Positions 1 through 64,000 of a stretch of 64,000 nucleotides of DNA are shown here, piece after piece. Source of the stretch: Taiwanofungus camphoratus (taxonomy: Eukaryota > Basidiomycota > Agaricomycetes > Polyporales > Taiwanofungaceae). Both the position numbers and the translations under genes were made by a program. The stretch's first letter is position 1. The number at the start of each line of letters is the position of its first letter. The notes beneath the pieces were generated by a model. That model saw only the letters and a list, made by a program, of their open reading frames with translations, made no database searches and was not told the origin of the DNA. The DNA lies in assembly GCA_003999685.1 (NCBI GenBank), contig CP021221.1:1860001-1924000 (forward strand). The letters run 5' to 3'.

Positions 1-644
1 TTGAGAAAGGTTAGGTTGATTGTTGACCAAGAGCTGTGTGCATGTGAGTAGAATGTCAGTTCACCTTTCTTGTTCTTGATTGTGTATCCGTTTTGCATTA
101 GCCAGTCTACTGTTTGTTCCGTTGATTCGTTTGCCGGTGTTGCGTGGCTTGACCATATAGGATGATGCAGGTTCCAGTCTCCCGATAGGATCACAGGTGT
201 GTCCTGTGGGAGGCAGACTCTTTGTAAGCATTTTGCGGCCGATTCCCTACCTTGTTTCTTATCATCGTTGTATATATTGACAATGATTGTTGACGGGTGT
301 GGGTTTTGTTGGACTTCAAGGATCTGTAGGTCAAGGTCATTTGCTAAATCTGAGCGAAGCGTTACCGTGAAGTCTTCTCGTTTTCGCACGTATGCCATGG
401 CTCTTGGTCGTCTTCCTTCGGGAACTGCTGACACTGGTATTATAGGAGTCCAGCCCACTGTTGCTTCTGATACTGGTCCATGGTTTCCCCCTCCGATGTT
501 CCCCCACCACGGTTCAGTTATCAGGATCAAGTCAAAATGTTCCTCTCCTACTGCTGCGTTGAGAAGAGAGTGTATTGCCTGGTTCTGGGTGTTGGCATTA
601 AGTTGTAGGATTCGTATTGGTCTCGTGTTTGTCGTCTCTAACAT
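1..644 (-). CDS. LINE ORF2, N-terminal endonuclease domain (partial)
   Basis: About 214 codons are open from an ATG at 644-642 to the window edge. The N-terminus contains RILQLNANTQ and then LILITEPWWG, the entry motifs of exonuclease-endonuclease-phosphatase (APE-like) LINE endonucleases. Further on come IIVNIYNDD and SGDWNLHHPIW, the latter carrying the conserved D-x-N-x-H-x-x-W catalytic signature, and STINLTF where the family has S-x-x-D-L-T-F. The enzyme nicks target DNA to prime reverse transcription. The start overlaps the ORF1 stop in the heptamer ATGTTAG, which suggests translation by termination-reinitiation. RT and RNase H regions would lie left of the window. Confidence 0.85.
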   Translation of the reverse strand, partial: MLETTNTRPIRILQLNANTQNQAIHSLLNAAVGEEHFDLILITEPWWGNIGGGNHGPVSEATVGWTPIIPVSAVPEGRRPRAMAYVRKREDFTVTLRSDLANDLDLQILEVQQNPHPSTIIVNIYNDDKKQGRESAAKCLQRVCLPQDTPVILSGDWNLHHPIWSSHATPANESTEQTVDWLMQNGYTIKNKKGELTFYSHAHSSWSTINLTFL

Positions 645-2551
645 ATTGTCTCCTCGTCAGTGATCATCGATTGTTGGGTTCGTGGTGCTTCTGTTTGTCG
701 GACCGCCTCCAACGTTGCTACTGCTTTTGCAAATTCCCCATCTGCCTCGTCCATTGCACTCATCTTCCTTGCCATGTCAATCTCCGGGAATCTCAGGTCA
801 AGTGAGTGTAGTGCGTTGGCTTGGATCTCGTCTTCAAGTTTTTGGAATCGGTTCTGTGTCATTCGTGCGTCAGTAGTGGTCTTACTGTTGCGTCTGTACC
901 TTGTTGTTTCTCTTCCTGTTGCCTTTTCGCTCTCCTTCTCCTTTTGCTCATGTTGTTGTCGGTTGCGAGTAACCATGTTCCATGCTCCCGTGGTCATTCC
1001 ATTGTTCATGGGTGGTCTGGTTGGTTGCGTCTTTGGCATGCCTACCTTGTGTGAGCGGACTGGGCAGTTCCTGAAGTTTGCCGTGTGTGGTCCTTTGCAC
1101 GCTGCGCAGGTATAGTCGTGTTTGCATTTGTCTAGGTCCATCGGGTCTTCACCCTGCTCTTCCGTGCATTCCTGGCAAACGTGGTCAGCCTCTGCATGCT
1201 CGCCTGTGCATAGCCTGCATATGGTTTTGTTTTTGCATCTTCCCCCTGAGTGGTCGAAGGACCAGCAATTGTTGCATTGGAGTACCGGTGGTCGGTCTGC
1301 ATATCTCTTTACCTCTGCAAATCGGCCTGCTATGGCTAGATTTTTGATTCTCTTTACCAGGTGTTCTGCGTCCTCTTGGTTTGCCAGGGCAATGACTACT
1401 GAGGAATAGAAAAGTTGTTTTAGGTCTGATGGGTGTCGCATCCATCTCGGGAGCTGTAGGATTTCCATTTTCGCATAGTCTGGGTTGTTGTCCTAGAGTT
1501 CTTGGTGAATTTCCTCTGGTGTTGGTATGTTACTGGTGTTTTCGTTCCATGTACTCACGCCGTTAACCTGTATCTTGTACCATGGTCTATCTGCCCGGAC
1601 TCGCGTCGCCCGGTCTCCTGCTATTCGTTCCGTAAATCTATTAGCGAATGGGATCAGCTCGGTTGCCTGTTGGTCAGCCCGTACAAACACAATGCAGTTG
1701 TTTTGTGGGTTGTACTTTACGTTTACAACCCGTATGTGTTTACTGTCTTTGTACTTCTGCAGTTGTTCATTAATGTCTTGGACCGTCTGCGCTTCTTTGG
1801 GTCGTTTTCCCTCAGGTGCACCATCCTGAATTTCTACAATGAGGCGGGAGGGGTGGTGTGCTGCTAGTGGGTTAGTCGGTAGGGTTTTGCCTTTTTTCAT
1901 GTCTGTTGCTGGGTTGCGCGCCTTTGGGACTATTGGTCTACTGACTGCTCGGACGTTAGTTACGGTTGACGGTATGGTCTCTGTCTGGGGTGGTCTCGTT
2001 GGTGTGCTTATCTCTGTTACTCTTGCCTCATCTCTATCCTCTCCTCTTTTCCTGCTTGTTGAGTCCCCTTGGTTGGTTGCCCTCGTTGAGTATGCCAGTT
2101 GCGATTCTATCTGGTCCATTCGTGTTGTGAGCTTCGCAAGCGATGTTGCTATCTGTGCAAGGTGATCCATTCCTTGGTCTTTAGCGTTCTTTGTTGTTTT
2201 GTTCTCTCCATGGGTTTGTCCATTTTGGATTCCAGTCTGGTTGCGTTTGTCGGTGCCTAGTGTGAGTCTCTGAGTGATGATCTTTGCGCCCTCTAGGATA
2301 GTTGTGGTGAACTCAGCGTGATTTGACATTTGGCTCAGTATCTCTGTTACCCCCTTCATCGCCTCTTCTAGATCTCTCATCATATCCTTTCTTGTTTTCT
2401 TCTTATCGTTATCTGTTATCGTCTCCATCTCGTGATCTATTTCACTATTAGTATTGAATATATCTGTGTTGAACTCAGCGTCAGGTGGGTCGTCATATGA
2501 TACTACACTTCTATTGTCTCTTTCGAGGTTTGATGGCGTGGACTTGTTCAC
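638..2551 (-). pseudogene. LINE ORF1, gag-like zinc-knuckle protein with in-frame stop
   Basis: One reading frame spans 2551 to 638 and is interrupted by a TAG at 1493-1495. Upstream of 2551 the same frame stays open to 2959 apart from a TGA at 2558-2560. The first half is charged and low-complexity, followed by a stretch with an RRM/gag-like feel. The C-terminal half has three zinc knuckles: CNNCWSFDHSGGRC (C-x2-C-x4-H-x4-C), a second degenerate one, and CAACKGPHTANFRNC. Such knuckled proteins bind the LINE RNA. The apparent start at 2551 is a GTG, so the true start is probably further upstream or lost. Confidence 0.75.
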
Positions 2552-2959
2552 CTCCTCTCATGTTAGCATTATTCCTTCCATGGTTCCTTCCTGTCTATGT
2601 TTTGTGGGTGTTTTCGTTAGTCGCTCTCTCAGTCTTTTGGTTATTGTCTGTTTTTTCGGGGTGCTCGGTGTGGTCACTGTGTTATCAGCTTCCTTTCTCA
2701 CTCTCCCTTTTTCTATTACACTATTTACACTCTCGTTCCCCTTTTTGGGGTACGGGTTAGGTCTGTGACCTTGTTGGCCAATGGCCTCGTCTTTTGGCAT
2801 GTTTCTATGTGTGCAGCACCTTTTTTTTTTCTGCTTTTTTCCGAGCGTGGGAAAATGACAGCTGTTGGTGGTAGCTACCAGAGAAGCGGTTCGGCTGTTG
2901 ATAGCGGCAGGGAGGGGGTTGCGACGATGACGCGGGTGGGGTGCCTCGCGAGATGCCAT

Positions 2960-3727
2960 TTCCGATCACAGTGCCCAAGCGACTCCGCGCCACTGCCCCG
3001 CCGTCGGCGTACGTCTCTGGAAAGTGTTGGCTCGCCACGTTGGCACGCCATGTGAGCTCCGCGCTCTTGCTCGCCTAGGAATGACCACAAGGTGGCCAAG
3101 GCGGTCAAGTGAGCGATCAAATGACACTGTTTGACAGATTGCTCTCTCCCTGTGTGAACATTTTCATCCCCTGGCACCCCGCAAGTCGCACGGCCAGTCG
3201 AACAGCGTCAAACTGACATGCCGTGCTTCCTCTGTATCTTTCCGTGTTCCGTGAGCCTGCTTAGTGACTTGGTCTTCTTGGGTGGACAGAACGCGGTCCG
3301 AAGTCCTTCTCTTGGTGGAGTCCTTCGGCTGTATCCAAGCCACATCGTGAAGATCGGGGAGAATGGGTTTGCCAAAGTCGGCATCCCTGCCTCAGGCTCT
3401 CGCGCCCTGCAATGCCGCCAACGCCACCACTGCCTACGCTGCCGTGTGGCATATGTTTTTGGGGTGTCTTCCTGATCGATGATGGCCCGCCTCGCTCGTC
3501 TGCCAGGCCCGAAACCGCTTGCTCCTCCAAGCCAATCTCCCAAGCGCCGTGGAGTCGACGGACGCTCGCATATCTGAATCGTAACATTCTTACCCCCTCG
3601 TGACTTATGTCGCTCCAACCCCATTTCTCCCTCCGCCACAAACATAGATCTCTCCGAGCGCTTTATAAACCATGCTCTTCCGAAATTAACCCCCCGAACC
3701 GCCCCTTCCGTCTGGTGCAATAATATC
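2960..3727. other. Intergenic: upstream region of the sugar transporter
   Basis: No convincing gene. A 197-codon minus-strand frame (3208-3801) lies here but overlaps the transporter's first exon and has no recognisable domain. C-rich pyrimidine tracts just before 3728 fit a fungal core promoter. Confidence 0.5.
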
Positions 3728-6087
3728 ATGCCCTCCTCGTCCTCCCACCACAGTGGTCGCGACACCGAGTCCTTCTCTGAAAAGTCACGCAAGGAGGCCA
3801 CCTACGCTTCCGGCACAGTCCGCGATGATCAAGTCCGCGCTGCTGCACCGAGGCTACGAGGGAAAAGGCTGACCGCCGCCCTGGCCTTTGTGGCCGGCAC
3901 CGGCTTCACGCTATTTGGGTATGTCCCATCTCAGCTTGTGTAACAACGTGAGGTCTGATCAAGCACATCGTCAAGTTACGACCAGGGTGTGATGTCTGCC
4001 CTTCTAACGGCGAACCAGGTATGCACATGACCTTGCCAGGGACTTATCCTTGTCGTGTCTGACGCTTGTCTGCAGTTCGAGAAGACGTTCCCGCAAACGA
4101 TAGTCCCCACTGACGGCACAAAGTCAAATCACGCTACATTGCAAAGTTTCATTGTAGCGATTTACGTGGGTGGTCTGTTTTTCCGGCCGCACCCAAGTGC
4201 GCTGATCGCCCTGGTCTGCGCAGGAAATTGGCTGTCTAATTGGCGCGCTCGCGAACCTGTGGCTGGGTGACCGCCTAGGTCGGCGGCGAACCATCGTCAT
4301 TGGCGGTACAATCATGATCATTGGGGCTATCCTCCAAACCACGTCCTTCAGCTATGCCCAGATGGTTGTCGCCCGCATCGTCACTGGATTGGGCAACGGG
4401 CTGAACGTAGGCAGCTATTCTGACCGTCCACGATACGGCCGCTCACCTGTCGAATGCCAGACATCTACCGTTCCGTCGTACCACGCGGAATGCTCACCAG
4501 CCGCGAAAAGAGGCAGCTTCATCATGATCGAAGGCAGTCTTATCACGTTTGGCATTATGATCTCGTGAGTCCTTTCTCAGTTTACAAACTACCGACTTTC
4601 GTTGATAATTTCTCAGATACGTAGGTATTCCTAACCAGTTAGCGGAAAGAGACGCTGACATATGAGTTCAAACAGTGGATAGATTTCGCATTGTGAGTCT
4701 TGTGTCCATTGCGTGTCGCGGCTTATCGTTGATCATTTTCATGTATCAAGTTACTGGATCTCGGGTTCATCAGCGCAATGGAGAGTCCCCATTGCGTTCC
4801 AAATCATCTTGGCGGCTATCATGATCGTAGGCATTGGATTCGTAAGTATCCTTTTAATGCAAAACAAGGACCATAGTGACGGTTCTGGCATCAGCTGCCT
4901 GAATCCCCACGATGGCTTGCTAAGCACAACCGCGATGCAGAGGCGCTCGCGGTGATCTCGGCATTGGAGGACAAGGACTACAGGAGCGAGTCTGTTCAGC
5001 AGACTTTCCGCGGTATCCGGGAGGCCATCGACGCAGAGAACAATAATGGCTTGGACAGGTCCGCCCTGCGAGAGGTGTTCACGAACGGGCGATCGCAGAA
5101 TTTCCGGCGAGCCTTCCTGGGCGTGGTCAACCAGTGCTTCCAGCAGATCACGGGTATCAACATTATCACATAGTGAGCCGAAGCCGTTGTTCTATATTTG
5201 AGTGATGCACGCTAACGACCTCCATTCGATAGCTATGCTGTAAGTTCAATATATCTGCGTATAGACGACAGGGATTAACATTGCGCCTTTTCAGACTATT
5301 CTTTTCCAGCGCCTTGGACTCAACGACGTGAAGTCGCGCATAGTCGCGGCGTGCAACGGCACGGAGTACTTCCTCGCGAGTCTGATCGCCATCGCGCTCA
5401 TCGACCGTGTTGGGCGGCGAAAGCTCATGTTGTTCGGTGCCACTGGGCAGACCATCACCATGGTGCTCCTCGCCATCCTCGGCAGCATCAACAACTCGGC
5501 GGCGCAGATCGTATCGGCGGTCTTGCTGTTCGTCTTCAACTCGTTCTTCGCGATCGGGTGGCTGGGTATGACTTGGCTATACGTGAGCACGGTTGCTGTT
5601 GGTTTGCGCTTCAGTAGACTGACGAATCGGTGTTTGCAGCCCGCTGAGATCGTGGGATTGCGGATAAGAGCCCCTGCCAACGCGTTCAGCACGGCGTCGA
5701 ACTGGATATTCAACTTTGTCGTCGTGATGGTCACTTCACCCTCATTCAACAACATCGGTTGGCGCACATACATTGGTACGATTGCCCTGTCGCTGTCAAA
5801 TTGACCGAGTTTACCGATGTAATCGCATCCCTCTAGTGTTCGCGTCGCTTAACGCCTTCATCATCCCCATTGTGTATCTCTTCTTCCCCGAGACTGCTGG
5901 ACGCTCGCTAGAAGACATGGATGTTATCTTCGCCCTGGCATACAACGAAGGTGTTTCGCCAGTGGCTGTATCGCTACGAAAGGACGTGCCTCTGGCCGGC
6001 TCGCCAGAGGCCGACGAGATCCTCGGCGTGCGGAGCCGGGAGAACAATTCGACTGTGGAAGATGTGCGCGGAGGCAAGGAGCAATAG
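3728..6087 (+). CDS. MFS sugar (hexose-type) transporter, 13 exons
   Basis: Proton-coupled sugar uptake at the plasma membrane; major facilitator superfamily, sugar porter family, 12 membrane segments expected. Exons: 3728-3918, 3976-4018, 4076-4165, 4224-4406, 4461-4564, 4617-4620, 4676-4692, 4751-4841, 4895-5172, 5233-5239, 5295-5582, 5640-5775, 5837-6087. They sum to 1683 nt (560 residues) in frame. Family signatures: GYDQGVM in TM1, GDRLGRRR in the first cytoplasmic loop, PESPRWL at the end of TM6, QQITGINIITYY in TM7, DRVGRRKLM in the repeated loop, and PETAGRSLEDMD at the C-terminus. Two exons are only 4 and 7 nt long, and both are needed to complete conserved motifs (SYWIDF and TYYATILF). 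The ATG at 3728 is the first in frame. The substrate cannot be told from sequence alone. Confidence 0.93.
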
Positions 6088-6448
6088 ATCTGTCTGGTCT
6101 AGAATGCAACCTTCAGGAGAGCGGCTCAGTGTAAGATAGCGTGGTACATACGATACCTGTAATAGTTTTATGAGTTCATTCATGACAATCGATTCGATGC
6201 AGAACGAATATCTTTGTGTCGTGAATTGAGGCCATGGGCGCATCCGGTAATTGAACACCAATGCGTGACCCGGATCAAGTGAATGTGGATGTGACGCGAC
6301 GCGACGCGATCCGTGAGAATTGCTTACGTGGACGTGTTATATGATCGCGTCGTGTCTCCACGGCCGTCGTGGCTATTGTTTTTCCCCCCCACAGCGACAC
6401 CTGCGATACCTGACTCCCTATTTTCCGTATTTCCACGCGTCGAGCATT
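6088..6448. promoter_or_regulatory. CDT1 upstream region with GACGC tandem repeat
   Basis: A 361 bp intergenic stretch. At 6293-6309 the sequence is three overlapping copies of GACGCGA-type units, about 140 bp before the CDT1 start. ACGCG cores resemble the MluI cell-cycle box bound by MBF (Mbp1/Cdc10) in yeasts, which drives G1/S genes including cdt1 in fission yeast. That assignment is inference. Confidence 0.4.
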
Positions 6449-8503
6449 ATGTCTGATTTGTACACCGCACTTCGTGTATCTCCCAGGAAGAAACGGGCCC
6501 CAGCAGAGCTCGACGACGACGTTCTCACCCCCAAGAAATTGAGAATAGCGTGAGTTGTCCTTGCCTAGGATGGATATCGTAAGCTAACCGGCATGTCTTA
6601 GTCCCCCTACTCCTCCAGCGACTGTTACACGTCGAAAAACTAAATCTGAAGCGACATCTCTCCCTGCCCATCTATCTCGTCTGTACAATATCCAAACCAC
6701 CCTGCAACATGCACTATCACATGCTCTAGCTACTTGTGCGGTCTCCCCGTCCGAAGAAACGGGCATCGTCCGCAATGTGCTAAATCACCACTCACTCTCC
6801 ACTTACAGTGGCCTCACGACCAAATTTGACGTCGGAGACCTGAAGCGACTCTGTTGGCTTTGGGAATGGGACGGCAAACAACTTCCATCTGCGAAGGACA
6901 CAGGGAAAGGAAAGGCGAAATTTGAGGGTGACGATGACGATAACCCCTTCTTGGACGATCGGCCTGTGGCTTCGTCATCGAAGGATTGGACTCGTGGTGC
7001 TATGGGTTTCGTGCTAAGCCAGACCAGTCACTACTCCAAGGCTACTGGCTCTAGGGTACCGGCGTATGGCATCGGCATCGAAGTCGAGATTGACATCGAC
7101 AAGGACATGGGCGGAGGTATGGCTGCCGTTGCAAGGTGGACTGCTGCCAGCGCATCACGACGAAAAGAGGTACACACGAAGCTTTCGCGTTGGGCCGAGG
7201 TGCGTACGCTAAGGTATCTTAGTATCGCTCTGATCCAACTTGTTATACTGTAATCAGCTACACTCAGGAGACTCGCCTATTCCTAATATTCCGGCAGCAG
7301 ATCTCCCTGCGCTTCCTACGGTGGCCAAGCCGTCTACACTTACACGTCTTCTTGCCTCCGCTTCCCCGAAATCACCTTCCTCTGCCACTATTCTTGCGAC
7401 ACCCGGCTCCCCCACTCGTTCACCCTCAAAGTCTCCGACAAAATCACCCACCAAAAAATCTCGCGAGTTTGCTATTCCCTTCCCTATGACCCCATCCAAG
7501 TCTGGAAGTCCTACGAAGAACTCCATTGCTTTCCCTCAGACGCCATCCAGCAAAACTGGCCGGAGCTCCATTGCATTCCCTGATACACCTTCTAGTACTG
7601 CAGGCACGCCCTCGAAGGGTTCCGTGCCTTTCCCGCAGACGCCGTCGGCGCGCCAGTCGCGCATAGAGTCCCTTACAAGCCTGCTTACTCCAACGAGTTC
7701 CCGGTCCCCTTCACTTTCGGGCGTAAGGACCCCTACATCTTCATTCTCTTCCTCGTCCGTGCCTTCAACACCTGTTCACCAACGAGGAGCACATGCGGCC
7801 ACGGTCCCGCAGACCCCAACCAGCTCACGCCGTCAAGAACTATACGAGCGTGTGCGCCAGCGGTCGCTTCAGTCAACGCCAACCAAGGGCGGTCCAAACG
7901 ACGCGCTTGGCGGAAAGATGACGAAGGACCAGCTGCAGAAGTTGAGTCAGGAGGAGGTGCGCAGGAGATGCCTCTTGGGTCGACTCGGCAGTGTGGCCGA
8001 AAGTGTTTGGATGTACGTCTCTTCTCCAGCTTGGGTCATCGAAATACGAATGCTCATTTGTACCACTGCGCAGGTTGTTTTCGAACCCCGGCGGCTCGAC
8101 TCCCGCACCTGCTTCCCGTAAGCGCCGTGCACTGCCCACTTCCCAAGTCGCTGAGCGCGTGCTCAAATCCTCCCCTGTTCCCATTTCGTCCGCGGAGGCG
8201 TACGACTCACTCACCCTCCTTACTTCACTCTGTCCATTCTTTCTTCGGCCGCTCAATATTGATGGCGAGGAGTGGCTCGAGATGCCTGCGTCTAGCATGA
8301 GCACTACCGCGGATGCCGAGCCGGATGGGAGCAAGAGCGGAGGTAGCCCGGAGAAGACACCAACCAGCCCTGGACGGGTCAGAGGAAAGGAAGAGAGTGC
8401 TAAGGAAATACTCTCGAGAAGTCCCAGGAGAGTGAAGAAGGAGAAAGGTGGGCTAAGGGAGGTGCGAGAGAGGGTCCGCAAGGAGCTGGAGTTGGCTGAT
8501 TGA
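6449..8503 (+). CDS. CDT1: DNA replication licensing factor Cdt1
   Basis: Loads the MCM2-7 helicase onto origins together with ORC and Cdc6 in G1; nuclear. Exons: 6449-6549, 6602-7199, 7258-8012, 8074-8503, total 1884 nt, 627 residues, in frame. The N-terminus is basic with CDK-type SP/TP sites. Residues about 50-230 contain [19 protein letters not shown] and [13 protein letters not shown], matching the central winged helix of fungal Cdt1. A long Ser/Pro/Thr-rich linker with repeats of the type IAFPQTPSS follows. The C-terminal part ([13 protein letters not shown] ... [16 protein letters not shown]) resembles the Cdt1 C-terminal MCM-binding winged helix. No PIP box is evident. The ATG at 6449 is the first in frame. 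The family is fast-evolving, so the name rests on domain order and short motifs. Confidence 0.75.
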
Positions 8504-9504
8504 AATCTACACCTACACGCAAGATTTAGGCTTCGCATGCTTCCGATAAGGTGATAATATTCCTTTGCGCATATCTTGTGTCATCTGGTTTTGCAGATAT
8601 CGCCTTGTTCTATTTATGCAAATCTACCTTTGTTATTTGAACATATACCACGAAAGCCAAGCCTACGATCAAAGCGAAGGAGAGCAATTGTAATACACCG
8701 TAGGTTCTGCGACTCTTCGAGCCTAGCTGATCACACCCTCGTTCATCCGATGCATCATCTATACCAGCACGCATGCCCTTCAGTGTGCTCTTGGCGATGC
8801 CTACAGGGGCGACATTCATGAGACCCTTTTCAACACAATACAGCACCACCAACAATGCACCGATTACTCGTGTTGTGCTCTGTGTTCTGTGTCACGCATC
8901 TCCTTTGCCCCAGATATATCGATTGATATGACTTCGGCGCGCCCTGTCTCCGACCTCTATTGATTGTGTAAACTCCTTCTTGGGTGTACGCCATGCTTTC
9001 TTCCTATTCTACATGTCAAAGCAAAGAAAGATAACAAGAACATGATGCCCTAGTGCAATCACACAATAAACATCCATCGCATATCGCTATGGGATGACTC
9101 CCGGGTCTGACGACATGAAGCAATATTGATATCAAGTTGATCCCTTTCTAAATGCTTCTCTGGGGTCGGAAGCGAAGTGGCGATGCTTACCTGCGGGAGC
9201 ATCTGGTACGCCGTTCAGACCAAGCTCATCGGCACAACATGGACAGCCTACTACGCTTACAATTCAATTCAACACGCCAACAACTACTTGAACAGAGAAT
9301 ATGATCAGATGTATATTAGAATGATAAGTGAGAGATGTGGGAAGATGCATACTTACGCAGTATTCACTGAGGTTGTTAAGGTCCATGACAGCACGTGGGA
9401 CGCGACAGACACCGAAATACCATTGCCATTTGTCATTTCATATTCGCAGTACACACAAAGCGGAACCTACAAGATACTATACCGGAACGTACCATCAGAA
9501 AGCC
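8504..9504. other. Intergenic stretch with one possible small ORF
   Basis: No clear gene. On the minus strand, 8610-8855 is an open frame of about 80 codons. It ends with a hydrophobic segment (YGVLQLLSFALIVGLAFVVY) that could be a membrane anchor, but it lacks a clear ATG and has no recognised relative. It could be the last exon of a small gene. A plus-strand frame at 9177-9545 runs into the oxidoreductase gene and looks random. Confidence 0.35.
8610..8855 (-). CDS. Possible small membrane protein exon (unrecognised)
   Basis: About 80 codons with a plausible single transmembrane helix near the C-terminus and a charged, coherent upstream part (IAKSTLKGMRAGIDDASDER). No ATG opens it, so it would need an upstream exon between about 8880 and 9170. 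I do not recognise the family, and it could be chance. Confidence 0.25.
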   Translation of the reverse strand: MLVVLYCVEKGLMNVAPVGIAKSTLKGMRAGIDDASDERGCDQLGSKSRRTYGVLQLLSFALIVGLAFVVYVQITKVDLHK

Positions 9505-11139
9505 CTAAACAAGAATCTTCGCCTTCGCATCCTCCTCGAACTTGATACAATTTATGACGGTGCCTTCCCTGCGGCTCTTCTCTGCAGCGAACACCGTCAA
9601 ATGACTCCTCAAAGCATCGCTCACATCAGTGCCCAATAGTTCTTGGCGCCCCGTCCGCACTGCCTCAATAAACGTGCGGATGAGCCCGAGATCGCCTCCG
9701 CCGTGCCCTCCGCCCTCGTTGCTTGGCGTATGCAACGTCGACTTGCCCGTCCGGAAGTCTGTCACCGTGAACGTGTTCATGTCGCCAACGATCTCGCCGT
9801 GCGAGAAGTGCAGGCGTGACTGGCGCTCGCAGATACGTTCGGTGTGTGCAATCATTGTGAATGAGACTGTTGCACCACTGGAGAACTCAAGGTTGACGAC
9901 CTAGGGGACGTAATAGATAACGACCTGAGCCAGAATTCGATTCTTGACCGGGCTCAAATTTACCTGGTTGTCACAGACGTTGTTGTCACTTTCATAGACG
10001 CACTGGCCATACGACCCCATTCGCAAGGCCGCCGTAACGTTCTCGATATCTGCGATACCATCCACAATGGTTGCTGCAGGCCAGCCGGTATTGCCCTTTG
10101 ATACTGGGTCAAGGTAGACTGATCACGAGAGCACAGTGAGCTGCCGCAGGGATCCCAAAAATGATACGACACACTTTTCTTAGCACTGTAAGCACAATCG
10201 CGCTCGTAAGGACATTCGAGACAACGGGTTGCTGCCCCCGCTTCCTTGGGCTTCATCTCTTTGCGGAAGTGCTGAAGCGAACCAAAGGACGAGACACGCA
10301 TCGGCCTACCAGGATTGAGCCAATGACACAAGATGTCAATATCGCTGTAGAGTGTTCCAGTTCGGGTCAGGACATTCATGTATGTATTAGAGATACTCAC
10401 TGGCAACTCTTTGTCATGAGCGAGAAGCAACATTCCTCTTCCTTCGCCCAATTACCTCGAACATATGAATGCGCAAAGTGATAATAGCCAACAGGCTCTA
10501 CATGGACAATATTGATGAGCTGCCCAAGCGTCCCTGACCGAACTATCTCGGTAATAGCCTTATTATATGGCGAGTAGCGAAGAACTGCGGACAGCGTTCG
10601 TTGAGAGCAGGGTCCTTATACAGGAATCAAGACCGCTATACCATGACCCATGCCAAAGATGATGTTCGCCTTTTTGACTGCAGCTTCCATCTTAATGCAA
10701 TCTTCCATGGTGGTCGCCATCGGCTTCTCACATAAGATGTGATATCCTTGTTCCGCGAAAGCGAGAGCAACTTCGAGATGCATGTGGTCCTGGACGGCGA
10801 TGATGACAGCATCAGCTAGCCTCTTCCCGACCGTCTTTATCGTCTCTGCCGAGGCACTGTGCAGCTCCTGCCAAGAGTGGAAGACCAGGGTCTGGTCGAC
10901 ACTGTGCGCTTCGACGAAGTTCTTCCGCGTCTTGGGGCGGGGCTCGGCAATTGCGACCACCTTACACTTGGTCGGTTCTTGTAGAGCATAAGTGGTATAT
11001 GCCTATCTCAGCCAGAACGCAGCCAGTCAGTACAAATGGTACCGAGGCTGAACAAGATACACACCTTGCCGCGGTTCCCGCAGCCGATGATGGCGAGAGT
11101 CACAGGTCCTGTAGTGTGTGTGGTGATGTCGACGCCCAT
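9505..11139 (-). CDS. Gfo/Idh/MocA-family NAD(P)-dependent oxidoreductase
   Basis: Six exons on the minus strand. The Rossmann fold opens the protein with AIIGCGNRGK (G-x-G-x-x-G), followed by VVAIAEPRP. The family hallmark CEKPMA (EKP motif) follows DAVIIAVQDHMHLEVA, and then GMGHVLRYSPYNK. The C-terminal alpha/beta domain includes a cysteine group (CLECPYERDC) as in StrI-like and fungal dihydrodiol-dehydrogenase-like members, and ends SRREGTVINCIKFEEDAK. The enzyme probably oxidises a sugar, inositol or polyol with NAD(P); the substrate is unknown. The start is taken at 11139 (MGVDITTHTTG); an in-frame codon at 11217 would add 26 residues with no domain support. Introns are about 50-60 bp with good GT-AG ends. 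Confidence 0.88.
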
Positions 11140-11665
11140 ATTATTGGAATGCAGGGAGGTTTCAGGAAACTTGAGAGACCGCCGCCAGACGCTTTTAGCA
11201 GCAGCTGCCAAAGGCATCGCGGTCCGGATAACTCAGTGGGCCGCGAGCATGCGACAGGGGAAGCCCCCAATCTGCAGGTGAGCCGCCCGGCACAGGCAGA
11301 GGGGGTGGAAATTGAAGATAGAGAGTTGTTTGATAGACGTTGGCCGGTGTCTAGACATGGTGCGCACGCGCAGAGTTGAGCGTGGTCGTGTTGTGCCTAG
11401 ATAAATAATGAGTCGCGGTTCTGCCAAACTGGACGTGCGCAATTGGCTAGGACTAGCTCTCATATAGCGATATCATACATAGCTGCGAAGAGACATATTG
11501 GTAGACATCATGTTTACAACGAGATGAGGGGTCACTTTGGAAGAAATGCGATCGTGAATTCAAAAAATTGACTTCAGGGTCCAGCGTCGAGCTCGAGCCG
11601 CAGTGGTACTCGCTTGCGATCACAGCGTGACCCGAGTCGACACAGACGAACATGTCCCGGAGACC
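11140..11665. other. Divergent intergenic region
   Basis: 526 bp between the start of the oxidoreductase (leftward) and the start of the next gene (rightward). No domain-bearing frame is seen on either strand, so it probably holds two promoters. Confidence 0.5.
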
Positions 11666-13214
11666 ATGCCTCGTCTCCTTCCACGACTACTGCAAAGGCT
11701 CCAAAATGTGCGATCCCGTCAGGAGCAGACCGTTTCAGCCCTCAAGCGACCGCAGTGTGGTCCCCCTGCCCCAATAACCTACCGGCCCCCTCCCGAATGC
11801 CCGTCGCTATCCCCAGACGGCCGGACACAGTCGATAATACTCGACTCCTTAAACCCTATCTTGAAACTTGGAAAGTACAAGCGGCACAAATTCGTCCCGC
11901 CGAGCTTGAGGGTACGCAAAAGACGGCGAAAAACGACCAGCGCTGAAAGATTGCACGAATATGAGGAATCTCGAGCAATGACTGTGGAGGAGCGGTCCTA
12001 TTGGGCGAGTCCGTACTGTGCGCACACTTTTATCCATACGATGAACATGTTTTCTGAGAACTAGCATCAAAGTGCGCATGCTCTCTAGTCCTCTGCGGCA
12101 ATGTTTGTTGACAAAAAGAATGTTACCCGCAGGTATGGCTACAAGCACTTTCTTTTTCAGTCTACGTTCTGATCACTGTCTCAAGAGTTTCTTATCCGAT
12201 TATCACCAATGCGAGTGTTCACGGCTCGTCTGGGGAAGTCTGCGCAGGCCCTGCTTGCGGACGGGATTGAGCATCCGTCGTTCAAACCTCGTAGAGCTGG
12301 TCATGGGCTCTACCTCGTGTGTCGGAGAACTGCCCTAGAGACGTTTGCCGAGCGTGGTAGGTTGCTTTCTTCTCTCAGGTGTCTGTTGTATTCAAACCTC
12401 CGCAGGGTCTCATAAGCGCCTTAGTAACAATGTATTCATGCATTCCTGGTTGGACAGACAGATTTCGCACCTCCTTCGCGTGCGTATTCTGCAAGAACTT
12501 CATATACTGGCGGAGAGGTTACAGCGTAGGCCTAGAGGGTCTCTCGGGACTCCCGTATTACGAAGACTGACTCGCGCAGAGTGGAAGGAAGTTAAGATTT
12601 CCGGCATTCTGCCGTATGAAAATGCGATAGCGGTGCTTATTGTTCCGCCGCTAAACAAAAACCCTATCACCAAGTTAAGACCAGAGCCTTCCACGTCCTC
12701 AACACCACTGGAGGACAAAGAGCAAACCAAGCATCTTCGTCCGCTTCCACCACTCTCGGAATTTTTAGCCACGAACAGCGATGTATTCGGTGAGAACGAC
12801 ATCAGTCCACCATCAATACTTCCGCAATCAAAAGTCCCTTTGTACAATGGTCTCTCAATGTTCCCTTCCCGCCGTCAGCGCGCGGCACTACATGCCTTCC
12901 TCATACGCTTGCTGAACATCGAACGCCAAGCCCGTTTCGGGGAGCGTGCGCGCTCTACAGTGGCTTTAGCGACTCGCAATTCGCAAAATAATGTCTCAGA
13001 TGAGCAGGCCAAGAGCAAGCTTGCGAAGAAATTGCCGAGGCCGCGGGGAGATGAGAAGGGGAGCCATGCGTTTCTCCTGTTCTCGGATGCAGCGACATTG
13101 CTCAGGGCGGATACTGTACCGCTTGCAATTGCGTTGTGGCGTGTGCGGATGTGGGAGGATGCGGGGTGGGAGGGCTCGCAGCACACAGCCGGGGGGTGGA
13201 TGGTTCAACAGTAA
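11666..13214 (+). CDS. Conserved-looking protein, probably mitochondrial; family not recognised
   Basis: Reads from an ATG at 11666 (MPRLLPRLLQRLQNVRSRQ), an arginine-rich, acid-free start typical of mitochondrial presequences. Exon 1 runs to about 12017. A short exon giving LRMLSSPLRQCLLTKRMLPA ends near 12131. The next exon starts near 12174 (EFLIRLSPMRVFTARLG) and ends near 12358. The last exon begins near 12408 and stops at 13214. Junctions use GT-AG signals and keep frame. The protein is basic and rich in leucine and arginine, with a blot of Ser/Pro/Thr in the middle and a C-terminal WRVRMWEDAGWEG. It resembles organellar gene-expression factors in composition only, and I can assign no function. 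Confidence 0.6.
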
Positions 13215-13350
13215 TTACAATATTTTTGTATAGTGGTCGGTGGCTCAGAGCGACATTCACTGCTAATCGACGCGTTCGTGCGGAGCATCTCACATACATT
13301 ACCACATACGATCCCTGAAACGCTAGATGTCCTATGTTACAGTGGCGCGT

Positions 13351-14369
13351 TTACACTTCTATTGCCATAGGTACAGGCCCGCCCACGTCTTTCGTCTTCA
13401 GCGGAACGCCGAGCACCTCCTTGCCGTCCCAAAACTTTGGCAGCTCGTTCCCTGGCACGAACAACCGCTCAACACCATCTTCCGTGATGACTGCCATGCG
13501 GATTACACCTCCAGACGAACCGTCTCTTGACATTGCAAGTGCCAAAGCTGCAAATGTGCATTTCAGAACTCAGGATATCGAGGTGCATTTCAGTAATGGA
13601 ACGTACTGTTCTTGACAAAGTTGATCGTCTCCTCCTTGCCCCAGCCTTCCTGGTATGTCGCATCACAATACCCATATACATATGTCGAGCCGGACCCTTG
13701 GAGACGCCAACAAGCATGTCAAATTTAGTATGCACAGCGGATAGTCGGGTATCGCAACCTACCCCCGATTGCCCATGGCTGTCGGAACATGCCTCCGCCT
13801 AGCGGAATGTTGTATACGCCCGGGCCTGTCTCCTTATCCCATCCCGCCACAATAATACCGGCCGAGAGATTGTCTTTGTTCTCGTAGCATAGTTTCTGGA
13901 AGAAGCTAGCAGCGGTGTGCACAGATGGGGCGGATCCGTGCTGTTGTCTGCAATACAGATGCACGAGTAGTAGCCGGATATTAGAGGCAGCAAAGAAGCG
14001 AGGCGGAGACATACGTGTACATCTGGAGTGCCTGGTGCACTATATCCGCGACGGCTTGTGTGTCAGCGGCGGACCCAGAACGACAGCAATAGATGTGGTC
14101 GTGAACATATGTTAGCTTGTCTGTGACACGGTTCGCCTACTGCTATTCAGCGCGTAGCAGACTGAGACATCGAAAGCATACTCACGATATAGCTGCCGGT
14201 CGTTGTGCGACTGTCCGCGCCAACGACCACACCATCCTTGAATTGGACCGCCATGATCGAAGTCTACAAGTGAAGGTTGTCAACTGACATTCTTGAGTTC
14301 TGAAAGGCTGGCACATACACCGAGGTTGACTTCTCCAGCCTTGATGCGGTTAATGTCTACAGTCTCCAT
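13351..14369 (-). CDS. PRE3: 20S proteasome subunit beta1 (Pre3/PSMB6), caspase-like site
   Basis: Catalytic beta subunit with post-acidic (caspase-like) activity in the core particle. The propeptide (17 residues, [17 protein letters not shown]) is removed autocatalytically to expose Thr1 (TSIMAVQF). Conserved core motifs: GADSRTTTG (Asp17 region), [10 protein letters not shown] (Lys33), [42 protein letters not shown] and [15 protein letters not shown] (Ser129/Asp/Ser169 region). Exon 1 is 14319-14369 and ends exactly after Gly(-1), so Thr1 opens exon 2 at 14263. The C-terminus is [18 protein letters not shown]. Divergent from RPN12 across 183 bp. All catalytic residues seem present. Confidence 0.95.
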
Positions 14370-14552
14370 GATTGTATCTGAAGAAGGAAGGAACGAAGTC
14401 GAGACGGTAGAAGTGAAAGTTACGGTAGCAGCTGCACAAGGTGACGCGTCGACGCGCGTCGAGTTGCATTCACGCCTGCATTGACTCTGTTACTTCCAAT
14501 ACCACGTATTACTTCAATCCAACACTTGTCCTACCAATTACGCGTTCTTCAA
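14370..14552. promoter_or_regulatory. Bidirectional promoter of PRE3 and RPN12
   Basis: 183 bp separate the two start codons, so regulatory DNA must be shared. It holds GACGCGTCGACGCGCGTC at 14443-14460, two ACGCG cores in near-palindromic form. The Rpn4 site of yeast proteasome genes (GGTGGCAAA) is not present on either strand. Confidence 0.6.
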
Positions 14553-15657
14553 ATGGCTCCCTCACAACTCGTTACCTTGTACGAGGAACTAAAGCAAGCA
14601 TTTACCTCTCGTCCCACCAATCTTCAGAAGTGCGGGACTCTGCTAGCGAGGCTCAAGGTACTTCAAGACAGGCAGATTAAAATTGGACCTGTTCTGACGA
14701 ATACACTCGTAGATTGGTCTTATAGAGATCGATCTGCTCCTTCCTCAAGGGGATGCTAATATGCAGGATCTGGTAATAGCTCGTATGTGGTCAATCATTT
14801 CGCTACTGAACCACAAGACTAATTTTACGTTGCCATAGGTGATATTCTCGAGATTGGCGCATTTTGGAGTATACGGTCAAGGGACATCCCATCATTCGAC
14901 CGATATTTCTCGCAGTTGCAGACGTTTTATAACGATTACAGGTTCGTTCGCAGATCTGGTGTGCCTCATTCATCCTGCTCTTACCCTTGCCTTTTTATGT
15001 TCTTCCTTCTTATCAATTCATTAGCGCTGTGCTTCCCCCATCACCTCGTGAATACCCTATACGTGGGCTCTACCTGATTCGCCTCCTAACACAGAACCGC
15101 ATCGCCGACTTTCATACCACACTCGAGTCCCTCCCGCTCCCTGCTGATTCGTTAACGGCGAATCCTTACATCCGTCATCCGGTCAACCTCGAGCGATGGC
15201 TTATGGAAGGCAGCTACAGTAAGGTGTGGAACGCGCGCGAGGAAGCGCCTGCAGAAGAGTACAAGTTCTTCGTGGATAGCTTGATGGGAACTATCAGGTG
15301 CGGATAGGAATTTCCACGGCAAATCAATTGTCTCTCTCGCTGATACTGGATCATGAAGAAATGAAATTGCGAGTTGTGAGGAGGCAGCATACGAGAGTCT
15401 GCCACTGAAGGACGCTGCGACACTTCTTTTCTTCACAAATCAGTCCGAGCTGCTCAGCTTCGCTCAACAGGTGCGTCTACCTCGATAAAGACATGTTTTA
15501 TGCTGACAATCCGCGTCCTCAGCGAGGCTGGCAGATGAACTTGTCAGCAGGGACAATCGCCTTTGCCAAGAAAAGCGAGGAGAAACTCGAAATACCTAAA
15601 GAAAAATTGATTGCAGCGAATCTAGCATACGCGCGCGAGCTAGAGCAGATTGTATGA
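14553..15657 (+). CDS. RPN12: 26S proteasome regulatory (lid) subunit Rpn12/PSMD8
   Basis: Last subunit to join the lid; completes the 19S particle. Exons: 14553-14657, 14713-14782, 14839-14941, 15025-15297, 15359-15470, 15523-15657, sum 798 nt, 265 residues, matching the usual length. Motifs: LYEELKQAF at the N-terminus, [54 protein letters not shown] (PCI-type helical repeats), [21 protein letters not shown], and the terminal winged-helix part [19 protein letters not shown]. Tail-to-tail with PRE10, 136 bp apart. Confidence 0.93.
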
Positions 15658-15793
15658 TTGTACAAACATGGACAGCCTTCGTTCTCGTTTTCTCCTCAAA
15701 TTTGACTCGATTGAGTGCGTTACTTAGTCTGACTTGATCGCCGAGTCATAAGATGCGAAAGTCCGTCGAATATTGTACATAAGCAAAATGACT

Positions 15794-16880
15794 CTATGAC
15801 TCAACAAATGTCTCCAAACCCTCCTGAGCCTTTCGTGATGCCTCGCGGAGGAGGTCTTTCGGTACAGGTAAGTGAACACCATCTGTCTCATCGCCTATCC
15901 AGGACATTTCGAGCTCGAACTCTTTTTCTTTAGCGTCCTCGTGGACTAGGTAAATGCTGCGAATAATTGAGCAAATAAGGCGGCATAAAGTGGGGGACTG
16001 ACATACATCCTCGCGGCCTCAATGACTGCTTCTCGCGTGGACAGCTCGGAGAGTTTCAGCTTCTCGAGTTCAGTTTTCGCAAGCTGCCGGCCCTTGCCGA
16101 CTGCTGCACCATGGTATCCCTTGATACTGGATTATGAGCAGAATCCAAGGCGAAGATCATGCGGACGTACGAAAGCGACGCCACTTGGCTCGATCACATA
16201 CAATGAAGGACCGGTCTTGTCGACCGCGCCGATGATCGTGCTACAGCCAAACGGACGGACAGAAGAATAGAGGGTGTATGCTTGTACAAACAGCCCTACT
16301 CGGTCTACAAGATACTGTGGAGTAGCTGCTTTCAGGACGGCGACATCGACTGGGGGAAAACTACACACTTTGAGTGTGACAGGTGCGCGATATAGATCAC
16401 GGTAGTACGCCGCCTCTTCCCTTGCACGGTTTGCCAAACTTCTGCCATCTGCTAAGAACCCAGCAGTTGCCTGTGATCAGGAAGCCGGATGAGATGAGTG
16501 ATTATTAGACCACAAATATAGAACAGCTACACAACACGCACAAGCCCAACATGTTTGTCAACTGTCTGTATTCGCCTGTTTGCCTCAGGCACTAGTAGTT
16601 TGGAGTGAACCAGTTTCTCGACTGCTAGTACTATGCCGTCCTTCACTTTCAATCCAATAGCAGTTCTAAGAACAAGTTGACTAAGATGTTTGAAGGCACT
16701 ATTATGGTACATGAACTCACCCAGAATTTTCCACCGCTTTATTAGCATACTCGACCTGAAGTGAAGTCCTCAAGTGAGTTCGCGCTAAGACGCGTATGCG
16801 ACGATGCGTACTTGAAAGATACGACCATCAGGAGAATATGTACTGGCTGACAGATCGTAACCCGTTCCGATGGAAGTCAT
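15794..16880 (-). CDS. PRE10: 20S proteasome subunit alpha7 (Pre10/PSMA3)
   Basis: Structural alpha-ring subunit. Starts [20 protein letters not shown], then [13 protein letters not shown], the alpha-type signature specific to alpha7 (GTGYDLS). Later come [50 protein letters not shown] and the alpha7-like [23 protein letters not shown]. The C-terminal helix is [16 protein letters not shown], and the protein stops at 15794 with a short tail (GLETFVES) that is less acidic than the long acidic tails of yeast and human alpha7. Start at 16880; a 155 bp divergent gap separates it from NUP82. Confidence 0.94.
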
Positions 16881-17035
16881 GACGTGAACAGCAGGTAATC
16901 AGTGAGAAGGGAAAAAGAGGTGGACAAGGTAGGGACCACGCAACTTTAACGACAATACTTTCCTAGGACGCGCAAGCTTGACCGACACGCAGAGACGCGT
17001 GAGCGTGCGAGCGCGTTACTATATGTGGACGCGTC
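16881..17035. promoter_or_regulatory. Bidirectional promoter of PRE10 and NUP82
   Basis: 155 bp between start codons. GACGCG occurs at about 16968 and 16994, and GACGCGTC occupies 17028-17035, directly against the NUP82 ATG. The same octamer lies in the PRE3/RPN12 promoter. Confidence 0.5.
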
Positions 17036-20000
17036 ATGACCGCGACCCTATACGACTTCGACTCGACCCTCTTGACACAGGCGACAATGGACAAGCAAGA
17101 CGATTGGAATGCTTTACTCCAAGATCACCCTATATTTTTTACTCCAAAAAGTGTCTCAAGGTCTGGTGGGAAAAGCGAAGCATCACTTGAACTCTCGCTG
17201 AGCTCCTTGCCTGACTTCACGGATGTGGATCCTATGAATGACAGACCAACACCCTCGGGGAGACGCCGCGCAATGGTCGTCAAAGACTCAGACATAGTCA
17301 TTGCTGTCGGAAGCGAGATTCGCATGGCTGCTTTGGGAGATGTCAAACTTAGTAAGGGCGCACGAAAGTCGTACAAAGTGTGTGTATTAGAGGTTTAGTA
17401 TATGTATGGTGTTGAGTTTAGACGGGCGAACAGATTCTGCATACGCCAAACTTACAATTTGACGTCCACCAAATGGTGCTCAATCCGAACAGCAAACTGT
17501 TAGCTGTAGCTGGCGCTTTCCAGGTAGCGGTGATCGTGTTGCCCCGAGCCGGATTCACCAAACTAGTACCTACGACGGTAGACTGCAAGTACGCTCTCGA
17601 AAAAGTTATCTCATGAATGGTGCTGATTGAAATGAATCCAGATCTATTCAGATAGGGCAATTCTATCATGCAGCCGACACGTCCGTGCCAATAGCCAAAA
17701 TTGATTGGCACCCATGGGGCGAGGGTGGCTCTACACTTATGGTGATGACTATTGATGGCAAGCTAAGGTAGACAATTCAACTACAGCGAAATGGGCTTCC
17801 TAATGCTTAAAATGTCACCCAGAGAGTATGATATCTCCATAGATGCCGAGGAACCCCAACAAGTCCTATCGTTTGTGCCAGAAAAGAGAAAAAGTTCCTT
17901 CTCTGCAGGTGACGAGTCCGAACGAGAAGTCGCATCCTTCACTCTCGGTAAAGGCAGGGCCGACTGGGGCCCTCTGAGTATTTATGCGGTCATGAAAAGT
18001 GGAGACATATATGCGATCAGTCCGTACATGCCTAAGAATGCGTGCGTAGCCATTTCGCGAATCATTTATCCATTGTCTCAAAGAAAGTGCAGCTCATTGC
18101 CATCGTCGTATGTACACGCACTGGAATGCTTTGTTGCCGCCAAACAAGAATTCCTCTTCAAGTCGCATGACGAAGGCTCTTCGAGCACTTTGTCGACCCT
18201 TTATGATTACCAGCACAAATACGTGAACGCTTTACTGAAGCAGCTCCCCCCAGGAACAGCGTTTCCTGCCGTTTCACGCTCCATCCCTATGCGCCCGCCA
18301 AATACCGTCAGAAATCCTCCAGTCCGTCAGGGTCCGTTTCTGCTACAGCCGTCGCCACGCAGTCTAGAAGGAAGTGAAGGTGGTGACGCCACAGATATTT
18401 TGTACTTGGCTTTTGAGAGGGACGTAGAAGATGGCGCTGGGAGCGAGACGGAACGACTTGCGGTTCTGCTGATTACGTTCCAGGATGGGAGAGTAGATGT
18501 TTGCTTGGATGTAGAAAAGGTTGAAGCACGTTGGGAGCATAAGCAGGTTTGGCGTTCCTCCTCAAGGTGCCTCACGCGCTCTGATGTAACTAATCCATTA
18601 GCCACCTGATAGCGACCTCCCGATGCTGGCAGTCTACGAGACCATCGACCTTGGCATCATTTCCACACTATCTAAAGTGACTGTAGCTAAGTCAGAACCT
18701 CCGATACTGGAACTTATTCAAGGTAATCATCCAGTGTTTCTGCTCGATCCAATTCACGACGAAACAATATACGTGTATCATGCGTTCGGCGTTCATGCAC
18801 TACAGCTAGGCCCCATGCTGCGGAGTCTTGCCGTTGCTTTGCGTAATAATGCTGATAATGGCGACGATGCTGGCTCGCTTGAAGAGGTGCTACATAATTG
18901 CAACGGTGCAGATGTACAGCCTCTCCTGTCCACGTTTTCTGTAGAGCGGAGGTATGTAAACAACGACTTTGGGTGATGCTCACATGCTAATGCGACAATC
19001 GTATACAGATGCTCGAACCCAATAGTGGGAGTATCGATACCAAATGACGTGTATCTGACATATAGCATTTTCATCTTGACCTCCGTCATGCGCATGACCG
19101 TTTTGCCTCTGAATCTTCGCCCCGACTCGCCCTATTCGGTAACCTCAGACTTACCATCAATATCTGAGAAGTCACCTCCGCCGAAGTCACCTGCCACGCC
19201 CGACGAGCCGCCCGCATATGTCTCCCTTCTTGGTTCTGAATCTTACGTTCCTCCCCCCATCTTCAGCCGCCCTTCATCCAACCCGCGGCTTTCCCTTCCG
19301 CCATCCTCCGACCTTAAATCAGAATTTATGCTGACACCTGACACACTACGTTTTCTGGGCACAGCCGTCGAACGTTTCGAAAGCCAGATTCATGAGGTAC
19401 AATTGGCACGTCGCGCTGCAGAGGCACGTGCGGAGCTGCAAGAGCAGGAGTTTGCCAGGCAGCGGGCGAAATGCCAAGAGATGTTTGACATGATGTCACG
19501 GTCGAAGGGCTTGCGACGCGTTGCGACGAAGGAGAAAGTGATAAAGTTGCAACATACGCAGAAGATGCTGATGACGCGGCTGGATAGGGTATTGCAGTCA
19601 TTGATGGAGAAGGCATCGCCAGAGCTGAGTGATCATGAAACAAAGTGGTTTGAAGAACTTAGGAGGATGAAGGAAGAAGTTGTTGGTTCCAGCAAGTATG
19701 ATAATAGATCCCTTGCAGCTCGAACGAAACTGGTGTGTGACGCGTCTCACGCGCTTGCAGTCTTTTGTCTTTCGAATTGGTTACTAACAGCGACGCAGCT
19801 GCATAGAGAAATGGACAGACTCCTTCCTGACCTTAAAGAAATGAAAGAACGGGAGAGGAAAAGAAGACTCGCGGAGAGTCAGGAATCACTGGGGGTTTCC
19901 CAGGCGTTCGAACTCGGAAAGCTCTCCAATGAAGAGTACGTCATATTACACCTGTTATTATATATGTGTGTCTCAAATACTTGAGGCTTTAGGGGCGTTA

Positions 20001-20092
20001 GGATCGGTGATATCGAGAAGGAGATACTCAAACTCGCTGATAGGTTAGACGTGACTCTGGGAAGACCACCCTCCTTGCAAGATCAGCAATAG
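17036..20092 (+). CDS. NUP82: Nucleoporin Nup82/Nup88
   Basis: Cytoplasmic-face nucleoporin that anchors the mRNA export platform (Nup82-Nsp1-Nup159 in yeast). The N-terminal two thirds read as a beta-propeller: blocks such as LLAVAGAFQVAVIVLPRAG, KIDWHPWGEGGSTLMVMTID and LSIYAVMKSGDIYAISPYMP. The C-terminal third (from about 19320) is a long coiled coil with heptads (VERFESQIHEVQLARRAAEA, KLQHTQKMLMTRLDRVLQSL), as in the Nup88/Nup82 family. The last junction gives EGVRIGDIEKEIL and the protein ends PPSLQDQQ. An alternative start is the second Met at 17087. At least seven introns. Confidence 0.85.
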
Positions 20093-21596
20093 GTTTCATG
20101 GTCAATCCCCATTCCTTGTTCTCTCTCTTTAATCGATCGTCTGTAGCAAAGCAACTCGTGACGTAGGTAGCATGTAACATTGTGTCCCAGGTGTAGTTCT
20201 TAACTTCTGCTAATTTGCACTCGCGTTGAACCGCGTAACATGTGACCGCGTTGTGTCTTGAGCTGGACCAATTTACACTACATTTTTTCCAAGTCATGAA
20301 CAGATGGGTCCACAGAGTCGGGATGCAATGCTTATAGGTGGATTTATAAGGTGTAAGCCGACTCAGTCGTCACGTTCTGCCCACTGGTTCTGATTATCTG
20401 CTCTTCTTTCGTAGCGCAGGGCCAAAAGTGTCGGAGGAAGGATTAATCGACAGGTACACTCGTCATGAGCTGGCCAGAATGACGCCGTCAGAGACCTTCG
20501 AGATTTCTTTCAGAAGCACAGGCCTAACATCGGCCCAGTCCCTTCTGTGTTTCACACTCGCGCAAAGCTCAATATTTGACACGTTTTTGTTTTGGGCGTA
20601 GGTTAGGACGACTTACGCCGAGGCACGATTTTGTAATCAGACCGAAACTCATGCCTCCTGAGTAAATTCCCATAGGAAAAACACTAAGATGTGCGGGCGG
20701 CATCGATACGTCAATGATATCAGTGTCAAGCATGAGAAATTAGGGACTATGTTTGTCGTGTTCATTCGTACGGACGAGTTGGGCATGAACATCAACGCCG
20801 GCGAAATATCCAAAGGCAGAACTATGACATCTTGCCGACCTGGGAGAAAGTAGACGATGAGGAATTGCCAGTTAGTCCAATGCACCGTAGAGGTCCCTTG
20901 TTTGTCAGTCGTTGTCAATCGCACGTCAATTGAATGGCAAGTTGGCTTTCCATGGAATGAGTACCCTTTTCTTCACACCGAACATACCAGCATTACTCCG
21001 TGTCAGTGCTGCGTCATTTTCATTAGTGAAAGTCTGCAAAGCACGAAAAAATCAGGTGCTGCGAATGACTGACCATGTCCAGCAGAAGAGCGAACAGCTA
21101 ACTATTCTGAGTGATGAAGGTTGAAGGGAGAAGCTATGCTGCTTACTAGACTTCCACGACTTTGGGCGACGTCCCCTGTCCCCGACGCACTATCGTTGCA
21201 TATCCAACGTTCCCTGTCCAGGGACGCGCAAGGTCGTGAAAGTATAACACGATAGGCATGCCCCGTGAGCTCAGAGACAATAGCTTCCTGATTAGAGACT
21301 CGGAAATGGAACATGTGAGCTTGGATATACAGTCTTGCCCTTGCTCAAGTCAAGGAATTCACCTTTCTTATATATGGCTTATTTTGAGTATCTATATCAT
21401 AGCTGTACCACCGTTAAAGCCCATTTAACACCTGGAAGAAAATACTGCTAACTGGTAAGAAATCCCGATCAAGGGCCCCTGGGGGTGCCCTCCCTTCTCG
21501 GCATCTGCCCCTTGGAATCCACGGCGTTGACATCACGTGGTTCATTTCACTGTTACTCAACTTACTGAGAGCTGAACCGCGACTCCACTCTCAAAC
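20093..21596. other. 1.5 kb between NUP82 and NSP1, no assigned gene
   Basis: Several short minus-strand frames could be exons of one unassigned gene: 21102-21314 (MFHFRVSNQEAIVSELTGHA), then about 21035-20930 (TFTNENDAALTRSNAG), then 20649-20900 (VHWTNWQFLIVYFLPG). Splice-like signals join the first two. I recognise no domain, and no frame is long. It may be a fast-evolving or decayed gene. The remainder shows nothing. Confidence 0.3.
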
Positions 21597-24018
21597 ATGA
21601 GCTTCTTCCAGTCGTCACAAAACAATGCAAATCAGAACGCAGGTGCTACTCCGGGAAGTGGATTCTTAGGTACGCCTCCAACGGGTGGCACTGCAGGTTC
21701 TGGACAGACCACAAACATATTTGGGGGTTCGCCGTTTGGCGGTGCGTGATCCTGTGTTCAACTTGATTTCTATCCTCATATCTTTGCAAGCATAGCAAAC
21801 AACACAAGTGGCGGAGGTTCTGGTGGAAGCACTCCTTCAGTCACCCAAGCTGGATCCATTGGTGGGGGTCTTTTTGGTTCAGGGACCAATTCAAGCACTC
21901 CTTCAACAGGAAACATATTTGGTGCCTCTAACCCCGCGACAGCACCCTCTGGTGGTAGTGGTCTGTTCGGTACTTCCAGTAGTACGTCTACTCCCTCCGG
22001 CGGAGGTGGGCTCTTTGGCAGGACAGGTATGCTAGCCAATGGCGCTCGTTCTTCTTAGTAATTCCTACGGTGCAACGGCTAAAGCGACTTGTGGAGGTAC
22101 CTTCGATACTTCAAGTAATATGACACAACCTGCCAGCGGTAGCATATTTGGGTTAAATGCTGCAACTGGGACGGCTGCGGGCAATACCGGATCATCGACC
22201 GCAAATCCTTCCTTTAGTGGGTCCACGCCTGCAGGAAACATCTTTGGAGTACCAAAATCAGCAGATCAAACCGCTTCTACGACGCAAAGACCGACCACTT
22301 CGAATAGTGCGTAGCTATCGACCACCGCGTCTTAGACAACCCTTGACTTGTGCGATTAGTCTTCGGTCAACCAAGCTCTAGCAGCGCTTCTGCAACTGGT
22401 TAGTAGTTTCACTGTACTGTTAGCCATCCATCTGGTAAAACCTTAGCTCAGCGGCGCCTTCATCTGGTGGACTCTTCAATCCACCTCCAAAACCTGCTGA
22501 TACTTCGAGCGGTGCTACATCGACAACAGCTGCCTCTTCCGGCGGCCTTTTCGGTGGAGGTATGTTTGGAGCTAAGACCAGTGTCCCAACAGCTTCATTC
22601 AGTAGCACCGCACCTGCTCCATTTCTACCTTTTTTCAATCTTGGTGGAACAAAGGATGCGTCGGCGCCTAAAGACGCTCCAAAGGATGCACCAACGCCCA
22701 AAGATACAACCTCATCAGGTGAATTGAGTAGCATTGTCAATCCTTCTATAGCTCTGATCCGTTAATCATTATATTCATAGCAGCTCCGAGCTTCTTTGCG
22801 AACAAACCGGAAGAAAAGAAGGATTCCACTGCGCGTATGTTCAGTCCATCGGTTAATGTGCCTTTCTATTCATCAAATTTTGTAGCTACTCTACCTACAT
22901 TCAATCTTTTTCCTCCAAAGGACAATAAAGACAAAGACGGTGGCACTGCTGCAGGCGAGAAGAAAGACAGCATATCAGGTAGGATGTTCTAAAGTGGTGG
23001 TGGTTCTGCGGATTTCTGGTTGTTGTCTTACCATGCCGGTTGAAGCGCCATTGCCAACTTTCTCTCTTGGAAGTTCCACAGCACCCAAAGACGCGGACAA
23101 ATGTAAAGACGCGTCTGGTTTCGGCCGGCGTTCATTGACCTTACTCTCGTAATGTTTTGGTGCTGATACCGTTCTCTATAGCCGCGCCCTCAACCTCTAC
23201 TGCGGCAGCCCCTTCCTCCTCGATTGCAGTTCCTCCGCCGTCGATGCTGCGTGGGAAGACAATTGAAGAGATCGTGAACAAGTGGTCAACCGAGCTAGAG
23301 GCCCACGTGCGTGAATTTAATAAGTTCGCTGGTGAAGTTGCGGTGTGGGACCGCGCACTCATTGAAAATGGAAATAATGTATGCCTTTGTCTTAAAGTCT
23401 GAATTATGACCACTCACTCCCATGTCCTAGCTGGCAGCACTGTATGCGCATGTGCTCGCGGCAGAGCAAGAGCAGAACGACATCGATCAGTCGCTTGACC
23501 ATATAGAGCAGCAGCAGAAGGATCTAGCAGCGACGCTAGAGGCGTACGAGAAGTCGACCGATGAAATTCTTGGCGGGCAAGGAAGCAATCTACGTGCACT
23601 GGATACCGGTCCTGCAGATACTGAGCGAGACAAGAAGTGCGCAGTTCTCCTACCGGTTTACAAACGTGAAAGCTGATGCATCTCCTCTGACTCAAGTTAT
23701 ATGCTCGCCACCGAGCTGCACGGTCACCTTGACGATCTTTCTGGCTCCTTAACACAGATGATCGACGCTGTCAACGCACTCTCGCTACCATCAGTTGGTT
23801 CTGCCAATGGCATGCCACAGGATGGCGGGGAGGACGCAATGAGTCAGATCGCGCAAATATTGAACAGCCATCTGGAGAGCTTGATGTGGATTGATGGAGC
23901 TGTGCGTGAGGTGGAAGGTAAAATTACAGACGTGGAGAAGCGTGTACGCGGAGCAGGCGAAAGTACCACTGGCTCGGGTTCTAAGACTAGGGGTCTCATT
24001 TTCGGTGCTAGTCGATGA
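21597..24018 (+). CDS. NSP1: FG nucleoporin Nsp1/Nup62
   Basis: Central-channel nucleoporin that also joins the Nup82 complex. The first 1.5 kb encodes a Gly/Ser/Thr/Asn-rich region with GLFG, IFG and FG dipeptides (NIFGGSPFG, GGGLFGSGT, NIFGASN, GLFGTSS), split by many introns, later with Lys/Asp-Ala-Pro repeats as in Nsp1 FSFG spacers. From about 23240 comes the conserved Nsp1_C coiled coil: GKTIEEIVNKWSTELEAHVR, FAGEVAVWDRALIENGN, AALYAHVLAAEQEQNDID, QQQKDLAATLEAYEKSTDEI, then LNSHLESLMWIDGAVREVE. It ends GLIFGASR. Some exon borders in the repeat region are not resolved. Confidence 0.9.
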
Positions 24019-24293
24019 AAGGGCGGATGCGATACTAGTTACGAGAGTATATGTACTGATGCAGGTCGACGACACAGCGAGATCTCACTTTTTAAATTGC
24101 TGCCGTTATTGCACCTCAGGACGTTATTATGCATCTAAGGTAGACTTGTATGTGAGGGTCAAACCGTAAGACCACAGAAGCAACCAATTCATATTAGCTC
24201 AACAGACTGACAATTGGATACTGGATTCTAACCCAGTGCTCATACGTGTGACGCATATCTCGTCCTCTAATAGGTACAAACCTGAAGCTTCCT

Positions 24294-25992
24294 TCACGTA
24301 TACAGTTTCTCGTTCCACCCAGGAAGAATCTGGGCCGTCGCATGTTGTGGGTCTCCGCGAACGACATTCTTCGTGCGCTGCCATTTCTGCTTTGCGAATG
24401 TCCACTCTGCACGACAACCAGAGCATGAAAAAGAATAAAGCGAGATGATAAGCCAAATTGTTTCTTATATAGAAGTCACATACCCTCCATGGTAGGAGCG
24501 GGATTGCCACTCTTCTCAAATTCATTCTCGGCGCCTTCCCGCTGTAGAACAGGTGACTGTTTGATAGTAGACAGGACGACTTGGTTGTTCGGTCTGGCAT
24601 ACGCGACACTCTCTCAGTACATATACCGTGACGGGAATGGACAAGGACAACAAACCGTGAGAAATAAAGCAGCCCCAACCTGTCAACGTGTTGCTGGTCT
24701 TTGGGAGGAACGTGAACACTGGTACCAGTGATCAGACTGCACTGTGTGTCCTTCGCGCCAATATAAGGGAGCGTACCGGTGAATTGTACTCTTGACATAT
24801 CCGCCCGTCAGGAATGACAAGGCATCACAGGTGTTAACGGTCAGTGTGCCATCCTGGGGTTTGACCCATTTCCATTCGCCGGTTTTGTGATTCTTAATTT
24901 GGAGGCCAGCGACTGGCTGACGAAAGAGAAGAGTGAAGGATCCCAGATCTCATAATGACACTCAGTTGTACACATGCTTGTGGGATGTTAAGTTCTCACC
25001 GGTGTGACCACCGCCCCACAGTCCACCGAGCTTGAGGTTTTCCTCGGGTGTGAACTTGGAATATTTCATATAACGAAGATGATCCTATTTAAATAATATT
25101 AGGCGTGCGATAGCGATATCAAGAAAATAGCAGATGACCCACCTCGCTCTTCACGTCGTACTGATGAATATTGGTAAAGTAATCCTGAGGAAGCTCAAGT
25201 GCAATTGCGAGCAATATATGCAGGGGATCCAAGACCTCGGAGTGCAGAGACTGTACTAGGGTGTGAGGATTGAGACAGATGTTATGTGTAGTTTACGGAC
25301 CCGGGCAAATTCCTCGATCTCCGGGAGATATTTGAGGATAAGAGCAGGATGATCGTAGTTGAAATCGCCGTTGAATTCTCGAGTGACAACAAGAACATTA
25401 AGCGCAAAGTTCGTAGGTTACGTCGGATGCCTTACTTGGGATATTGTAGACTTCCGTACGACCTCGAAGGCCCGAGACCGGATCTAAACTGATACAATGG
25501 AGTGAGATGCAGAAGGAAGCAGGTTCATCTGTCGTATACATTCTACGGCCAGCGGGGACATAACCATTGTACTCGCCGTTGTCTTACGGTGCACTTGCAT
25601 CAGATAACAATCGCAAGAAAGGATAGCAATACTCACCTAGTCCAGCAGGAACATACTTGAGCTTCTCTTCCAAGGGTAGCTCATAAAATTGCTTTCCGAT
25701 AGAGAATTGGCGGTTGACTCGTTCCTGTGAGATGTTGAAGTTCTTTACATAGAAAAATCCATCTTCGCGAACAGCCTTGAGGAGGATGCTGGCAAGCTTT
25801 TTATTACCTTCGGGAGTCCCAAATTGACTGAAGTCAAGGGTGATTAGGTCTGCCCAATCAAGAGTTTCCTACGCATTTGCCAGTGCACGGCCAGTGTCAG
25901 TGGGAAACAACACCTTGCAGATACCCTGGTTTATCTACCTTGGTTTCCGGCACAAAATCATAAGATCCAAGTTCAGGCACTGCAACCGGCAT
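24294..25992 (-). CDS. 2-oxoglutarate/Fe(II)-dependent dioxygenase (IPNS-like)
   Basis: Starts MPVAVPELGSYDFVPETK, followed by the DIOX_N region (LASILLKAVREDGFFYVKNF, RQFSIGKQFYELPLEEKLKY). The catalytic jelly roll shows the iron ligands His and Asp in GGGHTDLGSFTLLF, the distal His in STIHRVTAPPKDQQHVDRLG, and an Arg followed by LGLLYFSR where 2-oxoglutarate is bound. It ends ILPGWNEKLYT at 24294. Members hydroxylate, desaturate or cyclise small molecules, often in secondary metabolism; the substrate is unknown. About ten short introns. No biosynthetic partner genes lie next to it. Confidence 0.85.
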
Positions 25993-26451
25993 ATTAATCG
26001 ACAAATTTTCGGTCAAGAGCAACTCAGGCCAGGGAAGATAGCTTTGTTTCTCTTCCGTCTAAATCACCTCTCTTTTAAGGTGTTATCAGTGCTCGGAGAT
26101 GAACCGGTATAACCCCGAGCAGACATAACAAGGAGTAATCTGTCAGCAGATGATAAGAGAAGTCATCAATCACCTCATGAGAACATTGGATGGTGCTATG
26201 GTGCCCGGTGACCGTTCAGAACGGATGGAGACGTTCAACATTCAGATCGTCTACATCATGAGAAGCCTTTGGACTAATCAGCATCATTCTTGCGTGCTAT
26301 GGCTAATGCAATGGGTTCAGCTTGGGTGCACTTTCAAGGATCGTAAAATGTCTTCATACAATCATTATAACCTGCATAGCAAGGGGATAGTAAATACCAC
26401 ATTCCACCAGTTTTGAAGCATGAATGGAAAAGAGTAGTCAGTTTTATTTGT
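25993..26451. other. Intergenic, nothing recognised
   Basis: 459 bp between the dioxygenase start and the tRNA. Only short random frames are visible. Confidence 0.5.
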
Positions 26452-26551
26452 GGCGCTATAGCCAAGTGGTTACGGCGACAGATTAGAACAAGATGAAAAT
26501 CACCCGATCTGTTTCCCTACGGGAGCGCAGGTTCGAGTCCTGCTGGCGTCG
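26452..26551 (+). tRNA. tRNA-Ser (AGA), with 18-nt intron
   Basis: Acceptor stem GGCGCTA (26452-26458) pairs with TGGCGTC (26544-26550), with discriminator G as in eukaryotic tRNA-Ser. D stem GCC/GGC (26461-26463, 26474-26476). Anticodon stem ACAGA (26478-26482) with TCTGT (26508-26512). The loop reads TT-AGA-A, then an intron at 26489-26506 inserted after position 37, then A. Long variable arm 26513-26526 (CCC/GGG hairpin), as expected for serine. T arm GCAGG-TTCGAGT-CCTGC. Mature length 82 nt. A TTTT run just downstream is a Pol III stop. Confidence 0.95.
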
Positions 26552-26887
26552 TTCATTTTGGAGCGTTTTGATATCGTTTTCCATCGACCAGTTGATCGAC
26601 GCGTCGTATCGAGCCACTTGTTCAGTCTTGTATATCTCGCGTGCTAGAGGTAGCATGTTCCCCCCCATGAGTGATATTACATGCTCATAATGAGGTATAT
26701 TGGCAATGTGGATGTACTATTGGTTTGCGAATAGCAACATTGTGTATTGTGCCATAAGCTGAGGGACTCATCATTGTTTGCGAGAAGTGCAAGCGATTCA
26801 CTCTCCGATCGAATTTGATTGACGCGGAAGCGCCAACAACAAACATTACCCAATATGGTATCTTCGCACTCAACAGTCATTTCCACC
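26552..26887. other. Intergenic between tRNA-Ser and hAT element
   Basis: 336 bp with only short frames. The last 8 bases (26880-26887) are the left target site duplication of the element that follows. Confidence 0.5.
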
Positions 26888-27335
26888 CAGTGTTGTAAAG
26901 GTCACGTTCGACCCCTTGACTTTTGACGGGGTCATGACCCGGGTCAAATGAGGGTCAGGAAGTCAAGCCCTGACCCATTCGTTGCTAACACATCACGTGT
27001 GAGGTCAAGAAGATATTTAGAAATTTCGAAGAAAAACATAAATTAGCCCGGAAATAGCAGAGGGTGCAGTAGTTATCTCTATATTATGTTCTTAACAGCA
27101 ATGCCAAACCTTGGTCTGGTATCACTTCTGCAAAGGCAGCCAAAGATATAGAAATGATAGATCTCATTGGGAAGCCCGCTGCCGCTACTGATGCCAAAAT
27201 TCGCGAAATCCGTGCAGGGGAACTTGATAATGCACTGACATTTAGGCATCTAAGCCCTTATCAGATCCCGTGCGCACACCTTGACCCTTGACCTTTTGAC
27301 TTGACTCGGTCACGACCGGGTCAAGCACAACACTG
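26888..27335. mobile_element. Non-autonomous hAT-type DNA transposon (MITE-like), 448 bp
   Basis: Perfect 9-bp terminal inverted repeats: CAGTGTTGT at 26888-26896 and ACAACACTG at 27327-27335. The flanking 8-mers TTTCCACC (26880-26887) and CTTCCACC (27336-27343) match at 7 of 8 positions, an 8-bp target site duplication as hAT elements make. Both ends carry clustered copies of GTCAAG/CTTGAC and GGGTCA/TGACCC, which look like subterminal transposase sites. It is too short for a transposase. The interior holds a coding-like frame of about 60 codons (see findings). The near-identical duplication suggests a fairly recent insertion. Confidence 0.85.
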
Positions 27336-27638
27336 CTTCCACCGGTCTACAAAACCGACTTGAAATCTACAGATAGAAACAGCTCTCGTCGTACTCGCTG
27401 CTTGCGGATATTTGTTCCCTCATGTGACTGGATACTAAATGCCAGTTGACTAAGACTAAGGTGTCCATACGATACAGAAGGAAACAGGCTGACTAAAACA
27501 GGGTATTGTAGTTCTGTAATCACAAAAGGAACGGCACGAGCAATAGAGTCGTTTACCACGAACGGTGCGACTGAGTTCCGTAATCACAACAGGCATCGAC
27601 CAAGGATGATCAGGGGGCTGGTGACATGGCTCTCCCCG
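27336..27638. other. Intergenic, nothing recognised
   Basis: 303 bp between the hAT element and the 3' end of the DHA1 transporter. A 70-codon minus frame (27347-27559) has no recognisable motif. Confidence 0.4.
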
Positions 27639-29809
27639 CTAGCAACTCAACGCGCTTCGTGCACGGATCCGCTCACCAGAAAAGTATAGCCAGATGGGAA
27701 ATGGAATGCCTATGACAATGCCTAAACCAGCCAACATGGAGTTTCCGCCGCCGTAGCCCATCGCGGCGTACATTTGTTCCCCAAACAGGGGGAAAGCGAA
27801 TCCCAGCATTGACCGAAATACCTGCATCAACAAGCAAGACAGTGGCATTAGAAGCAAGCCGAAATTGAGGACGTAACAACGCACGGATGCTGCAGACAGG
27901 GCGCTCGCGGCGTACTGAAACGTGTCGACAAGGTAGAGCTGGATCGGCAGACTGGGAGTTGCGATGTCAGTCGATACGACCGGACAATCGGGTGACACAA
28001 GGCCTCACAATACGGTCATCATGCCAAAACCAAAAATTCCTGAGCCGATCATAGGCATGATCCAGTGGATGTGTGCCTGTGCTGACCAGCCATACCAACT
28101 ACAAGAAAATATAGTCAGCGATGACAACACAAGTCCAAAATACCAGGACTGGTGACTTACAAGAGCCCAATAGGAACGAACAGTGAGCCAAATATGAGAG
28201 CTGGAATACGCATCTCGGGTTTGCCGACTCCCCCATTCCTTTCAGCTAGCTGGTTCGACATCAGTACATCAGCTTGTACATTCGCTTACGCAGTAACACA
28301 CCGTCAGATATATTTTGTCGGCAATACTTGCACCGAGAATGGTGGCCGACACGAACCCCACGCCGAGCCCGATATAAGCCAGACCTCCGATACCGGTGCT
28401 AAAGTGGTATACCTTGCTGAAGAGATCTACGAAGCGGAGGTGAGATACCGAAAAGCCAAATCGCACTGTTTCCCTACCTGGAAATGTGGCAAACATCAAG
28501 TAGTAGATGCCTAGTTCTCGAAGTTAAGATCACTCCCGTATCCACATGCAATGCCACTGACCATATATCCTGCAGAAAAAATTCCAGCATTCAAGATCGC
28601 TATGAAGAACACGGGAAGGACTTACAAGGCCATGTATAAGCTGAGCAAGAAGCAAACATAACTTCTGGTGAGCAAAATGAACGGCCTGCTCAAGTCAGTC
28701 CACATGCGATCAAGCTTGTTGCTGTGACCCTGGAGGAGATGCGGGTGCATCTTAGCCGCCAGCTCAGGATCCGCTGCGTGCTTGTCGCGACGCAAGCGGA
28801 CAACAGGATGGTATGTCTCACGAAGGAATGGGATGCCCACGATAGCTGCGAGGCCAGCGAGCCCGGCAATCACGATGAAAATGTACTTGTATCCCGCATA
28901 CTGCGCAATGAAGCCTCCTGCGATAGGGCCAACGACAGGTCCGATGATGGGGCCCAGCGTGAAGAGGGCCATGGCACCTGCGCGGTCCCTTTCGGAGAAA
29001 AGGTCGCTGACAGATCCGCCGCCGCAAGCAATAGGCGCACTAGCAGCAAATCCGGCTGGACGGTATATCAGTTTCTCGGCTGGAGCGAAAAAGGGAACAC
29101 ACTGAGAAGGCGGAACCCGATCAATGCTCCTGCTGTTGGCGCGAATGCACATCCGATATTGAACGCCAACATGAACAGGTTTCCTATGTGAAGAACCTGT
29201 GTAGCAAAGTCTATTAACCAGCATCATGAGCGCATGACGAGACGGAAGTCATACCCATGTACGACCGTACATCTCGGAAAGGGGGGCGAGAACAAGAGGA
29301 CCCAGGGCGAAGGTAAGTAAGAAGATACTCAGTGTTAGTGCCGTCTCTGTCTGGCTCTTGATGCCAAAGTGCTCCGCAATCTGGGGCAAGGCTGGCGCCA
29401 TCATCGAACTGGACAAGGGAGAGACGAAAGTATAAAATGCAACCTGGACATTGGACAATGGTCAACTACGAGAAACGACGAGAAGTGCATAGGACCATAC
29501 TATTCCTATCGTCCTCCACTTCTTTCCAGGACGCCAGTTGCGAGGATTAACAGGGTCATGAATCCAGTCGTCTTCCGCCTCTTCCAGTGGCTCCTCCTTA
29601 TGATGAACAGCATGTTGAGCACTTATCCCAAAGGTATCGTAATGTTTACGTACCTTTTTGTCCTCTGGTATGGCAGACTCGCCTTCACCACCCACGTTCG
29701 GGCATTGTACTTTCTCGACATCGCCAGCTTCCTGGACCCGATTTTGTGGATCGGTGACGGTGTCGACGCTGGAGGATGTGCGTGGACGAGATGCGAGGGT
29801 TTCGGACAT
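27639..29809 (-). CDS. MFS multidrug transporter, DHA1 (H+ antiporter) type
   Basis: Plasma-membrane exporter of drugs or metabolites, 12 TM expected. The cytoplasmic N-terminus holds DDWIHDPVNPRNWRPGKKWR, the entry motif of fungal DHA1 pumps. TM1 (VAFYTFVSPLSSSMMAPALP) leads to loop motif A (APLSEMYGRTWV). TM5 carries antiporter motif C (LGPIIGPVVGPIAGGFIA). Later blocks: IPFLRETYHPVV at the central loop, GLGVGFVSATILGASIADKI, GLFWYGWSAQAHIHWIMP, and PIQLYLVDTFQYAASALSA with FRSMLGFAFPLFGEQMY. Ends GERIRARSALSC. Start ATG at 29809. About eight introns. Confidence 0.9.
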
Positions 29810-30489
29810 GACGGCCAGCGACCGCAGCGCGAGCTGAGGATGGGGAGTAGGTTTGCAGTGGTCGGTAACATTTAAGATACTCGAAGGATCTTTTATTTAA
29901 GGGGGATGGGAAATGTGCTGACACAAACCCAGTAGCCAACCGCGCGTGCAGGCTCATTCGGCGAGAGATGCCGTGTAGCAATCCCAGTTTCTAGCTCTGA
30001 TCTGGTGATCTTTGTTTACGCCTCCGGTCAATTCGACGCCTCAGATGGCACTCCGACACTTCGCGGAACCAACGATCTTCGCTGAGAAGGCTGCCTGCTT
30101 GCTCTGCAGCAGCGAGTCTCAAAGAAAACGCCATTGTAAATTATACGGACGGTGTGAAGCGCGGTCATGGTAGATAAAGGCTGAGGATAAAGACGCCGCG
30201 TGACTCCAAAAGCCTAGGCGTGCGGTTACTTCTGCATTAAGACAGCGGCAATCTGAATTCCAGATCAAGGCGGGGAAAGTCGTTCATCACAGCGAGTCCG
30301 CTCTTGCTCATTGTCCATGGCAAAGTTGCTATAATATGAATGGCAGCCGTCTGCGCTCCGACATTCACATATGTTGTTTTTTCTTTCCGCATGCATGTTG
30401 TCTCACCGCGCCGGTGCCAGGCTGCCCCTAGCCGGCTGTTTTGGCCTTACCCGAGGCCAGCGGATTTGTGTCTGGGCAGATTTGTCACT
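29810..30489. other. Intergenic upstream of the DHA1 transporter
   Basis: About 680 bp without a recognisable coding frame. It probably contains the DHA1 promoter. The right side borders the repeat patch. Confidence 0.45.
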
Positions 30490-31311
30490 AGGGGCCCGGT
30501 GGCGAAGGGGTTACTTGCATTTCCTGGCAGACTCGCAGGTTCGATTCCCACCCAGTTTTCTATTCTCCCCTTAATTTATTCCCGATTGCGCCCATGCTGT
30601 CGCATTCGGAGATTCAACTCGCCAGGCCTCGGCAGCCCTCGCCGAGGAGCGCCAGATCTAAATCTGGAATCCTCAAAAATAGAGCTCCAGAGTCTGGGAC
30701 CTGTGCCTCGTGACCTCTCAGTCTCGATCCCGCGCACCTTCTGAGCCTAATTTGGAAAGTCCCGCTTTTGTTGCCGCTCTGTCGCCCGCCAGTGAGCTCA
30801 TCGTTTGCAGCGATGAGGTCGACAGTGCGCATATGGGGAGATACCTTTTTGTTATCGTTGTAAAAATTTAATATATTTCTGTGACTTATTGAATGTAACA
30901 AAGTGTAAAAAATACTTAACATAGTCTTACTCTGACAAGCCATATCAAGTGTCGCTCATCGTTTGCAGCGATGAGCGCGCCATTGAGGAGGACGGTAGGT
31001 CCAGGTAGGACGGATCTACGCCGTCTGCCGCGAACAGGAGCATCAGCACATCAAAATTCTTACGTCTTGGTTTTTGCCGAGAACCTCTGCCACGCTAGCC
31101 TGATTAAGTCATACGGTGGCTGCTCGCTTTCTGGAAAATTCAAGTGCTCTAAGGGGAAAAACAAACAGAAAGGTCGAGAAAACATAGCTTGTGTTGTAGA
31201 TACTATACATATGTCGAGGAAAGCCTTAGATAAGTAGTCGGACAGTGATTGAAATAGACGCCCATGAAGCCCCCGCGCGCTTGCATTTGTGACCTGGCGC
31301 TCCTCGGCGAG
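30490..31311. repeat. Composite repeat patch with tRNA-like head (SINE candidate)
   Basis: A tRNA-like segment at about 30492-30555 has a Pol III A box (TGGCGAAGGGG, 30500-30510) and B box (GGTTCGATTCC, 30538-30548), but the arms do not close into a proper tRNA. This is the usual state of a tRNA-derived SINE head. Downstream are a hairpin CCAGAT-CTAA-ATCTGG near 30652, two identical 22-bp palindromic copies at 30796-30817 and 30954-30975 flanking 136 bp of AT-rich DNA, and perfect 18-bp inverted repeats at 30638-30655 and 31294-31311. No coding frame is recognised. Whether this is one element or nested ones is open. Confidence 0.45.
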
Positions 31312-31562
31312 TGGTGAACTCTGCTGACCAGGTCCTGGCCAACAGGATAGAATACGTATGTGATATGTCGCCGCTCTTCACTAGCAAACGCGCATCCCGC
31401 ATGCGTTTGCAAATAACAAGGATGGGCTGTGCAGTGTACGTCTCATTAATCAGTTGCGTTTCTTGGCCAGGGTGGATTCGGCGAGGCGCGTGCTTGGACA
31501 TGAATACATGAAAATACGTGACATCACTGCCTACTAAATAGCATATACAATTAGCAAGGAAA
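31312..31562. other. Short intergenic region downstream of PRP5
   Basis: No gene seen; probably the 3' flank of PRP5. Confidence 0.4.
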
Positions 31563-34500
31563 TTATACAACGCTGTATCTGCCAGCAGTGGCAGTCGGAT
31601 TCCGCATCTCGGCCTGTAAAGCAGCCGCAGAAGCCTCGACAAGAAGACGTTTAATCTCCCGTACTGCTTGCTCCACCTACGAAGGAAAATTCATCCAGTG
31701 ATCAGCTTTCCCCATTAGCACAAGAATGCTGAGGACATACCCTCCACTCCTCATTGGATTCAATAAGTAAATGCAGCTTCGGCGGGCCTTCCGGAGGTGG
31801 TTCCTTGCCTGATTCGTAGTATATACCTGATGAACCGTATAAGCAACATAAGACAGCCAATTTAACTAAGACTCACCTTTGTTGGTGACAGAAGCACCTG
31901 TCATGTCGATGAGCTATACAACAAGCGTCAGCCAGTGGCAAAAAAACGAGACAGACGCCACGCACCTGAACCATGGTCTCCTTGTTCGTAACACGCCACC
32001 TGGCCTTCTGTGGGTAATCGTTGATTGGTATTATGGCATGGAACTCGGTCGCGTCTGCACTCGACTTCTTCCCGGAGAGATCTTCGTGCTGCAGCTGTGA
32101 CTGGGCAACTAATTTATGCGCTCTGAGCTGAGCATTGAGTTTGGCAACCACGCTGACTGCTTGCTTGTGCGCAGCGGTGTCCTTGCCTGCACGTGCGGCA
32201 GCCTCCTCGGCCGCACGCAGCGAGCTCTGAATCTTTTCCTCTTCCTTCGCTTGAGCGAGACGCCTGGCTGCGGCCGCGGCGCCCGCGACACCCAGTTGGC
32301 CTTTAGAGGAATCGGGTGCTGGACCGCGCTTGACTTCGACCTTGAAGCTGCCGAAGGTCATATCGTCTGTTACAGTGGTTGTCTTGGCAGCAGGCTCCTC
32401 GACCTTCTCGTCTTCGGGTTCGCCGTATGCTTTACGTTCAGCCTTCTCCTTCGCATCACGCTCCTGATCCAGTCGATCCAGGCCTTTGCCACCGAAGCCA
32501 GAGCCTGCAACCTTGGCCTTGCCAGATTTAACTTTGTCAAGGAAGCCTGAAGACAGTGAGCCATCAGTGGAAGGGTGTATTGTATGCCGGCAACGCAAGG
32601 GGCTTACCGTTTGCCAAGTCTTCCAATTCTTTCGGGACAGCAGCATTACTAGCCTTCAAAGCTCTATAGATATCCACGGAATACCTATCTTGTTCGGGTG
32701 TGATGAAGGTGACACATGTCCCCTTATTGCCTGCTCTTCCAGTTCGACCAGCGCGGTGAACATAGTCTTCCATATGGTTCGGCGCATCGTGATTGATAAC
32801 CAGCTTCAGCTGCTTCACGTCCAGACCTCGCGCAGCGACCGAAGTCGCGATGACAATAGGAACGACGCCAGATTTGAAATCAGCAATAGTTTGGTCACGG
32901 TCTACCTGATCCTTGCCACCATGTAGAGACATACATAAATACCCCTTTCGCATCAGTTCTCGAAGAAGATTGTCCGCAGCTTCCTGTCTGTCGACGAAAA
33001 TTAGCGTCCGACTTTCAGGATCCTCGTTATATGTCTGCCCAAGGATCTCCAACAGACGATTGAACTTAGTGTCCTCATCGCGAACTTCGACGATCTGGTC
33101 AATCTCCGCTGCAACAACTGATCGACCACCAACCGTGATCTCCAGAGGTTTGCGCAAAATTTTGCGAGCAAGAGAGTCCATCTGACGTGGAAAGGTGGCC
33201 GAGAAGAGGACTGTCTGGCGGTCGGGCCGAATGTTGTTAACGATTTTCATCACTTGAGGTTCAAAACCCATGTCAAACATACGGTCGGCTTCATCGAGTA
33301 CGAGGTAGGTCACGCGTTTGAGGTTAGTCACACGACCCGAGTTGGCAGTCAGTAAGTCTATCATGCGGCCTGGGGTACACACTATGATTTCTGCCCCTTT
33401 CTTCATTTCCGCGATTTGGTCCTTAATAGGAGAGCCTCCGTATGCACAAACAGCCTAGTATGCATAATGAATACAACAAGGCGAATAACGAGTATAAGCA
33501 AAACACTCACCCGAAGACCTAGGACTCGCAGAAACGGCTTACATTCCCTATGAATCTGGACCGCCAACTCACGAGTAGGGGTCATGACCACAGCGACAGG
33601 GCCTTCCATTTGCTCAAGTGGACGTTGATCCTTTATGTGTCGGAAAAGCGGTAAAAGGAAGGCAATAGTTTTGCCAGAACCAGTCTTAGCTACACCAATA
33701 ACATCTCTGCCGGACATGATGGCGGGAATTGCTTGAGCTTGGATAGGTGTGGGGGCTGTGTAATTTAACTTCTTTATAACATCCAGGCTGCAATGGGAAG
33801 ATGCTTAGACAATCCGTAAAATTCACAAAGCAAAGACTTACCAGCTGGCTGGTAAACCGAAGTGACTCCATTTTGTGACGGGCCTTGGGCAGTCAACACC
33901 ACGGATCTTTATACCGTCAAGCTCAAGCCTCAATAAATCGGCTTCTTCGTCAGTCATAGTAGCAATATCAGGAGGAGCTGTATAAAACTCCTTGCGGAAA
34001 GGCTCGTAAGCAATCCGGGAATGATCAACGGCAGCCAGATCTTTCTTCTTCGCCTTCTTCGCAGCAAGAGCTAATATATCTTCTGGGTTTAGGTCTGTGG
34101 CATCTAATTCGTCCAACTCGGGCCCATCGACATTCTCATCGGTTCCATCTTCCATCATGTTGTTGTCCAGTCGAATGCGAGCATTGCTATTGGCCTTCAT
34201 CTTCTTTAGGTCTTCCATGTTGACCTTCTTTACTTCCTCCTTGACACCGCTCATGAACGCATCCAACGGATCAACGTCGTCTTCATCCTCGTCCATGTCA
34301 TTTTTGGCCTTCCCTTGATCAACCCCGTTCGTCTCTTCATCGTCATCATCCACCTCAAGATCACCTACACTCGCCTGACCATCCACCATAGACATGTCGA
34401 CTTCAGGCAAGTCTAGGGTTTGGAGTTTGTGTTTCGTTTCGACGGAATCGTCAAGGGCGCTGTTGGTCAATTTCGACGTTTTGAGTAGATCAGGTTTTAA

Positions 34501-35153
34501 TGGAAGACCCTTAAGTCCAAGACCACCGAGGGCCGCGCGATTCAGCTGAACCGTTGTCTTGTCCGACGTAACGGCCGGAACTAGTGCGGAAGTGATCAAG
34601 TGGTATGAAATCTCGAATAAAAGACATAATAACAGACATGCGCACCTGGTACAGACTTCCCTGCCAAAGCCATGGCTTTGGCCTTCGCTTCATCGAGGGC
34701 CTTTTTTGCTTCTCGTTCTTTCTTCCACGCTTCGATCCTAGCGCGTTTCGCTTTCAGCTTCTCATCCTCGACCGGGGGTGTCTCGGCTTTCGCTTCAGTC
34801 GGCGGCGGAGCTCGCGCTGGTGAGGCAAGTTTCCTATCGCGCTCACCGCGCTCTCTTGACCTTGAACGACGGCGGTGGGGGTCGTCGCGGTGATCCCTTC
34901 GCCTGTCATCGCGGTACCGGTCATCCCTATACCTGTGGTCTCTATCTCGGTCTCTGTCTCTGTCACGATCTCGTTCCCTGTCTCTGTCCCTGTCACGGTC
35001 TCTGTCCCTGTCTCTATCGTCGTCGTACCTCGATCTAGTAGGCCTTTGGGTATGGCGCCTGGTCGGCGACGGAGACCGCGGTGAAGAGCGGTGAGAAGGT
35101 CTTACCCTCTTATTCGGAGTATCCGGTGTGTGTGATCTATCCCGTCGCGCCAT
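31563..35153 (-). CDS. PRP5: DEAD-box pre-mRNA splicing helicase Prp5/DDX46
   Basis: Acts in the nucleus to load U2 snRNP on the branch site. The N-terminus is an RS/RD-rich tract (34.8-35.15 kb; [10 protein letters not shown] then Arg-Asp repeats), followed by a Lys/Ala/Glu coiled segment and an acidic linker containing the Prp5-specific DPLDAFM. The helicase core has Q motif ([11 protein letters not shown]), motif I AKTGSGKT, Ia [14 protein letters not shown] ([16 protein letters not shown]), III SAT ([10 protein letters not shown]), [11 protein letters not shown] and [12 protein letters not shown]. The C-terminus has the Prp5 tail with a KH-like end ([16 protein letters not shown] ... [19 protein letters not shown]) and stops at 31563. 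Several introns; start ATG 35153. Confidence 0.95.
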
Positions 35154-35355
35154 CGAGATAAGAAACCGTTAGGGAAGCGGCCGCAATGAGAATCGACTGA
35201 GAAAGATGAGAGTGGAAGACGAGAAAGTCGGATACGTGTTTGTGATTATTTTGAAACTTCCCGAAATGGAAGTGCTTACGTATGTTTGACCCAGTCGCGA
35301 TCGAGCGGAGCCGCGCCGGCTGCGCGATCAGTAGGCGGGTCCACCAACCTCTGTC
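35154..35355. promoter_or_regulatory. Bidirectional promoter of PRP5 and PI31
   Basis: 202 bp between two start codons in opposite directions. It contains GC-rich CGATCG/GCGCGC patches but not the GACGCGTC octamer seen at the core proteasome genes. Confidence 0.45.
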
Positions 35356-36505
35356 ATGACTGTCATGACTTCCAACATACTTGACCCTTCTGCACTGATC
35401 TCAGCTCTTCCAGGTGTCCTACCGCCGACAAAACAGAGGCTCGAGTCTCCTCAGGATGGCTTGGCTGCTCTCATTCACACTGCAATGGTTGCTCTGGGAT
35501 TTCGATTGATTGCGGTCGACGAATCCTCCCCTGCGCGCACGATTTTGAATAGCGTTCTTCCTGACGAATGGAACCAACATGGTCCCAGTAATTTTACGTT
35601 CAGATACAGACACGAGCAGAGCAGTCTCGAGTTCCTCGTGAAAGTAGTCAAACTGGGCTCTCGAACTTTGATCAATTCAATCGCTGTCGAAGTAAGTCGT
35701 TGAATTTAAAGTTCCTGTTCCTTACCTCATCGCTCTGTTGTTCAGAGCGATAAAGCCGCCTCCATGGATATCGCAACAAATGACTTCGTTTCACCTTCCT
35801 TTTTTCCTCGTGATCTCGGTGCCGCCGAGGCGCAACCTCTCGTCCACGGTTTTATCTCTTCCAACCGAATTGCAGATCTCATGTCTCAATTCAAGCTTAC
35901 TACGGTCCAGAAGCTGGTCCCTGGTCTTCGCAAAGAAGGCTATACCGAGCAGTCAACAGACTCGTCTACAAACGCCGGCGCTAGCCAGCCCAGGACTGAA
36001 GTCCCCCCTCCCGTACGACCGCAGCCAAACGACCCTCCCTACCCTCCGGATCGTTCAACGCCGTATAATCCTCCCTACAATCCACTTGAGATTGGCAGAC
36101 GGGATCTAGACCCGTTCCCGCGCAACCCATTTGCACCACCGTCGCTGTTTCCGGAAAACGGAGGCGACGGCATGTTCGTGGGCCCGAATCATCCCATCTT
36201 TGGCGGTGGTTTGAGAGGACAGGGACCTGGAGGGAGGGGCCCTTGGGGAGGCGATGGCTTCCTGCCACCCATGGGGGCCCCTCCAGGTGCTCGATTTGAC
36301 CCTGTCGGACCTCGTCTGGGTCCATTCGGTGGGCCACTGCCAGGAAGGGGCCCTCTTGGAGGCAGTGGCAGGGGAATGCCAGGCGGCGGAAACATGCGTG
36401 ATCCTGACCCTGACGAGTTCATGCCACCTGGAACGGTAAGTAGACTTCTGATAGTATGATTGTCAGCTAACCGGACGTCTTTGATAGGGAGATATGTTTA
36501 TGTGA
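35356..36505 (+). CDS. FUB1: Proteasome regulator PI31 (Fub1/PSMF1)
   Basis: Binds the 20S proteasome and influences its activity and transport. Exons 35356-35691, 35746-36435, 36488-36505. The N-terminal PI31 fold spans residues about 10-170: DGLAALIHTAMVALGFRLIA, FTFRYRHEQSSLEFLVKVV, DFVSPSFFPRDL, NRIADLMSQFKLTTVQKLV. The C-terminus is Pro/Gly/Arg-rich (GRGPWGGDGF, PFGGPLPGRGPLG) and ends DPDPDEFMPPGTGDMFM, equivalent to the DPDHLPPPGYDDMY-type tail of PI31 that enters the core particle. The final exon codes only GDMFM. A Met at 35365 is an alternative start. Confidence 0.85.
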
Positions 36506-36861
36506 GAGAAGATATAACATTGTAACGGAAGACGACGCGTGCATCATGTACAATTAGCTCTCAGTTATTGTAGCAATGTGACATTCTGTGATACGTACGG
36601 GCGCTTTGATATTCGGAAATGTTTCCTTTCCTTGCGTACTGTCGCCATCCAGGAGTCAACAGTATGGTGTCAATGTCGGCCTATTCAAGTTGGCCTAACG
36701 CATACCACTGTCACATGCTTACCACAAAACTTGCCAAAACAGGACATGTGTGATACACCGTTCCCGAGCAATGGCCCGGGGCCACGGTCGCAGTGCAGTG
36801 TTTCGGTATAAATCCTTGAACATCCCAACACTTTCTGCGCCACTACCTCCTTTGTCCCAAC
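36506..36861. other. Intergenic, nothing recognised
   Basis: 356 bp between PI31 and the next gene. Only short frames; probably the promoter of the downstream gene. Confidence 0.45.
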
Positions 36862-37805
36862 ATGTCGTCCTCACCCAGAACCCGTCTGCCTCCATCCACC
36901 TCTCCGACGCGTCCTCGCAAGCCTGTGGTCCCGCACGGCTTCATTGCACCACCGAAACCTCGACAAATACCGAAGATGACAGTCCGTGAACTGCGGGATC
37001 TGCATGCGCGTAATGCCAGAATTCTAGCGGCCCCGTTAGTTTCCTGCTACTGATACGTTTTCAGCTAGTCTAACGGTCAATTCAGTACAGCATCCACATC
37101 CGCGTCCGTCCAGAAACTGTCTGCTCAGCAGGCCGAGATTGAAGCTCGCTTGGTTGAATTGGTGGGAGTGGAGACTATACAGAACCAGCTCGAGCAAACT
37201 AAGATCGATGATGAAGAAGCTATGAACGTTGACTCAAGCCCGCAGCAGCCGCCACAAGTTCGAGCGATAGACACGAAGCGAAGGGCTTTGGCTAGATTCG
37301 TATGCTCCATCCTTGCGGTATCTGATGCAACACTTAGAGGCCATTTTATCCTTAGGCTCCCAAAATTACCAGTAGAAATCCCAACGACGACAGCTTTACG
37401 TTTGAGGAGGCTGTCAGGATTGAGCAAGAAGCTCACGCGCGAGATCTCAAGCGACAACAAGAGCTAGAAGAGAGAAAACGGCGGCAAGGAGTCCCTATCC
37501 GTGGTGAGGTCTTAACAAGACATGAGCGAGAAGCTCGGATGTGGGCATTCATGTGGGCCCTCATGCCGTTCCCAATTACGTTTGAAGCAGCTAAATTGCT
37601 ATATAGGAGTTACAAACCCACAGAGTCCGATCTGGAGGACGACGATGAAGACGAGGATGGCGATGATCCATCGACATGGTTTGAAGATGATCAGGATGAC
37701 GGTCGCAAAGGCCAGAATATAGTAGAGCCAGATGACGAAGATATCTCTCACATCATACGAATCGACGACAGCAGGATTCCCTATTCGTTACCACGAGAAG
37801 AGTGA
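36862..37805 (+). CDS. Unrecognised nuclear-type protein with acidic C-terminus
   Basis: Starts MSSSPRTRLPPSTSPTRPRK (basic, SP-rich). Exon 1 ends near 37034 and exon 2 covers about 37087-37302. Exon 3 begins about 37358 and reads in one frame to the stop at 37805. Content: MTVRELRDLHARNARILAAP, a coiled segment (SAQQAEIEARLVELVGVETI), a Lys/Glu/Arg helix (RIEQEAHARDLKRQQELEER), then HEREARMWAFMWALMPFPIT and an acidic tail (DLEDDDEDEDGDD). The composition suggests a nuclear or chromatin factor, but I do not recognise the family. Convergent with the following gene, 132 bp apart. Confidence 0.6.
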
Positions 37806-37937
37806 GGGGTCATTACGCAGTCGTATCGGCGATGTAGGAGCTAGTGCGGGACATTACAGGCGTGCAAGGGCATGAAGGTAGCATAAGATGAGCAGACAGC
37901 AGAATACGTTCAAATATATGTAGGACTAGATGTGCCT

Positions 37938-40900
37938 CTAACGGGCGTGCACCGGGCAACTCCGCCCTCGTTGAAGCCAAGACGATAAACAAGCTTGGAT
38001 AAGGAGCATTGGTCAATCCAATAAGTACAAGCCAACTCAGCGTGCGCACCGTTGTGAAAGCTGCATAGACAACTTAGTCGAGCAACAGTAGAACCTAGTA
38101 TACTTCTTAAGCGACAATCTTGTAGAGAGGATCACGAAGGCCTACCTTTCACGAACTCCTCAAGGCAAATTACACCTAAGTAATGGAAGTGAAGTGAAGA
38201 AACACGTTGATCATTCTAGGTCACGATGACTCACATTCAACGCCAATCAAAGCACTCTCTCCTGGTAGCTTATATACCAGATATTTTGCCGTCTGGGGAG
38301 GTGTCGCATTGCCGCCTTCCAAACAATTCTTGACATGCGCTTCCTGCTCTGAAGCAGGGCCAAGATCTGCAAGGTTTGTATTGCAGACAGGGCATCTAAG
38401 TAGGGATTAGGCCATGCTCCGGCAGGTAACGTAGAGGCTAGACTTACTCAGCCAAGTCACTTAGTTGTGAGCTCGATTGACCGCTCGAGGGACTGGGAAT
38501 GGTCAACCTGCCTTGATCAATTACTATGCGCTCCATTGACGTGGTCCACGCGGTACGCAAGCCGTTAGGCACACTCGCAGTGACCTCTTCATAACACGAG
38601 CGACACACTCGTTGCTGTGAGGGTGCTTGAACCATCTCAGGGAAAGATGGATCATGTACTACATCAAAGGGGTCAAGGAGTGTCCTGTAGGAGGAACATC
38701 GGTCGCAGAAAATGCGGCCACATCGGCGGCAATGCTGACAATGACTTTCAGGACCTTTGGGAGCACGAACTGCAACATTAACTCACATGCTGAGTAAGGT
38801 TGGGCATTAGTATACAGATCTATACAATTAGATCGTGAACTTACCCTTCGAGTCAGGAAGTTGAATCTACGACCGCAATCACGGCACTGACTGACAGTCT
38901 CGTCTCTTTCCCATTGAGTATGGACTGGATGAGGCGTGGGGGGAGTCCATCTGGGCGTAAGGACCTTCTGGGGAGCTTCATGAGTTGGAACACGAAAGTC
39001 AGGGGCTTGCGAGAGATGAGAAGTCAAGTCTGTAGGTGCTCTAGATGTACCGGGCCGATAAAAGTAGTCTGTCGATGAAGATCGTATTGACGGCGGTCGA
39101 GGAGTATCGTCAGTCGAAGCACCCGGATAATGAAATTCATCATCAGAATCCTCATCATATAGCTCATCATCCTCTGGGTTGCACAGTATCAGTACATTGA
39201 GACATCGGTGTTCGTGAAAACTATCAAAAAGTATGACTCACCATCTCCAGAAATAAGGAGACCCTGTGCATCAGCAGATGATCTTTTTCTCTCCAGTTCT
39301 CTGGTATACGCGTTAAGCAAGACCTCTGCCTGAGTTTTGCGCTCCATGTCATCATCACCTGCGAAAATGAGTATCGTATCTAGATATGCTGGGAAGGCTT
39401 TTACCTATAATGCCTTGTTTGAGTTCTGTGGTAGCGCGCTCTAGCTTAGCTATAACACGTCGGGCCTCGAGCGCTGAACTAATCCCATTGGTTGAATCCG
39501 CATCCCCATACTGTGTGCCCGCTAGGTAGCGCGCGCGAGCTACGTAGTCCTGCGCAGATGACATACTCCGCGCGATACCCAACTCCTGGCCTTCACCGTC
39601 CCCGAAATCGCTTCCATCGTCTTCGACATAAGGAATCAACGAACCGTCTGCCGCTAGATGATACATAGCTCCATCCGGTTGAAGGAAGGGTAACGGAGGT
39701 ATGTCCAGCCTCCGCCGCATTACTCGAACCCAGCGCCGACGTCTGACCCAAGTCTGCGAACTCAGGGAGTCGCGACGTGAGCTCGAGCTCGAGCTTGCAG
39801 CACTGTTACTCCGAGATCTGCCGGTACCGAGACCGGCTGTAATTGCACCGTTACCATCGAGGAGGCGCTCAAGTTGAAGAGACTGTTCCGCTGTCCATTG
39901 ATCATCAGCATCATCGAAAGCATGAGCATACTGCCAGCCGTCATCTGCGTCTACTCCGGGATGCGTTACATCGAGGGCCCAGTCTGACCTGGTGCAAGGA
40001 TGTGAGCTGCATCACTGACTTAAGAGGCCAGAAGGCACTACAGAAAGCTTACAGCCAGAAATGACTCCTCTCTGCACCTTCTCTGGACGAGCCCGGTCTA
40101 GGCAACGTCCAAGGATCTTCCCGTAGCGGTAATTGCACATCGCTGCGCCAGGCAGGCACTTCTTTCCTCCCCGTCCTCTCTTCTTGCACGGACAATCGAA
40201 GCTCGAAGGGTGCTCTACGGCCGCGTCTACCTAGTCCTGACGCGGAGAACTTAGGTCGGCCGCCCGACACCGCGAGCGTTTTCAGTCGCATGTCGAGTCG
40301 CTGATTCTCGTATAGAACAAGGGGAACAGTGGTATGTACAGCCAGCAGATTGTACGGCGTATGGGAACCACCATGCCATTGTTCAACTTCCGTTTTTTGG
40401 AGTACCTGATTGATATTAATCCAAATTTTTGACATACCGACGTGACGTTCGTTCGAAACGTACCTCACATATCCAAATTTCAAAGACCGCTGCGGCTGCA
40501 TCATATGCAGTCTCGCCCCAATTATTTCTGACAAAAGGATCGGCGTTTTGTTTAGTGAGAAGATATAATACAACAGGTAGGTGGCCTTTGGATGCAGCAT
40601 TCACTGACAGAGACGACGACTGTCAGCGAATAGTAAATGCATTGGCATGTGGATTGAAAACGCACTGAGAGGTGTCCAACCACCTTTACTTTTGATGTCA
40701 ATTCCACGAACACCATCGACATTCGAGGCTGCATCCCCATGTTCGCAAAGCCACCTCACGATATCCAGATATCCCTGTAGAATATGAGATTGGCCCGTCA
40801 TGGCGCTATACTAAGAACTACCTTGGAGCAGGCGTTGTGCAACGCAGTCCATCCGTCCGCATCTTGCGCTTGAACATCTGCTCTGTCTGGTAACAAATAT

Positions 40901-41477
40901 GTGATAATGGAGAGATGTCCATGCAACGCAGCTTTGTGCAATGCCGTCTATCTCTGAGAGTAAGCGCAACATAGGGAGTTGATAAGTACCTCGCTTCACA
41001 GACTAACCTCGCCTTCCCGGTCCTCAATATCAGGCATAGCTCCACATTCTTCCACCACTGAGTACCATAGAGATCAAGAGAGGGACACGCACGTGTTGTA
41101 AAACACGTACACCACTTCACAATGTTCAAATATCCTCTGCTAGAAGCCGCATGCAGAGCAGTGAGACCAGTACGAGGGGAAGCATCGTTGGCAAGAGCGA
41201 AGGATTCGATATCGCCGGACTGAATCACGTTCCTGAAGACATTTTGCACCCGCTTCAATTCTCCTGAAACAGCCGCTGCATGAAGAGCCTCTAGGTCGGC
41301 AGGTGAAGGGGGGTTCTTGGTCGGGATCGGGGATGCAGCGACTGAGAGTGATTGTGGCTTCATTTCTGCTATCGGAGGATGATCGGGAGTGCCAGGGTAG
41401 ACAAATTCTGCCTCTTCGGGCGGATCCAGCGACGCGCCAGGGTAGACGAATTCCTCGTCGTCAGAGTCTTCACGCAT
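37938..41477 (-). CDS. Ankyrin repeat - DysF - FYVE - RING protein, putative membrane-targeted E3 ligase
   Basis: One spliced frame of about 12-14 exons. The N-terminus has two copies of EFVYPG(A/T). Then come about five ankyrin repeats (TGLTALHAASSRGYLNIVKW, ETALHKAALHGHLSIITYLL, DGWTALHNACSKGYLDIVRW, GWTPLMNAASKGHLPVVLYL). Next is a DysF/Peroxin-like domain: VLYENQR at its start, LSDWALDVTHPGVDADDGWQ in the middle, WVRRRRWVRVMRRRL at its end. A third YPGAS motif follows, and then a FYVE finger (CRDCGRRFNFLT, RRHHCRRCG, CDRCSS) that should bind PI3P on endosomes or vacuole. The C-terminus is a RING (CVICLEEF ... CSFHNACLSSWL ... CPVH). Yeast Pib1 pairs FYVE with RING; the ankyrin and DysF parts are additional. 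The stop is at 37938. Confidence 0.82.
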
Positions 41478-43347
41478 TGTTGATGCGTGGGGGACGGGAG
41501 ATGCAGCAGTGCTTGCAATCCTGATCGTGATGTAAATAGTCGGACACGCTCATGCTACGATGAACTCGAGTAAAATTTATTAAGTAAAGCACTCACTCCT
41601 GTATCGTCCCTAGCAGGTATTTAGAATCACCATTCATGATCATCTCCAGCAAGACAGAGGTAACAAACGAGCAGCGCACCAAGCTCCCGCAGGCGTGACG
41701 GAAATAAACATTTTTGCTTACGTAAGGGTCCAGCACCTGTTTTGGAAACTCACCGCTAACTTGGCCTTTATTGAAGTACTCAATAATATACGTTGAGAAA
41801 TAACGCCAAATAGACGATGGCCGATCACTAGCACTACTGACACTACGTCTGATTGTACCCCGTGTCATGTAGATTCAATGTACAATCTTATACATCTCGG
41901 TGATCTAGACGATGCCCTTGTGAGGCTCTCCGTAGGGCGAATCTTCAGAGGCAAAAAGAAAAACGAACACCATTTTGTGAGAGCGCAACTCAGCCATCCT
42001 CTGAAGACGTCCAGCTGCATATCGAAAGCTCCCTAATCGATGACAAGATGGGCAGATCAGTACCCGCTACCAAACTGCACAACATGACTTGTACAGTATG
42101 GACAACCTTGCCGTACAGTCAGACCGACGCGTGGTATCTGAATGGTTTATCTGATAACGATAAACCAGCGTTCCTTCGTACTTGGGACTGGTGATAGCAA
42201 GTAGAACACCACAGACGTATTGATAAGGAACGGCGACATGAACATCACTCACAGTAAGTATTGAAGTTGATGCGGTGCTACGGCGGCACTAAAGGGCCAT
42301 CATGAGGTGACGATTAGGCGGACATAACTAGAACAGCTTCTGGACTGTCAGTTCTCGGACATGACTGAACTGAATGCAACTAGACCTGTAAGGATAAGAT
42401 TTTCACGAGTAATCGAAGAGCTGTATTGCATTTGAGATGTTATTAGACCTTCCTCTGGGCACGCTCGGTTTGGATGGAGAGTCGATTCCATTCAAATCAG
42501 CGATAGCCTTAGGTCCTTCGTCAAATCTACCATTTTACCGGCTCACTCCTTCCCCAAGGTGATACATCTCTGCGATGGAGTGTCAGATGTCTGTATCAAT
42601 GGCGCGGGGGTAAGTCTGTCAAAGGGGATGCGAAAATACGTCTGCGACACAGCTAAATTCAGAGCGAATCGGGCCATAGGGGCCCTTCAAAGACAGCCTG
42701 CTGTGAACATAACAATCACTTCCCACAGGACGGTTTCCTGAAGTCATGGAGAGTCGCATCCATATGCGATGGCACTGGGCTTGTGAAAAGAAAGTAAATG
42801 TAACTATTCTGCCGCTCGCCATCCATATACTCCGTTTGGATCAGCCTCATGGAATGGACAGACGCCAAACGTGAATTGGACTTGGGCGCGTATGACCCCT
42901 AGTCAAAATGGAAGAGCCACCTGGTCTCTCACAGTGTTCTCGTAGGTGCTATACCCACGTCTAGCGAACCAGTGGGAGTAACGGATGGAACTTGAACACA
43001 ATCAGTGAGAACGTAGCACGACTCGCAGAGTAAGACATGCCACCTGGCACTGCCTGGGTAGTCGAGTTAACCTCGCATCGTGATCCTGGGCATTGGTGGA
43101 TCAAATCGTTCAAACCAGCATGCTCGTCGCCTCCGGGTACATTTTCGCATTTGATACGTCTCCATGGGGCACAGCACACACGCCGAGATGAATTCCATGG
43201 AATGTTGACGCCATGGCTGTGTGAAAGTACCCACACCAGGCTCGCGTCAACCTTGCCTAATATGCGGGAAGCTTGTGCGATCAGGTTGACGGAAGATTTA
43301 CTTAACATGTAGTGGAATCTCAGTAGTACTGATCTGGAAGTGCATAA
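41478..43347. other. 1.9 kb gene-poor stretch
   Basis: Upstream of the ankyrin-FYVE gene and of BNA3. A minus frame at 41593-41868 (about 90 codons, SSIWRYFSTYIIEYFNKGQV) and a plus-strand coding-like patch at 42440-42560 (MLLDLPLGTLGLDGESIPFK) stand out, but neither extends into a recognisable gene. Possibly remains of a decayed gene. The rest shows nothing. Confidence 0.35.
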
Positions 43348-45205
43348 ATGTTGTCCTCCTCAAGCCGAAGTCTGACTCGACTTTCTGCCTTGACCAGTGC
43401 TCTCCGCCCTTCTTTTCCGTCTAGGCCGTCGACCACAACCAAAATGTCTCCTTCTGCAGTTGCCCAGGTCTACACTAATGGGGTCACGAAGCATCAAGAT
43501 CGTTCTAATCTTGTACCACATTCTTCGCGTTTGAAGGAAGGTCGTGCGCTAGCGGAAGACGTGTGGTCGATCTTCAAGTACGTCCCGCCATGATTGCGGC
43601 TAGAGGGCGGTCACAGATATTAGTGTAGTGCGGCCAATCTTCCTCCAGATTGTCTCAACCTTGGCCAAGGCTACATGAACTTTGCACCGCCAGCATGGGT
43701 GAAAGAGGCAGGCGAGGAAGCACTCAACGCCGTGGCTTCAAACCACTACTCCCACCCGAAGGGCAGGATGCGGCTTCGTGAAGCCATCAAGAACTACTAC
43801 GGTCCCAAGTTTGACCGTGAGCTTGACGTCGAGTCTGAGATCCTTGTTACCAGCGGAGCCAATGAAGGCAACGTATTACTAGTCGCAGAGATTGTCAGGC
43901 CTATTCACGAGTTACTACAGGCCAGTATTCTGTGTTCGTTGCCTTTTTGGAGCAAGGAGACGAGGTCATCATGTTTGAGCCCTTCTTCGATCAGTATCTC
44001 CCTTCTATAACCTTCAATGGCGGGAAACCGGTCTATGTCCCACTTCACCCACCTGATGCCACGAAGGATAAACCCACAAGCAATGACTGGACCATTGACT
44101 TCGATGAACTCAAGTATGTGTCCTGATCAGGTTGGCATCGTCCTGCGACTCAATCGAACCATTGGCTAGACGAGCCATATCACCTCGTACCAAAATGATC
44201 ATTGTGAATACGCCACACAATCCAGTCGGAAAGGTCTATAATAGACAGGAGCTGGAGAAGATTGCTGCTCTCGCTGAGGAGCATAATTTGATTGTCATGT
44301 CAGATGAAGTGGTACGGGATTCTGTTCCCTCTGACGAGTTTCTACTGACGAGAAATTACTTCGCTCCTTGCAGTATGATTTCTTGGTGTTCGATGGCAAA
44401 GAGCACGTTCGGATAGCCACGCTTCCTGGCATGTGGGATCGCACCGTAACTGTGGGATCAGCAGGCAGTAAGTCGTCATAGCGATTGCAACCGGGCATAT
44501 CTTGACTTTGTCTTACACAGAACTATTCTCCGCCACGGGCTGGCGGGTTGGATGGCTCATCGGACCTCCATCCATCATCAGGCCCACTCTGGCTGCAACT
44601 ACTCGTATCGTATTTTGCACCAACTCTCCTCTACAAGAGGCTGCTGCCGCCGGTCTTGAGCAGGCTGGCCCGCGTAAATTCATAGAACAGCAAGTTAGGG
44701 AGTACGACGAGCGGCGAAAGACGTTGATCGCTGGCTTCGATAAACTGGGAATGAAATATACCCTGCCTGAAGGCACCTACTTTGCACTGCTGGTGAGCAG
44801 GGTGTAGGCTGAATAACTACCTATGAGCTGACGTGGATTCATCATCAGGACATCTCGTCTGTGAAATGGCCTGATGATTACCCCTTCCCAAAAAGCGTAC
44901 AGGGCAGAGGAAGAGATTTTAGGTAAGGTCAATTTGATGTCGTCCTCCCGCAGCACTAATACGATCATAGAGCGTGTTGGTTCATTGCCATGGAAGTCGG
45001 CGTGTCCTCTATACCTGTCAGCGAGGTCTGTTCTCTGGTAATTCGCGTGAGATTCGCAGAAATTAATGTAATATCATTGCAGTTCTATTGTGAGGAGCAC
45101 ACCGCATTTGGAGAGAACTATGCTCGTTTCGCTTTCTGCAAAGACATCGAGACCCTCAAGAAGGCAGCGGGCCGTCTACAAGGTCTCCAAAAATTCCTGC
45201 AGTAA
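43348..45205 (+). CDS. BNA3: Kynurenine aminotransferase (Bna3/KAT-like), PLP class I
   Basis: Transaminates kynurenine to kynurenic acid and related substrates; PLP-dependent. The N-terminal 30 residues (MLSSSSRSLTRLSALTSALR) look like a mitochondrial presequence, and a second Met at residue 33 could give a cytosolic form. Motifs: LNLGQGYMNFAPP, SNHYSHPKGRMRLREAI, ILVTSGANEG, NTPHNPVGKVYNRQELE (substrate/PLP loop), LIVMSDEVYDF, TVTVGSAGKLFSATGWRVGW (Schiff-base Lys in SAGK), and FARFAFCKD-like NYARFAFCKDIETL at the C-terminus with the carboxylate-binding Arg. Six or more introns. Convergent with SLH1, 97 bp apart. Confidence 0.9.
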
Positions 45206-45302
45206 CTCCAAGTTTCATTATGTCATTCCATTGCAGGGATATATTGTGCTCAGGTATTGTTATAACTTGTTTTACGGAAACATATTGTGTCCTATAATAG
45301 AT

Positions 45303-48300
45303 CTAGCTACCCGTCTCTTCGTCGAGTCTGTCTACTATGCGTGAAAGCAACTCGTTGAGTGAAGTCGATGAGGCATCGTAATAGATCGGGTTGCTGCTCA
45401 GCCGGCGTGCGAGAAACGTAAATGAGAGCATGTCAACGGCTCCCTGCTTATCCACGATACTGCCATCTTTCCGTCGATCCGAGTACCACCTTCGCAGGAC
45501 ATCGGTTTCCAGCAATTTCGATTCCAGCGGAAGGCCATCGTTTAGGAACCGAGTAAATGTGTCCTTCCCTTCTGCTTGACAGAAGAGGTAGAAATGGCCG
45601 ACAGTGTGATGACGTACTGCACGACCTTGCATACGGACCAGCTCCTCAAAACCATAGTCACGTAGTTGGCGTTCTTCTTCCCCGGTAGCGTGCACATACT
45701 GCGTGCCCATGACGATCACGGTCGCCGCTCGAACAGGCAATGTCCAGCAAGTGTCTCGAGGTACGATGAGCACGCGCACGAGGCCGTCGGCATACAGTTC
45801 AAGGGTCAGCATTCGGTCCCCTTTCGTGATGCCTTCATGGAACAAACCTATGCCGCGTGTGATGAAATCCTCAAGAGTGCGATCTTGCAGTCTCGTGAGA
45901 TAATATTCTAGCTGTTCTGGGTTGACATCAACTGGGAGATACCCCTTGGCAGTCTCCGTCTCGAGCGCACACTGCTTGATCAAATCAAGACCAATCGAAC
46001 GGCATTGTCTATGGGATGGAACGAAGACAATTGCGGGCTCTCCTGGAGACGCTTGGATGGCCGTGTGAGCCGGCTTGATCATCGCCTTAAACAGGGCGGC
46101 GGATTGTGGAATTGTAAACGTCTGAATGTTCAAAGTAAGCGATTGGTCTCGGTCGCTCGGGAGGAAGCTGTGCAGAGATAGCGGGTCGGCATTGAGCCAG
46201 GCTGCAAGATCTGCAGGATCACTCATGGAACTTGACAAACCGATGAATCGAACTGGGTACGCTTGCGTAGCGCGTAGGAGCAAAGACACGCCGAGTTCGT
46301 ATTCAGAATCTAAGAACTCCAGGTTTTCGCATACGACCAAAGACAGTCCAGAGAACCGTGTAATGCTCTTCCGCCAGCCCGATATAGCGAGAAATAACTC
46401 TGTCACGGTGATTACACGGACAGTCCTTCCCTTCCGTTGCGAGAAGACGGTCTGAGCTGTCGAAAGCTCCACAGGGACATTCGTGACTTCCGATATCGCT
46501 CGCGTTTCTGTGATCAAATCTATTGCAAGACTGCGTCGTGGCACAATTACGAGGATCCAAGAATCAATGGGCGCTTTTCGCAATGTTTCCCTGAGTATGC
46601 ACGTCAGCCTGCGGGTGGTATGGTACCAGGTTGATCACACCATACCATACTGTCATATAACCCAGGGCAGACTTGCCGCATGCTGTTGGAGCGCACACCA
46701 AGGTATGGAGCCGTGTCTTGATGAGACTCCAAAACACTTGCGTTTGAATTGCATTAAACCCATTCATTCGCCGCGAATAGATGTTTTCAAGATGAGGGTT
46801 TTGCAAGGTGGAAAGGGGAAGAAATGGAAGATCAAGGCGGGGTGTGTGACATTCAGAAGATACCGGCATTGTCAGCTTTCCGAGTGGGATTGAGATTTTG
46901 TCTTCAGCGCCCATCCACTTGTCAGAAACGAATCGAACTGTGACCGAATTAGGCGGTTTGCTGTTTGCTACGGATATCACGAAATCGACATCCAACGCGG
47001 CAGTGGCTTGTCGGAAGATGAGATGAGATAACTGTAAGATGGTGAGACCTTCCTCGTCTTCTATCCATAGCCAAAAGGGCTCAGCAGAACCGTGTATCGT
47101 GCGGCTCCAGTCGAATTTTCGAAAAACTCGAACAGCTATCTTGAGAACGTCAAAACCTAGCGGACGGAGGCTATAAGAGATGTCCACAGTAGGAAATTGT
47201 TTGGCTGCATCGTGAATTGCTGACCCATGCTTTTCATTTAGATGAATAAGCTGGCCCAACTGCAAGGGGGTCATTTCAGCTAGATCTGCAATATCGTAGT
47301 CATCAGCCCATCTCTCGAGGCCATAGAGGATTTCGGGCTTCAACTTGAATGCTCGTAATGGATGGTTGAATGGCCACATTCGTTTTTCAATCGCCTTGCT
47401 CATTCCCATGAGCACTGAACTGACATTTGCCCATTTGCAACTGATAGCTATCTCTAATAAGGCTCTCACAATACGCCCACCATTCTGTGCAACGTATGCC
47501 TGGTCCGAAACCAATGCAAAGTCCTGTGGTGTGAAACCGGAGATGTAGCTTTGAAGTAGGATGTTGACTTTTCCCTGGCTGGTGTCCGTACCACCCTAAT
47601 TCTTGTAAGCTTTTTTTGCACTGTCATGCAGAAAGGCCTCACTTTAACAACACAAGGATTGGACTCCATTAACTGCTCCAATTCTTTGACTTCTGCTTCC
47701 CGAAGTTGGACTTGATCAAACTGTGTTTGCTTCAGTCAGAAGTAGGTAAGGTAGATGTGATCGTACAGACCTCCGTGCTCGTACTGAGCATGGCTAGTAC
47801 GTCGGCTTCAGTCATTTTCGATCTGAACGCCTTATTAAACTTTTCGATGGACGCATACTTAATGTAGTATTTGGCGGCGATACGACCTAAGTCTGTTATC
47901 ATGAACGTGCCATTCTGCTTGTCGAAGGTTATCATGCGAGCTTCTGCAAGTCTTGAGGCCGCCTCGATGACAAGCTGGCTACGCTTATTGACCAGATATG
48001 GATCTTCCTCCACTTCCTCTCGAGTGAGGCCTGAAGCCGAAGTCAGACTCTTCAAAAGGACACAATCTTGGACAATTTCAAACCATATTGGAAAGGATTT
48101 TTGCGCAAGCGCACAACTAGATAAGTATAACCGACCCATTGAACCGCATCGTGGACATTGGAAACAGTCCCCAAGGCGATTTCTGCATTCAAAGCATCAA
48201 TCATACCCGCCGTGAACCTAAGTCAAGTGTCGTGAGATAACATAGGCGAAGAAAGCTAGGCAAGACTCACCTGGATTCGATGGGATTCTGAACAATTGCT

Positions 48301-51300
48301 GTCAGACTAGAAACTATTCAAACACCTAACATCGCTCACTTGTGATGTGATTGCCTCAAGATAATGATTGAGTTTGTCCTCTGAGGTGCAGATGAAGCCA
48401 ACACCACTAGTCTCCATTCCCGGTCGACCGGCACGCCCAAAAATTTGCAACACGTCCAGAACAGAAATATCGACAAATGACCCCTTGGCGCTATCATAAA
48501 CCTGAGTCCCCTTAATGATAACTGGGTAGTCATTATAGCGGACACCGTTCCCTTCAAACGGTAAAACTGACCAGCATGGGCAGGCAAGTTTACGCCCCAA
48601 GCTAATGTTGCAGTACAACATAGGACCTGACAAAGGCGTGAATACAATTCTTGAGAACATAATGATACAGCTTACCTTTATAGCTCTCGCTTCAAACATC
48701 CTCTCCATCAGGTTTCTGTCTGACCGTAACATTCCAGCGTGATGAATACCAAATCCATCGTCGAACAACTGCTTCATCTCTTTATTTCTAGACTCCGAAA
48801 TGCTCCTGCGGAACATAGAATAAGAAGGATGATCTTCACAACTAAAATCATCCAGGAGTCCATCTGCTAAAGCAGCTTCTTTGAGAGCCTGCGCAGTCTT
48901 GACGGTTTCCTTCCTAGCGTGTACAAATACCATGACTTGATGTCCTTCTTGCACTAGTTCGGCCACCTTGTCAAAGGTGACTCGATCGAGATTTTTTCGC
49001 GACTGAGGTCCACCAGGTTTGCCTCTGACTCCAATGAAATGCTGCTCCAGAGGAACAGGCCTAAACGAAGAGTCAAAAAAGAACAGTCCCGTATAACGGT
49101 TTACGCTAGTGGACAATGTTCAACATCATTCTGGCTAAGAGAAGCTCGATAACAAACCTGAGAAGTTCTGCCACGTCCAAGTAGTTCGGCAGAGTAGCAC
49201 TCAGACCGACAATACGAATTACCGACTGAGTGGATTCCACCTATATATATAACGTTGAAGTGTATCACTATATTAATCAAGTTTCATACTTACTTGTCGA
49301 AGTGTCCGGGCAACAATTGTCTCGATGACGGCTCCACGTTCGTCATTCAGAAGATGCACTTCATCAATTATGAGCAACTTCACTTGCTATAGTATACCTC
49401 AGGTTGGTCGCACGAATCGAACAAAGAAAAGCAATTGGCTCACTGTGGCGAGTTCTCCTTCTCCTGTCGGTTTTCTTGTGACGACATCCCATTTCTCGGG
49501 AGTGGTGACAATGATTTGGGTCTCAGCGATCTCTTTTTTGGTCATCTGCATGTCACCTGATTACTCTCAATTAGACAGTGCGGACATGCAAGAGCGCGTG
49601 AATACCAGTGAGCTCCCGTACTCGTACTGAAAGCCAATGTAAGCGTTTGCCAAGCTTCCGGACAATTTCAGAAGCCAAAGCCTTCATAGGCGCACTGAAA
49701 AGGTTAAGTCCGAGTACAGACAGAGCAATGGAAGACTGGTGCTAGATCACCCACACATAGATGATTTTGAATTTATCTTCCGCTCTCGATGCAGCCAAAG
49801 ACGGAGTGGACTGAGCCGTAGAACGATATTGCTCTAGTACACGGAGAATGGTGAGCATCGCGACATCTGTTTTACCCTTTCGTCAATCAAATTGACGAAA
49901 ATATGAGCAATTACCACGCGAAGAAAATTTGAAACTAACAGCACCGGTGGGAGCTGCTCGCAATGATCAATAATTGGAAGGAAAGCACGGGAGAAGAAGG
50001 CACTAACCGCATACAAGCATATTCTCGTTGGATTGGTATGCTGTCGGATAGACGATGGACTGGATTCTGTTCAAGGATATGTATCCCTGTTGAAGATCAA
50101 TACACGTTATGATAGCTTCGAATATGCATGCTCAGAGGACGACTAACGGGGAATGAGCCCCTAGCAAGAGGATCCAGTTCGGAGACAGGAATGAGTCGCT
50201 CTGTTGTGCGTGGCGCAACTGCTTTAGCAGGCGGTATAATAACCTCTTCATAATCCTAATCAAAGGTTGCAACTTTAGAAAGTGTCAGCACCGTTCAGAA
50301 TGCACTGATTCACTTCATAATCATGTCGTTTTGTGCCAAGAGGAAGGGCGTATTTGCTACCAAATTGGCTCAGACTGTTCCCCTGGACCATAGACGCAGT
50401 CGTATACACGTGAGGCAGAACATCTGGAACATCATGCTATGAAAATTGACGTGTTCCTTCGTGTAGGAATCAATGACTGGTAGAGAGGCTCACCGCCGTT
50501 CCAGAAAACAGAGGACGAGCCGCATTTGCACGCAAGGTCTCCTCCATTCGTCTTTGAGCATCCTCAGGATAGAGGCTTATACTTTTCTGACCTGCGTTAT
50601 AAATATAGTTAAGCAGGGACGCCAGACGTACATCACGGCCTGAATTGAATCCTACCTTGTTTGCTGTTCCTGTCTTTTGACACCATAGACATATTGTCTG
50701 TCTTTTTCTGGCGGGCACGGTCCGCAAACTTTTCAGACGGTATTATTCTGTGACCATCCCTTGAGTAAAGTCTATCAAGTGCTCACTTCCTGAACGATAG
50801 AAGCGCGCTTGGCTAATATGTCCATGACCAGATCTATATTCTCAAACCCAATCATTTCCGCTAGCTCTTCGGAGATGGCGTCATCTGCACGAGAAGACAA
50901 AAGTATCGAAAGTATGGCTTGTAGGAGCGTATCGCTTTCGGACTTCCTGGATATTTGTGAAAGAATAAATATATTGATGAGGCTGATTTACCCGGAAAAA
51001 GGCACACACGACAGAATTTGCGATAGTAAAAATTGAGGCCCGACATCTGTATATGATGTACTTGTGTAAGCGTCGAGAATCGAGTTCCATCTTTCCTCCG
51101 TTTCAAAAACCTCAACACTTGGCGAATCTGAAGATATTCTAAGCCTCCATCTACGCGGTCTTTGCAGCCGCCATACCTCTGACAAAAGAAGGAATCCTAT
51201 TTGATTAAATGAGCGGGCGGAAAGTAAGCGTCAACAACGTTGCGAAACAGACCTGGTCCATTCGTCAAGAATACGTCTGTCGCGGTCAGATGATTCTTCC

Positions 51301-51344
51301 TGTGAGCTAATAAGACTATTTATATGTCCGGAAAAGCCAGCCAT
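45303..51344 (-). CDS. SLH1: Ski2-like helicase Slh1/ASCC3 with two cassettes, lacking the second Sec63 unit
   Basis: Subunit of the RQC-trigger complex that splits collided ribosomes. Starts [20 protein letters not shown]. Cassette 1 is intact: motif I CAPTGAGKTD, DEVH box ([12 protein letters not shown]), SAT ([11 protein letters not shown]), and ASCC3-type [18 protein letters not shown] with [18 protein letters not shown] Sec63 domain follows (46.8-47.8 kb). Cassette 2 is degenerate: [11 protein letters not shown] for motif [11 protein letters not shown] in place of the DExH box, and MQGRAVRH for motif VI. The protein stops at 45303 soon after the winged helix, where relatives carry a second Sec63 domain. 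The [11 protein letters not shown] block favours Slh1 over Brr2. About 25 exons. Confidence 0.88.
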
Positions 51345-51514
51345 GACAACGAAAGGGAGTATCAACGCGATAAAAGGCTTAAAAGATGCAAACGAGAGAA
51401 AGACAACTTGTCGTTCAACTCAAGCCTGCTCGATGGCGCTTGGAGAGATCGGCGCTTGCCGATCAGTAAGAATATGTTTAGTGCCAACCAGCCCACTGCT
51501 GTACTACTTGCGTG
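51345..51514. promoter_or_regulatory. Divergent promoter region of SLH1 and EMC3
   Basis: 170 bp between opposed start codons. No specific factor site is recognised. Confidence 0.4.
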
Positions 51515-52600
51515 ATGTCTAGCTCTGTGTATGTGCTTAAACCAGTAGAGTCGCCAGGTTCTCTATAACTATGTCTTCGCAGAGTATCGTTGTACCTCGA
51601 CCCCCAAATTCGGGATTGGGTGTTGTTCCCAATCACCGTGGTAATGGTGAGTTACACAACCGTCTGTGATACATCGACTTCGATGAATAATTTCGACGAG
51701 CTAGATTCTAGTAGGCATCCTACGGCATTACGTTGTTCTCTTACTCCAGTCTCCTCAAAAAAAGCTTTCTAGAGCGGCTATACGCGAGCAGTATGTATCA
51801 GTCACTGTTCCATCATTCGCCTCATTCATTGTCCAGACGCGCTTTGATGCGGTCTCAAATCCTCCGAGCAACTTCTGCGAATTCTCCCATACCGCCAACT
51901 TACTACAAGTCCATTTCTCAACATTTATCGCAAGCATTCGCGGATGGGACGTACCTCAAAGACGGACCCCCGAAGGGTGATTCTTCGGCAGCACCTCCGA
52001 ACCCACTCACAGACCCCACCGCTATGGATAGTATGATGGCAGGAATGAAGACTCAGATGGTGATGATGGTCCCGCAGATGGTCATTATGGGATGGATCAA
52101 CTTCTTCTTTCAAGGCTTCGTCCTAAGTGCGTATCTACCTCTGCGTTCTCGAAAATGCCAATTGTGTTGAGGCAAACGGAAGTCAAACTACCATTCCCTC
52201 TCACTTTGGGGTTCAAGTCCATGCTACAACGCGGAGTGGAGACACCTGACATGGATGTTCGATGGGTGTCGTCACTTTCCTGGTACTTCCTCAATTTCTT
52301 TGGCCTAAATGGTCTCTACCGGCTTATCCTCGGTGGCGAGAATTGTAAGCTAGGCTGTTCACCGATGCATCTTTCATGCCAGTAACTCTTCACTGATGAT
52401 TCCATTCTACAGCTGCGGATTCCTCCCGCGATATGACGACGCCTTTTGCCGCTGCCGCAAACGCTCCCCAGCCGCCGCAGGCGCAGGACTTCGGTAAGCT
52501 TTTCAAGGCGGAACGTGACAACCTGGAGTTCGCCGAAGGCTTGCATTCTTGGGTAGGGAAGGATGTAGAAACTAAAATTCTTCAAAAATATGGTCGATGA
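51515..52600 (+). CDS. EMC3: ER membrane protein complex subunit 3
   Basis: Insertase subunit of the EMC, an Oxa1/YidC-superfamily protein of the ER membrane. Exon 1 is just 14 nt (51515-51528, MSSSV), followed by exon 2 from 51583 ([20 protein letters not shown]), then [20 protein letters not shown]. Next come [20 protein letters not shown], the long cytosolic helix, [20 protein letters not shown] and [11 protein letters not shown] (conserved TM2), [20 protein letters not shown], and [20 protein letters not shown] (TM3). Ends [19 protein letters not shown]. Length and three-TM order fit EMC3/DUF850. The first-exon call rests on the GTATGT donor and frame. Confidence 0.92.
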
Positions 52601-52907
52601 CACAATAAACGCTGATTTGGTCCACCTCGCTGTCCATCCTCTTCGACGATTGTAAGTCCTTCAGTCATGTCGTACTAGAATAAGGTACAGTTGCTGTCTA
52701 TGCATATAACTTGGAAGTACAGCTGTTTATACACTTCAATACCACGCGCTCGGACAATAATGTCGAAGTAAGCCTTAGACAAATTTCAGGCACGTTGGGA
52801 CCACGCTTCACGAGTACCTATCATATGGGATGTCACCTGGGAGACGCCAGTGTTGGGCTTGTTGATAATCTGCAGGTGTCAAAATAGTGTGTAGCAACAG
52901 GGTGCTG
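52601..52907. other. Shared 3' region of EMC3 and NCS1
   Basis: 307 bp between convergent stop codons; no gene seen. Confidence 0.45.
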
Positions 52908-53770
52908 CTATACGAGGCCGTCGTATAGTGACAATGCCTACAGCATGGCATTGTCAGATTCTTCACTTCGTGTTGTTCAGAATTGCGCACCTGTACGATT
53001 GTAGGGTCCTGTTTGCTGCCCTCGACGAACTCATCAAATGTCAATTTGGCATCCTTGTCGCGATCCATGTTCCTGAATATCTTGTCGACCCGCTGCGGAA
53101 CCAGCTAAATGAAAGGTATGGCTGGATACATAGAGTTCACTCGCCTTCTCGGGTGTATCCTCGTCAACAGGCAACTTGACCATCTGTCCCGTCATCTTAT
53201 AAATTGACTGGACAATTTGAAGCATTTCCTGATATGTTATAAATCCGTCCCCGTCTATGTCATAAAGTTGAAAAGCCCCTGAGTTTTGGGGGGCGTTAAG
53301 TCTATCCAAAAGCAACGCCACAATGACCATGCAGTCAGTTATAGACTCACATCTGAGCTTTTCATCTAATCTCCCCCTGCTTGTAACACTGAGTGCACAG
53401 ATGAATTCCTTGAAATCGATGGTGCCGTTCTTATTCTCATCAAAAACGTTGAATACATAGTCTGCGAACTCTCCTGGGTCACCAAAAGGGAAGAATTGCT
53501 TGTAAATTCGGCCAAATTCAGACTTGTCCAATTGCCCGGATGGACAGTCCTTCAAGAAGCCCTTGTACCTATTCAGAGCGACGAATGCCGTCAGTAATGA
53601 ACTGACCCATGGAGTGCGTAACGTAAGGACCATTGTTGCAGCTCTCGCTTATCGACTTCAAGTCTTGTGGTCAGTCTCGGGATAGCATAGCAGCATGATG
53701 GCGTACAGTATGTGTGCTTCTGGAGATCAGCCAGCTGTTCAGGTGATAGTTTACTTTGTGATTTGCCCAT
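52908..53770 (-). CDS. NCS1: Neuronal calcium sensor 1 / frequenin
   Basis: Small EF-hand protein that binds and activates phosphatidylinositol 4-kinase (Pik1) at the Golgi. Starts [20 protein letters not shown] with an N-myristoylation site (Gly2, Ser6). Four EF-hands: EF1 degenerate around [15 protein letters not shown] (Cys-Pro, as in all frequenins), EF2 [16 protein letters not shown]3 [16 protein letters not shown]4 [14 protein letters not shown]. The C-terminus [20 protein letters not shown] matches the family end. The last exon codes only ALSLYDGLV. Six or seven short introns. Length is about 190 residues, as usual. Confidence 0.96.
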
Positions 53771-54303
53771 GGCGGTGCACTCTAAACGCTAGTGAGTAGT
53801 TTATGGTACGCTTTCGTACTGGCGGGGCTGTGTGCTGCTTATATTCGAGTTGTCTAGGCGTGAGCCAGGGGGTGCCGAACGCGTCATAGATTTGGGGTAA
53901 TTTACGATTGCGCTTGCCTTTTATGGGTTACATGTTGTCAGTCAACCACTTAACTGATCTAAAATTGATCGTGTCCCCCTCTGTCCACGATGCATGCCTC
54001 GAGGCTGCAAGGACATGGAACCGAAGCACTGTAAGCCAAAAGCTACGTAGAACCACCACGTCGCTAGTACACAGTCGACTCGCAAGTCAGTTTACCTACT
54101 CCTCCTTCACCATTCCTCGGTGTATCATCATAAACTCATGATTCGCCTAAATGCACTTGATCAGCGACGTGAAAAGGAACCGCATGCATATGCCTTCTCC
54201 AAATTCTTTCTCAGCAGAAACTCCCTTATACCCCTCTTATAGCACCTATCTTGTTCCATCCGACCGTCATATCCTTACCTCTATTCCGCGCCTGCAGACT
54301 ACA
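53771..54303. other. Divergent intergenic region
   Basis: 533 bp between NCS1 and the next gene. No recognisable coding; probably two promoters. Confidence 0.45.
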
Positions 54304-55838
54304 ATGTGCTGGCAATATGCCTCTCTTGACCAGGCCACTGGTGTCTGTCCGATGTGCAAGGTATTCAAGCCCATAGGCGCCGCCAGGTATCCATGTCTCC
54401 CACGTCCGCATACGAGTAGCGCCCGATTGTTGTATCCAGGTGCCCTCATATTAAGGAAGTATGTCACAATAGAACAGCACACCCAAGGCATGATGTTGTT
54501 TATCTGAAGAATGCAGAGGGTGAGCTTCCTCTTCCAACGTTTGCCACACTAATTTTGACTAGGAACTACTCGATAGTACAAACTTTTAGCGGGTGCGGGT
54601 TCTGCAAAGTATGTAATTACATAGACTTCCTCCAACTCAGCAGGTATTGAACTCAGTTGATGCAGTGGGCAGCTACGAATCCTCCTGCGAAGTTGTCTGG
54701 GTATCAAAATCCGGGCTGGCCAGGATGCTGTCGTCCGCCTACCCAGAACGAACAGAAATTTATAGGTGCTGCAGACTGGCCTGCCGTGAGCCTGGTGCAT
54801 CATATACCAATCCCACTGGATATAAAGGCCATCCTGGAGAGCATTACGGGCGCGAAGGGTGGTTCCGGGAGTCCAGGTGGAAGCATTCGAACGATGAGTT
54901 CTCAATCACTGGCGCCGTCAATGTCACGGAGGACCAGTTATCCTGTGTCCAGCCCAACCAGAACTGAAAATACCCCAACCAGGACTCCGCCGATGCCTAT
55001 CCCGACTAGAAATCGTTCTAGCGGCAGTCCTCAACAAGTAGCCATCTCTCTCACGAGTAACACCACTCGAAACTCTAATGGCGATGGATCTGCGTCCTCC
55101 CTTCCCAACAGATCCGCAATGGACCAATATCAAGCCCAGCGTCGGTCCACGGCGGACGCATATAATGATAAGCGCTCGGAGCAATCCACTGCCTCTCAGC
55201 ATTCTCCAGGTCGAAAATGCGCTGATTTGGGGGGTTCGATTTCTCGCCGACCTATCGAAAGACGACCATCAATGTCTGCAGTTGTGCCATCGATGTCCAT
55301 CAGCAAAGTGACAGTCGATATCCAACCGCAACAGCGACGCCGAGCGCAGACTACAAATCTGAATCAACCTCCAGTGAACGTTACTTCTTCTCGTGCAGCA
55401 GACCGTCAGAACACAGCTCCAGCTGCTTTGCAACGTCGTGGGAGCACATTGGAAAAGGCTGTTGCGGCAATGAGCATTTCAAGCTCTTCCAGTGGTAGTA
55501 GTGGCAGTAACTCGGAAACCACCGTTATCTCAGACGGTGGATTCACTGATTACTTGTCAGACGAGTCAGAGGCGGAGTTGCAGAGACAGGCAGAAGCGAA
55601 AGCCGCTTTAGTTGCACAGAATCACATGGAGGAGCAGGAGTTCAAGGCAGCCCGCCAACAACTAGCGTCTGTGGATTTGCGACCCCCCAAATCCTGGACT
55701 GGCAACATCAACAGTACTCCCCGTTCTCAGACATCGACGGCCCACTCTTCAGCTTATCCTCAGGCGTCCTCGTATGCAAGTCCTTCGTACTCTTCTGGAA
55801 GTACTAGTGTGGCAGGAACTACACACTCGAGGGGTTGA
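54304..55838 (+). CDS. Unrecognised CxxC protein with long Ser-rich tail
   Basis: Starts MCWQYASLDQATGVCPMCK. Small exons then give EVCHNRTAHPRHDVVYLKNA and VQTFSGCGFCK, and the main exon starts WAATNPPAKLSGYQNPGWPG followed by CC. The cysteines (CPMC, VCH, CGFC, PGCC) suggest a zinc-binding N-terminal module of about 90 residues. The remaining 330 residues are Ser/Thr/Pro/Gln-rich and look disordered, with a short helix near the end (AELQRQAEAKAALVAQNHME). Joins between 54358 and 54655 are inferred from splice signals and frame. I recognise no characterised family; the composition fits a regulator. Confidence 0.6.
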
Positions 55839-56260
55839 AGATAGGTTTTGTACAGGATATTTCACGAATGGTCGCAAGCTCGTATATAATTTGATATTCG
55901 AAGTCTGGCAGTGTGTTCATTCGCGCCTCTATCCTGTATTTCCCTTGTTTCACTAGACGCCTTTGTAGCGGAACTGAATACTGGATTTATCTATGATGTA
56001 TTTCGAGTCTTTTGTGTGGTTCATTGGTTGTACAATGTAGTTTCTCGGCTAGCTTGACGGTTCCGATCAGTATTGTGCAGTCGTGCGTTGCGAGCCGAAT
56101 GAGGGGCGGCACTAGATCACAGTCTACTCAGTATACTATTTACTTGCTATTTGCTTGTAAGTACACATAACGTGACTGTCTACCACTGCTCTGATCATGC
56201 AGGCGCCATGCGGACACGGATAGTGACTTCGAGAGCTGCCTCTGCTCTCTTACCAGACCC
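55839..56260. other. Intergenic, nothing recognised
   Basis: 422 bp with only short frames; 3' end of one gene and promoter of the next. Confidence 0.4.
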
Positions 56261-57868
56261 ATGAATCTTGCCCGCCATTCAATCAGTTCTACATCCCCGG
56301 TCCTTATATTCGACGCTCGGTTCGATCCAGATTGTCATATCTTTACAGCATCGACCCAGGCCGGGTTTGCTGTGTATCGCACTTGGCCTCTGGAGTTGCT
56401 TCGGAAGCGAGGTAATAGTCTCCTTTGACTGTGATCGGTCCAATGACTGTATTTCTTGATTATAGAGTTGACCGGTGGTACTCTTTCTGCTGTTGTGCCA
56501 TTGCACACTTCATCCCTCTTGTTTCTGATCGGAGGCGGGCGCAGTCCCCGATATCCACCCAATAAGGTCATTCTCTGGGACGATGCGCTTGGACAGGAGG
56601 TTGCAGAACTAGAATTCAGAGAAAGGGTCCGAGGGCTGGCATGCAGGCGAGGATGGCTTGCTGTTGCGCTACGACGACGAGTAGTTGTCTTCGAGTTGGG
56701 GGAGGTGGTCTCCAGATACGCGGAATGGGATACTTGCGATAATCCGAGGGGTAAGCACTTCGATATCTGTGTACATTATGCTTCCTCGTGTCTTGATCTC
56801 ACGTCTCTTGTGAGATGATATCCCGACCAGCAGACCGAGAGCCTGTACTGATAGCCGCGCTTGGCAGGTCTGCTTGCGATTGCGACTGCCGCATATTCTA
56901 CTCTACTTGCCATACCAGGTCGCCAAATGGGTCATGTACAGCTAATTCACCTACCTCCATGTCCACCTCCTGAACCTATCGGACCACCGTCTGCATCGCC
57001 AAGGCCACCTCCGCCACCCACGAAACATCCGGTTTCGATCATTGCTGCCCATACTTCCGCTCTTAACACATTGTCTGTACCACCCTCTGGTCATCTGTTG
57101 GCCACTACCTCATCTAGAGGAACGTTGATACGTGTATGGGACTCGACCGCAGGAAAACTCGTAAGAGAATTCCGCAGAGGTACCGATAAGGCTGAAATAT
57201 ATGGAGTAGCCTTCCGACCCGATGAAAGAGAGGTCTGCGTGTGGAGCGACAAAGGCACTGTACATGTGTTTGTCCTTGCTGCGGATTCCGAAACATCGTG
57301 AGCTTCTAAATGGCCTATTCATGTGCAAATCATTTACTCTGATGTCAGAAATCGACAGTCTACGTTCTCTCCATTGAAACCATTTATACCCCTTCCTAGG
57401 TACTTCGGTTCAGAGTGGTCTTATGCTCAATACCGCATACCTTCGCAAGAATCACATATATCCCTTTCAACTTCTCCTTCTAGGCCACCTACTGCTGATG
57501 TCGTTGACGAGGAGAAATGCGTAGTAGGGTGGATTCAAGCACCCTCAGATGATCAGGAAGATCCGAGCCAAGGATCTTTGACGGAGCATCAACTCATTGC
57601 CTTAACATATACTGGAGGCTGGTATCGACTTTCTCTACCTACATCCATTGCATCAACAAATTTCTCAACGATAAGTCCTCCTCTCGGACCTCCGATCTCA
57701 GGGTCGCCACCCAGGGTTATGTCTGCCGCACGTCCCCGATCGTCAAGCGGCTCGTCCTTCATGGGGCGCTCTGACAAGGGAAAGGAGCGAGAGAAAGAAG
57801 GCAAGGAAAGCCACGAGTGTATACTCCGGGAGTTCAGAAGATTTGGGAGATGGGATGGATGGGGCTAG
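56261..57868 (+). CDS. HSV2: PROPPIN WD40 protein (Hsv2/WIPI3-4-like)
   Basis: Beta-propeller that binds PI3P and PI(3,5)P2 on autophagic or endosomal membranes. Starts MNLARHSISSTSPVLIFDAR. Blades read FDPDCHIFTASTQAGFAVYR, LLFLIGGGRSPRYPPNKVIL, WDDALGQEVAELEFRERVRG, IIAAHTSALNTLSVPPSGHL and TSSRGTLIRVWDSTAGKLVR. The lipid-binding motif FRRG follows directly (EFRRGTDKAEIYGVAF). The C-terminal part has a long Ser/Pro loop and ends FRRFGRWDGWG. The NPPNKVILWDD-like block and FRRG order are closest to Hsv2/WDR45B rather than Atg18. About five introns. Confidence 0.82.
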
Positions 57869-58171
57869 ACCTCACAACTCACGGACTACGCTGTCAGATC
57901 TGGTTTCAATTGACTTAAGTCTCTTGCTTTGTTGTCCACCCCGTCGTCACATGCATTTGTAATATCAACAGTCCTTTAGCATATTGCTCATGTTGTATCC
58001 ATATTCAAAGTCAATGTGATTGGGATTTTAATTTGAAAGAGATCAGGCGTCACTGTCTGACCGATCAAGAGAGATCGGAAAGGCCCGTCATTGCTTAGTT
58101 ACTTACTCGCTCAGATCTCCCTTGCATAGTTGACTTTAAGTACTCGATTACGGTTTAACTTCTACTCAGAC
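57869..58171. other. Intergenic, nothing recognised
   Basis: 303 bp; probably the ATE1 promoter. Confidence 0.4.
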
Positions 58172-59977
<1,806 letters not shown>

Positions 59978-60306
59978 GAGGGACTGTCCAAGGTCAGAGT
60001 AGATACATCACACATGTAAATGTTGAGGACTTCGTATACATGTTGCATCACAAATAGATCCTCCATTTACGCATGTATATCATGGACGTCACAGTTTTCG
60101 CAAGTTCCAACCCGTGAAGCGACCCTATTGAACATGTTTGTAATTAAAGTTCATGCCACCCCAGGCAGACGCAACCCTTCCTTCAAAGTCTCGAAGCTTC
60201 AGAAGCTTCAAGCTCAAGCTTCAACCTTCGTGGATCTGGCAGTCTCACGCATATCAAAGCTTGAGGTTGGCGCTTATTTAGCGGTCAACGCCAGTCGCTG
60301 CATACG
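59978..60306. promoter_or_regulatory. IMP2 upstream region with GAAGCTTC repeats
   Basis: 329 bp. At 60193-60210 the sequence GAAGCTTCAGAAGCTTCA repeats the inverted GAA-nn-TTC unit, and another AAGCTTC lies 9 bp further on. These are half heat-shock elements, but the spacing between units is 1 bp short of the ideal array. Confidence 0.3.
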
Positions 60307-61203
60307 ATGTGGCAACTTTGGTCGAGCTTTCGTCAGTCATGGTATGGCTTTATGAACGCTAATCCGACTGTGAAGCGGACACTCTCCACATTGATGTGGC
60401 TGCCAACTGCGATGATCTTTACGGAGAATTTCTTCATTGTCAGGTCAATCAAGGGTAGGAGCATGCAGGTCTGTGTCCTCCAGTTTCAACAGAGTGCGAT
60501 GATTGATTACGATAGTCAGCCAGCCAACACTTAATCCCGACTCTTCCTCTTGGAGAGATATCGTTATTTTTGACAAGTTTGCTGTACGTGTCTTGCACCA
60601 GTATGAGAGGGGAGATGTCGTGGCTCTGCAGTAGGTTGCGGAGATTTATTTTGCTTTCGATGTGCCCTCCATAGTTCCCCCAGGTCACCCACAGATTCAA
60701 AATTAGTAGTCAAGAGGATCATTGCCCTTGAAGGTGACACGGTACAAATTTCACGCGACAGAATGATGAGCAGGTACTGATGATAACAATTTTGGGCAGG
60801 TCAGGACCTTGCCACCATACCCTGATGCGGAAATCCGTGTTCCGCCAGGCCATGTATGGGTCGAAGGTGAATGCACGCATTGAGCATGCAAAAGGACAGT
60901 TTTGACAGTTCTATCCAGGAGACGAAGCCTTCCGCACTGAAGATAGCAACACCTTTGGACCCGTATGTCTAGAGCTTGATCGACACGTTAATGTCCAATG
61001 ACTCATCTACTATGTAAAAGGTTCCTCTTGCATTGGTTGACTCAAAATTGTCTTTCATTGTATGGCCTCTAGCACGATATGGTCCTCTCTGCAAACCATC
61101 TCCACCTGATCCCAAAGTCCCTCGTGGACCTGCATGGCGACAGGCGACGAACGAAGTTGAGAGGGAAGAATGGCGACGGTCGCGCGTCAAAATTAACCAT
61201 TGA
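60307..61203 (+). CDS. IMP2: Mitochondrial inner membrane protease subunit 2
   Basis: Signal peptidase-type protease that trims proteins sorted to the intermembrane space. Starts MWQLWSSFRQSWYGFMNANP. A membrane helix (TLMWLPTAMIFTENFFIVRS) leads to the catalytic serine box IKGRSMQPTLNP. The general-base lysine lies in SKLVVKRIIALEGDT. Then come VPPGHVWVEGDE and the substrate-pocket signature DSNTFGPVPLALVDSKLSFI, followed by VWP as in Imp2. A C-terminal extension is Pro/Arg-rich (PDPKVPRGPAW ... WRRSRVKINH). Six exons; the last intron is 60960s-61019, and its use restores the FGPVPL motif. Confidence 0.9.
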
Positions 61204-61411
61204 ACAGTGAAGGGACAAAGTTGTACATGGGTTGCCCTGCACCTTCGATAGGACGCCTTGAATATCCCGTAATGTCCATCAAGGCCTATGAGTACAATCG
61301 AATTCACTAGTACGATAGAAAAATGATATGACGAGAAACGATAAAATATGAGTAAACTTGAAAATTCAGTGGAACGAGAATGGTAACATGAGACGGTGAT
61401 CGAGAAGCTGA

Positions 61412-63388
61412 CTACATAGCATGAACCTGCCCTGCATCGTAGTCGTGCGTCTCACCATAATGACTACTGTAATAATCAGGTGCCTCATCATACGTCGGAC
61501 CCTCTGTTGCTTGGAGGAAGCCCCGCTGATGTTGGGTATATTCCAATCCTGATCCTGCACCGTTATGAGATTCAGGGCTGTATGGGCTGTACGGATTGCG
61601 AATTGTGCCCCCGCGGTCATTGGTTCGTGCAAATGGTGCTGCGCTAGATGTTAAGTGGGCGGTACTACCGTAGTCGTCCTCATATACGGGTTGATCTTCC
61701 TGGAACGTTCCTACAGACCCTGTGTACTGATGATATGCCTCGGGAGATTGATGATGGGGATATGGTTGGTTGTAGGCTGGCATCGGTGGAAAGTCGGTCG
61801 GATTGTAATCTGGGGCAAATTGTGATACGCCTTTAGATTCGTAGTAGTCACCTTGGCCGCTGAATGTACTTGGAGGGGGGCCGCGAGTGCGCACGGATGC
61901 ACCATCATCTTCGTCAAGGACTGAAACGTTAGGTAATGTTGGCTGGGGAAGGGGCTTCGCAACGAGTTCTCCCTTCTTATTCTTCAGGTGCGAGAAGTCT
62001 CCTGCTGCTTCCTTTTTGGCGAGGACTGCAGCTTTCGCAAGGCGTTGCTTGTTCCTCCGCTTGATGATCTCAGCGATGCGCTAAAGGAACTGAGGTCAGC
62101 GGCTTAAGACAAGGATGATTTTCGCGATCTAATGACCTTGTCCACTTTATGACAACAGTATTCCTAGTTGTACAAGTCCATGAGCGGACGAGGGAGTGAT
62201 TGGCGATAAAGACAAACCTTCAAATTTCCCTGGATGTAACACAACAATGGTATATAGCATATACCGGCGGTCAACAGCATGATAAGATTGAGGGCAAAGA
62301 TGAGCACGGTGAAAGCAGTGGATATTGTGAGGGCCTGCGTGACATAGTCGTTGCCGGCGAAGTACTTGCTCACGTCGTACCAAGCTCCTTTGTCCTCTTT
62401 AGAAAGATAGAACGCGTACAAGGTGAGAGCATTAATAGATTGACGGGGCCCCTCAGCCAGTATCAAGCGCTTCCAACCTGTAGGGGCATCTGTAACGACG
62501 GAAAGTAGATAATTTCTAAATGCCTACCTTTGAAAGTGAAGAATACGAAGAACGCAAAATCATCCATTCTCTTGGTAGAATTTGAGATGTGACTGAAAAA
62601 ACAGAAGTGGTCGTATGATCCTGTAGGTAGTCGTTGAGATTAATGATTTTCCGAATAAAAATCGTTCAACTCACTCAAGGAATAATAGTTGTTAGCCATG
62701 ACGTTTGTGAACGCATAGGAGATATCACGACTCGCAATAATCTTCTTGGCCTTACGCGCCTCGTAAGCTAACTATGGTGCAAAGGCGACAATGGTAGTGT
62801 GTGAACCAGAGGCGTGACACATGAAGGCACGTACCAGCAGAAAGGAGAAGATAATACACCCAAAGAAGAGCCACTTGCCAATCCTGAATGGAATATAGAC
62901 GCAACCATCGGTGTGGTTTGCTGGACAACTGTTGTAGATGTCGTTTGACCAAGAGTTTGTCGATAACATGGTCACAGCCGTGAAAATATCGGACACATAA
63001 ACCAGGAATGATATGAGCACGGCAATATAAAGCCAAAGATACCTATGTGCAGAAAGAAGGGAGTTAAGTAATCGCAATTTCAGGGGATAGACACGCGATA
63101 CACGGTGATTGTACGACAGATATGATGTCCTAGGTCACCCTGGTCCACTCATTAAATGAGTACATCGCTCATGAGCTGTCCAACGGGTATACATTGGCCG
63201 CTGAGGGGGAAAATCATCTGTCCATACTTACTTCATTCGCATTCCACATGAACGATCAGTGAAGTCTCGAGTATCGACGAAGTCGAACTGGTTGATATGC
63301 GTCAAAAGATACCAATATGCGGGGAATGCTCTGCACAGACTTTATGGTCCGGTACGACCTCTCGCTTCCACGTAGAACCCCGACACAT
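61412..63388 (-). CDS. KCH1: Kch1/Prm6-family potassium transporter
   Basis: Low-affinity K+ influx protein of fungal plasma membranes, linked in yeast to calcium signalling during mating. Early region AYWYLLTHINQFDFVDTRDF, then TM1 (YLWLYIAVLISFLVYVSDIF), a loop with NDIYNSCPANHTDGC, TM2 (GKWLFFGCIIFSFLLL), DISYAFTNVMANNYYSL, the family core FFVFFTFKGWKRLILAEGPR then QSINALTLYAFYL, and TM LTISTAFTVLIFALNLIMLL. The cytosolic tail is Tyr/Pro/Gln-rich (YNQPYPHHQSPEAYHQY) and ends AGQVHAM. The start at 63388 (MCRGST) is tentative; the first exon border is weak. Confidence 0.85.
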
Positions 63389-63688
63389 GTCTATCGAATG
63401 AAGATTTGGACAATGAACGAGACCCTTGGGATGAATGGGGGGTGACTTGGGGAGACAGCTTGGTAAAGGGAGCGTCCGGACCAGCCAGTCGCAAGGAGCA
63501 AAGAGCGGCTGGGGTCAAAAGACTGGAAGTTGACTGAGACGAGACAGTGGTGGAATGAGCGGAAGACAACAAAGCCTAGCAGGCTGTCAGATCTTCGTTG
63601 CGCAGGCGAACTAGCTGCAGCTAGCCGCCCGTCGTCTTCGGTCTTTCCTTCCTTTTTTGGGCCAAAAAGGTGCACTCTTATAGCAACA
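63389..63688. promoter_or_regulatory. Divergent promoter region of KCH1 and RBG1
   Basis: 300 bp between opposed starts, given the tentative KCH1 start. A minus frame (63391-63675) is open but has no domain. Confidence 0.35.
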
Positions 63689-64000
63689 ATGACTACCGTT
63701 CAGAAAATCAAGGCATGTCTCGGTTCGAATTATTCTCATGATGAATCTCTGAGATTGTCAATATGGAAAGGAAATTGAAGATGAAATGGTGGGTCATTTT
63801 TTTTCTCATAATGTTCGCTCACACAGGACCACCTTACTAGGCTAGAAGTATGTGTTCTACTTGGTGATGTTAACACCGGTCTCACAGAGGTAACTTCAGC
63901 TCAAAAGAATAAGGCCACGAGCTACCATCTAGGACAGCTCAAGGCCAAGCTTGCCAAACTCAGACGGGAATTGCTGGGACCTCAAGGCGGAGGAGGTGGA
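63689..64000 (+). CDS. RBG1: DRG-family GTPase Rbg1 (partial, N-terminus)
   Basis: Ribosome-associated GTPase that eases translation of difficult stretches with Tma46. Exons: 63689-63712 (MTTVQKIK), 63771-63788 (EIEDEM), 63841-63847 (AR plus one base), and 63900 to the window edge ([20 protein letters not shown], then [14 protein letters not shown]). This joins to the canonical DRG1 N-terminal helix-turn-helix and leads to the Gly-rich linker before the G domain, which lies beyond the window. The first intron has a GC donor (AAG|GCATGT), and exon 3 is 7 nt. Confidence 0.93.

What the first reader, a model, noticed from the sequence alone, without database searches (positions are those of the whole stretch)
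37938..41477. Four-module protein: ankyrin repeats, DysF, FYVE and RING in one chain
Sequence shows ankyrin repeats, a DysF/Peroxin-like domain, a complete FYVE finger with RRHHCRRCG, and a C-terminal RING, spliced in one frame. Yeast Pib1 is a FYVE-RING ubiquitin ligase of endosomes, and DysF domains occur in Pex30-type ER/peroxisome proteins and TECPR1. Uniting PI3P binding, a DysF module and ubiquitin ligation with an ankyrin cargo-binding part would make a ligase placed at membrane contact or autophagy sites. The three EFVYPG/FHYPG motifs, two at the N-terminus and one between DysF and FYVE, form an extra repeat with no known role.
Basis: partly seen in the sequence, partly recalled or inferred. 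Interest (0 to 1): 0.8.

Follow-up and report, generated by a model that had tools for sequence, protein, structure and literature searches.

The report
Fungal endosome–mRNA adaptor protein (Upa1-type)
This fungal gene looks like a relative of Upa1, a known adaptor that hooks travelling messenger RNAs onto moving endosomes, and it appears to carry an extra lipid-binding-type domain and a one-codon exon that the Upa1 papers consulted do not mention.

Summary
One minus-strand gene (41477→37938), 15 exons and 14 GT-AG introns of 46-68 nt, reads in frame for 918 aa: ankyrin repeats, FYVE (Pfam 6.5e-20), RING (6.3e-9). DysF is not a Pfam hit (best Pex24p E 0.091, under cut-off). With a 40-aa insert trimmed, its best PDB matches are the DysF domains of TECPR1 (0.0032) and dysferlin (0.11); untrimmed and reversed queries find nothing.
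The interpretation changes. The "EFVYPG/FHYPG" motifs match PAM2L, with which Ustilago maydis Upa1 binds MLLE3 of the mRNA transporter Rrm4 (PMC4466420, PMC9249222, PMC12518507). With ankyrin repeats, FYVE and RING this makes a Upa1-type endosomal mRNA-transport adaptor more than a contact-site ligase.
New relative to the Upa1 passages seen: DysF, a third PAM2L, no canonical PAM2, and a 3-nt microexon supplying one histidine of RRHHCRRCG. A C2HC finger pattern precedes a ZNRF1-like RING. Splicing, partners and functions are inferred. No fungal relative could be fetched.

The parts
37938..41477 (-). Whole coding region, 15 exons, 918 aa, Upa1-type protein
   Evidence: Manual splicing with 14 GT-AG introns, continuous frame; splice-site scores
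41436..41468 (-). PAM2L motif 1, DSDDEEFVYPG (residues 4-14)
   Evidence: published core in PMC4466420
41388..41417 (-). PAM2L motif 2, EEAEFVYPGT (residues 21-30), a second N-terminal copy; acidic run broken by one Ala
40388..41171 (-). Ankyrin repeats, five by eye (residues ~103-270), over exons 1-6
   Evidence: Pfam Ank_2 2.4e-44 and others; Ank (PF00023) 4 stretches, Ank_4 5 stretches; PDB ankyrin/DARPin matches (60 of 462 shown)
39694..40324 (-). DysF-like domain (residues ~292-480) with a low-complexity insert (about 418-457); the C-terminal half is best supported, the N-terminal strand is uncertain
   Evidence: PDB TECPR1 0.0032 and dysferlin 0.11 with the insert trimmed (0.0029 and 0.21); Pfam Pex24p subthreshold; no match untrimmed
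39118..39156 (-). PAM2L motif 3, DEDSDDEFHYPGA (residues 622-634), about 70 residues before FYVE
   Evidence: comparable place to the second PAM2L of U. maydis Upa1 (948-958, before FYVE)
38983..39021 (-). Degenerate PAM2-like stretch around LSQAPDFRVP (residues 667-679); spacing does not fit the PAM2 consensus
38579..38916 (-). FYVE zinc finger (residues 702-778) with RRHHCRRCG
   Evidence: Pfam FYVE 6.5e-20; PDB EEA1 1.2e-11
38787..38789 (-). 3-nt microexon CAT encoding one His of RRHHCRRCG, between introns of 55 and 52 nt
   Evidence: FYVE 78.3 bits with it and 68.3 without
38320..38394 (-). C2HC zinc-finger-like stretch CPVC...H...CL (residues 823-847) before the RING
   Evidence: C, C, H, C fall in register with ZNRF1 5ywr, but adding the stretch does not raise the score over the RING alone (59.3 against 60.0 bits); no Pfam family above cut-off
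37947..38235 (-). C-terminal RING (residues 876-916)
   Evidence: Pfam zf-RING_2 6.3e-9; ZNRF1 RING 7.7e-16
41521..41643 (-). Possible extra 5' exon (41597-41643) and 76-nt intron (41521-41596) that would add 30 residues
   Evidence: In-frame GT-AG reading only; not needed for the model

Best explanation
A Upa1-type endosomal adaptor of a filamentous fungus, probably a basidiomycete. FYVE should bind PI3P on early endosomes. Three PAM2L motifs (two at the N-terminus, one before FYVE) should dock MLLE3 of an Rrm4-type RNA transporter, so that mRNAs and ribosomes ride on moving endosomes. The ankyrin block should hold further partners. The C-terminal RING, most like that of ZNRF1 among solved structures, is probably an accessory E3, perhaps working with a Ubc13-type E2. 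The DysF-like domain may add a second lipid contact (phosphatidic acid or sphingolipid, as in Pex30 or TECPR1) and so bias which membrane patch is held. Shown here by sequence: gene model, modules, motifs. Inferred from U. maydis: PI3P binding, Rrm4 binding, mRNA transport. Speculative: the DysF lipid and the RING's E2.
For: Module set and order match published Upa1: ankyrin repeats, FYVE, C-terminal RING, a PAM2L near the N-terminus and one shortly before FYVE. All three motifs keep the essential Phe, a Tyr two residues after it (MLLE3 contacts a conserved Tyr), FxxP spacing and acidic residues before the Phe. Three matches are more than chance gives (0 of 200,000 shuffles; the 3 six-frame matches in the 64-kb window all lie in this gene). 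The Upa1 paper names relatives with PAM2L in Coprinopsis, Coniophora, Laccaria and Auricularia (figure legend). DysF: TECPR1 and dysferlin are the best PDB matches of the trimmed segment, reversed control empty. RING: ZNRF1 7.7e-16.
Against: No direct alignment with any Upa1 protein: none is held, and scans of viral contigs (full protein) and genome contigs (C-terminal 253 aa), made for close relatives only, found none. The canonical PAM2 of U. maydis Upa1 is absent from the protein and from 1.9 kb upstream. Motif 2 has Ala inside the acidic run and motif 3 has His where the core has Val. Whether this genome has an Rrm4 with MLLE3 cannot be seen (no genome held). DysF is below Pfam's cut-off in each version tried and rests on a trimmed query. 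No transcript data.
Confidence: 0.83

Rival explanations
1. One reading: mainly a PI3P-guided ubiquitin ligase for contact or autophagy sites, ankyrin repeats choosing the substrate, DysF placing it; the FxYPG repeats are incidental.
For: FYVE and RING are both clearly present; the RING is closest to ZNRF1 among solved structures, and the fly ZNRF1/2 homologue is reported to regulate autophagy and HOPS ubiquitination (passages); DysF of TECPR1 and Pex30 is linked to damaged membranes and contact sites (listing; passages).
Against: The FxYPG motifs match a motif with measured binding and a solved complex. In U. maydis the RING is dispensable for the tested functions, while PAM2L and the FYVE-containing part are required.
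Confidence: 0.1
2. Only a Pib1-like FYVE-RING protein whose acidic FxYPG motifs bind some other MLLE or unrelated protein (for example PABP or UBR5 type).
For: MLLE domains also occur in Pab1 and UBR5, and UBR5 has its own PAM2L-like stretch. The presence of Rrm4 here is untested.
Against: U. maydis Pab1 MLLE shows no binding of PAM2L peptides. The position before FYVE and at the N-terminus is that of Upa1.
Confidence: 0.05
3. The DysF-like stretch is not a DysF domain but a disordered Trp/Arg-rich linker between ankyrin repeats and PAM2L.
For: Below Pfam's cut-off in each of five pieces tried; no PDB match without trimming; low-complexity insert inside it; Met in place of the stack residue R1046 of dysferlin.
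Against: The two best PDB matches of 177,635 sequences are both DysF; reversed control empty. 5 of 6 C-strand stack arginines and W1042 of dysferlin's table are matched by eye. A loose signature, whose tolerances I chose knowing the candidate, occurs in 7 of 200,000 shuffles.
Confidence: 0.15

Closest known systems
Upa1 of Ustilago maydis (UMAG_12183) and its basidiomycete relatives
   Same: Ankyrin repeats (five), FYVE, C-terminal RING, PAM2L at the N-terminus and before FYVE (PMC4466420)
   Different: 918 against 1287 aa; three PAM2L instead of two; no canonical PAM2; DysF-like domain ('DysF' occurs 0 times in the main text of PMC4466420 and PMC9249222). Whether U. maydis Upa1 also holds one was not testable.
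Yeast Pib1 and mammalian Rififylin (FYVE-RING ligases)
   Same: FYVE plus C-terminal RING (comparison made in PMC4466420)
   Different: That paper contrasts them with Upa1, which has PAM2, PAM2L and ankyrin repeats
ZNRF1/ZNRF2 and Drosophila detour
   Same: RING of the CLC-x2-H...CPxH pattern (5ywr, 7.7e-16); a C2HC pattern in register before it
   Different: The finger adds nothing to the score, so its kinship is unproven. 5ywr covers only finger and RING; I did not compare the rest of ZNRF1.
TECPR1, dysferlin and Pex30-family DysF proteins
   Same: DysF C-terminal half: W-SDW...GWxYA...RRRxWVR-like
   Different: Here the domain carries a 40-aa insert and sits between ankyrin repeats and PAM2L/FYVE

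Membership tests
Upa1 (endosomal mRNA-transport adaptor) | PAM2L motifs: acidic residues + F-x-Y-P, at the N-terminus and before FYVE | tested here: met
   Three matches, F at residues 10, 25, 629; motif 2 has one Ala in the acidic run, motif 3 His for Val
Upa1 (endosomal mRNA-transport adaptor) | Five ankyrin repeats | tested here: met
   Pfam: Ank 4 stretches, Ank_4 5 stretches; five TxLHxA-like units by eye, the fifth divergent
Upa1 (endosomal mRNA-transport adaptor) | FYVE followed by C-terminal RING | tested here: met
Upa1 (endosomal mRNA-transport adaptor) | PAM2 motif for Pab1 (present in U. maydis; reported dispensable there) | tested here: not met
   0 matches to L[NS]xxAxxFxP in the protein or in the six-frame window; only a degenerate LSQAPDFRVP
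Upa1 (endosomal mRNA-transport adaptor) | Orthology by sequence tree | not testable with these tools
   No relative fetched
Upa1 (endosomal mRNA-transport adaptor) | Binding of Rrm4 MLLE3 and shuttling on endosomes | not testable with these tools
   Needs experiment
DysF domain | Profile match above curated cut-off | tested here: not met
   Pex24p 6.8-12.2 bits against 26.8
DysF domain | Best similarity to solved DysF domains | tested here: met
   TECPR1 0.0032 and dysferlin 0.11 with insert trimmed, 0.0029 and 0.21 in a longer version; none untrimmed
DysF domain | Arg/aromatic stack residues in register | tested here: inconclusive
   By eye against the table: 5 of 6 C-strand Arg (Met at R1046) and W1042 matched; Trp spacings differ by 1-2 residues; N-strand uncertain
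PI3P-binding FYVE | R(R/K)HHCRxCG core | tested here: met
   provided the microexon is included; the consensus itself is recalled
ZNRF-type finger-RING | C2HC finger before RING, as in ZNRF1 | tested here: inconclusive
   Cys/His in register but the extended query scores 59.3 bits against 60.0 for the RING alone; finger alone has no Pfam match above cut-off

The most novel reading that the evidence does not exclude
The adaptor is a two-lipid, multivalent endosome-mRNA tether. FYVE reads PI3P and DysF reads a second lipid, so mRNA-carrying endosomes can be held at contact sites. Skipping or including the 3-nt exon, which keeps the frame, switches RRHHCRRCG to RRHCRRCG and so turns endosome binding, and with it mRNA transport, on or off.
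Probability: 0.08. Interest if true: 0.85.

Novelty: new variant of a known kind. Interest (0 to 1): 0.47.

Why it matters
It turns an unexplained motif into a testable claim: this fungus should run Rrm4-type mRNA transport on endosomes. If the DysF-like domain is real and common in Upa1 relatives, the mRNA adaptor would carry a second membrane-reading module, a possible physical link between endosomal mRNA transport and membrane contact sites. The one-codon exon inside the PI3P-binding core is a warning for gene prediction, and a possible switch.

Tried and rejected
Relatives: viral contigs with the full protein (7 pattern matches, 0 confirmed by tblastn) and genome contigs with the C-terminal 253 aa (27 pattern matches, 0 confirmed) gave nothing; both searches reach close relatives only. 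No whole genome is held. NCBIfam hits (8 families) on the N-terminal 483 aa lie in the ankyrin part, far under their cut-offs, and were dismissed.

Alternative splicing of the FYVE region: by eye on the sequence, only the microexon form and a single 110-nt intron (RRHCRRCG) keep the frame to the end of the protein. The microexon form scores 10 bits better against FYVE. AG-CAY-GTRAG, a pattern written after seeing the site, arose in 45 of 200,000 base shuffles of the 110-nt stretch, and occurs twice on the minus strand of the window and not on the plus: here and near 18988. So the pattern alone is not proof. Splice-site scores: intron 9 donor 9.9 (above the 1.4-9.4 of the 12 other introns), acceptor 6.0; intron 10 donor 5.9, acceptor 4.1 (others -0.8 to 6.5). 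But 4.5% of 3,675 minus-strand GTs score at least as well as the intron 10 donor, 3.2% of 4,233 AGs as the intron 9 acceptor, and 19% as the intron 10 acceptor. The matrix rests on 12 introns of my own model, so this is weak.

The ZNRF1-like finger: I first took the longer alignment as support, but the score does not rise when the finger is added, so I list it as a pattern only.

N-terminal DysF strand: both VLYENQR (residue 296) and APFELRLSVQEERTG were tried; neither settles it. A PAM2 upstream of the ATG was sought and not found. No tRNA in the window.

I did not send the spliced protein.

A paper on conservation of endosomal mRNA transport in fungi (Müller 2019; the DOI tried was recalled) is not held.

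Full report
What is there. The finding lies in a single gene on the minus strand. Splicing by hand at 14 GT-AG introns of 46-68 nt gives 15 exons and an uninterrupted 918-codon frame from 41477 to 37938. The short, frequent introns, and a neighbour that matches the fungal potassium channel family KCH (7.1e-20), fit a fungus. The class is not established by any search. Basidiomycete is inferred from the match with Upa1.

Modules. Pfam gives ankyrin repeats (Ank_2 2.4e-44), FYVE at 702-778 (6.5e-20) and RING at 875-915 (6.3e-9). FYVE alone finds 15 PDB sequences at E<=0.01, EEA1 first (1.2e-11). The RING's best solved match is ZNRF1 (60.0 bits, 7.7e-16). Extending the query upstream puts a CPxC...H...CL stretch in register with the finger of ZNRF1, but the score does not rise (59.3 bits, 3.5e-15) and the stretch has no Pfam match above cut-off.

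DysF. This is the weakest of the named modules. Pfam offers only Pex24p: E 0.18 for a 219-aa piece, 4 and 0.75, then 0.71 and 0.091 for trimmed versions, always far under the cut-off of 26.8 bits, and not listed at E<=1 for the whole protein. The 213-aa segment with its insert finds nothing in the PDB. With the 40-residue serine-rich insert removed, a 59-mer finds three PDB sequences at E<=10: TECPR1 DysF (0.0032), dysferlin DysF (0.11) and a multiheme cytochrome (1.1). A trimmed 108-mer finds only the first two (0.0029 and 0.21). The reversed 59-mer finds none. Held by eye against the aromatic/arginine stack tabulated for dysferlin (PMC3898210: passages, section 6 read in full), 5 of 6 C-strand arginines and W1042 are matched, with Met at R1046; Trp spacings differ by 1-2 residues. 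A loose signature, with tolerances that I chose knowing the candidate, occurs in 7 of 200,000 shuffles. I call it a divergent DysF domain with about 85% confidence. The N-terminal strand remains unplaced.

The motifs. F-x-Y-P-G occurs at residues 10, 25 and 629. [DE]F.YP occurs three times in the six-frame translation of 64 kb, each time here, and in none of 200,000 shuffles of the protein three times. The Upa1 paper (PMC4466420; abstract and passages seen) defines PAM2L with core D/E D/E D/E FVYP in a FYVE protein with five ankyrin repeats and a RING. It maps one PAM2L to the N-terminus and one to 948-958, before FYVE, shows that they bind Rrm4, and that mutating both abolishes function. PMC9249222 (passages) measures 5-15 uM binding by the MLLE region of Rrm4, dependent on MLLE3, and none by Pab1 MLLE. 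PMC12852828 (passages) says that MLLE3 contacts a conserved tyrosine. PMC12518507 (passages) gives the peptide DEFIYP in PDB 8S6O. The motifs here, DEEFVYPG, EAEFVYPG and DDEFHYPG, keep Phe, Tyr and Pro; the second has Ala inside the acidic run and the third His for Val.

The microexon. Intron 9 (38844-38790) and intron 10 (38786-38735) enclose three bases, CAT. With them FYVE reads RRHHCRRCG and scores 78.3 bits; without them RRHCRRCG and 68.3 bits. Both forms keep the frame. The matching pattern arises in 45 of 200,000 shuffles of the 110-nt stretch. The four splice sites are no weaker than the weakest of the other 12 introns, though such scores are not rare in the strand at large. Microexons in fungi have been described: 6 bp and up in Phanerochaete P450 genes (PMC1184071, passages), and a 20-nt switch in Trichoderma (PMC11121469, passages). 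In the listings of my searches I saw no report of a 3-nt exon in a fungal FYVE gene (15 of 12,811 papers listed, 0 papers, 3 papers). RNA evidence is lacking.

How it likely works. By analogy with U. maydis: FYVE anchors the protein on PI3P-bearing early endosomes, PAM2L motifs hold Rrm4, and Rrm4 carries mRNA. In U. maydis the RING is dispensable under the tested conditions. The ZNRF1-like RING suggests a Ubc13-type E2 partner. This rests on titles in a reference list (Behera 2018 on ZNRF1 and Ube2N; Renz 2020 on Ubc13-Mms2 and yeast RING proteins; seen only in the list shown). DysF domains of Pex30 and dysferlin bind phosphatidic acid, and that of TECPR1 appears to bind sphingomyelin (PMC12101078, abstract and passages; PMC10476172, search listing only). 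A second lipid contact is therefore a reasonable guess here.

Membership and novelty. The protein meets the architecture of Upa1 but lacks its canonical PAM2, which U. maydis can do without. Orthology could not be tested by a tree. 'DysF' has no occurrence in the main text of PMC4466420 or PMC9249222. In PMC12852828 the single word-start hit lies in a passage on mitochondrial dysfunction. Searches combining DysF or dysferlin with FYVE, RING, ankyrin or Upa1 listed no paper that by title or abstract start describes DysF in Upa1 (15 of 3,176 listed, 10 of 15 listed, 3 of 3, none holding Upa1). DysF may be general in mushroom Upa1 proteins and simply unremarked, so 'variant' is relative to the passages seen.

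Limits. No transcript, no relative and no genome were available. The gene may also have an extra 5' exon at 41597-41643 that would add 30 residues.

Noticed in passing
38787-38789 (-): A 3-nt exon (CAT) appears necessary for the full FYVE core RRHHCRRCG; skipping it keeps the frame.
   Followed up: partly
   Followed up: partly
41521-41643 (-): Possible upstream exon and 76-nt intron in frame with the ATG at 41477.
   Followed up: partly
39046-39069 and 38983-39021 (-): Two degenerate F..P stretches (DYFYRPGT, LSQAPDFRVP) follow the third PAM2L at 22-24 residue spacing; may be decayed PAM2L/PAM2 copies.
   Followed up: no
35710-36456 (+): PI31 proteasome regulator gene (N- and C-terminal Pfam domains).
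   Followed up: no
45306-47595 (-): Sec63 Brl (5.5e-48) and SNRNP200 winged-helix (3.1e-7) matches in adjacent frames, suggesting a Brr2/ASCC3-like helicase.
   Followed up: no
3-2557 (-): Long reading frames at the left end; the first (not scanned) reads like a retroelement endonuclease by eye, the other two have no Pfam match above cut-off.
   Followed up: no
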